Shown: one piece after another, positions 1 through 64,000 of the stretch | How the letters are laid out: every line of letters begins with the position of its first letter | Numbering within the stretch: the first letter of the stretch is position 1 | Source: an uncultured Candidatus Saccharibacteria bacterium | GTDB lineage: Bacteria > Patescibacteriota > Saccharimonadia > Saccharimonadales > Saccharimonadaceae | Direction: 5' to 3' | Length of the DNA: 64,000 nucleotides | NCBI GenBank assembly: GCA_947165975.1 | Contig: CAMVCL010000001.1 | Location: forward strand, 59,612 to 123,611 | Position numbers and translations under genes: made by a program | The notes under the pieces: model-generated | The model's database searches: none | What the model was told of the DNA's origin: nothing | The model's input: the letters and a program-made list of their open reading frames with translations, nothing else

Positions 1-277
1 AGCCTATAGCATAGATAGCTAGGCCATTAGTATCATTGCAAGTAGCTTTAATGGTAGCTGAACCTATGTCTGTTTTATACTGATTATTTTGAATAGTGGT
101 AGTATGAAGTAGATTAGTACCAGTGAGAGAACAGGAGACTGGGACAGTGATGTTGATTTGGTCTACGACGTCGGTGCTGTCTGTGGCGAAAGAATAGGAA
201 GAGACAAGCAGCATACTAGAAACAATCGTACTTGATAGCAAACAAGCTATAAGAGTATATAGACCTTTAATGCTCAT
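1..277 (-). CDS. Secreted/surface protein, N-terminal part (truncated by window edge)
   Basis: Reverse-strand ORF from ATG at 277, MSIKGLYTLIACLLSSTIVSSMLLVSSYSFATDSTDVVDQINITVPVSCSL...NDTNGLAIYAIG; signal-peptide-like N-terminus, open to window edge. Confidence 0.6.
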   Translation of the reverse strand, partial: MSIKGLYTLIACLLSSTIVSSMLLVSSYSFATDSTDVVDQINITVPVSCSLTGTNLLHTTTIQNNQYKTDIGSATIKATCNDTNGLAIYAIG

Positions 278-349
278 ACTTATATTATATATTCTTATCT
301 GAGCGAGTCAACCCTGGATTTTCATTTTCGCTTATGATATACTCAAGAT

Positions 350-1282
350 ATGAGCACGGTGGGCATTGCGGAAATAGACAGTATTAAAAAACGCATTCGA
401 ATTTGTGACTATTTGGTAGTGGCACAATTATTTTTGCAGGATAATTTTCTACTAGAACGTCCGCTTGAGTTTAGTGATATTAAGGCGAGACTACTCGGTC
501 ATTGGGGAACTTGTCATGGTATCAATGTCGCCTATGCTAACTTAAAAACATATTTTAATGATAATCCAGATTTTACTTTTATCCTTGGGCCTGGACACGG
601 ATTTCCAGCCCTGCAAGCTAATTTATTTATTGATAAAGAGTTAGAAAAGATCGATAAAAATGCCACGTTAGATGAAGATGGCATTAATTATCTTTGTAAG
701 AATTTTTCTTGGCCGGATGGCTTTCCGAGCCATGCTAGTCCAATCACGCCTGGCGTCATCACAGAAGGTGGCGAACTTGGCTATGCATTAGCTAATGCCT
801 ACGGACTTGGGCTTGGTCATCCAGAAAAGACCATCGCAGTATTGATTGGTGATGGGGAATTAGAGACAGCCACAGCGATTGACTCACTTAATCTGCGTAA
901 TTTATTGACAAGTCCTAAAAATGGCACGATTATCCCAATTTTACACTTAAATGGGTACAAGATTTCTGCTCCTACTATTTATGCTAGAAAATCCGAACGA
1001 GAGTTAAACGAGATGATCCGCGGTTTTGGTTTTACGCCGGTCTGGGTAGATGGCAATAAGGTTGAGGACTTCCAGTCTGTTCTTAATAAAAACATTGATT
1101 CGCCGTTTTATATTATGAAAAATGAGAAGGGCCTAGGTGGACCCAACCGTTATCATAACGCCCATCAGATTCCGTTGAAAGAGGCAAAGACTAGCGATAA
1201 AGAGCTCAAAGAATTAGAAGAATGGCTAAGATCATATCACTTTGAGGAGCTATTTAGTCGCGAGAAAGGATTTATGCTATGA
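350..1282 (+). CDS. xfp: Phosphoketolase (XFP), N-terminal TPP-binding half
   Basis: Motifs GPGHGFPALQAN, PSHASPITPGVITEGGELGYALANA, GDGELETA, ILHLNGYKI match the phosphoketolase N-terminal domain; ends in ATGA overlap with the next ORF. Confidence 0.85.
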   Translation: MSTVGIAEIDSIKKRIRICDYLVVAQLFLQDNFLLERPLEFSDIKARLLGHWGTCHGINVAYANLKTYFNDNPDFTFILGPGHGFPALQANLFIDKELEKIDKNATLDEDGINYLCKNFSWPDGFPSHASPITPGVITEGGELGYALANAYGLGLGHPEKTIAVLIGDGELETATAIDSLNLRNLLTSPKNGTIIPILHLNGYKISAPTIYARKSERELNEMIRGFGFTPVWVDGNKVEDFQSVLNKNIDSPFYIMKNEKGLGGPNRYHNAHQIPLKEAKTSDKELKELEEWLRSYHFEELFSREKGFML

Positions 1283-2448
1283 TTAGTCGTATTGACACAC
1301 CCGGAGTTGAAATGCACTCGCCGGCTAAAAAGATTGGCAATCTCTTAACTACTGAATTTACCAAAGACCCACATTTTTATTTCTTTTCACCCGATGAAAC
1401 TACTTCTAATAAGTTCGATGAGATATTTACTGTAGAAAAACGTGCATGGGGAGATATGCCTACTAAAACTTGGGACTTGCCAGAATCTGCCGATGGGCGA
1501 ATCATCGAGATGCTGTCAGAAAATGTCTTATTCAGTGTAATGACTGGACACCTTGCCAATGGTGAAAAAGCAATGATGGGTAGTTATGAAGCATTTTTCC
1601 CAGTGATCACTTCTCAGCTATTGCAACAAATGAAATTTATTAAACAATCACTTAATGTGGAGTGGCGCAAACCTTTACCAGCTGTCAATCTATTGTCAAC
1701 TTCTACTTGCTGGAGACAAGATCATAATGGTTTCACGCATCAATCACCAGCTTTAATCTCTACTTTACTTAGCGTACCGTCAAATCTGGTCAATTGTATC
1801 TTCCCGATAGATGACGTAGCAGCCGAGGAGGCTTACCATTTTATGATTAATTCGCAAGATGTTGTAAATCTTACAACATTTGATAAAAATGATCGTCCTC
1901 GTTATATCGACTCCAATCATGCCAGATTCCAATTCGAAAATGGTGGTGCATCGATCTTTGAATTTGCTTCAGATAATGAGCCGGATTTCGTACTGGTGGC
2001 CGCTGGGGACATTGTTGCCCATGAAACCCTTGAAGCCATCAAGATTCTTAAACGTGATATGCCAGATATCAAACTACGCTTTATAAATATTAATGCGTTA
2101 TCATATCGCGCAATCGGAACCACTCAAAACAAATTATCCCAAGAGGCATTCAATGAGATGTTTACTAAAGATAAACCAATTTTGGCAAATTTTCATGGCT
2201 ATCCTGAGACTCTAGAAAACATCTTAGAAAACTATACTTCTAAACACCGTTTGCGCGTACATGGTTTTAATGAAGAAGGCTCGACTACGACTCCTTTCGA
2301 AATGCTACGCCGTAACATGGCGTCACGCTATGATTTAGCTATTGATATCGCAGCCGTCCGAAATCGCACCGACTTAGTTTCAAAATATCAAGCAGTACTA
2401 GAACAGAACCATCTGCACGCTATACAGTTCGGTGAAGACATCATATAA
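1279..2448 (+). CDS. xfp: Phosphoketolase, middle and C-terminal half
   Basis: FFSPDETTSNKF, WRQDHNGFTHQSPALI, VHGFNEEGSTTTPFEMLRRNMASRYDLAIDI are phosphoketolase middle/C-terminal domain motifs. Confidence 0.85.
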   Translation: MISRIDTPGVEMHSPAKKIGNLLTTEFTKDPHFYFFSPDETTSNKFDEIFTVEKRAWGDMPTKTWDLPESADGRIIEMLSENVLFSVMTGHLANGEKAMMGSYEAFFPVITSQLLQQMKFIKQSLNVEWRKPLPAVNLLSTSTCWRQDHNGFTHQSPALISTLLSVPSNLVNCIFPIDDVAAEEAYHFMINSQDVVNLTTFDKNDRPRYIDSNHARFQFENGGASIFEFASDNEPDFVLVAAGDIVAHETLEAIKILKRDMPDIKLRFININALSYRAIGTTQNKLSQEAFNEMFTKDKPILANFHGYPETLENILENYTSKHRLRVHGFNEEGSTTTPFEMLRRNMASRYDLAIDIAAVRNRTDLVSKYQAVLEQNHLHAIQFGEDII

Positions 2449-2472
2449 TTCTCATGATATAATATCCACATT

Positions 2473-3156
2473 ATGGAATTATTTATTTTAATAGTCGTTT
2501 TGGTGATTTTGGCTGAAACTACCTTTTTGGTAGTGCGTAAATACAAGCCAATACGAAACGGCAATCGCAAAATATATGTCGACACATCCGTCTTGATTGA
2601 CGGGCGAATTTTAAACATCGCTAGAACTGGTTTTATTGATGGAGATTTAATCATATTAAAAAGCGTATTAAGGGAGCTACAACTACTAGCCGACGGCAAG
2701 GACAATGAGAAACGCAATCGTGCTCGGGCTGGACTTAACAACGTATCTGAACTCGAACGCGTAGTCGAAGTCAATACCGAAATTTATGACGATGGGGAAG
2801 GATATAAAAAGGTTGATGATGAGCTTTTAAAATATGCCAAAGCCAATAAAGGTGCCGTACTTACAATCGATTATAACTTGATCAAAGTTGCTGAAGCCGA
2901 AAAGATTGAGACGCTAAATATTAACGATCTAGCCTTAGCCGTAAGGACAGAGTTCTTACCAGGAGAGAAAATTCGCCTTAAGATAACGGAAAAAGGCTCA
3001 AACCGCGGTCAAGGCGTAGGGCATTTATCTGATGGTACCATGGTGGTCGTTGATAAGGCTGCCAACAAAATTGGCAAAGACTTAATCGTAGAATTTGTGA
3101 GATTTCACGAAACTTCATCTGGTAAAATGATCTTTGCCAAAATCGTGCGAAAGTAA
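2473..3156 (+). CDS. PIN-TRAM domain membrane protein (YacL-like)
   Basis: N-terminal TM, PIN motif YVDTSVLIDGRI, C-terminal TRAM-like GQGVGHLSDGTMVVVDKA. Confidence 0.85.
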   Translation: MELFILIVVLVILAETTFLVVRKYKPIRNGNRKIYVDTSVLIDGRILNIARTGFIDGDLIILKSVLRELQLLADGKDNEKRNRARAGLNNVSELERVVEVNTEIYDDGEGYKKVDDELLKYAKANKGAVLTIDYNLIKVAEAEKIETLNINDLALAVRTEFLPGEKIRLKITEKGSNRGQGVGHLSDGTMVVVDKAANKIGKDLIVEFVRFHETSSGKMIFAKIVRK

Positions 3157-5892
3157 TTATTCTCCGTCACTATCGTCTTCAGTTGGTTTATTAACGGTAA
3201 CCTTCATTTCGCTTGATGTAGAATACCCGGCTGAATCAGTAATAGTAAATTTGATAGTCCTATCGGTCTCTTTTAATGTATAGCCATTGATTGTGCCATT
3301 ACCACCTAGTGAGATCCCGCCTTGTTCAACACCGTTGACATATAGTGTGTATCCGGCAATGTCATAACTACCTCGACGAATGGTAGCAACAATCTTGTCG
3401 CCACTTGTTGAGAGAGATAACTGTGGTGGCTTATAATCACAAGTATCTTTAGTGTCACGTTTGTATGGTTCTGGTACACTATAAACGTCATTACCAGTCA
3501 TAGGGTCAGTTACTTTAGTGACTTCAATCTGAATCTTTTGATCCTCTGGAGTACAATCTGCCGCTAACAAGTGATTATAGCGATTAAAGGTGAGTTTTTC
3601 TTTCTTGACGCCCGAGTTTTTAGAGGCATTGAACCAGCTCGGCCAGATATCGGTCTTACCATTAACTGATAAGGTCTGGATTCCGGCTGGCTTTGCTGGC
3701 TGATCGCCAGGTTTCCATTTTCCGTCTTTTTCATAAACTTCATGATGAATACGACTCATATATTCAGCAATTGTGAATCGGGCAATATCGTGAGTATTGG
3801 AAGTAAGACCACTACCATCATGATTGCCATTCCAAACCATCGTTGATACCACCGTAGAATAACTTTCCATAACAGAGTCCTTAGTGATATTGGCGTTTGC
3901 CGTGGTAGTAGTTCCGGTCTTTGTGGCAGTCCATATACCAGGGATTACATATCCAGCACTTTGTGAACCACCTGGAGCGTAGATGCCATAACGAGCGCTA
4001 CCATCACTAAGAATATTGGAGATCATATAGGCAACCTGTTCATCAACTACTTGCTTACCTTCTGGGTCACTCCAGGATTCAACAACCTCACCAGAAGAGT
4101 TTTTCATTTCAAGTACATAAGCAAGATCTTTATAAGCACCACCACGAGCAAGAGAGGCGTAGGCGTTGGCGTGCTCGACCATCTTTACTCCACAACCAGA
4201 GCCAATCGCGATAGATAGACCATAGCCTTCACGACCTTCGCAGTAAGCTTTATCACCTAGCTCATGCGCAATCTTAAGAGAATTTTCAATCCCGTTAATA
4301 TATAGAGCTTTAACGGCAGCGATATTCAGCGAGTGACCCAGTGAGAAACGAATTGAGACATTACCATAGAATGAGCCAGTGGCGTTAGTCAAAGAACAAC
4401 TTCCGCTATAACCAGCACAATAGAGTTTATTAATATTTTCATCTTTCAAAATCGACCCTGGTCCATAATTAATACCCTCGCGTTGCATAAATAATGGTGC
4501 GTAGTCCAAGATCGGCTTAATGGATGAGCCTGGTTCAATAATGGAGTCGGTGGTGGCATTCATTTCGCCATAAGCCTTGTTGGAAAAATCAACTGAGCCA
4601 ACCATGGCTATAACTTGAGACGTATCAACGTCAACTGAGACTAATGCAAGGTTATCGCTGTTGTTTTTGTACATATGACCGGCGCCAACCTTGACGGCAT
4701 CTTCAGCGATTTTTTGAGCACGCATATCGAGCGTGGTCTTGATGGTCCAACCACCAGCACGCATAGTCTGAATACCGTATTTTTCTTCAAGTTGTTTTTT
4801 GACCTCAAGAACAAAATGCGGAGCTAACATGTCGGCATACTGGCTAGATTCTGGCTTGATAGTATCGAGAATAGCGATTTTTTTGGTTTCCTCCGCCTCA
4901 TCTTCGGAGATATAACCCATGGTAACCATATCATCTAGTACTTTGTGTTGACGTTCGATCAACATTTCATTTCCATAAGTGTTATACGGGTTAAGTACAC
5001 CAGGGTTATTTGGAATAGCAGCAAGAAGCGATGACTCGGCTAAATTTAGATCTTTAGCATGCTTACCGAAATAGGTTTGAGCAGCAGATTCTACACCGTT
5101 ACGACGACCACCATATGGTGATTGGTTTAAATACATCGTGATAATCTGTTCTTTGTTATACATTTTCTCTAGCTCGATCGAGAGAATCAATTCTTTAATC
5201 TTACGAGTCAAACCACCACGGTTTTCACTGGCCGCCTCGTCAGAGAAATATACTTGTTTAATCAGCTGCTGAGTTAAGGTCGAGCCACCCTGTACGCCGT
5301 GACCACCCAAAGTAGACATAGTTGCACGCACGAGCGCGCCAAAGTCTACGCCAGCATGGTTATAGAAATTCTTATCCTCAATTGCGACCGTAGCCTTGTA
5401 CATATAATCGGAAATATCCTCCGCATCAACCACTAAACGGTAATCCTCACTACCGGTATCTTTCCATAAGATGTCACCGTTGCGATCTAAATAGGTATTA
5501 ACCGTTTCAGAAATTGACATTTCGTCTAGACGGATTTCATCGAGATCTTTTTTGTAATAGAGAAATAGCCCGCCAATAAAAATAACCAGGATAAGAAAAC
5601 ATGCGGCAAAGAATTTAAGTATGGCTTTTTGGCCACGCCAAGAAAACCACCACTTAAATACACGTTTTGGATGAAGCCTAGCAAAGAATCGCTTAACTGG
5701 TTCTTTAGGTAGCTTGGCTAATTCTTCAGCACGACGACGTGAATTAGCTTCTTTCTTAGCTCGATGCTTGTAACTCAAGCTCGAATAAAGATTCATATTT
5801 GATTTCGCAGTTTTCTTGGAGGATTTTGCCTTGTGTTTCTTAGACGGCAAAATAATCTCAGATTTTTTCTTAGTCATGTACATATTATACAC
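3157..5892 (-). CDS. Class A penicillin-binding protein (transglycosylase/transpeptidase)
   Basis: Transglycosylase motifs EDKNFYNHAGVDFGALVRA and GGSTLTQQLIKQ; transpeptidase SSIKP and KTGTT; single N-terminal TM. Confidence 0.93.
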   Translation of the reverse strand: MYNMYMTKKKSEIILPSKKHKAKSSKKTAKSNMNLYSSLSYKHRAKKEANSRRRAEELAKLPKEPVKRFFARLHPKRVFKWWFSWRGQKAILKFFAACFLILVIFIGGLFLYYKKDLDEIRLDEMSISETVNTYLDRNGDILWKDTGSEDYRLVVDAEDISDYMYKATVAIEDKNFYNHAGVDFGALVRATMSTLGGHGVQGGSTLTQQLIKQVYFSDEAASENRGGLTRKIKELILSIELEKMYNKEQIITMYLNQSPYGGRRNGVESAAQTYFGKHAKDLNLAESSLLAAIPNNPGVLNPYNTYGNEMLIERQHKVLDDMVTMGYISEDEAEETKKIAILDTIKPESSQYADMLAPHFVLEVKKQLEEKYGIQTMRAGGWTIKTTLDMRAQKIAEDAVKVGAGHMYKNNSDNLALVSVDVDTSQVIAMVGSVDFSNKAYGEMNATTDSIIEPGSSIKPILDYAPLFMQREGINYGPGSILKDENINKLYCAGYSGSCSLTNATGSFYGNVSIRFSLGHSLNIAAVKALYINGIENSLKIAHELGDKAYCEGREGYGLSIAIGSGCGVKMVEHANAYASLARGGAYKDLAYVLEMKNSSGEVVESWSDPEGKQVVDEQVAYMISNILSDGSARYGIYAPGGSQSAGYVIPGIWTATKTGTTTTANANITKDSVMESYSTVVSTMVWNGNHDGSGLTSNTHDIARFTIAEYMSRIHHEVYEKDGKWKPGDQPAKPAGIQTLSVNGKTDIWPSWFNASKNSGVKKEKLTFNRYNHLLAADCTPEDQKIQIEVTKVTDPMTGNDVYSVPEPYKRDTKDTCDYKPPQLSLSTSGDKIVATIRRGSYDIAGYTLYVNGVEQGGISLGGNGTINGYTLKETDRTIKFTITDSAGYSTSSEMKVTVNKPTEDDSDGE

Positions 5893-5994
5893 TAATTTGA
5901 ATTTAAAACATAATAATTTCTTTTTATGTTTAATTAAGATTAATCTTTGGACATCGGTGCTTTTTTAGTTTTATGTGTGTTATTATTAATATAT

Positions 5995-7635
5995 ATGCGA
6001 AAATTCCGTTTTAAATCGGTAGTGGCGCTCGCCAATATGAGGTTGTCGGTTAAATCGGCAGCCATGGTATTGGCATCATCGACTTTGGTTTCAGCATTGC
6101 TAGGCTTATTCCGTGATCGTTTATTAAACTCGTATTATTTAGGTACTTACCCCACAGGAATTGATGCCTATACCGCTGCGTTTACTATTCCTGATTTTAT
6201 GTTTTTTATCCTAACGAGCGGAGCTTTGTCGGTATCATTTATTCCGGTTTTTAATCAAAGACTAGCAGCTGGGAACAAGAAATCTGCTTGGGAATTATCG
6301 TCATCGCTAATTAACCTATTAGCAATCCTGACGCTGATTTCCAGTGCGCTGATCATGATTTTCGCAGATCCATTAATTCGATATGTAGTGAGCCCGGGGT
6401 TAGACGAATCAGGTATGGTACTCGCCATTAATATGACTAGAGTGATCGCGATGAACCCATTCCTATTCTCGATCGCCACAGTGATCACTTCAATTCAACA
6501 AGCTGTTGGGCGTTTCGTATTTTATGCATTTGCGCCTGCTATATATAATATAGGCATCATTATTGGAATCACTTGGTTTACTGGCGGAATCAATTTATTT
6601 GGTGTACAAATTTTTGAAGGTGGCATCATGGGTGTAGCACTTGGCGTAATTTTAGGAGCAATACTTCAACTTATTGTATCGATTATCGGTCTATTCGGTC
6701 TCGGTATGGATTATGAGTTTAAGATTTACTGGCGTAATCAAGGATTTCGCTCCATCCTAAAATTACTCCCGGCGCGTTCTTTGGACCAGGGAATTGACTA
6801 CGTCAATGGAATCGTTAATACTAATTTGTCATCCAGAATGGGAGTTGGCGCAGTACGCTCATTCAATCAGGCAACCGCTTTACATCAAATGCCTATTAAT
6901 CTAATTGGTGTAGCAATCTCTACTGCCTTCTTCCCGAAATTGACCGAAGAGCTCGGTAGCGGCGATAAAAAAGAATTTAATAATACTTTTAGACAAGCTT
7001 TACGTACGATAACTTGGATCGCCTTACCTGTTTCCGTTATCGCTTTCTTTGGCCGCGGTTATGTAACGAGTTTTATCTCTAATATCGGTAATAATGATAG
7101 CAATGGCACTATCTCCTCGATTTTAGGAGTATTATGTATTGCAATCTTTGCTCGCTCAATCTTCCATATCGCATCACGTGGGTTTTATGCTTTCCAGGAT
7201 ACTAAGACACCATTTATTGTTTCGATTTTTGCAATTGGATTAACGATCATTCTGTCAATATGGTTTTATTTACTAGGTTGGGGCGTGGATGGACTAGGCC
7301 TAGCGCAATCGCTTGGCGCGATTATTGAGATTATTATATTGCTATACATTCTACAGCGACGGTCCCATAATGAATTACTAGACAAGGCGTTCTGGCGAGG
7401 AATTTTTAGAATGCTCTGTGCGACCGCGATAACTGGTTGTGTTGCATTCTCGATGACAAAATTTATCCCACTAATGGTAACCGATACTTCCTTAGTTATT
7501 ACGATTCCAAAATTCCTAATGATATCTGGCGTTTCGGGTCTTTCATATTTACTTGCTAGCTACTTCTTGAATCTTAAAGAAGCCTTGCCAATCATTAAGT
7601 ATTTCAAGAAAATCCTCTTTAGAAACATAAAATAG
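5995..7635 (+). CDS. murJ: Lipid II flippase MurJ/MviN
   Basis: Polytopic protein with GLFRDRLLNSYYLG, SFIPVFNQ, GVAISTAFFPKLTEE, AFQDTKTPF typical of MviN; ATG at 5995 preferred over the TTG at 5947. Confidence 0.9.
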   Translation: MRKFRFKSVVALANMRLSVKSAAMVLASSTLVSALLGLFRDRLLNSYYLGTYPTGIDAYTAAFTIPDFMFFILTSGALSVSFIPVFNQRLAAGNKKSAWELSSSLINLLAILTLISSALIMIFADPLIRYVVSPGLDESGMVLAINMTRVIAMNPFLFSIATVITSIQQAVGRFVFYAFAPAIYNIGIIIGITWFTGGINLFGVQIFEGGIMGVALGVILGAILQLIVSIIGLFGLGMDYEFKIYWRNQGFRSILKLLPARSLDQGIDYVNGIVNTNLSSRMGVGAVRSFNQATALHQMPINLIGVAISTAFFPKLTEELGSGDKKEFNNTFRQALRTITWIALPVSVIAFFGRGYVTSFISNIGNNDSNGTISSILGVLCIAIFARSIFHIASRGFYAFQDTKTPFIVSIFAIGLTIILSIWFYLLGWGVDGLGLAQSLGAIIEIIILLYILQRRSHNELLDKAFWRGIFRMLCATAITGCVAFSMTKFIPLMVTDTSLVITIPKFLMISGVSGLSYLLASYFLNLKEALPIIKYFKKILFRNIK

Positions 7636-7650
7636 TGTTATAATTATGAC

Positions 7651-7938
7651 ATGAATATAAAACGCGAGGATATTATACATTTGGCTGCATTGTCAAATTT
7701 TCGTCTAGATGAAAAGGAGATTGATTCCTTGGGGCGCGATTTACAAGATATTATCAAATATATTTCACAGCTTGACAAACTGGATACTGACAATATTGAG
7801 CCTACTTATCAAGTAATAGAGATGGAGAATGTCTGGCGGGATGATGAGATTCTGCCGCAAGAAGCAGATCGTGAGGCTCTGCTCGCATTAACAAAAGAAG
7901 CAAAAGATAATCAGATAAAGGTGCCGAAAGTATTATGA
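7651..7938 (+). CDS. gatC: Asp-tRNA(Asn)/Glu-tRNA(Gln) amidotransferase subunit C
   Basis: 95 aa, IIHLAALSNFRLDEKEI...ILPQEADREALL, immediately upstream of gatA. Confidence 0.9.
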   Translation: MNIKREDIIHLAALSNFRLDEKEIDSLGRDLQDIIKYISQLDKLDTDNIEPTYQVIEMENVWRDDEILPQEADREALLALTKEAKDNQIKVPKVL

Positions 7939-9311
7939 AGATAGCTAATAAAAAAGTTACCGCTGAAAGACTAGTCCGTGATGCTTTGGAAAAAGCTAAA
8001 CATTTTGAGGATTATCACATCTTCACATTCATAGATGAAGAAGGTGCACTAAAAAAAGCCCGTGAGATTGACACAAAAATCGCCAAGGGTGAAAAAGTAG
8101 GGCGTTTGGCTGGTGTACCGTATGCTTTGAAGGATAATTTTTTGAGTCCACGTGGTGAGACTAGAGCCTCGGCACTGATGCTCGAAGGTTTCACATCACC
8201 AGTTACTGCTACCTCTGTAAAGAAATTGGAAGATGAAGGCGCCATCATGATTGGTCGTACCAATATGGATGCTTTTGCACACGGTTCTTCGACTGAGAAT
8301 TCTTATTATGGTCCAACTTTGAACTCCCATGATCGCGAGCGAGTAGCCGGCGGTTCGTCTGGAGGTTCAGCCGTAGCGGTAGCTCTAGACATTGTTGAAT
8401 TTGCTACTGGTTCAGATACTGGTGGTTCGATTCGTCAACCAGCTTCTTTTAACGGTATTTATGGTTTAAAGCCCACTTATGGTTGTATATCACGCTATGG
8501 TGTAGTAGCTATGGCATCGTCGACCGATTGTATTGGCTTCTTCACTAAAACTCTGGAAGATATGGACCTACTTATGTCAATAGCGTCAGGCCGCGATGAC
8601 AAAGATATGACTACCTTGCCGGATTTTTATGAAAAATCCGAAGGTTACACTGACAAAAAAATGCGCATTGGCGTGATCAGAGAATTCGACAATGATTCGG
8701 TCGACCAAAACATCCGTGAAGCTTTGAAGAAAAAAATTGACCTACTCAAATCTAAAGGTCACGAGATTGTTGAGTTAGATATGCCGGCACTCAAATACGG
8801 TTTAGCAGCCTATTATATTTTAGTTCCAGCCGAGGTGGCCTCCAATTTATCACGTCATGATGGCGTGCGTTACGGTTTCCGTTCTGAAAATTCTAAAGAT
8901 TTAGACTCATTGTACGAAAACTCGCGTAGCGAAGGTTTTATGCCGGAAAATAAACGTCGCATCATGATTGGCAATTTTGTGCTTTCGTCTGGTTTTTATG
9001 ATGCATATTTCCTGAAAGCGGCTAAAGCACGCACTCTGATCGTCAAGGAATATGAGCAAGCCTTCTCAAAATGTGATTTCATCTTGACGCCAGTCTCACC
9101 AAATCCCGCTTTTAAACTTGGTGAAAAAGTAAATGATCCAGTAGCGATGTATCTAGAAGATGTAATGAGCGTATCGTTAAATCTAGCCGGCGTGCCCGGT
9201 CTGGCCATTCCGGCTGGAGAAACTAAAGATGGTATTTCACTTGGGTTACAATTAGTGGGTCCAAGACGAAGCGATAAATGTTTAATTGAATTTGCAAAGG
9301 AGTTGCAATAA
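7935..9311 (+). CDS. gatA: Asp-tRNA(Asn)/Glu-tRNA(Gln) amidotransferase subunit A
   Basis: Amidase signature GGSSGGSAVAVALDIVEFATGSDTGGSIRQPASFNGIYGLKPTYG. Confidence 0.96.
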   Translation: MKIANKKVTAERLVRDALEKAKHFEDYHIFTFIDEEGALKKAREIDTKIAKGEKVGRLAGVPYALKDNFLSPRGETRASALMLEGFTSPVTATSVKKLEDEGAIMIGRTNMDAFAHGSSTENSYYGPTLNSHDRERVAGGSSGGSAVAVALDIVEFATGSDTGGSIRQPASFNGIYGLKPTYGCISRYGVVAMASSTDCIGFFTKTLEDMDLLMSIASGRDDKDMTTLPDFYEKSEGYTDKKMRIGVIREFDNDSVDQNIREALKKKIDLLKSKGHEIVELDMPALKYGLAAYYILVPAEVASNLSRHDGVRYGFRSENSKDLDSLYENSRSEGFMPENKRRIMIGNFVLSSGFYDAYFLKAAKARTLIVKEYEQAFSKCDFILTPVSPNPAFKLGEKVNDPVAMYLEDVMSVSLNLAGVPGLAIPAGETKDGISLGLQLVGPRRSDKCLIEFAKELQ

Positions 9312-9730
9312 TGGATGGTGGTGTAGTGACGTTTATTATTGCTATTCTAATCGTAGCAGTTTTGGTTTTTCTAGCGATTCTCTTAACAGGGAAACATGGT
9401 TATACATTTAATCGTGAAGTATATCAGACTAAATTTTTGGCAATTGAAAATAAATTAAATCAAAAAAATGCTGCAACTTTTATGACTACTGTAATTGAGG
9501 CAGACAAATTGCTCGACAGAGCTTTGATCGAAATGGGTGTGCCGGGTAAGACCATGGGGGAGCGCCTCAAAAAATGCGGTGATAAATTTACACACCTCAA
9601 TGCGGTATGGCGCGCGCATAAACTTCGAAACGCCCTGGCGCACGAGTCAGATCTTGAAATTAGCTATAAACAATCCTATAACGCCCTGCAAGTTTACAAA
9701 CAAGCACTTAAAGACCTAGGAGCAATCTAA
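9311..9730 (+). CDS. Membrane-anchored HEPN-like protein inside the gat operon
   Basis: One N-terminal TM then a helical domain ending LRNALAHESDLEISYKQSYNALQVYKQAL; RNALAH fits RNxxxH (Rx4H). Overlaps gatA stop and gatB start by 1 nt each (TAATG). Confidence 0.6.
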   Translation: MDGGVVTFIIAILIVAVLVFLAILLTGKHGYTFNREVYQTKFLAIENKLNQKNAATFMTTVIEADKLLDRALIEMGVPGKTMGERLKKCGDKFTHLNAVWRAHKLRNALAHESDLEISYKQSYNALQVYKQALKDLGAI

Positions 9731-11142
9731 TGAAATATATTCCAACTATCGGTGTAGAATGTCATGTACAACTACGTACAAAAACCAAGCTTTTTTCTGA
9801 AGTAGATAACGATGCGCGCGGTAAAGAGCCTAATTCTTGTGTTTCGCCCGTGGACTACGCTTTGCCTGGTATGTTACCGCGTTTAAATGGTGAAGCAATT
9901 AAACTAGCAATCTTGGCAGGTCGCGCTATGAACTGCGAGATCAACGCTTTGTCCAGATTTGATCGTAAACACTATTTCTATCCAGATTCGCCTAAAGGCT
10001 ATCAGATTACGCAATTTTACCATCCAATTATCGGAGCTGGATATGTAGAGCTGCCCTCTGGCACTAAGGTGCGTATCGAGCATGCCCATCTTGAAGGTGA
10101 TGCGGGTAAACTGACGCATTTTGATACTTATTCTTTAGTAGATTTAAACCGCGTTGACACTCCATTGATTGAGATCGTTTCAATGCCAGATATTCATTCA
10201 GCTAAAGATGTACACGATTATTGTAAAGAATTATGGCGCCTGATGTGTTATGCTGGTGTGACTTATGGTGATCTTTATAATGGTAATATGCGCTTTGACG
10301 TGAATATTTCTTTGGCGCCAGAGGGTTCAAAGGAATTGGGCACCAGGGCTGAAATCAAAAACCTTAATTCCTTCCGTTCAGCTGAAAGAGCTGCTGAATT
10401 CGAAATCAAAAGGCAAACGAAGATTTTGGAATCTGGCGAGAAAGTTAAGCAGGAGACTCGTGGTTGGAGTGATGCTACTGGAAAAACTTCACCGCAGCGC
10501 TCAAAAGAGGAGGCGAAAGATTATCGTTATATGCCGGAGCCAGATATTCCGCCAATTAATCTTTCGAAAGATTTCATCGATAAAGAATCTGCCAAATTGC
10601 CGTTAATGCCGAAAGATTATCGCAAAAAATTCAATAAGACGATTTCGGCTGATATCCTGGAAGTGTTGCTGGATTATCCAGAATTGATGAAGAAACTTGG
10701 TGAAGTCGAAGAAAAACACACGAAAAATATTTCCAATCTATTTTCGTCTGTACTATTAGCCGAAGAAAAGTCTGCCGAATATCTCAATGATTTGCCTAGC
10801 GCAAAAGATTTAAATGAACTTGCCGAGATGAATGAAAAGAAAGAGCTTTCATCAACTTCAACCAAAGAGGTCTTCCTTCGATTGTTCGATCCCCAGATGA
10901 AGACGCATGGTGCTAAGCAGATCGCCAAGGAACTTGGCTTAATCCAAGAGAATGATCTAGGTGCGCTTGAAAAAATTGTTGATATCGTGCTCGCCAAACC
11001 GGAAACCCAAAAAGCCCAAGCCGATTTTAAAGCCGGTGAGGAAAAAGTAATCGGATTCTTAGTGGGTCAAGTAATGAAAGAATCACACGGTAAAGCCAAT
11101 CCGTCTGCTGTGCAAGAAATCCTTCGTAAGAAATTGGCATAA
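9730..11142 (+). CDS. gatB: Asp-tRNA(Asn)/Glu-tRNA(Gln) amidotransferase subunit B
   Basis: IGVECHVQLRTKTKLFSE, GALPGMLPRLN-type region, FDRKHYFYPDSPKGYQITQ, DFNVNISL-like and YRYMPEPDIPP motifs. Confidence 0.95.
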   Translation: MKYIPTIGVECHVQLRTKTKLFSEVDNDARGKEPNSCVSPVDYALPGMLPRLNGEAIKLAILAGRAMNCEINALSRFDRKHYFYPDSPKGYQITQFYHPIIGAGYVELPSGTKVRIEHAHLEGDAGKLTHFDTYSLVDLNRVDTPLIEIVSMPDIHSAKDVHDYCKELWRLMCYAGVTYGDLYNGNMRFDVNISLAPEGSKELGTRAEIKNLNSFRSAERAAEFEIKRQTKILESGEKVKQETRGWSDATGKTSPQRSKEEAKDYRYMPEPDIPPINLSKDFIDKESAKLPLMPKDYRKKFNKTISADILEVLLDYPELMKKLGEVEEKHTKNISNLFSSVLLAEEKSAEYLNDLPSAKDLNELAEMNEKKELSSTSTKEVFLRLFDPQMKTHGAKQIAKELGLIQENDLGALEKIVDIVLAKPETQKAQADFKAGEEKVIGFLVGQVMKESHGKANPSAVQEILRKKLA

Positions 11143-11202
11143 AGCCCCATATCTTTATTATATCATAAGTATAATAAAAAGTCAAATTTATCTCTGTTAC
11201 CG

Positions 11203-11973
11203 CTAAAAGTTCGGGTCTCCAAAGCTAGCTCCTGGTGTGCTATTGCCTACTCCGTGAGCTTGGTATGGATTGCCTGCAGCATTATTAATTGCATCTTGTT
11301 GTTGCTGTTGAATTTGTTGGAGCTGGTCGTCGGAGATTTCCTCATTGCCGGAATCGCCATTATTACCATCGCCATCATCACCCGGCCTAGTATTATTAGC
11401 AGAATCGACCGCTTCGGCACGTTTTTCTTCTATACGTTCTTTGGCTGCCTCAGCCATTTCATCCTTGCCAGACTCGCCATCCTTGCTAGCGCACCCATTT
11501 TCAAATAACAATGCTTCGGCTCGGTTGTATAGCACAATAGCATCATTATAACTTTCCTCATTAAACGATAGATCTCCTTGAAGCTCGATCGAATAGGACA
11601 AGTTGCCATAAATGCTACATAGAGAGTATTCTGGTGGATTATGCTTTAGACTTTCACTAAAATCAGTTTCGGCAGACTGTAAGATTTCGCGTGAGTTGGC
11701 TTGAATCAGTTTGAGGTAACCGCTATTGTAATATGGTAAATATGGTTCAATTAGGTTGCCAATTTTTTGTGCGTTAGTAATTGTAGTCGGCAGACCATAT
11801 GAGCCACCCGCCACGCCAACCGAGAACATGATATTATATATCCCAGTCCGGATAAAGAAGATGGTGGCAATTATTAGAAATACCAATGGTAAAGTGGCGT
11901 AAAGAAATAGTCGGCGACGTTTGTCAGAACGAATTTTGTCCTGATTTAATAAGCCAGGATCAAGATTAAGCAT
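11203..11973 (-). CDS. Bat-cluster membrane protein with helical-repeat-like domain and acidic/Gln-rich tail
   Basis: N-terminal TM, helical middle, low-complexity DDQLQQIQQQQQDAINN tail; overlaps the VWA gene. Confidence 0.5.
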   Translation of the reverse strand: MLNLDPGLLNQDKIRSDKRRRLFLYATLPLVFLIIATIFFIRTGIYNIMFSVGVAGGSYGLPTTITNAQKIGNLIEPYLPYYNSGYLKLIQANSREILQSAETDFSESLKHNPPEYSLCSIYGNLSYSIELQGDLSFNEESYNDAIVLYNRAEALLFENGCASKDGESGKDEMAEAAKERIEEKRAEAVDSANNTRPGDDGDGNNGDSGNEEISDDQLQQIQQQQQDAINNAAGNPYQAHGVGNSTPGASFGDPNF

Positions 11974-12961
11974 CCTTTCTACTCCTTTCTGAGATTACGC
12001 GCGTTAGGATCTCTTCGCCCTCCCAGGCTAGTAGAGCGAGTAGTATTATGGCAAAAATCCAATAAATCTCGGCGCCCGTACTGGTCGTAACGTCAGTAGA
12101 ATCATGGCTGATAGAAACGGCCGAGGTTAGGGCATTAATGGCGGCATCTGGCAACTCTCCTGATTCACGATGATAATAATCGCCATTCAAAGCCGAATTA
12201 ATGCGCTGTAAATTCTCTTCGTCGATTTTAGAGATAACTTGCTTTCGGTCATCAATCGCAATATCGGGATCATTACCAAAATAAAGGACGTAGGAATCTT
12301 CTTTGATAGCAGTATAGTCAAAGGTACCGTCTGAGTCATCACCAACTTCTTCTATAAGGCTACCTTTTTCTGAACCGTAGCCCAGAACAATAGTCCGATC
12401 GATTAAGTCCGGTAAATTACTGGGGACTTCGGTAGAATCACCAGAAACATCTTCGCCGTCGCTCATAAAGATCATTACATTATTGCGTTCCGGGAAACGT
12501 TCTTTATAACCAGAGATACGTTTAGCGGTATAATCTAATAATTCTGTGAAATTAGATGGTTTTGTGTAAAGGGAATATTTTGGCCTAAGGTACGGAGAAG
12601 CTGCTAGGATGGCGTCAGCGTTATTGGTAGTCGGCACAGCAGAATAAGAAGTGAAATCTTGTACAATTAAGCCATATTTAGCGCCTGGAATTCGATTGAT
12701 AACTTTTGTGACATCATCTTGAACTTGTTCAAACCGACGCTTATTGCCATTATCAACGTCTTTTGCAACCATAGAACCAGTCGCATCAACCACAAACCAG
12801 ATATTGAGATTGCTCATCTCGCGCTTAGATTCCTCCGTAGAAAGAGTTGGGCGGATAAGTATAATGATGACCAAGATAGCCATAGCTAAACGACGATATA
12901 CGGTTGGGTTTTTGAGCCAAACTGAAAGATTTTTGAATTTTTTCATAGACCAAGCCTCCAA
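11966..12961 (-). CDS. VWA-domain membrane protein (BatA/B-like)
   Basis: WFVVDATGSMVAKD MIDAS-like motif; NNVMIFMSDGEDVSGDS; TMs at both ends. Confidence 0.8.
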   Translation of the reverse strand: MEAWSMKKFKNLSVWLKNPTVYRRLAMAILVIIILIRPTLSTEESKREMSNLNIWFVVDATGSMVAKDVDNGNKRRFEQVQDDVTKVINRIPGAKYGLIVQDFTSYSAVPTTNNADAILAASPYLRPKYSLYTKPSNFTELLDYTAKRISGYKERFPERNNVMIFMSDGEDVSGDSTEVPSNLPDLIDRTIVLGYGSEKGSLIEEVGDDSDGTFDYTAIKEDSYVLYFGNDPDIAIDDRKQVISKIDEENLQRINSALNGDYYHRESGELPDAAINALTSAVSISHDSTDVTTSTGAEIYWIFAIILLALLAWEGEEILTRVISERSRKDA

Positions 12962-13968
12962 ACAACGATAAAGAATGCCACAATCGAGATTGTTGCAATA
13001 ATAGTTGGTATCAACGGGGAATCTTTGCGCAGTAGAGTCTCTGCACCTTCATAACGAGCGGCTTCTTGTTCAAGAATCTGATCAACAATCTCAGAAACTA
13101 CTACTGGATTAGTTTGACTCCAGGATGAAAAAGCGTAGTACCCGCCACCAGTAGCGAGTGTAGCCTCACGAAATTCCTTTAGCTCATCGGATTCATAAAT
13201 GCTATCCCCTTGGTCGATCTCTGATTGAGAACGAAACTCGCCAGTAGAAAGTCCGTAAATGGCAATGTCATAGCGTTTAGCATAGTTAGCCGCCTGAGTT
13301 AGAGTAACAATCTTACCAGCGTAGTCTTGATTATCGGTTGCCAGAATGATAGTCCTAGAGCGCTTCTGCTCTTCGAGCTTATCAAAGGCATTAACACAAC
13401 CAACTACTCCTGGACCAATAGACGAAGATGTCTGATCACGTCCAGCCACTGCGCTAGAATAATGATTCGGGTCTTCACTCATTTCTGTGAGTAGCTCAGA
13501 TAGTAGTTCGTAGTCGTCACTTAGCGGAGCAATTGTTAGATATAGGGAATCAAATACAGTCAACCCTAACCGCTGTCCTTTAAATTCACTGAGTAAGGTT
13601 GCAAAATAAGACAAAAGGTCCTGAACGTACTTATTCATGGAACCACTCACATCGAGGCAGAGCATAATGTCACGGTTTTCGTATTCTGGTCTAGACGTCG
13701 TAATGGTGACCGGGCGCGAGGCAATAGTAGCAACTGAGCTAAACGTCGTGATAAACAGAAGCCCTACTGCTAATAATAATAAATGATACTTTTTTAATGC
13801 TGCCTTATATTCTGGTAACTGCCTAACGCTAGCTGTATTGGCAAGTGGTTTAGTATTCTTCTTTTCGGTCGGTTTTTTACCTTTTTGCTGAAAACGACGC
13901 CAAAAGGCAATACCGATAATGGCGAAGAATACAAATAGAGCAACTAGAAGAATCCAAGGTTGTTTCAT
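12943..13968 (-). CDS. VWA-domain membrane protein (BatA-like)
   Basis: IMLCLDVSGSMNKYVQ MIDAS (DxSxS); RTIILATDNQDYAGK; TMs at both ends. Confidence 0.85.
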   Translation of the reverse strand: MKQPWILLVALFVFFAIIGIAFWRRFQQKGKKPTEKKNTKPLANTASVRQLPEYKAALKKYHLLLLAVGLLFITTFSSVATIASRPVTITTSRPEYENRDIMLCLDVSGSMNKYVQDLLSYFATLLSEFKGQRLGLTVFDSLYLTIAPLSDDYELLSELLTEMSEDPNHYSSAVAGRDQTSSSIGPGVVGCVNAFDKLEEQKRSRTIILATDNQDYAGKIVTLTQAANYAKRYDIAIYGLSTGEFRSQSEIDQGDSIYESDELKEFREATLATGGGYYAFSSWSQTNPVVVSEIVDQILEQEAARYEGAETLLRKDSPLIPTIIATISIVAFFIVVWRLGL

Positions 13969-14540
13969 TTTCTACCCCCTTTCCTAGGCAACTGAATGGC
14001 GCTACTTTGTAAATGCTGCATTCTTGGCAAGGCCTCGTTATCCATGATAAGCTCCCTGGCTTTTCGGCCGGAATCGAGCACCGAACCTTTATTTAAACCA
14101 TTAAACTCTTCTGGATAATATTCTTCAATCAATGTGGCAAGTTTGCTGTTTTTGGAATGCTTCAAATCCTTCAAAGTCAACACTTCGGCGTGAAAGCCGC
14201 AGGCTTCCGCGTAAAATAAGCGCACGATTAAACTAAATTCTTGGTGAGCAGATGCGGCACGAATCTTTCTCATACCAAATCTCTGTTCGGTCTCATCGAC
14301 TAGCGCAAGGTATTTTTTGCGTAGGGCCGTGATATCGATGAACTTTGGTGCCTTTGGTTTAAGGTTAGCTAAAGTCTTAAGAGATTTTTTACGAGTTACA
14401 TACAAGATAAAGGCGATGATCGAACAGATAATACCAAGAAATAGAATACCTATAAAAACCCAGAGAATAGAATAATACATTGGCTCATGCATAAGACTGG
14501 GATTTGCTAGAACTTCACCAAGGTAATTAACGCTTAACAT
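13965..14540 (-). CDS. Single-TM Bat-cluster protein of unknown function
   Basis: 191 aa, overlaps neighbours on both sides; TM near N-terminus then soluble helical domain. Confidence 0.55.
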   Translation of the reverse strand: MLSVNYLGEVLANPSLMHEPMYYSILWVFIGILFLGIICSIIAFILYVTRKKSLKTLANLKPKAPKFIDITALRKKYLALVDETEQRFGMRKIRAASAHQEFSLIVRLFYAEACGFHAEVLTLKDLKHSKNSKLATLIEEYYPEEFNGLNKGSVLDSGRKARELIMDNEALPRMQHLQSSAIQLPRKGGRK

Positions 14541-15414
14541 GTTTTTGCTCCTCTAACATTTTGAAAATTGCCGGAATTACATGTTCGTTGCTGTCAATTG
14601 TGCAACTGCATATACCTAAACGGCGAAGATCGTGCTTGGTATTAGTTTTAATCGTTTCGCGCATTTTTGCTTCGGCGTTTTTGAGGCTACGGTTTTTGCG
14701 CATGAACGCTGGGATACGTAAATCTTCCGTAATATCACGAACCTCAGAATTAACTAAGGTAGGATTAGTCAACTCCGAGTCTTCTATCATGATAACCATC
14801 TGTTCGTGGCGCACTCTCAAGCGGCGAATGATGTCTTGCGGTAGACTGGCCGCACCATACATATCGGTAATAATGATCAAAAACATCCTTTCACGAAAAT
14901 TTTTAGAGATATAATTCAATACTGTGCCAAGATTTGCTTGCGCGGCAGTGGGGCTGATAGATTTTTCATATTTAGTCAAAAATCCTTCAATGTGAGCCTC
15001 ACCCTCCTTAAGAGGGAATCTGGTATTGCCTTCGCTATTACCAAAAATCATACCAATTAGGTCATCGTTCTTTTGGGCGATATAAGATATCACGCTGGCC
15101 GCAGTCAGGGCTAATTCAGCCTTGGATTCTCCTGACGGTGCCAAAGCAGACATATTTCGACCAGCATCAGCAACAATCATAATGTTATGCTTACGAACCG
15201 CTACATAGCGTCGGATCATCGGTACGCGTGAGCGTGCTGAAGCTTTCCAATCAATATCTTTAACATCATCACCATATTCATAGGGACGCAAATCATCAAA
15301 ATCCATACCACGGCCTTTAAAAACTGAGCCATAATTACCGGAGAGTACATTATGAACTCGCCTTTTGGCGTAGATGCTCATTTTCTTCTTAACTTTGACG
15401 AGATGATTTGCCAT
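14527..15414 (-). CDS. DUF58 domain protein
   Basis: GRGMDFDDLRPYEYGDDVKDIDWKASARSRVPMIRRY is the DUF58 signature. Confidence 0.92.
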   Translation of the reverse strand: MANHLVKVKKKMSIYAKRRVHNVLSGNYGSVFKGRGMDFDDLRPYEYGDDVKDIDWKASARSRVPMIRRYVAVRKHNIMIVADAGRNMSALAPSGESKAELALTAASVISYIAQKNDDLIGMIFGNSEGNTRFPLKEGEAHIEGFLTKYEKSISPTAAQANLGTVLNYISKNFRERMFLIIITDMYGAASLPQDIIRRLRVRHEQMVIMIEDSELTNPTLVNSEVRDITEDLRIPAFMRKNRSLKNAEAKMRETIKTNTKHDLRRLGICSCTIDSNEHVIPAIFKMLEEQKHVKR

Positions 15415-15474
15415 TATTATCCTGCTTGATTGACTATTATTAGTTTTTGTGGTATAATATATATTATATAGGCG

Positions 15475-16428
15475 CTACGGTGCCACGATCTTAGAGAATA
15501 CCGCATCGATGATTGCCTCTGGATGTATCTCATCTGCCGCGGCTTCAAAATTAAGCATAATACGGTGACGTAATACCGAATAACGCATGTCCTTGATATC
15601 GTCTGGAGTGACGTAATCACGACCATGTATCAAAGCCAGGACTTGTCCGACTCGTAGTAATGCAATAGCACCACGTGGCGATACGCCATAGTCGATATAT
15701 TTAGCCAGTTGTGGCCCGATTACAGCCTGAGGTTCGCGAGTAGCCGTCACGATGTTAGTAATGTAATTCTTGATAGAATCGTCAACCCTTACGGCTTTAG
15801 CGGCCTTTTGTAGTTGTTTGATCTCTTCAAGCGAGACTTTGGCAGAATCTGGCAATGGTTCAACGGTCTGTCCGGACAGGGTATAATCTAGAATCTTGAG
15901 TTCTTCGTCTTTTTTGGGATAAGGCACTAATACTTTCAGAAGAAAACGATCGAGCTGTGCTTCTGGCAATTCATAGGTACCTTCTTGCTCGATTGGGTTT
16001 TGAGTTGCAAAAACGATGAATGGATCTGGCATATGAAACAAAACGCCGCCAACCGAAACTTGACGTTCCTGCATGGCTTCTAGCATGGCGCTTTGGGTTT
16101 TGGCACTAGAACGGTTAATTTCGTCTAACAATACGAAATTAGCAGAAACAGGACCAATCTTAGTATCAAAGGTACCTTTGCTGTAGTTATATATTTGCGT
16201 ACCAATAATATCGGAGGGTAGTAGATCTGGAGTACATTGGATACGAGAAAAACTACCATTAGTTACTTCAGCCAAAGTCTTAGCGGCTAAGGTCTTAGCG
16301 AGCCCAGGCAAAGACTCTAATAATATATGTCCTTCAGCGATCAGGGCTACGACTAGTGAAAGTCTAAGTTCTTCTTGACCCACGACCTTGGTCTGATAGG
16401 CATTCATAAGTTTGGTAATTGTATCCAT
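15475..16428 (-). CDS. MoxR-family AAA+ ATPase
   Basis: VVGQEELRLSLVVALIAEGHILLESLPGLAKT, FVLLDEINRSSAKTQSAMLEAMQERQVSV, FATQNPIEQEGTYELPEAQLDRF. Confidence 0.95.
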   Translation of the reverse strand: MDTITKLMNAYQTKVVGQEELRLSLVVALIAEGHILLESLPGLAKTLAAKTLAEVTNGSFSRIQCTPDLLPSDIIGTQIYNYSKGTFDTKIGPVSANFVLLDEINRSSAKTQSAMLEAMQERQVSVGGVLFHMPDPFIVFATQNPIEQEGTYELPEAQLDRFLLKVLVPYPKKDEELKILDYTLSGQTVEPLPDSAKVSLEEIKQLQKAAKAVRVDDSIKNYITNIVTATREPQAVIGPQLAKYIDYGVSPRGAIALLRVGQVLALIHGRDYVTPDDIKDMRYSVLRHRIMLNFEAAADEIHPEAIIDAVFSKIVAP

Positions 16429-16440
16429 TTGTTCCTTTCT

Positions 16441-17100
16441 TTATACCCAATAAAGGTTAATATTATTTGCCATTTTAAGTTTTTGCTCCTCAGTCAGTTC
16501 ATCTGGTTGATCAAAGTAATGGTTGTCGTCAAAAAGCGTGTGAGGGAGAATATCCATATAAGTTAGACCGTCCGCCTCGAGCTGAATCTTGTCAGAAACT
16601 GGCATGGTAATATTGCCAAATGCGCCATAAATATTCGCTGGAGTATAAGGTTTTAGTATCTCCATAGCAACCTGTAATTGAATGGTGGTTTTTAAAATAT
16701 CGGCAAAAATGATGATATCGCGGTTGTTAAATAATTTCGGGTCAAAATTTGGATTCAGATTCTTTTCGGCATTAATCTTAGAAAAAGCTTCTTGTTTTCG
16801 TTGATCAACTAAACCCATAAAATTACTGTAAATATAATCGTATTCACTGCCACTAATCTCTGGATTTAAGACAAAACCGCCATCCGTCTTAATAGCGCCT
16901 AACTCCCGAGTGATGTCGTAAGGGTCATCAACGGTTGAATACTGTAAAATATAGACATAGGCATGCAAATGTGCAGCTAGCTCAATACAACTAAGCAAAG
17001 AACTGCGCTTAAGACAAAAAACTATTGCATCTTCGTTACGAAATCGCCCTAGTTTTGTAGCTAACTGATCGCCAAGTGCTTGGCGATTAGGGTAATACAT
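16441..17100 (-). CDS. Degenerate phosphoribosyltransferase-fold protein (putative)
   Basis: YPNRQALGDQLATKLGRFRNEDAIVFCLKRSSLLSCIELAAHLHAYVYIL and NNRDIIIFADILKTTIQLQVAMEIL resemble the PRTase-like layout but lack the acidic PRPP loop. Confidence 0.45.
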   Translation of the reverse strand: MYYPNRQALGDQLATKLGRFRNEDAIVFCLKRSSLLSCIELAAHLHAYVYILQYSTVDDPYDITRELGAIKTDGGFVLNPEISGSEYDYIYSNFMGLVDQRKQEAFSKINAEKNLNPNFDPKLFNNRDIIIFADILKTTIQLQVAMEILKPYTPANIYGAFGNITMPVSDKIQLEADGLTYMDILPHTLFDDNHYFDQPDELTEEQKLKMANNINLYWV

Positions 17101-17189
17101 ATGTCTCCTTTCTGCTTTTATTTTAACATAAGAATTATAAAAAGACTTAAGTGTTTTGATTGCTTTTTATCAAGTAGTATATTGTTTTT

Positions 17190-17218
17190 ATTGACAGGAT
17201 TTGAAAAGAGTGATATAA
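17190..17218 (+). promoter_or_regulatory. Sigma70-type promoter for ncRNA candidate
   Basis: TTGACA (17190-17195), 17-nt spacer, TATAAT (17213-17218), extended -10 TGa. Confidence 0.85.
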
Positions 17219-17224
17219 TTCTAT

Positions 17225-17550
17225 ATGATAAGTTAGGGATATCGGACCCGAACTTTTCATTTACCATGCCTGTGTTTGTCTTTTAGATAAACACAGGCAG
17301 GCTCCTTAACTAGATAGAATAGAAGACGAGATAATGCTTTGCATTGTAAACGTAATCATACTAAGAACGTTATTATTTGCGAACGACGGTTCGTATTGCT
17401 AAATGCAACTCTGTTGTCATAGCCCAAAAATGCTCACTTTCTCCGAGCGAGCAATGCCTAGTTCATAATTATTCATATACAAACGGATTCCTTTGTAACC
17501 ATCTCGTCTATCTTTTCTATATACTACCGGCGCTCATTTGCGCCGGTTTT
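17225..17550 (+). ncRNA. Structured non-coding RNA candidate upstream of fusA (unidentified)
   Basis: Consensus promoter; 10-bp hairpin GCCTGTGTTT...AAACACAGGC; long imperfect helix between about 17310-17330 and 17502-17522; ends with ACCGGCGC-TCATTT-GCGCCGGTTTT; no convincing ORF. Confidence 0.65.
17526..17550 (+). terminator. Rho-independent terminator of the upstream ncRNA
   Basis: ACCGGCGC/GCGCCGGT stem followed by TTTT. Confidence 0.75.
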
Positions 17551-17662
17551 AATTTGTACTTTTCTTTTTAATGAAGATATGATAGAATTGGACATAGCGA
17601 TGTCTTTTTTGAGCGTGGAAATCTTAAATTAGGCAAAAGAATAATAATTGATAAAGGAGCAT

Positions 17663-19762
17663 ATGGCTACTGAAATAAAAGATTTAAGCAAGCTTCGTAA
17701 TATTGGTATTATTGCCCATATCGATGCTGGCAAAACGACGACCTCGGAAGCGATCCTGTATCGTACAGGTCTCAAACACAAGATCGATTTGGTCAAAGGT
17801 GGCACTGGTGGTGCTGATACTGACTGGATGGAACAAGAAAAAGAGCGCGGAATTACAATTACCTCCGCAGCTGTAACGGTTTATTGGAAAGACCACCAAA
17901 TCAACATCATTGATACTCCGGGACACATCGACTTTACCGCTGAGGTAGAGCGTTCTTTGCGTGTTCTTGATGGTGCAGTCGTAGTCTTTGATGGCAAGAT
18001 GGGTGTTGAGGCTCAATCAGAGACTGTGTGGCGCCAAGCTACGAAGTATGGTGTGCCTCGTATTTGCTTCGTAAATAAAATTAACCAGATCGGTGGCGAT
18101 TTCTATAAGTCCCTCGATTCAATTCATAAGCGTTTGTCAAAAAACGCCGTAGCCATCCACTTACCAATTGGTTTTGAGAAAGATATCTGTGGTGTAGTTG
18201 ACCTCATCGATATGAAGGCTTATACCTATAAGGATTATGCCGATCACGAGCTTACCGTAGGTGAAATCCCAGAAGATATGAAAGAAAAAGCCAAAAATGC
18301 TCGTTCGATGTTGATTGAAGAAGCTGTCCAAGCCGATGAAGCTTTGATGGATAAATATTTCAATGAAGGCGAAGATTCTATCACAGTTGAAGAACTAAAA
18401 GCTGCCTTGCGCAAACGCGTACTTGATGGCGATTTCTTCCTAGTTACTGGTGGCGATGGCCGTGGTGTGATTGTAGAGAAGGTATTGGACTTGATGACCG
18501 ATTACTTGCCGTCACCTTTAGATCGTGACCAAGGTCAAACCGTAGGCACCAATCCAAAAACTGGCGACCAAATCATCCGCAAAGCTGACAATTCAGAACC
18601 TTTGACTGCCTTAGCCTTTAAGATTGCTACTGACCCATTTGTAGGTAAACTAATCTTTATTCGTGTTTATGCTGGCAAATTAAAATCGGGCGACACCGTC
18701 CTAAACGCCTCAACTGGCGACAAAGAACGTATTGGCCGTTTAGTACGTATGCACGCAAATGATCGTAAAGATATTTCTGAGATTGGCGCCGGCGATATTG
18801 CCGCTGTAGTCGGTCTAAAAAATGTTACTACTGGGACTACGCTTTGTGCTCCTACTGCACCAATCTTGCTTGAATCGATCGAGTTCCCAGATCCACCGGT
18901 ATCAATTGCAGTGGAACCAAAGACCAAAGCCGATCAAGAGAAAATGGGTATCGGTCTTTCCAAGATGGCAGAGGAAGATCCAACTTTCCGCGTCCATACT
19001 GATGAAGAAACTGGCCAGACCATTATCTCTGGTATGGGTGAGCTTCATCTTGAGATTATTATCGACCGCTTGAAGAGAGAGCATAATGTCGAAGCTAATA
19101 CCGGTGCCCCACAAGTGGCTTATCGTGAGACCATCCGTGGTACTGCAGAAGCACAAGGTAAACACATTAAGCAATCTGGTGGTCGTGGTCAGTATGGTGA
19201 TGTATGGATCAAATTTGAGCCAAACGAAGCAGGAAAAGGTTTCGAATTCATCGACCAAATCAAAGGTGGCGTGGTGCCTCAGGAATATCGCAAACCAGTC
19301 CAGAAGGGTGTCGAAGATACATTGGCTGGCGGCGTGATTGCTGGCTATCCAGTTGTTGACGTCAAGGCTACTCTATACGATGGTTCTTACCACGACGTAG
19401 ACTCTTCTGAATTAGCATTTACTTTAGCAGGTGCTCTAGCTACTCGCGAAGGTATTAAGAAAGCTAACCCGGTCTTGCTTGAGCCAGTCATGAAACTTGA
19501 GATTACTACTCCTGAGGAATTCATGGGCGACGTAATTGGTGATATCAACTCTCGTCGTGGTCGTATCGAGGAAATGGAAGATTTGAATGGTGGAGCTAAA
19601 CTAATTAGAGCTTTCTGTCCGTTGGCTAATTTGTTCGGTTACACTGGTGATCTTCGTGGTATGACACAAGGTCGCGCAGCGTCTTCGATGGAGCTTTATG
19701 CCTACGAAGAAGTACCGCCGAACGTAGCTCAAGAGATTATCGAAAAAAGAAATTCAAAATAG
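17663..19762 (+). CDS. fusA: Elongation factor G
   Basis: RNIGIIAHIDAGKTTTSEAILYRTG, DTPGHIDFTAEVERSLRVLDGAV; SD AAGGAG before ATG 17663. Confidence 0.97.
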   Translation: MATEIKDLSKLRNIGIIAHIDAGKTTTSEAILYRTGLKHKIDLVKGGTGGADTDWMEQEKERGITITSAAVTVYWKDHQINIIDTPGHIDFTAEVERSLRVLDGAVVVFDGKMGVEAQSETVWRQATKYGVPRICFVNKINQIGGDFYKSLDSIHKRLSKNAVAIHLPIGFEKDICGVVDLIDMKAYTYKDYADHELTVGEIPEDMKEKAKNARSMLIEEAVQADEALMDKYFNEGEDSITVEELKAALRKRVLDGDFFLVTGGDGRGVIVEKVLDLMTDYLPSPLDRDQGQTVGTNPKTGDQIIRKADNSEPLTALAFKIATDPFVGKLIFIRVYAGKLKSGDTVLNASTGDKERIGRLVRMHANDRKDISEIGAGDIAAVVGLKNVTTGTTLCAPTAPILLESIEFPDPPVSIAVEPKTKADQEKMGIGLSKMAEEDPTFRVHTDEETGQTIISGMGELHLEIIIDRLKREHNVEANTGAPQVAYRETIRGTAEAQGKHIKQSGGRGQYGDVWIKFEPNEAGKGFEFIDQIKGGVVPQEYRKPVQKGVEDTLAGGVIAGYPVVDVKATLYDGSYHDVDSSELAFTLAGALATREGIKKANPVLLEPVMKLEITTPEEFMGDVIGDINSRRGRIEEMEDLNGGAKLIRAFCPLANLFGYTGDLRGMTQGRAASSMELYAYEEVPPNVAQEIIEKRNSK

Positions 19763-19779
19763 TCTCAAACTGTAATCAA

Positions 19780-19810
19780 AAATATCTCCATTAATTGGAG
19801 ATATTTTTTG
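19780..19810 (+). terminator. Terminator after fusA
   Basis: AATATCTCCATTAATTGGAGATATTTTTT. Confidence 0.8.
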
Positions 19811-20023
19811 TGAGGTTTTGACATCATCAATTGCAGAATGGGACCAAAAAACACTGATTTATATAGTCGACAATAAATCCTTTATTTTATAATGTTTTTG
19901 CTATTTGTCAATATACTTATCTAAATTGACACTAAGACACGTTTGTGCTATAATATACAGGCGCTTCGGCGAGTTCGTTACTATTGATTTCTGTGGTATT
20001 ATGAAAGATTTGGAGGGTTGAAG

Positions 20024-20416
20024 ATGAATGATCTGATGGACTGGACGTTATGTTTTCGGAGAAAGTATGGATTTTCGAACCGTGCGAGGATTCTGAGCGA
20101 TTTGACGGATTTCTTGCAAGACAATGATGTAAAAAAGATGGCAGTCAACGGAAAATGCATTCTCGGTGGATACGTGTATGGACACCGAAAGTTTGCCGAT
20201 GATAGTCTCATCTTGACATCCAACATTGTCACAATCGCAAAGGAAGATGATTCACTGTGTGCAACTACAGCTTCTGGTAATAACTATTACATTTCCATTC
20301 AGGATGCTGAACGTGGTATGAAGATCTTACTGAAGGACGCTATGGACGGCAAAATCAATGATGAACCAGGTTTTTATCTGGACGAACCTTACAAAAACGA
20401 AGAGCTCTTTATTTAA
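20024..20416 (+). CDS. Hypothetical protein
   Basis: ORF behind a TTGACA-N17-TATAAT promoter (about 19933-19961) and GGAGG SD; no family recognised. Confidence 0.6.
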   Translation: MNDLMDWTLCFRRKYGFSNRARILSDLTDFLQDNDVKKMAVNGKCILGGYVYGHRKFADDSLILTSNIVTIAKEDDSLCATTASGNNYYISIQDAERGMKILLKDAMDGKINDEPGFYLDEPYKNEELFI

Positions 20417-20492
20417 CACAGATCCCTGGCCTAGTGCCAGGGATTTTTACTGCCTTTTTAAAACCCCTGACTTTCGTCAGGGGTTTAAAGGA

Positions 20493-21137
20493 TCATCTGA
20501 AGGCTCGGCTACGCAACGCAGAAAGAGTAGTAGCATCTTCGGCTGGCGAAAGCATGCCCAGCTCGACACCTTCGACCTCATATTCGACACTGATCACATG
20601 TGGCATACCAAAAAAACGTAATTTCCCACGACAAGCATAATCCCAATTACCAGTTGAGTCCAACTCACAAGCAGAAAAATCTATCGTGTCCTGGCTAAAC
20701 CAATTCTTACGCTGTTTCCATCTGATGATAACACCGGTTACTTCTACCGATTTACCAGTACGATGCGCCTCTTCAACTTTATCGTTGGTAGCAAGAGCGA
20801 ATAATAGCTCTTTATTTACGAGCGAACGGCATGTGTCATTATCTTCTTCTAATACAGCGCCAAAACCATCGATAATTTCCGTATCTTTGTCAATTTGTAG
20901 CCTATAATCTACTTCTACGCCTACGTTCTTTTCGAGCGCCTGGCATACCATATCGACCGATCTAGTGGCTGACGTCCAGAACAGGGGATCATTATCTGTA
21001 GATTCAAGTTCATCTAATTTCTCTGTTAACTCAGTGATATTACCCTCAAGTTCCGATGTATAAACGTCATCCTCATTACACCCTGATAAACAGATGATCA
21101 ACATGACTGCAATAAGCAGAACACCAATCTTTCTCAT
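20493..21137 (-). CDS. Predicted lipoprotein
   Basis: Signal peptide with lipobox LSGC (MRKIGVLLIAVMLIICLSGCNED), coiled-coil-like stretch, secreted domain. Confidence 0.7.
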   Translation of the reverse strand: MRKIGVLLIAVMLIICLSGCNEDDVYTSELEGNITELTEKLDELESTDNDPLFWTSATRSVDMVCQALEKNVGVEVDYRLQIDKDTEIIDGFGAVLEEDNDTCRSLVNKELLFALATNDKVEEAHRTGKSVEVTGVIIRWKQRKNWFSQDTIDFSACELDSTGNWDYACRGKLRFFGMPHVISVEYEVEGVELGMLSPAEDATTLSALRSRAFR

Positions 21138-21346
21138 TCTCTAAAGCCCTCCTCTAATCCATAGTAAAGTACGTTTTGCCCGTTTGTAAAACAGTATTAA
21201 TTATATCATATTATTGCTTAATTGTAAAAGGGTTATTTTTACGATTACCTCGGTAATGTGTTTATCCTTATATTGACTTTTTTACTAAAGTGTGATATAA
21301 TTAGAATGTTGGCTAGTCCAAAGAACATTCATAAGGAGGATAAAAA

Positions 21347-21868
21347 ATGGGCAGAAAAATGAGCGCAAATGCAATATCTCGTTCAGTAGACAGCATGATG
21401 GAAACAAAGAGAGACAGAAAGTGTCCTCTCAGCTGGAGAGTAGAAGTCAAATCAGATGAATCTTCTGTTGAAGTTAGTATTAAATATCTGGCACACAGTA
21501 CTGCTGACGATCTGCGTCGACCAAAAGAGCACGAACTATATTATCTCTTCGACAAGACAGAGATTATAGATATGATTCCTGACGAAGCCTATCAGAATAA
21601 GTTTCTGATAGTGAATTATGCGAAGTCTATCGACGATAAAAGATGGGAAGTCAGAAAGAAGATAGAAGAGATGCTCTGCGACGATTTCGAGAAGCTTCAG
21701 AGTACTACAAAATCCGTTAGCAAGATGTATAATACTATGCTGAACGTCTTTGCCGAAGGACAGAAATACCAACTTCAGCTGGACTTCTATGCAAGACTGG
21801 AGGCCATCCTGGCACTTCTTAAAAAGCCAAAGACTTTCTATGGCGACGATATACGCGACTATATGTAA
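21347..21868 (+). CDS. Hypothetical protein
   Basis: SD AAGGAGG before ATG; GTGATATAAT promoter upstream; terminator-like hairpin follows. Confidence 0.65.
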   Translation: MGRKMSANAISRSVDSMMETKRDRKCPLSWRVEVKSDESSVEVSIKYLAHSTADDLRRPKEHELYYLFDKTEIIDMIPDEAYQNKFLIVNYAKSIDDKRWEVRKKIEEMLCDDFEKLQSTTKSVSKMYNTMLNVFAEGQKYQLQLDFYARLEAILALLKKPKTFYGDDIRDYM

Positions 21869-21879
21869 TCATTCCTCCG

Positions 21880-21907
21880 CGGTCCAGAATTGGGCCGCTT
21901 TTTTCAT
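21880..21907 (+). terminator. Rho-independent terminator
   Basis: GCGGTCC AGAATT GGGCCGC TTTTTT. Confidence 0.75.
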
Positions 21908-22026
21908 ATAAAGATTTTGTGATTTACTCTTTACAATTTAGCAAAAATAGTCTAAAATAGTAGGGTAGAGTTTTGGAGCTGGTTTTTATTAGCGCTCCAA
22001 ACATTAATAATATAAAAGGAGAAAGA

Positions 22027-23211
22027 ATGGCAAATTTTGACCGTTCCAAGCCACATATCAATGTGGGTACCATGGGTCACGTCGACCATGGTAAGACTAC
22101 TTTAACTGCTGCGATTACCAACGTACTCGCAAAGCGTCTCCCTTCTGATGTAAACAAGGCAGTCGCTTATGATCAAATCGATAACGCTCCAGAGGAAAAA
22201 GCTCGTGGTATTACCATTGCTACTTCCCACCAGGAGTATGAGTCTGAAAAACGCCACTACGCACACGTAGATATGCCAGGCCACGCAGACTACATTAAAA
22301 ACATGATTACCGGTGCCGCTCAGGTTGATGGTGCTATCTTGGTAGTTGCTGCCAATGATGGTCCATTGCCACAAACCCGTGAGCACGTTCTTTTGGCTCA
22401 CCAGGTGAACGTACCAAAAATTATCGTCTTCCTCAACAAGATGGACCTTGCTGATCCAGAACTCGTTGAGCTCGTAGAGATGGATGTCCGCGAACTTCTT
22501 AACAAGTACGGCTTCGATGGCGATAACGCTCCTATCATTAAAGGTTCTGCTACTAAGGCTCTCGAAGGTGATAAGGAAGCTGAAGATGCTATCATGGAAC
22601 TCGTTACTGCGATGGATGAATACTTCGATATTCCTGAACACGATCTCGACAAACCATTCCTCATGCCAATCGAGGATGTCTTCTCAATTAAAGGCCGTGG
22701 TACTGTTGCAACTGGTCGTATTGAGCAAGGTGTTATCAAGTTGAATGACGAAGTTGAAATCGTTGGTCTTAAAGAAACTCAAAAATCAGTTGTTACTGGT
22801 ATTGAGGCCTTCCACAAGACTCTCGATCAAGGTCAAGCTGGCGATAACGCTGGTCTTCTCCTCCGTGGTATTGAGCGTGATCAAATCGAACGTGGTCAGG
22901 TGATTGCCAAGCCAGGCACTATCACTCCACACACTGAATTTGAAGCTCAGGTTTATATCTTGAAGAAAGAGGAAGGTGGTCGCCACACTCCATTCTCCAA
23001 GGGTTACAAACCACAGTTCTACTTCCGTACTACTGACGTAACTGGTGAAGTTGAACTTCCAGCTGATAAAGAAATCGTTATGCCTGGTGACCAAGTAACC
23101 TTCAAGGTTAAATTGCTCGCTCCTGTGGCTATGAACGATCAAGATCGTTTCGCTATCCGTGAAGGTGGCAAGACGGTTGGTTCTGGTGTTATCACCAAGG
23201 TTATTAAATAA
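22027..23211 (+). CDS. tuf: Elongation factor Tu
   Basis: [51 protein letters not shown]; start [10 protein letters not shown] at 22027. Confidence 0.98.
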
Positions 23212-23226
23212 TTAATGACTATCAAT

Positions 23227-23257
23227 GAAAGACCTCCTGATCGGGAGGTCTTTTTAT
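23227..23257 (+). terminator. Terminator after tuf
   Basis: AAAGACCTCCTGATCGGGAGGTCTTTTT. Confidence 0.85.
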
Positions 23258-23358
23258 GTCTTTTAAATCTGATTTGATACAAGAGGGGAACCCGTCGAGT
23301 TTTTTGTTGTTTTTGGAAATATTTGTGCTATAATAAGAATATAAGCATAAGGAGAATT

Positions 23359-23643
23359 ATGGCGGAGAAAAAAAGTATTTATAAATATAGTGTCGCGGAC
23401 ATGCGTAAGTTAATTCGTGATTTTTCGAATACTCTTTATGGACGTACGATATTTTTCTTGGCATATTTTGCACCGTTAATGGCATTATTAGTAATGATTG
23501 GACTAGTCCTTTCGTCAATCATCATGCAAAGTGCCGAATTATTCTATCCTATTACTGGTACTTTCTTCTTATTTATTGGCTTGTTTATCCTTGGCAACAT
23601 CTATTACTACAACGAGATTAGAATTTTTTCTGAAAAGCGTTAA
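23359..23643 (+). CDS. Small two-TM membrane protein
   Basis: MAEKKSIYKYSVADMRKLIRDFSNTLYGRTIFFLAYFAPLMALLVMIG..., AAGGAGA SD, extended -10 TGTGCTATAAT upstream. Confidence 0.65.
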   Translation: MAEKKSIYKYSVADMRKLIRDFSNTLYGRTIFFLAYFAPLMALLVMIGLVLSSIIMQSAELFYPITGTFFLFIGLFILGNIYYYNEIRIFSEKR

Positions 23644-23644
23644 C

Positions 23645-23675
23645 CAAAAAAACGGTCTTTTAAGACCGTTTTTTT
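23645..23675. terminator. Bidirectional terminator between convergent genes
   Basis: AAAAAAACGGTCTTTTAAGACCGTTTTTTT. Confidence 0.85.
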
Positions 23676-23684
23676 GATGCCATA

Positions 23685-24554
23685 TTATTTACGAATCTCT
23701 GGCAATTCGACTTTTTCGGAAACTGGTTTTTCTAGTAATTCGGGGTTGGACAACAAGTATTGTAGGGTCTTAGCAGATTTGCTGAAGTAATAGCCATCCG
23801 CAATCCTTTCATCAAAATTCATACCCCATTCACAAAGTTTCTTAACAACTTTTTTGCCATCCACAATCACTTCTTCGTCTCTTATCTCGCCCATAGTAAG
23901 CAAGGAAGATGAATTACCAAAATCGTTGATATTGTGAAAGATGGCACCACAACCGATGGAGCCCAGATTGGAGACGATCATAGTACTATAATAAAGATTA
24001 TCTTCAGCTAAAGAGCTGGGCAAAAATCCTTTTTTATCGGTCCATTTAAGAACACCAATAAGAGGTACGCGAATGATATTTGGCAATTTACCTAGGAAAT
24101 CGATGGCCGAGTTAGCACCTTTCTTATCGATATCGCCAGTTTTTCGTTTTCGGAAACTGTCCACCTTCTTCTTCACTTTCTCACTGACTGTATAGATGGT
24201 GTCGTTTTTGTCAAATGGTACCATAACCATCATTTCTTCAGAACGATCGTCAAAGCTGACTTTAGCGACAAATGAGAGGACAATCTTGTCGTGTTCGTAA
24301 AGATGACGGTTAGCCACGAAATAGTTTAACTTGGGGCGATTATAGACCGTTTTAGCAATCGCAGTCAAAAAAGCATGAAAATATGTGATACCTTCATCGT
24401 TTTTTTTCTTTTTTTCAATATACTTAGCTAGTTCAGTCAAATCCATTTTCTGATTGATAAAAACATCACTGACGCTACGATTAGGTTTTAAGTCTATACT
24501 TATCTGGGCGAGTCCAGGGACACCTTTCACTCTGTGTGCACCACCATATTTCAT
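23685..24554 (-). CDS. Stand-alone 2-oxoacid dehydrogenase acyltransferase (E2 catalytic/CAT-like) domain protein with altered active site
   Basis: Overall E2-catalytic-like layout with GxGxxFHNINDFGNSSSLLTMGEI and FDERIADGYYF in place of FDHRxxDG; no lipoyl domain. Confidence 0.65.
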   Translation of the reverse strand: MKYGGAHRVKGVPGLAQISIDLKPNRSVSDVFINQKMDLTELAKYIEKKKKNDEGITYFHAFLTAIAKTVYNRPKLNYFVANRHLYEHDKIVLSFVAKVSFDDRSEEMMVMVPFDKNDTIYTVSEKVKKKVDSFRKRKTGDIDKKGANSAIDFLGKLPNIIRVPLIGVLKWTDKKGFLPSSLAEDNLYYSTMIVSNLGSIGCGAIFHNINDFGNSSSLLTMGEIRDEEVIVDGKKVVKKLCEWGMNFDERIADGYYFSKSAKTLQYLLSNPELLEKPVSEKVELPEIRK

Positions 24555-24726
24555 TCATTCCTCCTTTTTCTTCATTATATCATACCGTCAAATAGCATAA
24601 TTTTGATTTTTGTAGGAAAGTGTGATATAATAGGTCGACAAATAAATTAATCATCTATCCCTAAAAACTTATCGACAGACCATTCTCTCCGATCTATCTA
24701 AGGTTATAGGGAAGAAAGGAATCATA

Positions 24727-25053
24727 ATGCCAGAAGCAAAAAAACAGGAAGGTCTCAAGATTCGCATCCGTTTGAAGGCCTATGATCATCGCGTGATCGA
24801 CCAAAGTGCCAAGCAGATCGTTGATACTGCAATCAGGACCGGCGCTACTATTAGTGGCCCAATCCCTCTACCAACTAAGCGTTCAACTTTCACCGTAGTG
24901 AAATCTCCTCACGTCTATAAGACTGGAGGTGAGGCCTTCGAAATGAAAGTCCACAAGCGCTTGATCGATATTTCGAACGCTACACCGAAGACAATTGAAA
25001 GTCTACAAAATCTTTCTTTGCCTGCCGGTGTAGATGCCGAAATCAAGATGTAA
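24727..25053 (+). CDS. rpsJ: 30S ribosomal protein S10
   Basis: [54 protein letters not shown]. Confidence 0.97.
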
Positions 25054-25068
25054 TCTGATCAAAGATAA

Positions 25069-25099
25069 AATCCCCGAACTACCGTTCGGGGATTTTGGT
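25069..25099. terminator. Bidirectional terminator
   Basis: AAATCCCCGAACTACCGTTCGGGGATTTTGG. Confidence 0.75.
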
Positions 25100-26287
25100 T
25101 TATCTCTCATCGTGTGCTAATTGCTGTGAAACAGCTGCCTCAAGCGTCCCATCAGGTCTTTTATGTACGTAGACTGCATAGTTTCGTACACCGACGAATC
25201 CGACAATCAACTCGTCTGAGATGTTGGAACCTAAAACAATATTGTTCCTAGCACCAAATGAAAAGTCGTCAGTGAGGAAGTCTTCGTGCTGAATATAATC
25301 CTCGGCTAAGGCTTTGATACGTTGACTTTCGTCTAGCTTTGCAACTACTACAATAGGTTTTTCGTTAATGGTGGTAAAGACTACAGCATCGTCTTTTGCA
25401 CCAGTTACGCGAAGCTCCATGCCGTCAGCTGCATAAAGTAAGCTGCGGCGACAATCTACACGTTCAAATTTACCTGGGCCTAGGCTAGCATTTTTATGAT
25501 TGGGTGTTTTCTTACTGATCTCGTAGAGAGATTTCAGAGTTCCACAATCGTGCCATTCAAAGTTACCGACTGCAATCTTGAGTTTGCCAAGCTTAGACAT
25601 TAGCTCATCGGTTCCCATACCTCTTATCTCACGCTTATCAATAGCATTTAGTAGAGTAGTAGCCTTCCAAACATTGATGCCGGTATTACAGGCGGAATTG
25701 CCTTGACGCATAATGCGATCAGCTTCTCTGAGGTTCGGTTTTTCAACAAAACCGGTTACAGTGTAACAACCTTTGTCGGAATCCTCGTAAAGGGCGTGCC
25801 CGCATCCGGTCGCAGTAACCAGATCATTGACTTTAACGCCAACAATTACAGGATTATTATTATTTGCTTCATCGACAGCAGCCTTAATGGTGTAATCAAA
25901 CTCATCGTCATCAGCAGCAATATATTGATCCGATGGAGTATTGATAACTATAGCATCTGGATCGTGCTGATAGGCGAACTCCGTTGCTTTATACATGGCG
26001 GCCGCATATCCAAGATTTGGGTCAATCTGGTAAATATTCTGCGATAATATGCCTCTAGGCAACGTCTGCTTTTTGGCGAGTTTGGTCTGATTATCACTAG
26101 TAGTGACCACAATGAATTGGCTTGGTTTAATACCTAGACTGGTAAAATTCTTAATTGCCGCCTGGATAAACGTATTCTCTCTATCAAGCTGACAGAACTG
26201 TTTAGGTCTGTCTGTATGACTAATAGGGAAAAGACGTGTACCCTGACCACCAGCGATAACCGCTACCCATAAGTGTTTGTTGTCCAT
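25100..26287 (-). CDS. manC: Mannose-1-phosphate guanylyltransferase-like nucleotidyltransferase
   Basis: VAVIAGGQGTRLFPISHTDRPKQFCQL, GFVEKPN, NTGINVWK; internal Met start preferred. Confidence 0.85.
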   Translation of the reverse strand: MDNKHLWVAVIAGGQGTRLFPISHTDRPKQFCQLDRENTFIQAAIKNFTSLGIKPSQFIVVTTSDNQTKLAKKQTLPRGILSQNIYQIDPNLGYAAAMYKATEFAYQHDPDAIVINTPSDQYIAADDDEFDYTIKAAVDEANNNNPVIVGVKVNDLVTATGCGHALYEDSDKGCYTVTGFVEKPNLREADRIMRQGNSACNTGINVWKATTLLNAIDKREIRGMGTDELMSKLGKLKIAVGNFEWHDCGTLKSLYEISKKTPNHKNASLGPGKFERVDCRRSLLYAADGMELRVTGAKDDAVVFTTINEKPIVVVAKLDESQRIKALAEDYIQHEDFLTDDFSFGARNNIVLGSNISDELIVGFVGVRNYAVYVHKRPDGTLEAAVSQQLAHDER

Positions 26288-26426
26288 CTGAAACCACCTC
26301 CTAGAAAATGACAACATTTGAGAAATAAACTATGTTTTAAAGTGCTGAAAATAGCCCGAAACTGGGGCTATATTAATATTATATCACACTTTCGTAAAAA
26401 ATGCAAGATGTGGTATAATTGGTGCT

Positions 26427-27698
26427 ATGAGTGTTGCTAGTTTTAAGAAACGCTTTTATTTCGTAGTGGCTCGCTATTTTCAGTATTTTGCAAATATCGT
26501 CCTAAAAAGGTGGAATCCTAGGGTGATAGCCGTGACCGGTTCGGCTGGTAAGACCACAATGATGATGATGTTAGAGCATGAAATTGGAAAAAAGGCTCAT
26601 TTTTCGCATGACGCAAATTCGGCTTTTGGTGTTCCATTTGATATCTTAGGCCTCAAAGGCGTTAGGGGCTCTAAATTGCGCTGGGCTTGGCTTCTAGCTG
26701 TAACCCCTTTTAAGGCGTTATTCACTTGGCGTCGTAAAGAGTTTTACGTGGTAGAAATCGATGGTGAACGTCCACACGAAGCAGAATTTTTGGCCGAATG
26801 GCTAAAGCCAGAAGTGACCATCTGGGTATCGATCGGCTTATCGCATGCTGTACAGTTTGAAAAAGAAGTTGAAGCCGGTAAATTTAGCGATGTAGGTGAG
26901 GCGATTGCGGCTGAATTCGCTAATCTGCCATTTAATACTTCAAAACGTGTTTATATTGATGCCGATTCCAAAGTAATGGTAGAAGCTACCAAAGGCGTCA
27001 ACGCCAAAGTAATTCCAATCAAGAAATCTTTACTCAAAAAATATGTAGTATATCCTAATTCTACTGATTTTACCTATGGAGACACAACTTTTCATTTTGA
27101 TCACCCTGAGCCTAAAGATATTGCATTTAACCTCTTCGTGATACGAGATTTGATGAAATATCTGAAACTAAAATACAATCCAGATTTTTCAGGACTTGAA
27201 ATTGCGCCAGGTAGATGTTCTTACTTTGAAGGCAAAAAGGGAATCGACATTGTTGATAGTAGTTATAACGCCCACATGATCTCAATGACTTCGGTATTAG
27301 ATATGGCAAAACGTATGCATGCCGAACATAAATGGTTGGTGATCGGTGATATAGTCGATCAAGGTTCGATGACCGAGAAAGAACATATTCGTCTAGCAAA
27401 ATTGATTGCCGACGTTAAGCCCGAAAAAGTGATCCTAGTGGGACGTCGTACTAAGCAATTCACTGCGCCCGAATTAAAGAAGCTTGGCGTTTCGGCTGTT
27501 GCGACGACCGATCCACGTAAAGCTCTAGAATATATCGAAAAGCGAATTCGTGGACGAGAGACTTTAATTTTTAAGGGCAGTCAATATCTTGAATGGATAA
27601 TCGAGAAGCTACTCGCAAATCCTAAAGATGCAAAGAAATTATGTCGTCGCGAAAAAGCGGCTGTGCAACGACGTAAGAGTTGGGGGTTGGATTCGTGA
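26427..27698 (+). CDS. Mur ligase family protein (MurF-like)
   Basis: VIAVTGSAGKTTMMMMLEHEI (ATP loop), DSSYNAHMISMTSVLD, GDIVDQG. Confidence 0.85.
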   Translation: MSVASFKKRFYFVVARYFQYFANIVLKRWNPRVIAVTGSAGKTTMMMMLEHEIGKKAHFSHDANSAFGVPFDILGLKGVRGSKLRWAWLLAVTPFKALFTWRRKEFYVVEIDGERPHEAEFLAEWLKPEVTIWVSIGLSHAVQFEKEVEAGKFSDVGEAIAAEFANLPFNTSKRVYIDADSKVMVEATKGVNAKVIPIKKSLLKKYVVYPNSTDFTYGDTTFHFDHPEPKDIAFNLFVIRDLMKYLKLKYNPDFSGLEIAPGRCSYFEGKKGIDIVDSSYNAHMISMTSVLDMAKRMHAEHKWLVIGDIVDQGSMTEKEHIRLAKLIADVKPEKVILVGRRTKQFTAPELKKLGVSAVATTDPRKALEYIEKRIRGRETLIFKGSQYLEWIIEKLLANPKDAKKLCRREKAAVQRRKSWGLDS

Positions 27699-27740
27699 TA
27701 ATATTATTTAGGCGCGGAATAATCAAAAGAGGAGGGCTCA

Positions 27741-28421
27741 ATGGCTGATCTCTATATCATTCACGGATGGACTTACACGGTAGAGCCGTGGAAGCAGACC
27801 ATCGATTTATTAAGGGAAAGGGGGCTGAGCGTCAAAATGTTGCACGTGCCAGGATTGACCGAGGATTCCACCAAAGAATTTACTATCGAAGATTATGTGA
27901 AATGGGCCAATAAAGAAATCCCTGATGGAGCGATAGCTTTAGGCCATTCAAATGGTGGCAGAATCCTACTAAATCTTTGCTCCCAGAATCCCGATAAACT
28001 TAAATATTTAATCCTACTAGACGCGGCCGGTATTTATGAGCCTTCAGTTAAAAAACGTATGGTCGAAAGAATTGCCAAAATCGGTAAACCTCTTAAAAAA
28101 ATCCCACTTATTGATAAAGCTTTTCATAGAATTACAGGCTCCACAGATTATTCCAAGGCGCCTGAAAATATGAAAAAGACTCTGTCCAATATGCTTGAGT
28201 CAGACAAAAAACTGGATTTTTCTAAAGTCGAAACTAAGACCTTTATTTTATGGGGCAAAAAAGACACTACTACTCCGCCGCGCCAAGCAACTATGATGTA
28301 TGAGAAACTACCAAACGCAGAATTAAAGTTTTATGCTAATTGGACTCATGCACCTTATATTTCAAGTCCTGATGAATTAGCTAGAGCACTAGCGACTTTA
28401 GTGGAAAGGCTAAAAAAGTGA
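27741..28421 (+). CDS. Alpha/beta hydrolase
   Basis: IHGWT, ALGHSNGGRILLNL (GxSxG), LWGKKDTTTPP, THAPYISSPDELA. Confidence 0.85.
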   Translation: MADLYIIHGWTYTVEPWKQTIDLLRERGLSVKMLHVPGLTEDSTKEFTIEDYVKWANKEIPDGAIALGHSNGGRILLNLCSQNPDKLKYLILLDAAGIYEPSVKKRMVERIAKIGKPLKKIPLIDKAFHRITGSTDYSKAPENMKKTLSNMLESDKKLDFSKVETKTFILWGKKDTTTPPRQATMMYEKLPNAELKFYANWTHAPYISSPDELARALATLVERLKK

Positions 28422-29539
28422 GACAATATTTCCTTGGTATGGCTGCAGAGTATAACTTTCGAAGGATTTTGAAGCATACTTTTGCACGAGGAAGAGAAAT
28501 TGATTGTAGTAGGTTGCGTCAATTTTTGGCATCAAAGTATGGTGGCGAGACTATGCTTTGCAAAAATGGGCGCTCGGCTTTGGCCTTAGCTTTAAAAGCT
28601 TATTTTGAACCAGGTGACGCTGTGATCATTAATGGCTTTACTTGTTATGCGGTCTACGAGGCGGTTAAAGCCGCTAAATTGATTCCCATATTTGCTGACA
28701 TCTCTAAGGATGATTTAAATTTTGAGATGAAAAAGTTTGATACCCTACTTCCTAAAAAACCTAAAGGCATTATCGTTCAAAATAGTCTTGGTAATCCGGT
28801 AGACATTGTTGCGATAGAAAAGTTGACCAAAAAATATGATCTAATGCTGATTGAAGACATGGCGCATTGCGTAGGAGTAAAATATTCCGATGGACGAGAG
28901 TGCGGCACCGTTGGTATAGCAGCAGCTTTTTCTTTCGGTAAAGATAAAGTGATCGATACGATCTCCGGTGGTGCAGTCACCTTTCGTGTTCCTGTTAAGC
29001 ACCGAATTGAAGCGCCTAATGTTACTCCGAAAAAGTCCGACCATTTAAGAGCGAGGTTCTACCCGTTATTTGGGGGAATCTGTCGTGGGTTAACGCAAAT
29101 TCATTTAGGCGGACTGTTAATGAGGTTTCTGGTGGCGATCCATTGGGTAGAAAAATCTGCCGATAATCGGCTTGACTTAAAGCGAAGAATTAGTAAATTT
29201 GAGGCTAAATTGGCACTTGAACAATTTAAGGCCCTTGGTAGAGCCGACGAATCTCCAATCCGTAGATTTTATCTAGTTAATAATCGTGAAGAAGTTTTAA
29301 AACAACTGGCTTACGCTGGTTACCATTTTGATGGGCTTTGGTATAAGCAACCAGTCTCGCCAGAACGATATTATAAAAAGATACATTTTCCAGAAGAAAC
29401 ATGCCCGAATTCGGTCTACGTCGCCAAGCATATCATTAATTTCCCCAATTATTATAGTAAGAGTGATTTAGAATCCGCAATGAGAATCATTAAACCATTT
29501 TTAGTAGAGGAGGACCAATGGGTTGGAAAGACATCATGA
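28418..29539 (+). CDS. DegT/DnrJ/EryC1-type PLP aminotransferase
   Basis: GDAVIINGFTCYAVYEAV, LMLIEDMAHCVG, FSFGKDKVIDTISGGAVTF. Confidence 0.8.
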   Translation: MRQYFLGMAAEYNFRRILKHTFARGREIDCSRLRQFLASKYGGETMLCKNGRSALALALKAYFEPGDAVIINGFTCYAVYEAVKAAKLIPIFADISKDDLNFEMKKFDTLLPKKPKGIIVQNSLGNPVDIVAIEKLTKKYDLMLIEDMAHCVGVKYSDGRECGTVGIAAAFSFGKDKVIDTISGGAVTFRVPVKHRIEAPNVTPKKSDHLRARFYPLFGGICRGLTQIHLGGLLMRFLVAIHWVEKSADNRLDLKRRISKFEAKLALEQFKALGRADESPIRRFYLVNNREEVLKQLAYAGYHFDGLWYKQPVSPERYYKKIHFPEETCPNSVYVAKHIINFPNYYSKSDLESAMRIIKPFLVEEDQWVGKTS

Positions 29540-30492
29540 AAAAATATCCTGAAGCAAACTTTTTACAGTCACCTGCTTATGGTAAGATGAATGAGATTCT
29601 GGGTTACAAGGTATTTTCGGAAGATTTTAACAACAAAGGCTGGGCTTTGATGATTGTGCGAGACGCCAAGCGAGGGCGCTATCTAGAAATTCCATGTGGA
29701 CCTTTAATTGATTGGAATAATAAAGGAACAGTTCAAGCTGTTTTTAAAAAAATCGAAGAGATTGCGAAACGCGAAAAATGCGTATTTGTGCGAGTAAGGC
29801 CTCAGCTTTTAGCTAATCGTAAGAATTTACAGATTTTGGCAGATTTGGGCCTCAAAAAATCGCCGATGCATCTAGCGGCAGAACATACTGTTTTAATTGA
29901 TTTAACAAAAACTGAAGATGAATTGCTGGCTAATATGCGTCGCCAGACTCGTTATGATGTTAGACGTGCTAGCAAATTAGGTATTACTGTCACAAAAAGC
30001 CAATCAGAACAGATTTTTAAGGATTTTCACAAAGTCCAAGATGAGACCGCCAAGAGGCAGAATTTTATTCCACCAGATCTAAAGACTTTATTGGCGGAAC
30101 GAGAAGCATTTGGCGATAATATCACGATCTATACGGCTAAGTCTGCAGAGGGCGAGGCGATTGCTTATGGTTTGGTAATCCGCAACGAACACGAAGGTGA
30201 TTATTATGAGGCGGCGTCAACGCTATTAAATCGCAAGTTACCAGGCGCGCATGCGTTATTATGGCAGGCGATGCGCGACTTAAAGGCGGCAGGTTGCGAA
30301 AGATTCAATCTGTGGGGAATTGCGCCAGCTGGACAACCTAATCATCGTTATGCCGGAGTGACAACTTTTAAAACTGGTTTTGGTGGCGATATCGTTGAAT
30401 ACGTCCCAGCCCATGATTTAATCATCTCAAAAGTTGGCTACCTCAAGGATTATGTCGTAGAAACTGCACGCAAGAAAAGGAGACATTTATGA
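29518..30492 (+). CDS. FemAB-family peptidoglycan bridge-type aminoacyltransferase 1
   Basis: NFLQSPAYGKMNEILGYKVF, TRYDVRRASKLGITV, GCERFNLWGIAPAGQPNHRYAGVTTFKTGFGGDIVEYVPAHDL. Confidence 0.87.
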   Translation: MGWKDIMKKYPEANFLQSPAYGKMNEILGYKVFSEDFNNKGWALMIVRDAKRGRYLEIPCGPLIDWNNKGTVQAVFKKIEEIAKREKCVFVRVRPQLLANRKNLQILADLGLKKSPMHLAAEHTVLIDLTKTEDELLANMRRQTRYDVRRASKLGITVTKSQSEQIFKDFHKVQDETAKRQNFIPPDLKTLLAEREAFGDNITIYTAKSAEGEAIAYGLVIRNEHEGDYYEAASTLLNRKLPGAHALLWQAMRDLKAAGCERFNLWGIAPAGQPNHRYAGVTTFKTGFGGDIVEYVPAHDLIISKVGYLKDYVVETARKKRRHL

Positions 30493-31625
30493 ATAAAAAA
30501 GAAGTACCATCGCATCTCGGGCCGCGTCGCTCGCGCCAGTCACCACGGGGTTCGCGCACTATGTCTCGCGCCACCGCACTCCGAAATACCCGCGAATGTG
30601 ATGAAGCTTTCTTTATCGCAGACGCCACAAATCGTATTGCATGGGATTCATTTATAAAATCTCATGAAGAATCAAATTTTTTGCAATCATGGGATTTTTA
30701 TGAATTTCACCTGGCTCGTGGCAAAAAGATCGTGAGACGGATAGTGATGAAAAATGATGAGATTATTGGCGCTTATGCTGGCGTAGTGGAAACTGCTAAA
30801 CGTGGTCGTTATATGGCGATTGCTGGCGGGCCAATCTTAAACTGGGATAATCAAGAGCTCGTAAATGCTGTTTTTGACGATATTTACAAGCAGGGTAAAA
30901 AAGAAGCTTGTGTATTTATAAGAATACGTCCACAATTACCTTTATCGGATAGCTCTCTGGAGCTAATGAAAAAACTTGGATTGAAACCAGCACCGATGTA
31001 TCTATCGGTAGAGTATGCGGGGATTTTAGATTTAAAAAAGACTGAGGAGGAGATTTTGGCGGGCGCCTCGCAAGGATTTCGTCGCAAATTGCGCAAAGCC
31101 GCCAAAAATGATATTGAGGTTACTGCCGATACGACTGACGAATCGATTAACGAATTCTGTAAACTTGAGAAAAAACATGCTGAAAGACAAAAATATGTGG
31201 CATTTTCAGGAAACTTTTTAAAGAAACAATTTGAGGCTTTTCGTGCGGGTAAAGAGATCCTAATCTATACTGCTAAAAAAGATGGTGAGATTTTGGCGCA
31301 GAATTTTATGATATTCTATGGACCAGAAGCAAGCTATCATTATGGAGTTTCTTCTGAACTGGGCACAAAATACTCTGCTGCACCGCTTCTACATATGAGA
31401 GCGATGGAGGAGGCAAGAAAGCGCGGTTGTATCCGCTATAATCTATGGGGGATTGTTGGTCTAGAGGAAAAGTCGCATCGTTTTTATGGCGTATCGGAAT
31501 TTAAACGTTCATTTGGATGCGAAGAGCTTAAATACACTCCAGCACATGATTTAATTCTAAAACCAGCCAAATACCAGGTTACAAAACTCGTAGAAACAGC
31601 CCGTAAAAAGAAACGACACGTTTAA
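30489..31625 (+). CDS. FemAB-family aminoacyltransferase 2 (with in-frame GC-rich N-terminal insertion)
   Basis: Paralog of the preceding ORF (NFLQSWDFYEFH, FRRKLRKAAKNDIEV, GCIRYNLWGIVGLEEKSHRFYGVSEFKRSFG); ATGA overlap. Confidence 0.87.
   Translation: MNKKEVPSHLGPRRSRQSPRGSRTMSRATALRNTRECDEAFFIADATNRIAWDSFIKSHEESNFLQSWDFYEFHLARGKKIVRRIVMKNDEIIGAYAGVVETAKRGRYMAIAGGPILNWDNQELVNAVFDDIYKQGKKEACVFIRIRPQLPLSDSSLELMKKLGLKPAPMYLSVEYAGILDLKKTEEEILAGASQGFRRKLRKAAKNDIEVTADTTDESINEFCKLEKKHAERQKYVAFSGNFLKKQFEAFRAGKEILIYTAKKDGEILAQNFMIFYGPEASYHYGVSSELGTKYSAAPLLHMRAMEEARKRGCIRYNLWGIVGLEEKSHRFYGVSEFKRSFGCEELKYTPAHDLILKPAKYQVTKLVETARKKKRHV
30515..30600. repeat. GC-rich dispersed repeat, copy 1 (inside FemAB-like ORF)
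   Basis: Reverse complement GTGCGCGAACCCCGTGGTGACTGGCGCGAGCGAC aligns with GTGCGAGCCCCGTAACGACGGGCGCGAGCGAC at about 52214-52245. Confidence 0.6.
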
Positions 31626-31667
31626 TCAATATGTGCTATAATTAGCATAAGTAATATAAGGAAAATT

Positions 31668-32285
31668 ATGGCAAAGATTAATCGTGATTTTATTGACAAG
31701 CATTGGTCAGTATTTTTGTTCCGCGGTGGTTTAGCGGCGGCATTCGGGTGCTATGCACTTTTTGCAGGACTAACTGATTTTAATAATGCGATCTCCGTGA
31801 TCAGTGTCCTACTACTACTCATGGGTATCGTAGACGCAGTAGGTGCATTGTTTTCCTCTACTAAAAAACATGGCTGGTTTAATGCCGTAATTGACGCTGC
31901 AATCGATGTAGCTGCGGCGTTGACTCTACTATTTTCCGCCAACAATATCACTAACGTAGTAATCATTATCTCTGTCTACACCATTCTTTCTGGTGTTATA
32001 GATATTATCCATGGATTTCTATCCACTATTGATCCAACTGATCGTTTCATCCGAATCCTTGCTGGTATATCCGGTTGTGTCATCGGTTTAGTGATTTTTA
32101 ATGCTGGAGGCTTTGAAATTACTACCTTTATTCGCTTCTTCGGCGCTTATATGTTGATTGTTGGTGCTACCAGTCTAATCTATGGCGTGCATAATCGTTC
32201 GCAAGAGATTGAAGAAAAAGAAGCGCGGACTCTTGCTCGCAAGAAAAAGAAATCCACGAGCAAAAAGCGCTCTAGTAAAAGATAA
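31668..32285 (+). CDS. DUF308/HdeD-like membrane protein
   Basis: Six TM-like segments in repeated pairs (FRGGLAAAFGCYALFAGL..., IISVYTILSGVIDIIHGF), basic C-tail. Confidence 0.7.
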   Translation: MAKINRDFIDKHWSVFLFRGGLAAAFGCYALFAGLTDFNNAISVISVLLLLMGIVDAVGALFSSTKKHGWFNAVIDAAIDVAAALTLLFSANNITNVVIIISVYTILSGVIDIIHGFLSTIDPTDRFIRILAGISGCVIGLVIFNAGGFEITTFIRFFGAYMLIVGATSLIYGVHNRSQEIEEKEARTLARKKKKSTSKKRSSKR

Positions 32286-32373
32286 TAAAAAGGCGAATCA
32301 ATAAGACAATAAAAGCATGCTTTACAAATAAAAAAGTGTGCTTTTATGTTATAATTATGTTTTAAGGAGGAGA

Positions 32374-33237
32374 ATGAAAGCTATCATTACAGATGCGGGG
32401 TTTGCGAGCCGCTATTTACCTATCACTAAGACCATTCCGAAGGCCATGATTCCAATTGGCGCAAAGCCAGTCATGCAATTATGTGTGGAGGAATGCGTGG
32501 AGGCTGGGATTGATGAGATTATCATCGTTGCCACTCCTAATACAAAATCAAAAGAGATCTACGAGGATTATTTTCACAATCCTTCAGAAAACGTCAAAGC
32601 ATTACTAGAAAAACAAGGCAAGTCCGAAAGGTTTAAACCAGTTGAAGAAGTATTGAATTTTCCAAAGATTACCGTAATTGAGCAGGATCCTTCGTTGCCA
32701 TATGGTAACGGTTCACCAATTGTTTCAGCAAAGAAATTTGTCGAAAATGAAGAATCATTCGTGGTGCTTTATAGTGACGATTTAATTTTGGGTGAAGGCG
32801 ATGTAAAAACTTTGATCGAAAAGCACAAAGAACACCCCCAAGCTAAAGCAGTCATTGCTACTCAGGAAATGCCTGAAGCAGTCTGGCACAAGTTTGGCAT
32901 GGTTGCCTTAAAAGAAAATGGCACCCTAAGCCATATTGTTGAAAAACCTAAAACGCCAGATTTGTCGCCAAGTAATCTAACTTCCTACGGGCGTTATTTA
33001 CTCACTCCAGAAGTTTTTGACTACCTAGTTCCATCCAATACTGGGCTTGATGGTGAACTTTGGACCGTTGATGCAATCACAAAACTAGCCGAGCATGGCG
33101 ACGTATTAGTCGCGCACAGTAAAGGTAAGTGGATTACCACCGGCGACCCAAAGAATTACTTTATGGCACACCTAGAATACGTAATGAGCCATACGGATTA
33201 TGCAGAAGATGTCAAAAAATTCATTGAAGGTGTATAA
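32374..33237 (+). CDS. galU: UTP-glucose-1-phosphate uridylyltransferase
   Basis: DAGFASRYLPITKTIPKAMIPIGAKPVMQLCVEECVEAGIDEIIIV; VLYSDDLIL; IVEKP; AAGGAGGAG SD. Confidence 0.88.
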   Translation: MKAIITDAGFASRYLPITKTIPKAMIPIGAKPVMQLCVEECVEAGIDEIIIVATPNTKSKEIYEDYFHNPSENVKALLEKQGKSERFKPVEEVLNFPKITVIEQDPSLPYGNGSPIVSAKKFVENEESFVVLYSDDLILGEGDVKTLIEKHKEHPQAKAVIATQEMPEAVWHKFGMVALKENGTLSHIVEKPKTPDLSPSNLTSYGRYLLTPEVFDYLVPSNTGLDGELWTVDAITKLAEHGDVLVAHSKGKWITTGDPKNYFMAHLEYVMSHTDYAEDVKKFIEGV

Positions 33238-33263
33238 TTAATAACATAAGGAGGAACCCATAA

Positions 33264-33563
33264 ATGAATGTAGCAGAATGGATAATCGTGGCAATACTGA
33301 GCACAACGCTTTTGTTGTTACTGATTTTAGCGATTATTTTGATGTTTAAATTGATTGATCTAAGTAAAGAGATCAAAAAGGTTATTATAGAAAGTCAAGA
33401 TATCGCCAAGAACACTAATGGTATTGTGGCAAATGTAAAGGGCATGACCTCCTTTGGTGGGACAATCGAATCGTTTATTGATAAATATGTGACTCCTAAG
33501 CTCAAGGAGAAAATGAAAGAAGCTAAAGCCAAAGAAAGGAGCGAGAATGGCGGAAAAAAATAA
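33264..33563 (+). CDS. Single-TM hypothetical protein
   Basis: N-terminal TM then amphipathic helices; SD AAGGAGGA; overlaps next ORF. Confidence 0.55.
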   Translation: MNVAEWIIVAILSTTLLLLLILAIILMFKLIDLSKEIKKVIIESQDIAKNTNGIVANVKGMTSFGGTIESFIDKYVTPKLKEKMKEAKAKERSENGGKK

Positions 33564-33900
33564 AAGCGGCGCTGGAAAGTTTTTCCTAGGTGCAGCACTC
33601 GGCGCTCTGGTGGGAGCGGTAGCTGGAAAGTTCATCAAGACTAACGAAGACGAAAAATGTAGTTGTGGTTGCGAAGATTGCGATTGCGACGAAGATTGCG
33701 ATTGCGGGTGTCATAAAAAAGGAGAGGCAAAAGAAATTGTCGAAGAAAAGATTGAAGAAATTGCAAAGGTCGTTGAAGAGAAGGCTGATGAGGCTAAAAA
33801 AGTAGTTGCGGAGAAAGTAGAGAAAGAACCGGCAAAAGAAGCCACAAAGAAGGCGACTTCAAAAAAACCCGCAGCAAAGAAAACTAGCGAGAAGAAATGA
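33547..33900 (+). CDS. YtxH-like protein with Cys-rich metallothionein-like cluster and Lys/Ala-rich tail
   Basis: GKFFLGAALGALVGAVAGKFIK then CSCGCEDCDCDEDCDCGCH, then KATSKKPAAKKTSEKK. Confidence 0.65.
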   Translation: MAEKNKSGAGKFFLGAALGALVGAVAGKFIKTNEDEKCSCGCEDCDCDEDCDCGCHKKGEAKEIVEEKIEEIAKVVEEKADEAKKVVAEKVEKEPAKEATKKATSKKPAAKKTSEKK

Positions 33901-36900
33901 AATTAAAGCCAAGTGATTTTGTTCACTTGCATAACCATACACACTATTCGTTGTTGGATGGTTTAACTAAGGTGCCCGAATTAGTTAAGTATGTCAAAGA
34001 CCAAGGCATGGAGGCTGTAGCCGTAACCGATCATGGCACGATGTCTGGCTTAGTTGAACTATATAAAGAGTGTAACGCAGCCGGGATTAAACCTCTGCTA
34101 GGTTTGGAGGCATATGTGGCTGCTCGTAAAATGACCGATAAGGACCCGGCGCACGATAAGCAAAGATTTCATATTACCCTAATCGCAATGAATAATAAAG
34201 GGTTCGAGAACCTTTGTCGCATCATGTCCAATGCCGAAGAACACGGTAAATACTATAAGCCACGCACTGATCATGATGAACTAAAAAAATACAATGAAGG
34301 AATTATCTGCCTGTCTGGTTGTATGGGCTCAGAGATCTCAGAAGCGATCAGGGCTGACGATGATGAGCGTGCGTTAGAATTAATCGATTGGTATCGCAAT
34401 GTCTTTAAAGATAGATTCTATTTAGAGATGCAAGATCATGGGCATCCAAAATCCAGCACACACTCCGAAGAACAGAAAAAAGTCAACGATTGGCATATGG
34501 CACACGCTAAGGAACTTGGCCTACCATTAGTAGTAACTTGTGACGCACATTACCTAAACCATGAAGACCAAGATGCCCATGAGGTTCTACTCTGTATTGG
34601 TACTGCAGCGAATTTGTCTGATACGAACCGAATGACTTTGAAGGATTATGACTTACATGTGATATCGCCTGATGAGATTATCGAACACTGGCAAGACACT
34701 TGTCCAGAAGCTGTGTTGAATACAAAAAAGATTGCCGAACGTTGCGATGTTGATTTGCAACTGGGTCGCATCCTGATTCCAAAATTTCCGGTACCAGACG
34801 GTGAAGATGAAAAATCTTATTTAGATAAGCTAGTCTTTCAGGGATTAGTCTATCGTTATGCTGGTAAAAAACTAGAGGAGACAGTCGATCTAAGCGTAGA
34901 AAAATGTCGCAAGCTCCTAGAGAAAGTCGACGCTGAACGTGACGAAGAACACAAGGTCTTACCGCGGATCGATTACGAATTGTCCGTTGTTGATAAAATG
35001 GGTTACAATGGCTATTTCTTAATCGTGCAAGATTTTATTAACTGGGGTAAATCGCAACGCATTGTTTATGGTCCAGGTCGAGGTTCGGCGGCTGGCTCAA
35101 TTCTGGCCTACGCCTTACGCATCACCGAACTTGACCCATTAAAATACGATCTACTCTTTGAAAGATTTTTAAACCCAGACCGCATTAGTATGCCGGATAT
35201 CGATACTGATATCCAGGACACTAGGCGTGACGAAGTGATTCAATATTGTTCAGACAAATACGGTTTTGACCGAGTATCGAATATTGCAACTTTTGGTAAG
35301 ATGATGGCTAAAAACGCCGTTCGTGATGTGGCTCGCGTACTAGAGGTACCATATGCCGAAGCAGATAGACTAGCGAAGATGGTTCCCGACCCCGTACAAG
35401 GTCATCACGTACATTTAGCTGACGCAATTAAAGAAGTGCCTGATCTTAAGCAAGAGTACGAAACTAATCCTACTTCAAAAGAGGTGATCGATTTTGCCTC
35501 ACGTCTTGAAGGCACGATTCGTAATCATGGTGTACATGCCTGTGGTGTGATCATTGCACCAGACGATTTAGTAAAATTCCTCCCGCTTGAAGTATCAGCC
35601 AAAGGTCCGATTGCGGCGCAATTCCCGATGGGGCAGGTCGAAGAGCTTGGCCTACTAAAGATGGACTTTTTAGGTCTTTCTAACTTATCCGTGATCAATA
35701 ATGCCCTTAGGATGATCCGTAAAGTCTACCATAATGATATAGATTTATCATCTTTGCCGTTAGATGATCCAGAGACTTATGCTCTCTTACAGCGCGCAGA
35801 AACTACTGGTGTCTTCCAGCTAGAATCGGCCGGCATGAAACGCTACCTACGAGACTTGAAAGCTTCTACTTTTGAAGACATTATCGCGATGGTGGCACTC
35901 TATCGTCCTGGACCAATGCAGTTTATTGATTCATTTATTAAACGTAAACACGGCGAAGAACCGATTACGTATTTACATCCTGGACTCGAGAATGCTCTAA
36001 AAAATACTTATGGAATCTTAATCTACCAGGAACAATTCATGCAGATCTCAAGAACTTGGTGTGGGTTCACGGGCGGTCAAGCAGATACGTTACGCAAGGC
36101 AGTGGGGAAGAAGAAAATTGATTTAATGAAGAAGGTCAAACCTGAATTTATCGAAGGAGCAATCAAGGTTGGCGGAGCAACACGTGAGATTGCAGAGACT
36201 TTTTGGAATCAACTATTAGAATTCGCTAATTACTGCTTCAACAAGTCGCATGCAGCGTGTTATGCCTTGATTGCTTATTGGACGGCTTATCTCAAAGCGC
36301 ATTACCCGGACGCCTTTATGGCAGCATTAATGACTGCTGATATGCGCTGGACAGACAGACTGGCGATTGAAATTTCTGAATGTAAACGAATGGGGTTAAA
36401 GGTGCTCGGTCCAGATATCAATCAGTCTTATGGTGATTTTGGTATTGTGGGAGGCGAAAAAACTATTCGCTTTGGTCTATCTGGTATTAAAAATATGGGC
36501 AAATCTTTAGTCGAAGAAATTGTGATTCCAGAACGCGACAAAAATGGTCCATTCAAGTCAATCTGTGATTTTGCCAAACGAGTTGATTCGACTAAGTTTA
36601 ATAAAAAATCCTGGGAAGCCGCAATCAAAACTGGTGCGTTTGATAGGTTTGGCAATACAAGATCAGACTTACTATTCAATCTTGAGGCAGTGCAGGCCTA
36701 TGGAGCTAAGATTCAAAAAGATGTCGGCTCTGGCCAAACGGATTTGTTCGGCATGATGGGCGAGGCTGGCGCAATCCCGGAAGTCGAAATTAAGCCGGCG
36801 CCAGTTCAGCATCCAGAAAAAGAACAACTCTTATGGGAAAGAGACCTGATGGGATTATACTTATCTGCACACCCTTTAGATAAATACGATACATATTTTG

Positions 36901-37610
36901 AAGAACAAACTCATCCAATGTCTCTAATCACTGCCGAGAACGATGGCAAGATGGTGACTATTGGCGGGATCATCACTGCCGTACGTACAACCTTAACTAA
37001 AAAAGGCGACAAGATGGCGTTCGTAAAAATCGAAAACAAGACCGACGAGACTGAATTTATCGTTTTTCCGACTGTGTTTGCTGAGTTTGGAGCTAAATTA
37101 GAGATTGATAATGTAGTGAGGGTTAAAGGTCGTGTTAATGGTCGCGACCGAGATGGTAATGTTACTTCTGATGTCAAAATCTTGGCAGAGCAGATTGAAT
37201 TAGTTTCCGACAGTATGCTTGAAAGTTATGTTTCTACTGGTACAAAATTAGCAGCACCGAGCTTAGCTCCAGGCAATAAACGCGGTGGTCGTTCTTCGGC
37301 AGAAAGAGTCTACAATGGTCGAAGACCTACGCCCAAGATTGAAGATACGCCACGCGTATTGAAAGAACCGCCTAAAGACCCCCGAAAAGAAAGACTTTAT
37401 ATTTTAATTACCGATCCTAGTGATACGGAGACCTTATCGGCGATTCGTAGATTGGCTGATATAAATTTGGGGATGCAAGAAGTTGTATTGGTCCTAAGAG
37501 AAGGGGAAGCCAAACGTCCGCTTCGTATGCCATTCAAAGTTGAAGTTTCGGATGATCTATTATCTAGGCTTCGTGAGCTAGTCGGGGAAGACAACGTTAA
37601 AGTCTGCTAA
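33897..37610 (+). CDS. dnaE: DNA polymerase III alpha subunit
   Basis: PHP domain FVHLHNHTHYSLLDG; GPGRGSAAGSILAYAL; PDIDTDIQD (canonical PDIDxDF region); FNKSHAACYALIAYWTAYLKAHYP. Confidence 0.97.
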   Translation: MKLKPSDFVHLHNHTHYSLLDGLTKVPELVKYVKDQGMEAVAVTDHGTMSGLVELYKECNAAGIKPLLGLEAYVAARKMTDKDPAHDKQRFHITLIAMNNKGFENLCRIMSNAEEHGKYYKPRTDHDELKKYNEGIICLSGCMGSEISEAIRADDDERALELIDWYRNVFKDRFYLEMQDHGHPKSSTHSEEQKKVNDWHMAHAKELGLPLVVTCDAHYLNHEDQDAHEVLLCIGTAANLSDTNRMTLKDYDLHVISPDEIIEHWQDTCPEAVLNTKKIAERCDVDLQLGRILIPKFPVPDGEDEKSYLDKLVFQGLVYRYAGKKLEETVDLSVEKCRKLLEKVDAERDEEHKVLPRIDYELSVVDKMGYNGYFLIVQDFINWGKSQRIVYGPGRGSAAGSILAYALRITELDPLKYDLLFERFLNPDRISMPDIDTDIQDTRRDEVIQYCSDKYGFDRVSNIATFGKMMAKNAVRDVARVLEVPYAEADRLAKMVPDPVQGHHVHLADAIKEVPDLKQEYETNPTSKEVIDFASRLEGTIRNHGVHACGVIIAPDDLVKFLPLEVSAKGPIAAQFPMGQVEELGLLKMDFLGLSNLSVINNALRMIRKVYHNDIDLSSLPLDDPETYALLQRAETTGVFQLESAGMKRYLRDLKASTFEDIIAMVALYRPGPMQFIDSFIKRKHGEEPITYLHPGLENALKNTYGILIYQEQFMQISRTWCGFTGGQADTLRKAVGKKKIDLMKKVKPEFIEGAIKVGGATREIAETFWNQLLEFANYCFNKSHAACYALIAYWTAYLKAHYPDAFMAALMTADMRWTDRLAIEISECKRMGLKVLGPDINQSYGDFGIVGGEKTIRFGLSGIKNMGKSLVEEIVIPERDKNGPFKSICDFAKRVDSTKFNKKSWEAAIKTGAFDRFGNTRSDLLFNLEAVQAYGAKIQKDVGSGQTDLFGMMGEAGAIPEVEIKPAPVQHPEKEQLLWERDLMGLYLSAHPLDKYDTYFEEQTHPMSLITAENDGKMVTIGGIITAVRTTLTKKGDKMAFVKIENKTDETEFIVFPTVFAEFGAKLEIDNVVRVKGRVNGRDRDGNVTSDVKILAEQIELVSDSMLESYVSTGTKLAAPSLAPGNKRGGRSSAERVYNGRRPTPKIEDTPRVLKEPPKDPRKERLYILITDPSDTETLSAIRRLADINLGMQEVVLVLREGEAKRPLRMPFKVEVSDDLLSRLRELVGEDNVKVC

Positions 37611-37646
37611 AATATTCCGGAAATTGTTCGGTATTTGTTCGGAAAA

Positions 37647-37694
37647 CGCTAGATATAGCGTATATGCATTATATATAGCACGCCATATCTAGCG
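37647..37694. repeat. Intergenic inverted repeat
   Basis: CGCTAGATAT (37647-37656) and ATATCTAGCG (37685-37694), perfect 10-bp inverted repeat in AT-rich spacer between dnaE and smpB. Confidence 0.7.
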
Positions 37695-37768
37695 TATGCG
37701 GATTACTATATACTATATGTTATAGTCGCAATCTCCTGGGACAGATGTCAATATGGTATAATTAGGGC

Positions 37769-38185
37769 ATGAAAAAGAAAAAGGTGTCAGATTTGGTCAC
37801 AATCAATCGTAAAGCCAGGTATGATTATGTGCTTGGTGACGAATTGACAGTAGGTATGGTTTTAGCTGGCCCCGAGGTTCGCTCCATTCGTGATCACCAT
37901 GTGCAGCTGAAAGGTTCTTTCGTAACGATTCGTAATAATGAATTATGGCTTAACAATCTGACGCTTGGTGCAGAGACCGCTCGCAATATCAAACTCCTAG
38001 CCACTAAAAAACAGATCAGTGCCCTGGAGCGTGAGAAGGTCGCCGGCTCAACTATTGTTCCGGTCAAACTGTTGGGTGGCTCTAGACATATCAAACTAGT
38101 CATCGCTGTTGGCAAAGGCAAGAAAAAGTATGATAAGCGTGAAGCTATCAAAAAACGCGATATTGAGAGGGGGCGCTACGCATGA
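37769..38185 (+). CDS. smpB: SsrA-binding protein SmpB
   Basis: NRKARYDYVLGDELTVGMVLAGPEVRSIRDHHVQLKGSFVTI...GKGKKKYDKREAIKKRDIER. Confidence 0.92.
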   Translation: MKKKKVSDLVTINRKARYDYVLGDELTVGMVLAGPEVRSIRDHHVQLKGSFVTIRNNELWLNNLTLGAETARNIKLLATKKQISALEREKVAGSTIVPVKLLGGSRHIKLVIAVGKGKKKYDKREAIKKRDIERGRYA

Positions 38186-38964
38186 AGATTTACTCTTGGA
38201 ATGTAAACGGACTGCGTGCCGTATTAAAGAAAGGTGCATTGCAGGCTTTAATTAGATCAGAAAATCCTGACATCATTTGCGTCCAAGAGACCAAAGCTAA
38301 GCAAGGCCAAGCGGAAATTGATTTTCCCGAGTATGAAGAGATTTGGAATTCAGCTGAACGTGCGGGTTATTCTGGCACAGCAGTTTTTACTAAGATCAAA
38401 CCTTTGTCGGTGCGTTATGATCTGCCAACTGAACAAGCCTTTGCTGATAACTTTGGTGACCCACTCACTGAAGGACGCGTACTGACGATAGAATTTGAGG
38501 AATTCTTTTTAGTCAATGTATATACGCCTAATTCTAAAAATGAATTGGAGCGTCTGTCGCTACGTGAAAAACTTTGGGATCCTGAATTTTTGCGGTATCT
38601 AAAAACACTAGAAAAAGTTAAACCAGTGGTGGCGTGCGGAGATTTTAATGCCGCACATGAGGAGATTGATATAGCAAGGCCAAAAACCAATCATCACTCA
38701 GCTGGCTTTACGAATGAAGAAAGACAAGGAATCACTAATTTAATTGCTGCCGGATTTATCGATTCTTTCCGTTTTTTGAACCCGGAAGCAGTACGTTATA
38801 CTTGGTGGAGTCATTGGGGTCAAGCAAGAGCTAACAATGTAGGTTGGCGAATCGACTACTTCTTTCTGTCTAGGAGCTTAGAATCAAATCTAAAATCGGC
38901 AGAGATTCACGAGGATGTGCTGGGCTCAGATCATTGCCCAGTATCGATCGAATTGGAGTTTTGA
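38182..38964 (+). CDS. xth: Exodeoxyribonuclease III (Xth family)
   Basis: KIYSWNVNGLRAVLKKG, DIICVQETKA, VNVYTPNS, CGDFNAAHEEID, GWRIDYFFLS, GSDHCPVSIEL. Confidence 0.95.
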   Translation: MKIYSWNVNGLRAVLKKGALQALIRSENPDIICVQETKAKQGQAEIDFPEYEEIWNSAERAGYSGTAVFTKIKPLSVRYDLPTEQAFADNFGDPLTEGRVLTIEFEEFFLVNVYTPNSKNELERLSLREKLWDPEFLRYLKTLEKVKPVVACGDFNAAHEEIDIARPKTNHHSAGFTNEERQGITNLIAAGFIDSFRFLNPEAVRYTWWSHWGQARANNVGWRIDYFFLSRSLESNLKSAEIHEDVLGSDHCPVSIELEF

Positions 38965-39743
38965 TGGATTATTTTGAAAAGATAGAAAAGAATTCTTATG
39001 CCGACTTAAAATGGAATATTCCAGAACGCAAGCAAGGGAGCATTAATATGGTTGGTGGAAGTTCTGGAAATTTTCGCACTGAGATTAAGATTGCAGAATT
39101 TTTGAGCAAAGAGTATCCTATACAAACTGTCAATCTAGTATTGCCAGATGCATTAAAAAATAAATTACCACCGTTACCGAATTTCATCTTTGCACCTTCA
39201 ACCGAATCGGGAGCTTTTGCGGAAAGTCAAACATTACATGATGTGTTTAATAAGGCAGATTTTAATCTACTGTTGGGTGATTTGTCAAAAAACTCAATTA
39301 CCGGTAAAGCTATAGCCAGCGCATGCGCTTCTGCAGAGAAGATGACACTGATCACACGTGATGCGGTGGATTTGATCGCGGATAATTGTAATGACAGATT
39401 ACTAATGAATGAGAGCCTGGTATTTTTTGCTTCAGTGGCGCAACTACAGAAGTTACTACGCGCAGTTTATTATCCTAAAATGCTCTTAATGTCGCAATCT
39501 TTAGTGCAGATATCAGAAGTATTACATAAATTCACTTTAAGTTACCCAACCTCGGTTATAACTTTACATAATGGACAACTACTGGTAGCACATAGTGGCC
39601 TTGTAAAGGCTGTACCACTAGAAAAGACTGCCTACTCGCCAATTAGTGTTTGGAGTGGTGAACTGGCCGCCAAAATCGTGGCGATGAATCTATATAATCC
39701 GAATAGTTTAATTGAAGCGACGGTTGGGGCGAGTTTTGATTAA
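38963..39743 (+). CDS. Degenerate ribokinase-like/NAD(P)H-hydrate dehydratase-like protein (putative)
   Basis: SINMVGGSSGNFRTEIKIAEFLSKEYPIQTVNLVLPDAL resembles the start of the YjeF C-terminal (NnrD) fold, with weak conservation after that; ATG 38963 overlaps xth stop. Confidence 0.45.
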
Positions 39744-39847
39744 AAAAAGAAGCTGAAGGTATCATTATTTAAAAACAATTGCGAGTTAGTTCGCAAGCAC
39801 AAAACATATTGACGATATATTGTCCTCATAAACAATATCTAAAAACT

Positions 39848-40492
39848 CTAGTGATTTTTTTTGGAAGCGGTGTCTAGACGTTTTTCAATATCGACTGCAT
39901 CGCGGGAAATATTTTGACGGCGTTGACGCAGGAAAAACCACGCAAAGACAAAGATCGAACAACCAAACGCGAATAGCCCATACTTAATCGCTTCGGGCCA
40001 ACTTGTAGCTAATAGAATGATCAAGTTTACGATACCGATGCACAGTGTATAAATATAGCGTCTTGTCAATATAATTACTTTGGCAACTGGGAAATTACGC
40101 CTTAGTAAACACTTTTTAGTACAGTCGTCAGGATGACCAAATAGTTTACCATATACGAGCAGGTCTACGCTGATGGATGAAATGAGTTCATAGATCAGAA
40201 TCGCCAAACCGACTGGCTGATTGATCTGAAGCATTACAAAAATAACTTGAAAACCTGCCAAAGCCACGTCAGAGACCATGTCAAACTTAGCCGCATATTT
40301 GCGATACCTAGGAATTTTATTTTTAGGGAATGGCCATTTACGCGCACAGGTTCCATCAAAGGCATCTGTAAGTTCTGCAATCACAAACAAAATAAATACA
40401 CTTTCGGGCGAACCGCCAGTAAGAGCTAGGATGAAGATCGTAATTGCTAGAATAAATCTCGTTAACGTCAGCAAGTCGGCCAAATATCTCAT
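39848..40492 (-). CDS. CDP-alcohol phosphatidyltransferase family protein
   Basis: ELTDAFDGTCARKW...KYAAKFDMVSD approximates the CDP-OH-P motif; multiple TMs. Confidence 0.82.
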   Translation of the reverse strand: MRYLADLLTLTRFILAITIFILALTGGSPESVFILFVIAELTDAFDGTCARKWPFPKNKIPRYRKYAAKFDMVSDVALAGFQVIFVMLQINQPVGLAILIYELISSISVDLLVYGKLFGHPDDCTKKCLLRRNFPVAKVIILTRRYIYTLCIGIVNLIILLATSWPEAIKYGLFAFGCSIFVFAWFFLRQRRQNISRDAVDIEKRLDTASKKNH

Positions 40493-40499
40493 AAAATTA

Positions 40500-41726
40500 T
40501 TATATCAAAGACTTAAAAATCTTTTCTAGTTTTTTAATGCGATTGCTGATCAGAATCTCTTCACGGTGATCTAGCATAACTTTCGACATCTTTTCGATCT
40601 TTTCAGGGTGTTTTAAGAGATTATTGAGAGACTTAGCCATTTCGGCGGAACTTTCAGTCTTTGACATAATATAGCTACCAGATGGCACTACTTCTCGCAT
40701 ATCCGGGTCGCAGAAAAATACTGGTACGCCTGCTGCTTCAGCTTCGATTAAGGTCATACCGAATGTATCAAAATTATATGAAACTAAAACATCTAGATGG
40801 GAATTCATGATTGCTTCCTGCACTGTTTCAAAACTAGCATTGCCATGAAAGATGACATTTAAATGATGTCTTCTAGCGAAGCGCTTGGCACGAAAATAGT
40901 CACCGCCACCGCCATAAACATCAAGACGAAACTTGCCCTGCACGTCTTTAAGGGCGCGCAAGAAAGGCATCATGCGCTTCTCGGCAGAAACACGAGAGTG
41001 CCAAACCATCCTCAGTTCTTCGTCTGTTTTTAGGGTTTTGATCTGAGGATTTTTGGGAAATTTTTCATCCGGAAAGCCATTCGGGAATACCCCAATCTTG
41101 CCAACCGTGCCATAATGTATTAATTTATCACGAAAATGTTTGGACGGAGTCAAGACTATATCAGCACAATTGGCATGGTTGACCATCACATTCCACATTT
41201 TGGCCTTAGCATAATTATCAGCATAATAATTATCGCGGTAAATCTTAACTTTGTGAGGTAAATACCAAGAATGGAACCAGTCTAGAAAAAATGCCACAAC
41301 TGAACGAAAGCCAAATGGAATAATATTGGTTTCGCCCATATCTTCGCGACCGTGCATTACTTGGACGGATGGGATATTAAGTTTTTTGGCAAGACGAAGC
41401 GCCGCAATGGAACATCCGGCTTCATAATGGATATAATAGGTGTCAAAATCTTTAACTTCTGGATGTTCGGATTCAAGCCAGCGCTCGATGATCTTTGGTC
41501 GGCGCGAAACTGGCGTTAAAGGACGAAAACAATACCTGCAACTTGGCACTAGGAAAATGTTTTGTTTAGCAAGCCTGTCTAGTTCTCGCTTACTCCGAGG
41601 AAAACCAGTACTAAAAATATAGACCGTATGTCCATTTTTTTCTAGTGCAGTTTTTTGAGCGTTGATGGACGATACGATCCCTCCCGTTAAATCTAAATAG
41701 CAATCCGAAAAAATTGCAATTTTCAT
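40500..41726 (-). CDS. Glycosyltransferase (GT4-like)
   Basis: IFSDCYLDLTGGIVSSINAQKTALEKNGHTVYIFS, LTPSKHFRDKL, HSRVSAEKRMMPFL, EAEAAGVPVFFCD. Confidence 0.88.
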   Translation of the reverse strand: MKIAIFSDCYLDLTGGIVSSINAQKTALEKNGHTVYIFSTGFPRSKRELDRLAKQNIFLVPSCRYCFRPLTPVSRRPKIIERWLESEHPEVKDFDTYYIHYEAGCSIAALRLAKKLNIPSVQVMHGREDMGETNIIPFGFRSVVAFFLDWFHSWYLPHKVKIYRDNYYADNYAKAKMWNVMVNHANCADIVLTPSKHFRDKLIHYGTVGKIGVFPNGFPDEKFPKNPQIKTLKTDEELRMVWHSRVSAEKRMMPFLRALKDVQGKFRLDVYGGGGDYFRAKRFARRHHLNVIFHGNASFETVQEAIMNSHLDVLVSYNFDTFGMTLIEAEAAGVPVFFCDPDMREVVPSGSYIMSKTESSAEMAKSLNNLLKHPEKIEKMSKVMLDHREEILISNRIKKLEKIFKSLI

Positions 41727-41776
41727 AATTTATATTTTATCACGTAGTATGATATAATCATAACATTAACAATTTA

Positions 41777-41869
41777 ATATCAAGAAGGAGTGAGGGAACG
41801 GCCCTACGAACTCCTGCCAACCTACCTTTTGATGGCAAGGTGGTAATTCCGACCAGAAAGGAAAGATAT
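41777..41869 (+). promoter_or_regulatory. SAM-I-like (S-box) riboswitch of metK
   Basis: ATATCAAGAAGGAGTGAGGGAACGGCCCTACGAACTCCTGCCAACC...AAGGTGGTAATTCCGACCAGAAAGGAAAGATATG carries S-box landmarks (TATCAAGA, GAGGGA-GGCCC, GGCAACC-like, AAGGTG-AATTCC); P1 ATATC/GATAT. Confidence 0.88.
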
Positions 41870-42833
41870 GTTCTATCGAACCGCGGAGAGCGTTTCTCCG
41901 AAACACCCAGATAAACTATGCGACCGAATCAGTGATTCTATTCTGGATGCATATTTTGAAAAAGACCCTAATGCGCGTGTAGCTGCAGAAGCCTGCGGTG
42001 GACATGGTGTAGTTTTTGTAACCGGAGAGATCACTTCGACAGCCGACGATATTGATATCCCAGCTATCGTACATCGAATCGCTGGCGATGATGTTGAAGT
42101 CCACACTAAGATCGTCAAACAATCACCCGAAATCGCACAAGGCGTTGATACCGGCGGTGCAGGTGACCAGGGAATCATGATTGGTTTCGCCTGTGACGAG
42201 ACACCAGAAATGTTACCACTTGAAGTGGTCTTGTCACGCCGCTTAAACCAATTTATTTACGGCAAACACGCTTTTGATGGCAAAACCCAAATCACCATCG
42301 CACCAGATGGCTCAATAGATTCGATCGTGGCAAGTTTTCAAAATGTACCACATGACGAGTTGGAATCTTTGGTTAAAGAGTTTATTAAAGAGAACCACCT
42401 AGAAGGAAAATTGGAGCTTCATATCAACCCAGCCGGAGACTGGAATCAAGGCGGATTTGATGCTGATACTGGGTTAACTGGACGTAAATTGATTGTGGAT
42501 AATTATGGTCCGCGTGTAGCAATTGGTGGCGGCTGTTATTCCGGTAAGGATCCATCTAAGGTTGACCGCTCCGCAGCATACATGGCGCGCAGGATTGCGG
42601 TAGATTATCTACGCAAACGCAAAGCTCACGAAGTATTAGTGCGTCTTGCTTATGCCATTGGCTATGCTGAGCCATTAGAAAAAACTGTGATCATTGATGG
42701 CAAACCTGAAGAAATCGAAGGTTACGATTTGACTCCAAATGGTATTATTAAATATTTAGATTTAAAGCGACCAATCTACGCAAAAACGGCTGAGTACGGC
42801 CATTATGGCGAAGGTTTTGATTGGGATAAATAA
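41868..42833 (+). CDS. metK: S-adenosylmethionine synthetase (short form)
   Basis: ESVSPKHPDKLCDRISDSILDAYF, GGAGDQGIMIGFACDETPEMLP, GLTGRKLIVDNYG, GGGCYSGKDPSKVDRSAAYMAR. Confidence 0.96.
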   Translation: MFYRTAESVSPKHPDKLCDRISDSILDAYFEKDPNARVAAEACGGHGVVFVTGEITSTADDIDIPAIVHRIAGDDVEVHTKIVKQSPEIAQGVDTGGAGDQGIMIGFACDETPEMLPLEVVLSRRLNQFIYGKHAFDGKTQITIAPDGSIDSIVASFQNVPHDELESLVKEFIKENHLEGKLELHINPAGDWNQGGFDADTGLTGRKLIVDNYGPRVAIGGGCYSGKDPSKVDRSAAYMARRIAVDYLRKRKAHEVLVRLAYAIGYAEPLEKTVIIDGKPEEIEGYDLTPNGIIKYLDLKRPIYAKTAEYGHYGEGFDWDK

Positions 42834-43196
42834 TAGTAGAGAAATCTTGGTATTATTCAATTCAAATCTGGTAGGTAATATGCATTACCTATCGAATATG
42901 ATAATATTATTTAAACAGGAGGCGAAGCCCCATCTGGTAGTGCAAACACCGCCAAAAAACACTCCGTTTATTTGTGCTATAGGACCGGATAGAGCAACTT
43001 GCTGTTGTGGTAAAAAAATCGAGCGAAATGATAAAATACACGTCAAATAATAGATAAAGAGCCCTATGCTCTTTATTCTATTTTCTGGTGCGGTTTTATG
43101 ATTTCACTAGAACTTAAAAATACCCCAGAAATCGAGAGGGTATTTAACAGTCATTTACAGGGGAAAAATGCCGAAAAATCGGCTTTATATTCCTCT

Positions 43197-43283
43197 TGGT
43201 GGGCGAGGAGGGACTTGAACCCTCACTGTATTGCTACAACCAGATTTTGAGTCTAGCGCGTCTACCAGTTCCGCCACTCGCCC
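43197..43283 (-). tRNA. tRNA-Leu (anticodon CAA)
   Basis: Reverse complement GGGCGAGTGGCGGAACTGGTAGACGCGCTAGACTCAAAATCTGG...GGGTTCAAGTCCCTCCTCGCCCACCA; long variable arm; CCA encoded. Confidence 0.93.
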
Positions 43284-43332
43284 AGTTCTGTATATTATAT
43301 CATAAAGCGATTAATTGTGCTATAATTATCTT

Positions 43333-44541
43333 ATGAATCCAGAAAACGGTGGGCAGTCTTCAAATGACCTACAGAGGCAGGCGGCAGCTGCATTGGCGAG
43401 AAAAAAAGTTCTCGCTGCTTATGCTGAATCGGCAAATAAAGCTGCCAAAGAAGCGAGGTCAAAAGAATCTTCAAGAATGAAAGACGAGCCCATCACTACA
43501 AGAATCGATTCCGAATCTTGGAAAAAATACCATTCAGCTTGGCAGGATTATTATCAGAGATATTATAGCGAATACTATTCTAAAGCCGCACAAAATTATG
43601 TTGCAAAAGAGCGCCTTAAAGACGCCAGAGAAAGAGCCGAAGAAGAAGAAATTCTAGGTTCATTGACTAAATCAAGCGCCAAGATAGATAAAAGAAACGG
43701 GCTCTCATTAGGTACGAGTTCCAGCGTAGAAACGACTGATAACTACCCAGACGAGGATGACATTAAGGAACGCTTGCGTCGTAGAATCCGTAAAAAAGCA
43801 ACTGAAAGTGCCAAAAATACCCGTCGAAAACGTCATTTAATCCCGATACTAGCGGGAATTGCCGTAGTCTTGTTTATTTTATTCTTGCAGTATAATCGTT
43901 TGATTTTTGCACCAATCATGGCTTATGTGTCTCCTGGCAATGCACCAGCTTCACAGATTGATGCAATCGATCCTACCATCACACAGGAAGTTTCTCCTGA
44001 TCCACGTTTGATCATTCCGAAGTTGAACGTAGATGTACCAGTGCATTTTGGGATAAAGTTGTCTGAAGTAATGCCAGCTATGAATAATGGTGTAGCACAC
44101 TACCGTATCGCCGGCGCTAGTGCATACCCTGGAGAAATTGGCAACATAGTAATTACTGGCCACTCGGCAGGCGATGTTTATAGTTCTAACCCTTATAAAT
44201 ATATTTTTTCTGGGCTAGAACGATTAGAAGATGGTGACTCTATCTACGTTAATTATAATTCTAAACGTTATACTTATAGTGTGGTCAAGAAAGAAGTAGT
44301 TGAACCATCAAATGTCGCAGCCTTAGTAGTAGAAACAAATAAACCATTGCTCACCTTAGTTACTTGTACACCATTGGGGACTTCCAGATATCGTTTACTA
44401 GTAACGGCAGAACAGATTGCGCCAACCTATGAAACAGCCGAAGAGGCAGAACAATTTACCCCGTCAGAAGGCGAAGAGGCATTACCTTCCAACGAGCCTT
44501 CTTTCTTCGAGGGAATCTGGAATTGGATGACAGGGAATTAA
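43333..44541 (+). CDS. Sortase with long cytoplasmic N-terminal extension
   Basis: VITGHSAG (His), LVTCTPLGTSRYRL (Cys and Arg); single TM; ATG at 43333 preferred. Confidence 0.9.
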   Translation: MNPENGGQSSNDLQRQAAAALARKKVLAAYAESANKAAKEARSKESSRMKDEPITTRIDSESWKKYHSAWQDYYQRYYSEYYSKAAQNYVAKERLKDARERAEEEEILGSLTKSSAKIDKRNGLSLGTSSSVETTDNYPDEDDIKERLRRRIRKKATESAKNTRRKRHLIPILAGIAVVLFILFLQYNRLIFAPIMAYVSPGNAPASQIDAIDPTITQEVSPDPRLIIPKLNVDVPVHFGIKLSEVMPAMNNGVAHYRIAGASAYPGEIGNIVITGHSAGDVYSSNPYKYIFSGLERLEDGDSIYVNYNSKRYTYSVVKKEVVEPSNVAALVVETNKPLLTLVTCTPLGTSRYRLLVTAEQIAPTYETAEEAEQFTPSEGEEALPSNEPSFFEGIWNWMTGN

Positions 44542-45957
44542 CTAGTGTTCAATTAACCATTCACGTATTAATTGATCATCACTAAAATAATATAACCATT
44601 TATTATCAGTAATACTGACCGGAAAATGACTGGAAACGTTTTTGGCTATAACGCGACGATTATATCCATCAAAATCATAGACAATCAATTCTCCTTCGTT
44701 AACCACATATAACATGTCATTATCTATCCAACCAAAGTTTTCGTTTTCAGTATTCCATTCTTTTACTAAATCTGCTTCCATATCCAAAACCGCAATATGG
44801 TTACCAGAGTTCATGAAGATGTATTCTCCATCATGTCCGACTTTTGCTCTGGTTGGACTAAAAGGCAAATCGTGTTTCTTGATTTCGTCGTAGTCGTCTT
44901 TTAGATGTGTGATTATTTGGTTGCTATCTACTACAGAAATGTATTTTTGATCATAGAATTTACTAATGAGCACCATACAGGGTGATTCGATTGTTTCTAA
45001 TTCAGTGATTTTACTGTCACCAACTTTAAGATATCCGATGTAGTACTTTTTGGCAGAATCTTCACCACTAGATTTTTGGGCGGTAAAAACTACCTCGTTA
45101 TTATAATGATCGAAATAGATTACATTTTCTACTAGTACCGCCGAGATGAGCCGTCCTGGAATATCAATTTTGTGAAGGTTGCCGTTTCTTATACCGAGCA
45201 AAGTACTAGAGGAATTGTCGAGAATCTTTACTTCGCTAAAGTCAGCATCAAACTCCTTAGTGAGATTAATGCTTTTGTCGATGTGACGGACATCAATCAA
45301 TACCCATTCTACCTTGCTGTCTTGTTTAGTTTTTATCAGTACGTGACTAGCGTCATAGTCCCAATCAGCTTCTAGAATTTCCCCCTTGAATATGCCGGAG
45401 CTGGAGTCGCTGGTCAAGGTCACGTTAGAAAAGTATTTAGAGATATCGAGAGTTTGTTTTTCGAGTTTTTCAGAGTTTAGATTTAAATATGTCCATTTAT
45501 TTGTGTTATTGGTGATAAGCATGGAATTATGGTTGGAAGAGACTACTGCTTTAACACTACCCGTAGTAGATAGTATTTTCTCACGATCACGTTCTTGCAG
45601 AAATAGACGAGGATAATGGATGCGGTACAGTAAGCCCTCTTTTATGTCGATAGTCTTAGTCCAAGAATCATAACCATCTCTGGAAACGGTGATAGTATGC
45701 TCTCCGCTTGGTAAAACCTTAGAAGTATTTGTTCGTTGTAGCCAAGAACTATCGCCATCAATCGCTACTTCAGCGCCCGTAGGCGTAGATGATATCTGTA
45801 GCATTCCTTGACGTTGAACTTCGAAATCTGAATTTATCCAATAGCCAGACACTATAAAAGCTAAGACTGTTACAGTGACGATCACTGCTAAAACCATGAT
45901 TACTTCGGATACGATAATCCTGAGACTTTGTCGTCTTTTCTGTTTTTCTGAATCCAT
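44542..45957 (-). CDS. Membrane-anchored PEGA-domain protein with extracellular repeat-like domain
   Basis: TM then GMLQISSTPTGAEVAIDGDSSWLQRTNTSKVLPSGEHTITVSRDGYDSWTKTI (PEGA). Confidence 0.75.
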   Translation of the reverse strand: MDSEKQKRRQSLRIIVSEVIMVLAVIVTVTVLAFIVSGYWINSDFEVQRQGMLQISSTPTGAEVAIDGDSSWLQRTNTSKVLPSGEHTITVSRDGYDSWTKTIDIKEGLLYRIHYPRLFLQERDREKILSTTGSVKAVVSSNHNSMLITNNTNKWTYLNLNSEKLEKQTLDISKYFSNVTLTSDSSSGIFKGEILEADWDYDASHVLIKTKQDSKVEWVLIDVRHIDKSINLTKEFDADFSEVKILDNSSSTLLGIRNGNLHKIDIPGRLISAVLVENVIYFDHYNNEVVFTAQKSSGEDSAKKYYIGYLKVGDSKITELETIESPCMVLISKFYDQKYISVVDSNQIITHLKDDYDEIKKHDLPFSPTRAKVGHDGEYIFMNSGNHIAVLDMEADLVKEWNTENENFGWIDNDMLYVVNEGELIVYDFDGYNRRVIAKNVSSHFPVSITDNKWLYYFSDDQLIREWLIEH

Positions 45958-46089
45958 AATATTTAGATTATATAAAATATTTAGAGACTAACTCTATATA
46001 TTATATTATATCACATACATTTAAATTTTAGCTCTTGCGTTTTAGAATAAAGCAGTGTATGATTGATATAAGAATAAGCGAGGTATTAA

Positions 46090-47220
46090 ATGCAAAAAAC
46101 TAATAGCAATCACACAGCCGCAACTGCACATCGTCGCACTCAGGTTTCTACAACCTTGAATCGTAGGTACGTACGCCGTCCAGTTAAGAAAACCGGTATG
46201 GTGACTGCTAATGGTGCCAGAACAATGTCAGAAAAGAGTAATGGTATGTCGTCCGCAAAAAGCGGAAACGTCGCCATTTCTATTAAGCGTAGTCCTAAGA
46301 TTACACGTTTTGGTTCCCCCGCTATGCGACAGGTTCATTCAATGCAACAAGCTAAGCAGATGCAACAAGTCAAGAAAACTTCAATCAAGATTTCCTCGAC
46401 CGATACTGAACAAAAACAACAGATGATTAGTCAAACGAAGTCTGGACAAATGAAGCAAATGGGACAAATGCGACAGATGAAACAAGCGCAGACGCAACAG
46501 GCTGAACAGATGCAGCAAATGCAACAGGAAAAGATGATGCCGGTTCAATCTCATCCAATGCAAGCCACCGCTAATGCTAGAATTCGTGAGCGTCAAGCTC
46601 GGACGTCTACTACAAATATGCAAGCTACTCGTGCTACGGCTAAGGAATTAAAAGACCAAGCTATTAAGAAAGCCTTGATGTCGGCAGCAACCGCTAATAT
46701 GTCCGAGCAAAAAGTTGTTAAATCTAAAAAATCAACTAAAAGTGTCGGAAAGATGCGTTTCGGATTTGGTCGTGTAATGCTAGCATTGTCTTGCGCTACG
46801 GCAGTTGTTTTCGCCATTGCCTATCTCGTGAATCTGAATATGCCAGACATATCGTTACGTGTTGCCGCCATGCAAACTGGTATTGATGCTTCTTATCCTG
46901 GTTATGTACCGCGTGACTATAGTATCTCCAGTATCACTTCTGAAAATGGTAAAGTCTCATTGGAATTCCGTAATTCTGTTGAGAACAAGAATTTTACTTT
47001 AGCTGAAGAGGCCTCTTCGTGGGATTCTAATGCGTTAATGACTAATTATGTAAAAGAGGAATTTGGTGATAATTATTCTATTATTCGAGAACAAGGTTTA
47101 ACGATTTATGTGAATGAAAGTAACGCAGCATGGGTTAACGGTGGGATCGTCTATAAATTGACAGCCGAGCCAGATGTGCTCTCTAATAAACAAATTCGTT
47201 CAATTGCCGTATCACTATAA
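46090..47220 (+). CDS. Single-TM protein with Met/Gln-rich low-complexity cytoplasmic region
   Basis: QQMISQTKSGQMKQMGQMRQMKQAQTQQAEQMQQMQQEKMM; TM LALSCATAVVFAIAYLVNL; folded extracellular C-terminal domain. Confidence 0.65.
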   Translation: MQKTNSNHTAATAHRRTQVSTTLNRRYVRRPVKKTGMVTANGARTMSEKSNGMSSAKSGNVAISIKRSPKITRFGSPAMRQVHSMQQAKQMQQVKKTSIKISSTDTEQKQQMISQTKSGQMKQMGQMRQMKQAQTQQAEQMQQMQQEKMMPVQSHPMQATANARIRERQARTSTTNMQATRATAKELKDQAIKKALMSAATANMSEQKVVKSKKSTKSVGKMRFGFGRVMLALSCATAVVFAIAYLVNLNMPDISLRVAAMQTGIDASYPGYVPRDYSISSITSENGKVSLEFRNSVENKNFTLAEEASSWDSNALMTNYVKEEFGDNYSIIREQGLTIYVNESNAAWVNGGIVYKLTAEPDVLSNKQIRSIAVSL

Positions 47221-47230
47221 TTGGCACTAT

Positions 47231-47263
47231 AAAAAGAATGACCTTTTGGGCCATTCTTTTTAT
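47231..47263. terminator. Bidirectional terminator
   Basis: AAAAAGAATGACCTTTTGGGCCATTCTTTTT. Confidence 0.8.
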
Positions 47264-47270
47264 TAACTAA

Positions 47271-48710
47271 TTAGATGGCTGAAGCTGTTCGGTTAAGACG
47301 CGCCAGGGTAACCTCGCGGCCCAAGACTTCCATAGTGAGATTCAATGCAGGACTAAAAGGCGCATAACTAATAGCAATACGAATCAGGCTAAATAATTCG
47401 GCTGGCTTTTTTGCGGTTTCTTTAAGTAAATCATTGAGGGCATCTTGCAAAGAATCAGCATCCCATTCTTTAAGGTCAGTTAGCTTTGCGATAGTTGTCT
47501 TGAGCAGACTCTCTAATTCAGATTCAGAAAGTTTTTTGACAAACTTATTACCGATAAGGAAATCTAGATCAATCTTGGGATCGGTGAAGAAATACTCCGT
47601 CATTTCTTTTAAATCTGACAAAGTTTTTAGTCGATCGTAAATAATAGATAATACTTGAATGCGATAGTCTTCACTAGATTTTTTAGCAGATTCTGGCCAA
47701 AAGTTCAGAGTGCGTTCATAAAGTGCGTGTACGCCCTGTTCGGTAAAGATTTTACGAATCCATTGACCATTGAGCCAAAGTAGCTTTGTTTCGTCGTAGC
47801 GAGCACCAGAATTCTGAATACGGTCTAGAGAAAAGTTCTTAATCAGTTCGTCTTTGGTGTAGATTTCTTGCTCGGTACCATCATTCCAGCCTAAACAGGC
47901 AAGATAGTTGAGCATAGCTTCAGGAAGAATTCCATCTTCGCGATACTCGGTGACAGATTTAGCCCCATCACGTTTACCGAGTTTTTTATTGCCTTGAGGA
48001 GCTAAAATATGAGGGAGGGAAATAATCTTCGGTCGTTCTAATTTAAGAGCTTCGTAAAGAGCTAGATAATTTGGGGTGCTAGATAGATATTCTACTCCGC
48101 GCATGAGATGCGTTACCCCCATTTCAGCGTCATCTACGATATGAGCAAAATTGTAAGTAGGATATCCGTCTTTCTTGATTAAGATGATATCATCTAGAAC
48201 TTCAGGGCCAGTGTGCATGTCGCCCATTACTTCATCATGCCACGCATACGATTTGGGTTCAGCTTTAAAACGAAGTGGAATGCCTGGCTCCCATTCAGGA
48301 GTTTTTGTTGGGCGATAGTTACGATAGAGAAAAGGGATTTTTTTCTCGTTACATTCTTTACGATATTCGTCAATTTTTTCTGGTGGCGTAGGATCAGCAT
48401 AGGCACGACCAGCTTTGATCAGCTTACGAGCCCATTCATGATATATTTCCTTGCGTTCACTTTGAAAATATGGGCCATTGGGGCCGCCTACAATAGGACC
48501 TTCGTCCCAATTGATCCCTAACCATTCTAGAGTATCTTCGATAAGCTCAGTGGCACCTTCAACATAACGAGCTCGGTCGGTGTCTTCGATGCGCAAAATA
48601 AGTTTGCCACCGCTTTGGCGTGCTAATAAGTACGGATAAATAGCAGAGCGAACGTTGCCGATATGAATATATCCAGTCGGGCTGGGTGCAAATCTTGTGA
48701 TAATTTCCAT
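47271..48710 (-). CDS. gltX: Glutamyl-tRNA synthetase
   Basis: TRFAPSPTGYIHIGNVRSAIYPYLLAR (HIGH-type HIGN), LGKRDGAKSV (KMSKS-type). Confidence 0.95.
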   Translation of the reverse strand: MEIITRFAPSPTGYIHIGNVRSAIYPYLLARQSGGKLILRIEDTDRARYVEGATELIEDTLEWLGINWDEGPIVGGPNGPYFQSERKEIYHEWARKLIKAGRAYADPTPPEKIDEYRKECNEKKIPFLYRNYRPTKTPEWEPGIPLRFKAEPKSYAWHDEVMGDMHTGPEVLDDIILIKKDGYPTYNFAHIVDDAEMGVTHLMRGVEYLSSTPNYLALYEALKLERPKIISLPHILAPQGNKKLGKRDGAKSVTEYREDGILPEAMLNYLACLGWNDGTEQEIYTKDELIKNFSLDRIQNSGARYDETKLLWLNGQWIRKIFTEQGVHALYERTLNFWPESAKKSSEDYRIQVLSIIYDRLKTLSDLKEMTEYFFTDPKIDLDFLIGNKFVKKLSESELESLLKTTIAKLTDLKEWDADSLQDALNDLLKETAKKPAELFSLIRIAISYAPFSPALNLTMEVLGREVTLARLNRTASAI

Positions 48711-48786
48711 ATCATCTATTATACCACTAGATAGAGACAGGGAACAAAAAAAGAGGGCTACTCATGAGTCCTCTTGATTTGATTTT

Positions 48787-49842
48787 TTATTGAACGCTCT
48801 CCTCTTCCTCATCTTCATCGCGTCGTTTGGCTAGGATAAAGAAGAATGTACCAGTTGCGGCAGCGGCGGCTGAGGTAGCAGCTAAGGCGCTAGCGAGAGG
48901 CGATGTACCATTATAGATATTAGAAAAAGTATTTTCAAATACACCCTGCGGTGGCGTATAGCCATCATAGGCACTGACATTGTCACCTTCACTGACTTGA
49001 GTGGTTGTAGTCTTCGTACCAGTACTGCCTGAACCACTAGAGGTTCGGTAAGTATACGTGGTGCTACCACTGGAAGTACTACCGATTGGCGAGCCGGAAT
49101 AGGTTGGTGTATTGTTGGTGTTAGATGGTTTAGCTGGATTTTCTGGAGTAATCGGATTAGTATCAGGATCTATTACACCGGTCACTACACTAATAACTAC
49201 TGTGTTGGTGTATGTACCAGAGGCCGTGGTCAAATCGGCCTTTGCGCCAAAATAAATATCTTGGGCGCCACTATCGGTACCAGTCAGAATCGCGATTGGA
49301 GAAGCACTGTTACTACTTAAAGGATGATAATAACTATTGTTGTTGCCTGCGTCGGTCTCACCGTAAGTATTGTTATTTAAACTGCTATCAATGTTGCCAG
49401 AGCCCAAGGAGTAACCCCAACGATTTGAAGGGAAAGAGCTCTTAGTGGATCTACTAGCCAATGTCGGAATAGTCTCGGTACTGATCAATTCGTTAGTGAG
49501 GTCGGTATTAGTCTGTGAATACATAGAGGCAGTAAAACCGCTGCTGGAATTCGTATTGACATTTAAGCTGACTTTGTTGCGGAGAAATTCGCCAGCATCA
49601 CCTCGAGCATGTTCTGCTGGAGTAGTGATTGACACAGCCAAGGATTCCTTGACATTAACATTGAATGTTGTTTCTGCGGTTTCTGCGTGTACAGAACCCA
49701 GATTAGAAACAATAAAAGCAGCTGGAGCAACTATGCCAGCTAACCCAAAAAGAGCTACTGCGACTTTGCGGCTTCTCCTTCCGCTTTTATTGACGCATGC
49801 AGACCCAATATACGTGTTTGTTTTAAAATTTATGTTTTTCAT
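48787..49842 (-). CDS. Secreted Ser/Thr/Asn-rich surface protein with C-terminal TM anchor
   Basis: N-terminal signal region, Thr/Ser/Gly-rich linker, C-terminal TM followed by KRRDEDEEEE tail. Confidence 0.7.
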   Translation of the reverse strand: MKNINFKTNTYIGSACVNKSGRRSRKVAVALFGLAGIVAPAAFIVSNLGSVHAETAETTFNVNVKESLAVSITTPAEHARGDAGEFLRNKVSLNVNTNSSSGFTASMYSQTNTDLTNELISTETIPTLASRSTKSSFPSNRWGYSLGSGNIDSSLNNNTYGETDAGNNNSYYHPLSSNSASPIAILTGTDSGAQDIYFGAKADLTTASGTYTNTVVISVVTGVIDPDTNPITPENPAKPSNTNNTPTYSGSPIGSTSSGSTTYTYRTSSGSGSTGTKTTTTQVSEGDNVSAYDGYTPPQGVFENTFSNIYNGTSPLASALAATSAAAAATGTFFFILAKRRDEDEEEESVQ

Positions 49843-49988
49843 TTTTAATGTATGACCTTATTTGCAATTATATTAACATAAGAAAAATGAATTGTAAATA
49901 CTTTTTTTACATTTTTTGAGTTTTTTGCAAAAAAGTGTGGAAAAAACTTACGATTTTAGTTATAATATAGGCATAAGTGGAGTAGTAA

Positions 49989-51275
49989 ATGGATAAAACA
50001 AAACATACTGAAGTGACGAGCGAAGATTTGAGGAAAGCTTTTGAGGGCGAGTCCTCAACAGAGAAAAGCGACAAAACACACGCTAAAGAAAAGCACAAGA
50101 AGAGCAAAAAGTTCTCTGAAGACAAAAAACTTTTGATATTTTTAATCATAGGTATTGTAGGGTTAATTGGGGGCGTTGCAATGATATCAATTGCACTGTT
50201 TCTCCCAAAAGACACAGTATCGTCAATAAGTTTTCCTATTATCCCATCAAAAACCGCCGAAGAAACAACTTATAGTCCACTAACTGGGATGCCATTAGAT
50301 AATGCAGATCTTGCAAAATCTCCAGTTTACTGCGTACAAACCCCAAATGGCACTGATGGAGCTAGACCACAGTCTGGCATCAATGAGGCTGGCGTAGTAT
50401 TTGAAGCGATTGCAGAAGCAGGTATTACACGTTTTGCGGCAATCTACCAAAATCCCACCACATCAGTGATTGGACCAATTCGCTCGCTAAGGATGTATTA
50501 CCTGGAATGGGACACACCATTTAATTGTACGGTGGTACATGCTGGTGGTGCCGATGACGCAATTGCTGCTTTACGTGCTGGTGGATATGGCGATCTGGAT
50601 GAAAGCTACACTTATATGTACAGAGGTACCTACGGAGCGCGTCGTTGGAATAATCTTTTTACGACTAGTAGTTTGCTTAAAAAGTACAGTGCCGACAGTG
50701 GTAAAAATAGCTCAGAGGTTAAAGGTTTTACTAGAATGACACCAGAAGAGTCGGAAAAAAGTCGTGCGCTGGCTTCAGCCGATGAAATACTAGATATCAC
50801 CACCCCTGCCAAAGGTGACACCTCCAAAACGTCTGTAAAAACTCCTTCTATTACGATGAATTTTGGTGGAGTGCCGAATTATAATCCGCACTACGAATAC
50901 GATGTCAACACTAATACCTACGTACGCAGCTATACTAGTGGTGTTTCGCACGACGTCTATCATTGCAAAGCTGAAGATTTGGGTAAAAAGAATCCTGAGG
51001 ATGTTTGTACTCTAGGTCAACTCACTCCATCTGTAGTTATCGCTATGATGGTAGCAGAGCGCAGAGCTTCTGACAACTACCACGAAAACATTGACGCGAT
51101 AGGCTCTGGAGATGCCTATATTTTCCAAAATGGTACCGCAATTAAAGGCGCCTGGAAGAAGACTTCTCGAGAAGACCAGATCAAGTTTACTGATACTGAT
51201 GGCAAAGAGATTAAATTAGCCCCAGGACAAACTTTTATCTCTGCTGTACCTAATTACGGAAGTGTTGAATATTAA
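49989..51275 (+). CDS. DUF3048-domain protein
   Basis: SPLTGMPLDNADLAKSPVYCVQTPNGTDGARPQSGINEAGVVFEAIAEAGITRFAAIYQ...IGPIRSLRMYYLEW. Confidence 0.85.
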   Translation: MDKTKHTEVTSEDLRKAFEGESSTEKSDKTHAKEKHKKSKKFSEDKKLLIFLIIGIVGLIGGVAMISIALFLPKDTVSSISFPIIPSKTAEETTYSPLTGMPLDNADLAKSPVYCVQTPNGTDGARPQSGINEAGVVFEAIAEAGITRFAAIYQNPTTSVIGPIRSLRMYYLEWDTPFNCTVVHAGGADDAIAALRAGGYGDLDESYTYMYRGTYGARRWNNLFTTSSLLKKYSADSGKNSSEVKGFTRMTPEESEKSRALASADEILDITTPAKGDTSKTSVKTPSITMNFGGVPNYNPHYEYDVNTNTYVRSYTSGVSHDVYHCKAEDLGKKNPEDVCTLGQLTPSVVIAMMVAERRASDNYHENIDAIGSGDAYIFQNGTAIKGAWKKTSREDQIKFTDTDGKEIKLAPGQTFISAVPNYGSVEY

Positions 51276-51346
51276 TAAAAGTCGTGTTATAATGATTGTG
51301 CGGACCTAACCCCCCTTGGGTCCGCACTTGGTATATAGAGATTTAT

Positions 51347-51423
51347 GGCTCCTTCGTCTAGTGGTCCAGGACGTCTGGTTCTCATCCAGAAAATCGCGGG
51401 TTCGACTCCCGCAGGAGTCACCA
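51347..51423 (+). tRNA. tRNA-Glu (anticodon CTC)
   Basis: GGCTCCTTCGTCTAGTGGTCCAGGACGTCTGGTTCTCATCCAGAAAATCGCGGGTTCGACTCCCGCAGGAGTCACCA; cloverleaf pairs; loop TTCTCAT gives CTC; CCA encoded. Confidence 0.95.
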
Positions 51424-51486
51424 AAATAAAAAGAAGGGTCCCGAAGGGATTCTTATTTTTATTTTTAGACGACGTTCGGGAGAATT

Positions 51487-51506
51487 ACTCCCGCAGGAGT
51501 CACCAA
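51487..51506 (+). repeat. tRNA-Glu 3'-end duplicate, copy 2
   Basis: ACTCCCGCAGGAGTCACCAA identical to 51405-51424; degenerate T-arm upstream; terminator-like hairpin follows. Confidence 0.85.
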
Positions 51507-51616
51507 TATGAAAAGTAAGTCCTTTGGGACTTAGTTTTTATATTGAGTGGTTCTACAGGAACCGAACTTGCGAAGCGGGTTCGCACCGAAGCGAGCATAG
51601 CGAGCGGAGGTTCTTT

Positions 51617-51635
51617 CTCCCGCAGGAGTCACCAA
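51617..51635 (+). repeat. tRNA-Glu 3'-end duplicate, copy 3
   Basis: CTCCCGCAGGAGTCACCAA; preceded by GGTTCTTT (T-arm-like remnant), followed by AAATAAGAAGCC-TTCT-GGGCTTTATTTTT hairpin. Confidence 0.85.
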
Positions 51636-51689
51636 AATAAGAAGCCTTCTGGGCTTTATTTTTATAATATTTATGTTATAATATATATT

Positions 51690-53105
51690 ATGAGAAAATT
51701 GCCAATCGTAGCTTTAATCGGTCAAACGAATGCTGGGAAATCTAGTATTTTAAATCGGATGGCGCGTAAAAATATTGCGATCGTAGCACGCGAAGAGGGA
51801 ACTACGCGTGATAATGTCGTGGCTACAATTGATGATTCTTTTATTATGATTGACACTGCTGGTTTAAAAGACCCCTCGGACGATTTTGAAGCCTCGATCC
51901 AAGACCAGATCAATGATGCGATTGATGCAGCAGACGTAATCCTTGTAACGCTTGATTCCTCTAAATATTTTGACCATCGTGATGCAAGAATCGCTAAAGA
52001 TGCTTTACGCTCTAAAAAACCAGTTTTATTAGTACTAAATAAATGCGATCTAGGCGAATCGTTACCGATAGAAGAATTCCGGGCTCTAGGAATTGCACCA
52101 GAGAATATTCACTACACTTCGGCGACTACTGGGCAAGGAATAATGGCACTTAAGAAGGCCCTGAACTCTATTCTGTTGGGGCGCTCTGGAAGTTACGACC
52201 GAGGTAGCGAGGAGTGCGAGCCCCGTAACGACGGGCGCGAGCGACTCCGTCCCCAGGAGAATAAAATTCAGAATCATATTAAAATTGCTTTAATTGGTCG
52301 TCCAAACGTTGGGAAGTCATCGTTATTTAATTCACTGGCAAAAAAACAACAGGCAATCGTGTCTAGCCGACAGGGGACTACGCGTGACATTAATCGTGTG
52401 ATAGTGAAATATAAAGGACGTGAGCTAGAGATACTAGATACGGCAGGCCTAAGAAAACCTGGTAAACGTGAGGTGGGGATTGAGAAGTTTTCGGCTATTC
52501 GTACGCTTGCGGCGATTGAAGAAGCTGATATCTGCGCTTTATTAGTCGATTCTACTGAACCTCATAGTAAATTGGATCAGTCTTTGGCCGGACAAATCGT
52601 TGAGGCAGGTAAGGGAATAATCATGGTAGTGACCAAGGCTGATTTACTAGACAATGCTGAGCCAACCAACTTCTTTGGCGAAGAGAATGTGGGCAATCGA
52701 ACTGCGGCAGATTTTCTCTTGGATGCTTTGGAAAAAGATTATAACTTTTTGCCTTATGCGCCAGTGTTATTGACTAGTGCAGAGACTGGACATAATGTTA
52801 CGCAGTTATTTGAATTAGCTCTGGAGATTGATGAGAACCGTCACCTCGAGGTTAAGACTTCAGAATTAAATAAAATCTTAAATGACGCGATTATTAGCCA
52901 CACTCCGGCAGGACTCAAAAACACTAGGCCAAAGCCTAAATATATCGTGCAAACTGATACTTGCCCGCCCTGGTTTGTAGTACATGGGCATGATCTTGGG
53001 TTGCTCCATTGGTCATGGAAACGTTTTTTGGAACGTAAAATCCGCGAAAAATATCCTTTTGTGGGTACGCCAATCATGTTCTCATTTAGGAACGACAAAG
53101 ACTAG
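51690..53105 (+). CDS. der: GTPase Der (double Era-like)
   Basis: Two G domains: ALIGQTNAGKSSILNRM and ALIGRPNVGKSSLFNSLAKK; C-terminal KH-like domain; ATG 51690 preferred over upstream ORF start inside the tRNA repeats. Confidence 0.93.
   Translation: MRKLPIVALIGQTNAGKSSILNRMARKNIAIVAREEGTTRDNVVATIDDSFIMIDTAGLKDPSDDFEASIQDQINDAIDAADVILVTLDSSKYFDHRDARIAKDALRSKKPVLLVLNKCDLGESLPIEEFRALGIAPENIHYTSATTGQGIMALKKALNSILLGRSGSYDRGSEECEPRNDGRERLRPQENKIQNHIKIALIGRPNVGKSSLFNSLAKKQQAIVSSRQGTTRDINRVIVKYKGRELEILDTAGLRKPGKREVGIEKFSAIRTLAAIEEADICALLVDSTEPHSKLDQSLAGQIVEAGKGIIMVVTKADLLDNAEPTNFFGEENVGNRTAADFLLDALEKDYNFLPYAPVLLTSAETGHNVTQLFELALEIDENRHLEVKTSELNKILNDAIISHTPAGLKNTRPKPKYIVQTDTCPPWFVVHGHDLGLLHWSWKRFLERKIREKYPFVGTPIMFSFRNDKD
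52192..52256. repeat. GC-rich dispersed repeat, copy 2 (in der inter-domain linker)
   Basis: GAGGTAGCGAGGAGTGCGAGCCCCGTAACGACGGGCGCGAGCGACTCCGTCCCC encoding RGSEECEPRNDGRERLRPQ. Confidence 0.6.
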
Positions 53106-53186
53106 TTTTTATGATAAACTATATATAAGGTGGGAGTACAAAGTACTCTTTTTTTAGAGTATGCACTTTAAAAAGGAGGGGATAAC

Positions 53187-54854
53187 ATGTCAAATGATCG
53201 ACCTATTTTCGTACTTGATACAAATGTTATCATAGATTATGTCGATGTAATTCCGGGCGAAGACGGTAAACCGCCAGTTGAACCAACTATAGATCTTTCA
53301 GATGCGCACATCGTGATTCCGTCAGTGGTCATCAGGGAACTCTCAAATTTCAAGAACGAGAAGACCGACCGTGGCAAGGCGGCACGCACGGCATTAAGAC
53401 GCCTGAGAAAACTAGCTGAGCATAATTTCTGCACCATTGGTGAGTCGTACTCACTGGATGCGGAGATTGAACCAATTAGCTGTTTCCAGGAATGTTGTAG
53501 TGTGAGTTTAGAAAAGCTCAAAGAGCTGTTTGATTCGGAACAGTTGATTTCAATTCTACCTGTACACAAAAACTTCCGCAAGGCTTTGCCGTTTCATCCG
53601 TCAGATGCTGATATGGATGGCCAGATTATTCTGACTGCACTAACTGTTGGAATGATTCAACATGGTCTGCCGATCGATGGTACCGCTAGTTTAAGTGACG
53701 TAAACGACACTTATTTTAATGACGTGATACTAGTGACTAACGATAATGGTTTAGCAATTCGTGCAAGAGAGAGGGGAATTAGAACCGTACGTTATGGCTA
53801 TAAATACCCGAAGCCTTACACAGGGCGTCGTGACGTGATTGTACCAAAAGAAGTATTTGACGAATTCTATAATTCACAAATAATTTCTTTGGAGTACTGG
53901 ACCGAACATATGCCTAATGAACCAAGTCTAGTGGCAAATGAGTTTATTGTGATGCATCTTGAAAACGAGACAGATTATCCGTGCGATTTCGACCCGACTT
54001 ACGATCCATATTTTTGCAATATTGGACGTTATGAGGTGCGCGAAGAAGCTATTGTAAGATTGAAATATATCAGGGAATTTCCTGTGGGGCTAAAAAATGC
54101 CGGCCAAGCTATTTATGCTGAGGCTTTGATGGACCCGAATATTTCGGCAGTGATTTGCGCAGGGCCAGCAGGTTCTGGTAAAACTTACATGGCAACTGTT
54201 TATGGTTATCAAGCTTGTAAAAATGGTGAGTTTATTGGCGTTACTGTAGTGCCTTGTGATTCGCGTAGCAAATTGGGGGCTTTACCTGGTGATCTTGATG
54301 AAAAGATGGACCCAGATGTTCAACCACTCAAGAATGCTTTAAGAAATTATCTTCTGAATGAGGATACCAAGCTAAAAAGGGAGCTTTCAAACTTGAAAAA
54401 GTTCGGCACGGGGGCAGAAGCGAAGAAGAAAGCGAAAGCACAGGGTAATGACGAAGAAACACCGGAAAAACGTTCGATTAAGGCTAAGTTAGCTGATCGC
54501 GTAGATTTGATTTGGGATAATTGGTTCTCCAATATACCGATCGAACATGCTCGTGGACGTGACTTTAGCTTTGAATTGGCTATCTATGATGAATTTCAAG
54601 ACCAAAACATCTCTCAGGCAGATACCTTAATCAAGCGCCTGGGAACGGATGGCAAGATTATTATCACAGGTGACATTGAGCAAATCCATGCTCCGTATAT
54701 TGATCCAACTAGCAGTGGACTGGTCTATGCATCAAGGATGCTGATTGGTAGCCCACTGGTCGCACAGGTCTGTTTCACCGAAGACGAGGTAATCCGTCAT
54801 CCTTTGGTCAAAATGGTCGCAACTAGACAAAAAAATAATGAGTTAAATCTGTAA
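53187..54854 (+). CDS. PIN-PhoH fusion ATPase (YlaK/PhoH2-like)
   Basis: PIN: IFVLDTNVIIDYVD, VIPSVVIRELSNFK, ILVTNDNGLAIRA; PhoH: VICAGPAGSGKTYMATVYGYQA, IYDEFQDQNISQADTLIKRLGTDGKIIITGDIEQIHAPY. Confidence 0.92.
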   Translation: MSNDRPIFVLDTNVIIDYVDVIPGEDGKPPVEPTIDLSDAHIVIPSVVIRELSNFKNEKTDRGKAARTALRRLRKLAEHNFCTIGESYSLDAEIEPISCFQECCSVSLEKLKELFDSEQLISILPVHKNFRKALPFHPSDADMDGQIILTALTVGMIQHGLPIDGTASLSDVNDTYFNDVILVTNDNGLAIRARERGIRTVRYGYKYPKPYTGRRDVIVPKEVFDEFYNSQIISLEYWTEHMPNEPSLVANEFIVMHLENETDYPCDFDPTYDPYFCNIGRYEVREEAIVRLKYIREFPVGLKNAGQAIYAEALMDPNISAVICAGPAGSGKTYMATVYGYQACKNGEFIGVTVVPCDSRSKLGALPGDLDEKMDPDVQPLKNALRNYLLNEDTKLKRELSNLKKFGTGAEAKKKAKAQGNDEETPEKRSIKAKLADRVDLIWDNWFSNIPIEHARGRDFSFELAIYDEFQDQNISQADTLIKRLGTDGKIIITGDIEQIHAPYIDPTSSGLVYASRMLIGSPLVAQVCFTEDEVIRHPLVKMVATRQKNNELNL

Positions 54855-54908
54855 AACCATTCCAGTCTTAGACTGATTGAATGAACGATGACATTACTCC
54901 CACCTTTA

Positions 54909-54930
54909 ACCCCGCCGCTTGGCGGGGTAT
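54909..54930 (+). terminator. Terminator-like hairpin between PhoH gene and pth
   Basis: ACCCCGCCGCTTGGCGGGGT. Confidence 0.5.
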
Positions 54931-54949
54931 TCTATGTTATAATGTTTTT

Positions 54950-55462
54950 ATGAAATTAATCGTTGGGCTAGGGAATCCAGAAAACAAATATAATTTTACG
55001 CGTCATAATACTGGTTTTTTGGTGTTAGACTATTATTTTAAAGTGAAGGGGTTGTCTTGGAGCGAAAAGCCTCGCTTAGGAGCGCTATGGGGACGCGAAG
55101 ATGATACGATTTTTATTAAGCCACAGGAATACTATAATGAATCTGGACGTGCAGTAGCGGCATATATGCATTATTATAAAATTTCAGCTTCTGATATTTT
55201 GGTGATCTGTGATGATTTTAATTTAGAATTCGGTAAAATTAGATACCGCGCTAGTGGTTCTGCGGGAGGGAATAATGGGCTAAAATCCATTATTACATCT
55301 ATCGGTACGGAAGACTTCCCACGTATACGAGTGGGGACGGCAAACGACGAGTTGCGCGCTAGGACAGGGGACGTGGATTTTGTCTTGTCAAAATTTACAG
55401 CGGCAGAAAAAGAAGCGCTTGGCGAAGTGCTCGATGAAGCCATTAGTAGAATAAGCCTCTAA
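54950..55462 (+). CDS. pth: Peptidyl-tRNA hydrolase
   Basis: MKLIVGLGNPENKYNFTRHNTGFLVLD, SGSAGGNNGLKSIITSIGTEDFPRIRVG; ATG 54950 preferred. Confidence 0.95.
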   Translation: MKLIVGLGNPENKYNFTRHNTGFLVLDYYFKVKGLSWSEKPRLGALWGREDDTIFIKPQEYYNESGRAVAAYMHYYKISASDILVICDDFNLEFGKIRYRASGSAGGNNGLKSIITSIGTEDFPRIRVGTANDELRARTGDVDFVLSKFTAAEKEALGEVLDEAISRISL

Positions 55463-55496
55463 TATAAAACTGATATTTAAACTAGCGACATTACAT

Positions 55497-57254
55497 CTAT
55501 TTAGATGGCTGTTTGATGCAACGCACCATCCTCCCGCTGAACCTGCCGACGTTACTACTCTTGCTTGGGTTGACTTCAAAATCAGATAAGTACAAGGTAT
55601 CAACACCATTGCCAGCGTATCCAGACACAGAATAATAATACCCGTAGGTATTACGATCATAGACCGACGAGCCATTCACATACCCGGAAAAAACAAAGTT
55701 GTTGGGATAGGAACGATAAACAGAAGACATAGTAGTACCTTTAGGAGTAGTACTAGAGTTTGATAATGATCCTGTACCACCCAAGGCAATATCTAGAACT
55801 CTAAAATCATCAACAACGGATCTTCCTGTTGGCAAATGCCATCCATCTGGGCATATATCACCTGGAGCAGTATAGTTAGAGCCATAGTCAAAACCATATT
55901 TGCCATGACCCGCTGTAGCTGAATACCAGTTGTAATAGTTGCCGTAGCTGTAGATGTTGCTAGATTGCGTGCTTGAGGTATTGTTGGCGAAGAGGGTAAT
56001 GTTGTTAGTGGCTAGCATAGACTGGTCGTCACATTCTGATGAGCTTGTTTGGCACCAGGCAGTAGTCATTGGGTCTATTGGGGTTGAGAGATGATTAGAA
56101 ATAGTTGGATTAGTTGCGTCATAGACATTTGTGAGTGGCAGAGATGGATTATTAGTATTAGAACCAGATAACTCAGGGGTATTATCCAATCTTAGGTTTT
56201 CAATCATCCAACACTTATTATCAGCCAGTTTAGCTACAGCATAGACATTGTTGTCGCGACTGTCTTTTAAGGCGGTTACTTCGCCCTTAGACATATAGTC
56301 ACAACCTCCCCAGTTTTGCATATCACCAGCAGATTTGACCCAGATTGCATAAAGAGACAGGCCATTAGTACTTATATCACTAGGTGCAGTGATAGTCTGG
56401 TTAGGACCATAGTTAGTACCAGAGTAGTCATAGGCTGTGTTCCAACCAGCAAAACCATAGCCATCTTTCTTGAAATTAGAGGCCCAGAGTCTGATGCCAT
56501 TAGTTAATTGTGAGCTTGTAGGGGTTTGTTGCCCCATCTCGCCTTGGACTGTGGTTAAGGAGTTATTGTTATAGCAGATCTTACCAGCAGGACAAGCTAC
56601 TGGACCTAGTTCTGGGTCTGGATTAGCTACAGCATAGAAGTTTACTGTGTTAGTGTAAGTACCTGATGCTTGTTCGGTACTAGCTTTAGCACCTATTTTG
56701 AACTTAATGGTTCTATTGTCTGCTGGGTTAGTGGTACTAATTAGAGCTATACCACCATTACCACGTTCTTCTGCGTTATCATTATTGTCTAATGGTAATC
56801 CTGCATAGCCTGATGCAGTAGAACCAGTACTACCGGATATCCAGTTAGTACCATTATCTACTGAATAGGAGTATCCCCATGTATCATCAGTGAAGTTAGC
56901 TAGTGAGCTTACTGTACCTGGAGTAGTAGATAGGTTAGTGAAGGTATAGCTATTATTGCTTGAATTAACTAGTGAAGATGTACCACCTTTTACTCCTACT
57001 GTGGTTAGTAGGTTATAGCCTTGTGAGGCATTAGTAGCTACAGTTACGTCTATGATATTACTATCACTAGCTGTACCAGGAGTTAAGTTATTGATGATAA
57101 GATCACCTGAGAGATTAAGTGAGATAGTAGGGTTGAAGGTGAAGCCGACGTCTACATTAGACTGATAAGACAGAGCTGATGCAGAATGATCGCAAACAAA
57201 AAGGCCAAGTATGGCCATGACAGTAAGCAATGTTGTTGAAGTTTTTGTTCTCAT
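55497..57254 (-). CDS. FISUMP-type surface protein with InlB/Flg_new-like repeat (copy A)
   Basis: Signal peptide MRTKTSTTLLTVMAILGLFVCDHSASA; GYGFAGWNTAYDYSGTNY...LYAIW (Flg_new-like); CPDGWHLPTGR and GNYYNWYSATAG (FISUMP-like). Confidence 0.82.
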   Translation of the reverse strand: MRTKTSTTLLTVMAILGLFVCDHSASALSYQSNVDVGFTFNPTISLNLSGDLIINNLTPGTASDSNIIDVTVATNASQGYNLLTTVGVKGGTSSLVNSSNNSYTFTNLSTTPGTVSSLANFTDDTWGYSYSVDNGTNWISGSTGSTASGYAGLPLDNNDNAEERGNGGIALISTTNPADNRTIKFKIGAKASTEQASGTYTNTVNFYAVANPDPELGPVACPAGKICYNNNSLTTVQGEMGQQTPTSSQLTNGIRLWASNFKKDGYGFAGWNTAYDYSGTNYGPNQTITAPSDISTNGLSLYAIWVKSAGDMQNWGGCDYMSKGEVTALKDSRDNNVYAVAKLADNKCWMIENLRLDNTPELSGSNTNNPSLPLTNVYDATNPTISNHLSTPIDPMTTAWCQTSSSECDDQSMLATNNITLFANNTSSTQSSNIYSYGNYYNWYSATAGHGKYGFDYGSNYTAPGDICPDGWHLPTGRSVVDDFRVLDIALGGTGSLSNSSTTPKGTTMSSVYRSYPNNFVFSGYVNGSSVYDRNTYGYYYSVSGYAGNGVDTLYLSDFEVNPSKSSNVGRFSGRMVRCIKQPSK

Positions 57255-57322
57255 TACATATGTCCGTGTATTAACTATTAATGTTTTAATATTAGCATAA
57301 TTACTTTGCGACCGCAAGCATA

Positions 57323-58363
57323 TCAAATTAAACCCCATTGATTGGCTCCGAGCGCCCGAACACGAGATTTGATTTCGAGAAGTGCAATGTTTTGATTAAA
57401 TACCTCTGGTGGAAGTTTAGCTATCTTCATGATCTCCTCGCCAGAGCGAAACCCCTCAGCTATTGTCTGCAAAATAAATGTTTCTATGTCCGTATCGCCC
57501 ATGAGATTGTTACTCTTCAAACTTCTTTGCTTCTTAAGATATTCTTCTGGAAATAGTACCTGCAGAATGTCATCGGGCGAAGTATACGGATAGGCACCTT
57601 GGCGAATCAATTTATTACAGCCTTGTGAATATGGACTAGTAATATTGCCTGGAACAGCAAACACTTCTTTACCTTGTGCAATGGCATGAGTGGCGGTATT
57701 AAGCGAGCCAGATTGCTCAGCAGCTTCAACTACGACCACAACATCCGAAAGTCCAGAAATCAAGCGATTGCGATAGAGAAAAGAAAGCTTACGATTAATA
57801 TGGCGTTTTTGATATGGAGCATGTGGTGGGGAATTGTCAATTGATGCGGTCTTGTAATTATCCCATTTCGAACCATCGAAGCCAGCTTCAGCTGGGGCGA
57901 GAGGAGCAAAAACTTCTGAACTAGGAGCATACTCAGAAATAATCGCGCCATGCTTATCGATAATCTCGCGCGCGAGATTTAGGTGATTTTTGGGATAAAT
58001 GTCATCAATACGGGTACCAAGTACAGCAATAGTCCTGCCATCGGCCGCCAAACAACCTCGATGCGCGATACTATCAATACCATAAGCGAGACCAGAAATA
58101 ATGATCACGCCATTTTTGGCGAGCTCGTAGGCGAGCTGATAGGCTATCTCTTCGCCATAACGCGTGTTGTGGCGAGAACCAACTATAGCAACAGTCTTGG
58201 GACGACTCTTGTAACCATTTTTTGACATATTTTGAGGTATTTTACCACGAAAATACAATGTTTTAGGCTTAAGCGCAATGGTATTTAATACCTCTGTAAA
58301 ATCCGTTTCTAGGGGTGTAATTTGGTTGATTTTTTCAAAAAAGTTGTTAAAAAGTGTTGACAT
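57323..58363 (-). CDS. dprA: DNA processing protein DprA
   Basis: VAIVGSRHNTRYGEEIAYQLAYELAKNGVIIISGLAYGIDSIAHRGCLAADGRTIAVLGTRID; EQSGSLNTATHAIAQGKEVFAVPGNI. Confidence 0.95.
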   Translation of the reverse strand: MSTLFNNFFEKINQITPLETDFTEVLNTIALKPKTLYFRGKIPQNMSKNGYKSRPKTVAIVGSRHNTRYGEEIAYQLAYELAKNGVIIISGLAYGIDSIAHRGCLAADGRTIAVLGTRIDDIYPKNHLNLAREIIDKHGAIISEYAPSSEVFAPLAPAEAGFDGSKWDNYKTASIDNSPPHAPYQKRHINRKLSFLYRNRLISGLSDVVVVVEAAEQSGSLNTATHAIAQGKEVFAVPGNITSPYSQGCNKLIRQGAYPYTSPDDILQVLFPEEYLKKQRSLKSNNLMGDTDIETFILQTIAEGFRSGEEIMKIAKLPPEVFNQNIALLEIKSRVRALGANQWGLI

Positions 58364-58385
58364 TTTAATTCTCCTGTGCTATAAT
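58357..58385 (+). promoter_or_regulatory. Sigma70-type promoter for ncRNA candidate
   Basis: TTGACA (58357-58362), 17-nt spacer, TATAAT (58380-58385), extended -10 TGc; -35 overlaps the divergent dprA start codon. Confidence 0.85.
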
Positions 58386-58391
58386 TAAGAC

Positions 58392-58700
58392 AGTTGGTAC
58401 GCAAAAAGCGTGCCACACCGCACCTAAATAAGTTATAATTTCAGCTATACTACTTCCAGTATAGCAGAAGTTGCGAGCTTTTGAAACCCTTTCGGGCTTA
58501 AGATTTCTTCATGGTTTTAAGTTTTATAAGTATTACCTCCACTTTGAAAGGCCACTTTCGAAGGCTTAGCAATCCCTCTAACCGGCGGGCCCCAATTTGT
58601 GTGAGGTGGGTTACGCTCCGGGGTTCACCCGGTATAGTAGTGAAGCGTTAGAGGGCCAAAATAGCCTCAGGTGATGCCCACCCTTACCTGAGGCTTTTTT
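58392..58700 (+). ncRNA. Structured non-coding RNA candidate, divergent from dprA (unidentified)
   Basis: Consensus promoter; CCCTCTAAC/GTTAGAGGG 9-bp helix closing a GC-rich domain with CCGGGGTTCACCCGG; terminator AGCCTCAGGT...ACCTGAGGCTTTTTT; no credible ORF. Confidence 0.75.
58670..58700 (+). terminator. Rho-independent terminator of the ncRNA
   Basis: GCCTCAGGT GATGCCCACCCTT ACCTGAGGC TTTTTT. Confidence 0.9.
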
Positions 58701-58740
58701 GATGTTTTCTGATTATGTTTTTACGTGCTATGATTATTGT

Positions 58741-59631
58741 ATGGACGAACAAAACCCGCTTGGAGACCAAGAAAAAAGTAAATTCGAACGAGAGTCCGAA
58801 ATGATCGAACAATCGGCCGATGCACGTGCGGAGTTAAAAGCTAAGTTAGACCGCGGCGAGATTAGTGGCGCTGAGTACAATAGAGCAGTGATGGACTTAA
58901 TGGTCCTTAAAGAAGAAAAGAAGGAACCACAACGAAGCAAAGAGAAAGACAAGAAGGCTCTTATAATTGTCGTCATTGTCATGATCCTATCTGCTATTCC
59001 GGCCATCATATATCTCAGTTGGCGTTTTTATTTCCAAAATAGTTTGACCGCGAATATGGTGCCGAACTACTATAATGAACAGAAACCAACAATCAATAGC
59101 GAGCCAGTCCAAATTAAAGTAGAGGGGAATGAAACGGGAACTTTTAAAGGACGGGAGATTGGGATTACCTATAAATACTATTACGATATTGCGGGCGTCG
59201 TAACAAGCGTCAAGGATTATTGGAATTTCGATGATTATGATTCTTTGGTACCACGAGATGTCTGTATAGCTTGGGGCGAACTGGCTGAGGCTTATTATCA
59301 GAAGAATGTTGAATTCTCTCAAGGAGAAAGGAACTGCAAGCCAAAAGTTGATGGAGCAGAGATTGAAGATTATAACTCAAAAGTCATTCGGGGACCCTTC
59401 GGAAATAGGATTTATTCTTTAAGGAACTTCTCCAATAATCATTTGATTCCAAGTACGGCCGATATTAGAGGAAAGATCTTTGCATTAAAGCCCGGCGAAA
59501 AAGTTCGATTGTCTGGTTATTTGGTAAGGGTCAGATATGGCGGATTGACTCTAGACTCTAGCTCTACACGAGAAGATACTGGCAATGGGGCTTGCGAAGT
59601 ATTCTATGTAACCAACGTGGACGATTTATAA
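58741..59631 (+). CDS. Single-TM protein with SHOCT-like segment
   Basis: AELKAKLDRGEISGAEYNRAVMDLMVLKEEKK resembles SHOCT; TM IIVVIVMILSAIPAIIYLSW. Confidence 0.6.
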   Translation: MDEQNPLGDQEKSKFERESEMIEQSADARAELKAKLDRGEISGAEYNRAVMDLMVLKEEKKEPQRSKEKDKKALIIVVIVMILSAIPAIIYLSWRFYFQNSLTANMVPNYYNEQKPTINSEPVQIKVEGNETGTFKGREIGITYKYYYDIAGVVTSVKDYWNFDDYDSLVPRDVCIAWGELAEAYYQKNVEFSQGERNCKPKVDGAEIEDYNSKVIRGPFGNRIYSLRNFSNNHLIPSTADIRGKIFALKPGEKVRLSGYLVRVRYGGLTLDSSSTREDTGNGACEVFYVTNVDDL

Positions 59632-59636
59632 CAAGT

Positions 59637-59664
59637 AAAAACCCTGACAATTGCCAGGGTTTTA
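59637..59664. terminator. Bidirectional terminator
   Basis: AAAAACCCTGACAATTGCCAGGGTTTT. Confidence 0.75.
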
Positions 59665-59683
59665 AGGTGCGATGGTCATAAGG

Positions 59684-59998
59684 TTAATTACCAAAAACTC
59701 TAGCATAGAGGCCTTCAATCTCGGTATCGGTAGCGACGACTAATTCTTCGATAAATTCCTGATATTGTTCGGTGAGGATGTCCACTTTTAATTCATAGAA
59801 ATCCTCTAGGGCATTAAGGGATACTTTGTATATTTTGTTATTGGCTTCATTCAAGAAATCATCGAATAGGCTCAACTCTTCATCTTGGTATTGCAAAACT
59901 GCACATGTGATCAATTCTTCGCGCTTACGCTCAATCTCGTTTTTTTGAGATTTTACGCGCACGTTTTTTCTGCTCCTTTTGTTCAAGCATTTCTGCAA
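59684..59998 (-). CDS. Small charged helical protein, paralog of the upstream ORF
   Basis: IERKREELITCAVLQYQDEEL...VDILTEQYQEFIEELVVATDTEIEGLYARV. Confidence 0.5.
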   Translation of the reverse strand: MQKCLNKRSRKNVRVKSQKNEIERKREELITCAVLQYQDEELSLFDDFLNEANNKIYKVSLNALEDFYELKVDILTEQYQEFIEELVVATDTEIEGLYARVFGN

Positions 59999-60233
59999 AA
60001 AGTTTTTTGACCTTTTCGCTGGAAGCCTCGTCTAATTCATCAAGTAATCGATTTTTTTCTCTGTTGAGAAATTTTACTTTTGTTTTGACGTGCTCCTTTG
60101 AAGGACAATCGCCTTTTTTGCATTGGTCATAATAAGAAAGGAACGCTTCGTTGACGAGATTCTCGTATTTGCGCTCATAATATCTTCTTATTGCAGTTCT
60201 TTTACCTTTGACCGTTAAAATGTTAATGGACAT
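59931..60233 (-). CDS. Small charged helical protein
   Basis: YYERKYENLVNEAFLSYYDQC...VKFLNREKNRLLDELDEASSEKVKKLFAEM, similar in order to the downstream ORF. Confidence 0.55.
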   Translation of the reverse strand: MSINILTVKGKRTAIRRYYERKYENLVNEAFLSYYDQCKKGDCPSKEHVKTKVKFLNREKNRLLDELDEASSEKVKKLFAEMLEQKEQKKRARKISKKRD

Positions 60234-60325
60234 TTTACCACCCCCTTAAATTTATATTATATCATATGATATTTTATTTGTCAATGCGCTTAAGCTGGAC
60301 TTGACAAGTGTGGTATGATAATTAT

Positions 60326-62635
60326 ATGGCAAAAAATTTAGTGATAGTAGAGAGCCCGGCAAAGGCTAAGACGATCGAGAAGTACCTCGGTAGTGATTTT
60401 AAAGTTTTAGCTTCAGTGGGGCATATTCGTAAGGATACAAAGGTTGACAAGGCGACTTTTGACGTAACCTATGAAGTTGATCCAGAACATAAATCTATTA
60501 TCACTGAACTTAAAAAAGAGGCTAAAAAAGCTAATAAAATCTGGCTCGCAACCGATGAAGACCGTGAAGGAGAGTCAATCTCGTGGCATCTTTGTGAAGT
60601 GTTGGAATTACCTAAAAATACGGCACGGATTACCTTCCACGAGATTACCAAGCCAGCACTAGAGGAAGCTATTAAAAATCCTCGCACGGTTGATATGAAC
60701 ATGGTGTCTTCGCAACAGGCAAGACAGACACTTGATATGTTGGTAGGATATGATCTGTCGGATATAGTCCGACGCAAAGTGCCCGGAGCGGTTTCGGCAG
60801 GACGCGTGCAATCACCAGCTTTACGCTTAATTGTTGAGCGAGAAAGACAGATTGAGAAATTTGAAAGTAAGTCCAGTTTTAAGGTGACTGGCAAATTCGC
60901 AAAAGGGAAAGCAGAATTTGATGCAAGTCTTGAGAAAAACCAACCCGAGGATGAAAAGAGTGCACGTGATTTATTGGAAAAACTAGTAGTAGCCGATTTT
61001 GAAGTTGTTGACGTTGAAGAAACTGAGGGGACAAAAGCGAATCCAGTTCCGTTCACGACCGCATCGATGCAGATTGAGGCAAATGCGAAGTTGGGATTTT
61101 CGGCGCGCACTACGATGTCTGCGGCACAAGGGTTATATCAGGCCGGTTTGATCACATATCACAGAACGGATTCTTTGAATTTGTCGTCACAAGCAGTCAG
61201 TGCTATCGCCAAATATATTGAATCTAATTTTGGCAAAAATTATCTAAAAGTACGAAAATTTAAGACAAAAAACGCATCGGCACAGGAAGCACATGAAGCA
61301 ATTCGGCCGACTGATGTAACGCGAACGACAGCAGGGAAGAATGACTACGAAAAACGCCTGTATAATCTAATCTGGTCACGTACGGTAGCAACACAGATGG
61401 CGGCAGCAAAAGTTGCAAAAACTACTATCAAGATTTCACACGACTTTGTAGCTAAAGGCGAAGTGGTGATATTTGATGGGTTTTTGAGAGTCTATGGTAA
61501 ATCTAAAGATTTGGAGCTGCCAAAGGTTAAAAAGGGTGATAGATTGGATTGTTTAACTTTGGTTGCAAAACAAACTTTCGCAAAACCACCGGCACGCTAT
61601 ACCGAAGGTTCCTTAGTGAAAAAACTGGAGGAATTAGGAATTGGACGACCATCAACTTATGCCTCTATTATGACCGCAATTCAGGCGCGAGGATATGTTG
61701 AAAAAGGTGAATCCGAAGGGGAAGAACGCGAGGCGATTGAGTTGCGTGCAAAGAATGGCAAAATCTCGCGTGAGGTAGTTAAAGAAAAATATGGCGCTAA
61801 TAAAGGTAAACTTTTGCCGACGCCAATTGGCGAATTAGTTTCTGGATTTTTGATCGACAACTTTAAGAACATCGTGGATTATAAGTTCACGGCGAATATC
61901 GAAAAGGATTTGGACTTAGTGGCAGACGCAAAATTGGAACGCGTTAAGATGCTCCGGGATTTTTACGGACCGTTTCGTGATACTGTTTTGATTGCAAACG
62001 GAGTAGAACGCTACAATAACGCACGCCTGCTTGGTCATCACCCTAAAGATGGTAAACCAATCTATGCTAAAGTCGGCAAAAATGGCGGTTTTATTCAGCT
62101 GGGCGACAACGAAAAGAGCACCAACGAGAAGCCACGTTTTGCACCTTTGCCAAAGCGTAAGTCCGTAAAAACTGTAACCCTGGAACAGGCCTTAAAACAA
62201 TTAGAACTACCGTCACTACCTAGAACGCTCGGCAAAGCACCAGACGGTACAGAATTGATAGCCGCAGCGGGACCATTTGGTCCGTATCTTAAGGGCGGCA
62301 AATATAATATACCAATGAAGGATTATGATCCGTACACTGTAACTTTCGAGGAGGCGTTACCGTTATATCAGAAAAAAGTAGATTCGATCATCGCAGATTG
62401 GGGCGATGTGCTGATCATTAATGGCGCGTACGGACCATATGTAAAAGGGCCAAGTCGACGTAATAATGCTAAAATTCCAAAAGATGTGGACCCGAAAAAG
62501 ATTTCTGAGGTTGAGGCACGCAAGATGCTAGAAGAAAAACCAAAGACTACTAGACGTGGGGCGAGAGGGAAGCGGAAGAAAAGTACATCAAAAAAAGCCA
62601 CTGCAAAAAAGACTGTGGCGAAAAAAGCTAAATAA
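60326..62635 (+). CDS. topA: DNA topoisomerase I
   Basis: NLVIVESPAKAKTIEKYLG, LATDEDREGESISWHLCEVL, YHRTDSLNLS, GIGRPSTYASIM; no Cys zinc fingers visible, C-terminal repeat-like segments and Lys/Ala tail. Confidence 0.96.
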   Translation: MAKNLVIVESPAKAKTIEKYLGSDFKVLASVGHIRKDTKVDKATFDVTYEVDPEHKSIITELKKEAKKANKIWLATDEDREGESISWHLCEVLELPKNTARITFHEITKPALEEAIKNPRTVDMNMVSSQQARQTLDMLVGYDLSDIVRRKVPGAVSAGRVQSPALRLIVERERQIEKFESKSSFKVTGKFAKGKAEFDASLEKNQPEDEKSARDLLEKLVVADFEVVDVEETEGTKANPVPFTTASMQIEANAKLGFSARTTMSAAQGLYQAGLITYHRTDSLNLSSQAVSAIAKYIESNFGKNYLKVRKFKTKNASAQEAHEAIRPTDVTRTTAGKNDYEKRLYNLIWSRTVATQMAAAKVAKTTIKISHDFVAKGEVVIFDGFLRVYGKSKDLELPKVKKGDRLDCLTLVAKQTFAKPPARYTEGSLVKKLEELGIGRPSTYASIMTAIQARGYVEKGESEGEEREAIELRAKNGKISREVVKEKYGANKGKLLPTPIGELVSGFLIDNFKNIVDYKFTANIEKDLDLVADAKLERVKMLRDFYGPFRDTVLIANGVERYNNARLLGHHPKDGKPIYAKVGKNGGFIQLGDNEKSTNEKPRFAPLPKRKSVKTVTLEQALKQLELPSLPRTLGKAPDGTELIAAAGPFGPYLKGGKYNIPMKDYDPYTVTFEEALPLYQKKVDSIIADWGDVLIINGAYGPYVKGPSRRNNAKIPKDVDPKKISEVEARKMLEEKPKTTRRGARGKRKKSTSKKATAKKTVAKKAK

Positions 62636-62711
62636 TGGGTTTTGGGATTCGGTAAATAAATACTAACAGATATTAGATATATATTATATCGTGATTTTAG
62701 CTACTTGTAGA

Positions 62712-64000
62712 TTAGGCTGGCGGTTGAGTAACGCAACGCACCATTCTCCCGCTGAACCTGCCGAGGTTACTACTCGTGCTTGGGTTGACTTCCGTGCCAG
62801 ATAAGTACAAGTTATAAACACCATTGCCAGCGTATCCAGACACAGAATAATAATACCCGTAGGAATTACGATCATAGACCGTTGAGCCATTCACATATCC
62901 GGAATAGACAAAGTTGTTGGGATAGGAACGATAAACAGAAGACATAGTAGTACCTTTAGGAGTAGTACTAGAGTTTGATAATGATCCTGTACCACCCAAG
63001 GCAATATCTAGAACTCTAAAATCATCAACAACGGATCTTCCTGTTGGCAAATGCCATCCATCTGGGCATATATCACCTGGAGCAGTATAGTTAGAGCCAT
63101 AGTCAAAACCATATTTGCCATGACCCGCTGTAGCTGAATACCAGTTGTAATAGTTGCCGTAGCTGTAGATGTTGCTAGATTGCGTGCTTGAGGTATTGTT
63201 GGCGAAGAGGGTAATGTTGTTAGTGGCTAGCATAGACTGGTCGTCACATTCTGATGAGCTTGTTTGGCACCAGGCAGTAGTCATTGGGTCTATTGGGGTT
63301 GAGAGATGATTAGAAATAGTTGGATTAGTTGCGTCATAGATATTAGTGAGTGGCAGAGATGGATTATGAGTGTTAGATGATGAAAGCTCTGCGGAGTCAT
63401 CTAGTCTTAAGTTTTCTATCATCCAACATTTACCATCTGCCAGTTTAGCTACGGCATAGACATTATTATCACGACTATCTTTTAGGGCAGTCACTTCGCC
63501 TCTAGGTAGTGATTCGCAACCTCCCCAGTTTTGCATATCGCCAGCAGATTTGACCCAAATGGCATAAAGGGATAAGCCATTAGTTTCTATATCACTAGGA
63601 GCAGTAATGGTTTGGTTGGGACCATAGTTAGTACCTGAGTAGTCATAGGCTGTGTTCCAACCAGCAAAACCATAACCTGGTCGAGAAAAATTACTTGCAT
63701 AGAGAACAACAGATGAGTCATTAGTAATTAAAGGGCTATAGTTGCTCCCTGACGTACGAGTTTGTTGCCCCATCTCGCCTTGGACTGTGGTTAAGGAGTT
63801 ATTGTTATAGCAGATCTTACCAGCAGGACAAGCTACTGGACCTAGTTCTGGGTCTGGATTAGCTACAGCATAGAAGTTTACTGTGTTAGTGTAAGTACCT
63901 GATGCTTGTTCGGTACTAGCTTTAGCACCTATTTTGAACTTAATGGTTCTATTGTCTGCTGGGTTAGTGGTACTAATTAGAGCTATACCACCATTACCAC
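62712..64000 (-). CDS. FISUMP-type surface protein with InlB/Flg_new-like repeat (copy B, N-terminus outside window)
   Basis: Near-identical C-terminal region to copy A; reading frame continues through 63773 to the window edge (TTVQGEMGQQTRTSG...). Confidence 0.82.
   Translation of the reverse strand, partial: GNGGIALISTTNPADNRTIKFKIGAKASTEQASGTYTNTVNFYAVANPDPELGPVACPAGKICYNNNSLTTVQGEMGQQTRTSGSNYSPLITNDSSVVLYASNFSRPGYGFAGWNTAYDYSGTNYGPNQTITAPSDIETNGLSLYAIWVKSAGDMQNWGGCESLPRGEVTALKDSRDNNVYAVAKLADGKCWMIENLRLDDSAELSSSNTHNPSLPLTNIYDATNPTISNHLSTPIDPMTTAWCQTSSSECDDQSMLATNNITLFANNTSSTQSSNIYSYGNYYNWYSATAGHGKYGFDYGSNYTAPGDICPDGWHLPTGRSVVDDFRVLDIALGGTGSLSNSSTTPKGTTMSSVYRSYPNNFVYSGYVNGSTVYDRNSYGYYYSVSGYAGNGVYNLYLSGTEVNPSTSSNLGRFSGRMVRCVTQPPA

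Follow-up and report, generated by a model that had tools for sequence, protein, structure and literature searches.

The stretch directly upstream of fusA in a Saccharibacteria genome is almost certainly an RNA gene, and is best read as a new, clade-specific, stand-alone structured non-coding RNA. The genome (882 kb in 31 contigs; G000) was analyzed in a window of 64,000 nucleotides, to which all positions refer unless another contig or locus is named. The whole unit occupies approximately 360 bp (17191-17551) between a divergent MoxR-type operon and fusA, and its features and those of the neighboring gene are as follows.

17191..17219, forward strand: RNA promoter TTGACA-N17-TATAAT (TTGACA at 17191-17196, TATAAT at 17214-17219), with an extended TG before the -10 element.
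17226..17551, forward strand: RNA gene of about 325 nt, Rfam-negative, with homologs in six species.
17230..17255, forward strand: 5' hairpin P1.
17268..17298, forward strand: perfect 13-bp hairpin P2.
17301..17309, forward strand: conserved linker GCUCCUUAA between P2 and P3, a Shine-Dalgarno (SD) complement.
17313..17332, forward strand: 5' strand of the long closing helix P3, GATAGAATAGAAGACGAGAT.
17366..17372, forward strand: conserved AACGUUA, 5' of the GACG hairpin.
17378..17395, forward strand: hairpin P5, with an invariant GACG loop (17385-17388).
17466..17475, forward strand: conserved segment UAAUUAUUCA (AAUAUUCAA in two species).
17501..17520, forward strand: 3' strand of P3, ATCTCGTCTATCTTTTCTAT.
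17526..17551, forward strand: GC-rich intrinsic terminator, ACCGGCGC-TCATTT-GCGCCGGT (17526-17547) followed by TTTT.
17575..17590, forward strand: -10 region TATGATAGAAT of the probable promoter of fusA itself.
17663..19762, forward strand: fusA (EF-G), with SD sequence AAAGGAG; a neighbor lying outside the RNA.

An earlier note, made from the sequence of the window, had proposed both the TTGACA-N17-TATAAT promoter and the GC-rich terminator, and both are confirmed. The promoter matches the consensus at 12 of 12 positions, and a TTGACA-N17-TAnnnT promoter is found in all five homologs. In G197 and G125 the terminator stem has a different sequence that still pairs (matched by hand), reading CCCAGUAC..GUACUGGG in G197, while the loop YCAUUU is constant. 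We infer that the unit is transcribed, with the RNA starting at 17226, 7 nt past the -10 element, and ending at the T run of the terminator.

The RNA is predicted to be highly folded, with a minimum free energy (MFE) of -108.3 kcal/mol compared with -66 +/- 5 kcal/mol for dinucleotide shuffles (z -8.3; 0 of 100 shuffles as low); its homolog in G003 folds with a z of -5.1. The predicted architecture comprises P1, P2, the linker and then P3, which closes a multi-branched domain containing the GACG-loop hairpin. The perfect hairpin described previously is present as P2, though it is 13 bp in length rather than 10 bp. Across six species, 94.9% of P2 cells hold standard pairs and eight of the 13 pairs have changed on both sides, yielding a covariation score of 0.774 against 0.399 for shuffled alignments (reached by 0 of 500 shuffles) that falls to 0.20 or less once the partner strand is slid. 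This formal control covers P2, with P1, P3, P5 and the terminator matched by hand. The P1 hairpin is kept despite unrelated sequences in the main lineages. The long helix of the earlier note also holds: in the MFE fold, GATAGAATAGAAGACGAGAT and ATCTCGTCTATCTTTTCTAT pair to close the multi-branched domain. The P3 base AUAGAA/UUCUAU is kept (one pair shorter in G125 and G177), and its distal part is rewritten with pairing kept, from GACGAGAU/AUCUCGUC in the window to GACG/UGUC plus GCG/CGC in G003 and G187, and AAGUAC/GUACUU in G125. In P5, the loop is found in six of six homologs, with a predicted unpaired probability of 0.81-1.00 in all six, and the stem varies in sequence with pairing kept. 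AACGUUA (six of six homologs) and AAUNAUUCA are conserved and of variable predicted accessibility. Among the pairs of these helices (P1, P2, P3, P5 and the terminator stem) are G-U pairs, suggesting that selection has acted on the RNA and not on the DNA.

Homologs of the RNA are confined, in the genomes searched, to a small part of one Saccharibacteria genus. BLAST against 100 relatives recovered one clear homolog, at the same site before fusA in G003 (JAFQYG01, from goat duodenum), which was also the sole return of a GTDB pattern scan. Three covariance models (R1, R2 and R3) were built from this homolog and refined. Among 174 genus genomes, R3 identified six members, each a different species (G000, G003, G197, G187, G125 and G177), with scores of 90-118 bits and a next match of 23.5 bits; their RNAs span about 280-325 nt. 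The strongly diverged G125 and G177 copies were recognized only by the second model and then checked by eye, and contain in order the promoter, P1, P2, GCUCCUUAA, P3, AACGUUA, the GACG hairpin, the terminator and fusA. No further convincing member was found with R3 in a sample of 394 family genomes (best other match 23.7 bits) or with R2 in a sample of 393 order genomes, these searches having been run with Infernal's stricter filters, by which very diverged members could be missed. Phage and plasmid BLAST searches and one IMG/VR pattern scan likewise gave no match. Covariance-model matches of 20-28 bits in G012, G136, G191, G181, G388, G072, G076 and G138 were rejected as chance, as they lie in or beside coding sequence and lack a promoter, P3 and a terminator.

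In all six carriers, fusA is the next gene downstream of the RNA and shares its strand. The order gatB-RNA-fusA occurs in G003, G197, G125 and G177, where the RNA promoter starts at most a few tens of bases from the stop codon of gatB. The neighbor of the RNA in the window and in G187 is instead a divergent operon: in the window this is a MoxR/von Willebrand-type operon (11203-17100, reverse strand, first gene starting at 17100) with gatB beyond it at 9730-11142, and in G187 (locus L129, 1748-3060) the neighbors are a 219-aa gene and a MoxR ATPase, as in the window. A GatB tree covering 25 genomes groups together the five carriers that have a GatB sequence, with moderate support (87/84; bootstrap not settled). 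Given this grouping, the simplest reading is that the RNA was gained once and would since have been inherited vertically in one clade. The earlier note had left a stand-alone non-coding RNA as one of two alternatives, to be checked by conservation and covariation. Homologs in six species, compensatory changes that preserve the structure, and a promoter and terminator of its own kept in all six carriers, as expected of a non-coding RNA gene, support that alternative.

As for function, the best explanation of the whole, held with slightly less than even confidence, is a gene for a stand-alone structured RNA that represents a new family, is inherited within its clade and tunes translation in trans through its linker. 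The RNA would be produced from its own strong promoter, end at its own terminator and act in trans, with GCUCCUUAA pairing with the ribosome-binding sites of mRNAs and thereby tuning their translation, and with P3 and the GACG hairpin conferring stability or binding protein. The linker is identical in five of six homologs and retains eight of nine letters in the sixth, with a predicted mean unpaired probability of 0.54-0.91 over the six species. All six thus have the conserved, mostly accessible SD complement typical of anti-SD (C-rich-loop) sRNAs, which makes trans-acting translation regulation the leading mechanism, albeit a tentative and unproven one. In any one sequence, finding one CUCCUU in an RNA of this kind is close to chance expectation (p 0.05-0.10), so only its constancy over six species supports the significance of the linker; among nine other RNAs of the locus, CUCCUU enrichment is clear in one (G051, p 0.003). 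Weighing against this mechanism, an SD complement is generic and, in some species, the linker is predicted to be unpaired only in part (lowest in G125, at 0.54). Pairing specific to fusA was considered and rejected, given that fusA ranks seventh by duplex energy among 54 window genes, several of which are equal or better.

Nearly as likely is that the GACG hairpin and P3 serve a protein-binding role, and it is possible that the stand-alone RNA functions mainly in this way, as a 6S-like polymerase decoy, a sponge for an RNA-binding protein or a scaffold, rather than by pairing with mRNA. The RNA is large and highly folded, its constant GACG tetraloop hairpin and P3 base resemble protein or tertiary contacts, and no 6S RNA (RF00013) was matched in G000 or scored above cut-off in eight genus genomes. 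However, it lacks the 6S hallmark of one long rod of about 180 nt with a central bubble, and its presence in only six of 174 genus genomes implies no general housekeeping role.

Other genus members hold different contents between gatB and fusA. The interval is a bare gap of 114-153 nt in G046, G010, G036 and G004, and elsewhere contains SD-led genes of 129-218 aa. In two of the bare gaps (G036, locus L034; G004, L079), a TTGACA-N17-TATAAT promoter overlaps the 3' end of gatB and precedes a short hairpin terminator, giving an apparent transcript of some 30-40 nt. Other promoter-RNA-terminator units are found in G018, G055, G026, G057, G059, G045, G047, G051 and G020 (fold z -4.2 to -8.7). These resemble the window RNA in position, own promoter, strong fold and a terminator before fusA, but have no detectable sequence similarity to its family, and some hold SD-led small ORFs. 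Those of G055, G026, G047, G051 and G020 are mutually related through a shared segment, the motif of which (GCGRAAATCYYACCCAAGAARGGAG, three mismatches allowed) occurs at this locus only, in four of 100 genomes (G020, G026, G047 and G051). They form a second structured RNA family (L048, L051, L057, L059 and L080), unrelated to the window RNA and about 580-700 nt in length, with a consensus promoter and a terminator of its own; its motif GGGnUUCG..GCGRAAAUCUYACCCAAGAARGGAGG precedes SD-led small ORFs of 56-67 aa (MVRIGFLVFP...RFYYRKVEPQ in G047 and G051). The units at L054 (G018), L062 (G057), L056 (G059) and L041 (G045) fold with z of about -5 to -6 and are unlike the window RNA; in those of G059 and G057, a multi-branched domain is closed by long, nearly perfect helices. 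A doubtful reading of this diversity is that the gatB-fusA interval is a dedicated, fast-turning RNA locus, at which many lineages would each have a single-copy structured RNA of unrelated sequence; these would share one layout (promoter, long-range closed domain and terminator) and one translation-linked job, and the window RNA would be one of the versions.

The other alternative of the earlier note, an attenuator-type leader of fusA, is not borne out. In this quite improbable scenario, conditional relief of termination at 17526-17547 would allow the strong upstream promoter to boost fusA in cis, in keeping with the co-directional placement of the RNA immediately before fusA in all six species. 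Yet a TATAAT-like site, the probable promoter of fusA itself, lies downstream of the terminator in relatives both with and without the RNA, which makes an attenuator unlikely. Furthermore, the terminator is separated from fusA by about 110-200 nt, its stem covaries only with itself, no conserved antiterminator pairing was seen in the six predicted folds, and no known riboswitch was matched at the locus in Rfam. The region around the fusA promoter has features of its own. Most of the genus shares a conserved 5' leader of fusA, TGTCTTGTTTTTGAGTGTGGAGCT...AAAGGAGCATATGG (17590-17660 in the window), a separate possible regulatory element. A short distance before the fusA promoter, G197, G125 and G177 additionally contain an inverted repeat (e.g. 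AAATTTGAAATGGAAATGAATTCCATTTCAAATTT; L128 at about 1790-1835, L132 at about 1795-1835 and L134 at about 1215-1255), which is absent from the window and is a candidate operator or second terminator.

The unit is very unlikely to serve a very short peptide, whether as its mRNA or as a leader. SD-led ORFs do occur at the locus in other genus members (50-67 aa, up to 129-218 aa), but the window RNA and that of G003 contain no SD-led ORF of at least six codons, in agreement with the prior observation that no convincing ORF is present. None is conserved in the six homologs, whose best ORFs do not align; an indel in P5 shifts the frame, and sequence changes track base pairs rather than codons.

A strongly diverged member of a known family (RNase P, tmRNA, SRP, riboswitch or T-box), though of comparable size and fold, is largely refuted and most improbable, as covariance scans of the window and five homologs at gathering and relaxed Rfam thresholds gave only sub-threshold chance matches (e.g. 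rseX at 29 bits against a cut-off of 50), and tmRNA (G000:C2:71740-72092) and RNase P RNA (G000:C2:68050-68388, 221 bits) are encoded elsewhere in the genome. Neither an RF00023 match nor a tRNA-like domain, nor an RF00010 match, was found at the locus, where no Rfam family reaches its gathering score; this accords with the absence of RNase P, SRP and tmRNA landmarks noted before, and the cmscan proposed at the time provided no confident match by which to reclassify the RNA. A tmRNA-like tag (GCG AAC GAC GGT TCG TAT TGC TAA) was also dropped, since tmRNA is located elsewhere. Over the whole window, Rfam 15 identifies only two tRNAs and a SAM riboswitch (RF00162; 41774-41872, forward strand, 66.5 bits).

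A search of the open literature with few queries found no report of this RNA, nor of structured non-coding RNAs of Saccharibacteria or other Patescibacteria; a review of Patescibacteria mentions riboswitches only as tools (PMC11665869). This well-supported RNA family, whose promoter, terminator and fold are defined, lends itself to knock-out or pull-down work in reduced genomes of about 0.7-0.9 Mb, and it suggests that Saccharibacteria cells may keep, and quickly renew, dedicated RNA genes beside core translation genes.

Comparison with known systems places the fusA-upstream RNA apart from each of them. It resembles the leader RNAs of translation factors and ribosomal proteins in its site just upstream of a translation gene, but ends before the promoter of fusA itself and was not found alongside fusA outside one clade. 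Its likeness to 6S RNA lies in being a stand-alone, strongly folded bacterial RNA driven by a promoter of its own, but it is multi-branched with extra hairpins instead of a single rod with a central bubble, narrowly distributed and Rfam-negative. In the staphylococcal RNAIII and Rsa RNAs, an unpaired pyrimidine-rich segment can pair with G-rich ribosome-binding sites. B11 represses a target that contains a G tract through either of its C-rich loops (PMC10470900). The fusA-upstream RNA resembles no Rfam sRNA in sequence and has no known target, and its segment is a single-copy linker between helices to which a large multi-branched domain is added. What it has in common with these C-rich-loop sRNAs (mycobacterial B11/6C, staphylococcal RNAIII and Rsa) is that it is stand-alone and carries a constant, unpaired pyrimidine-rich segment.
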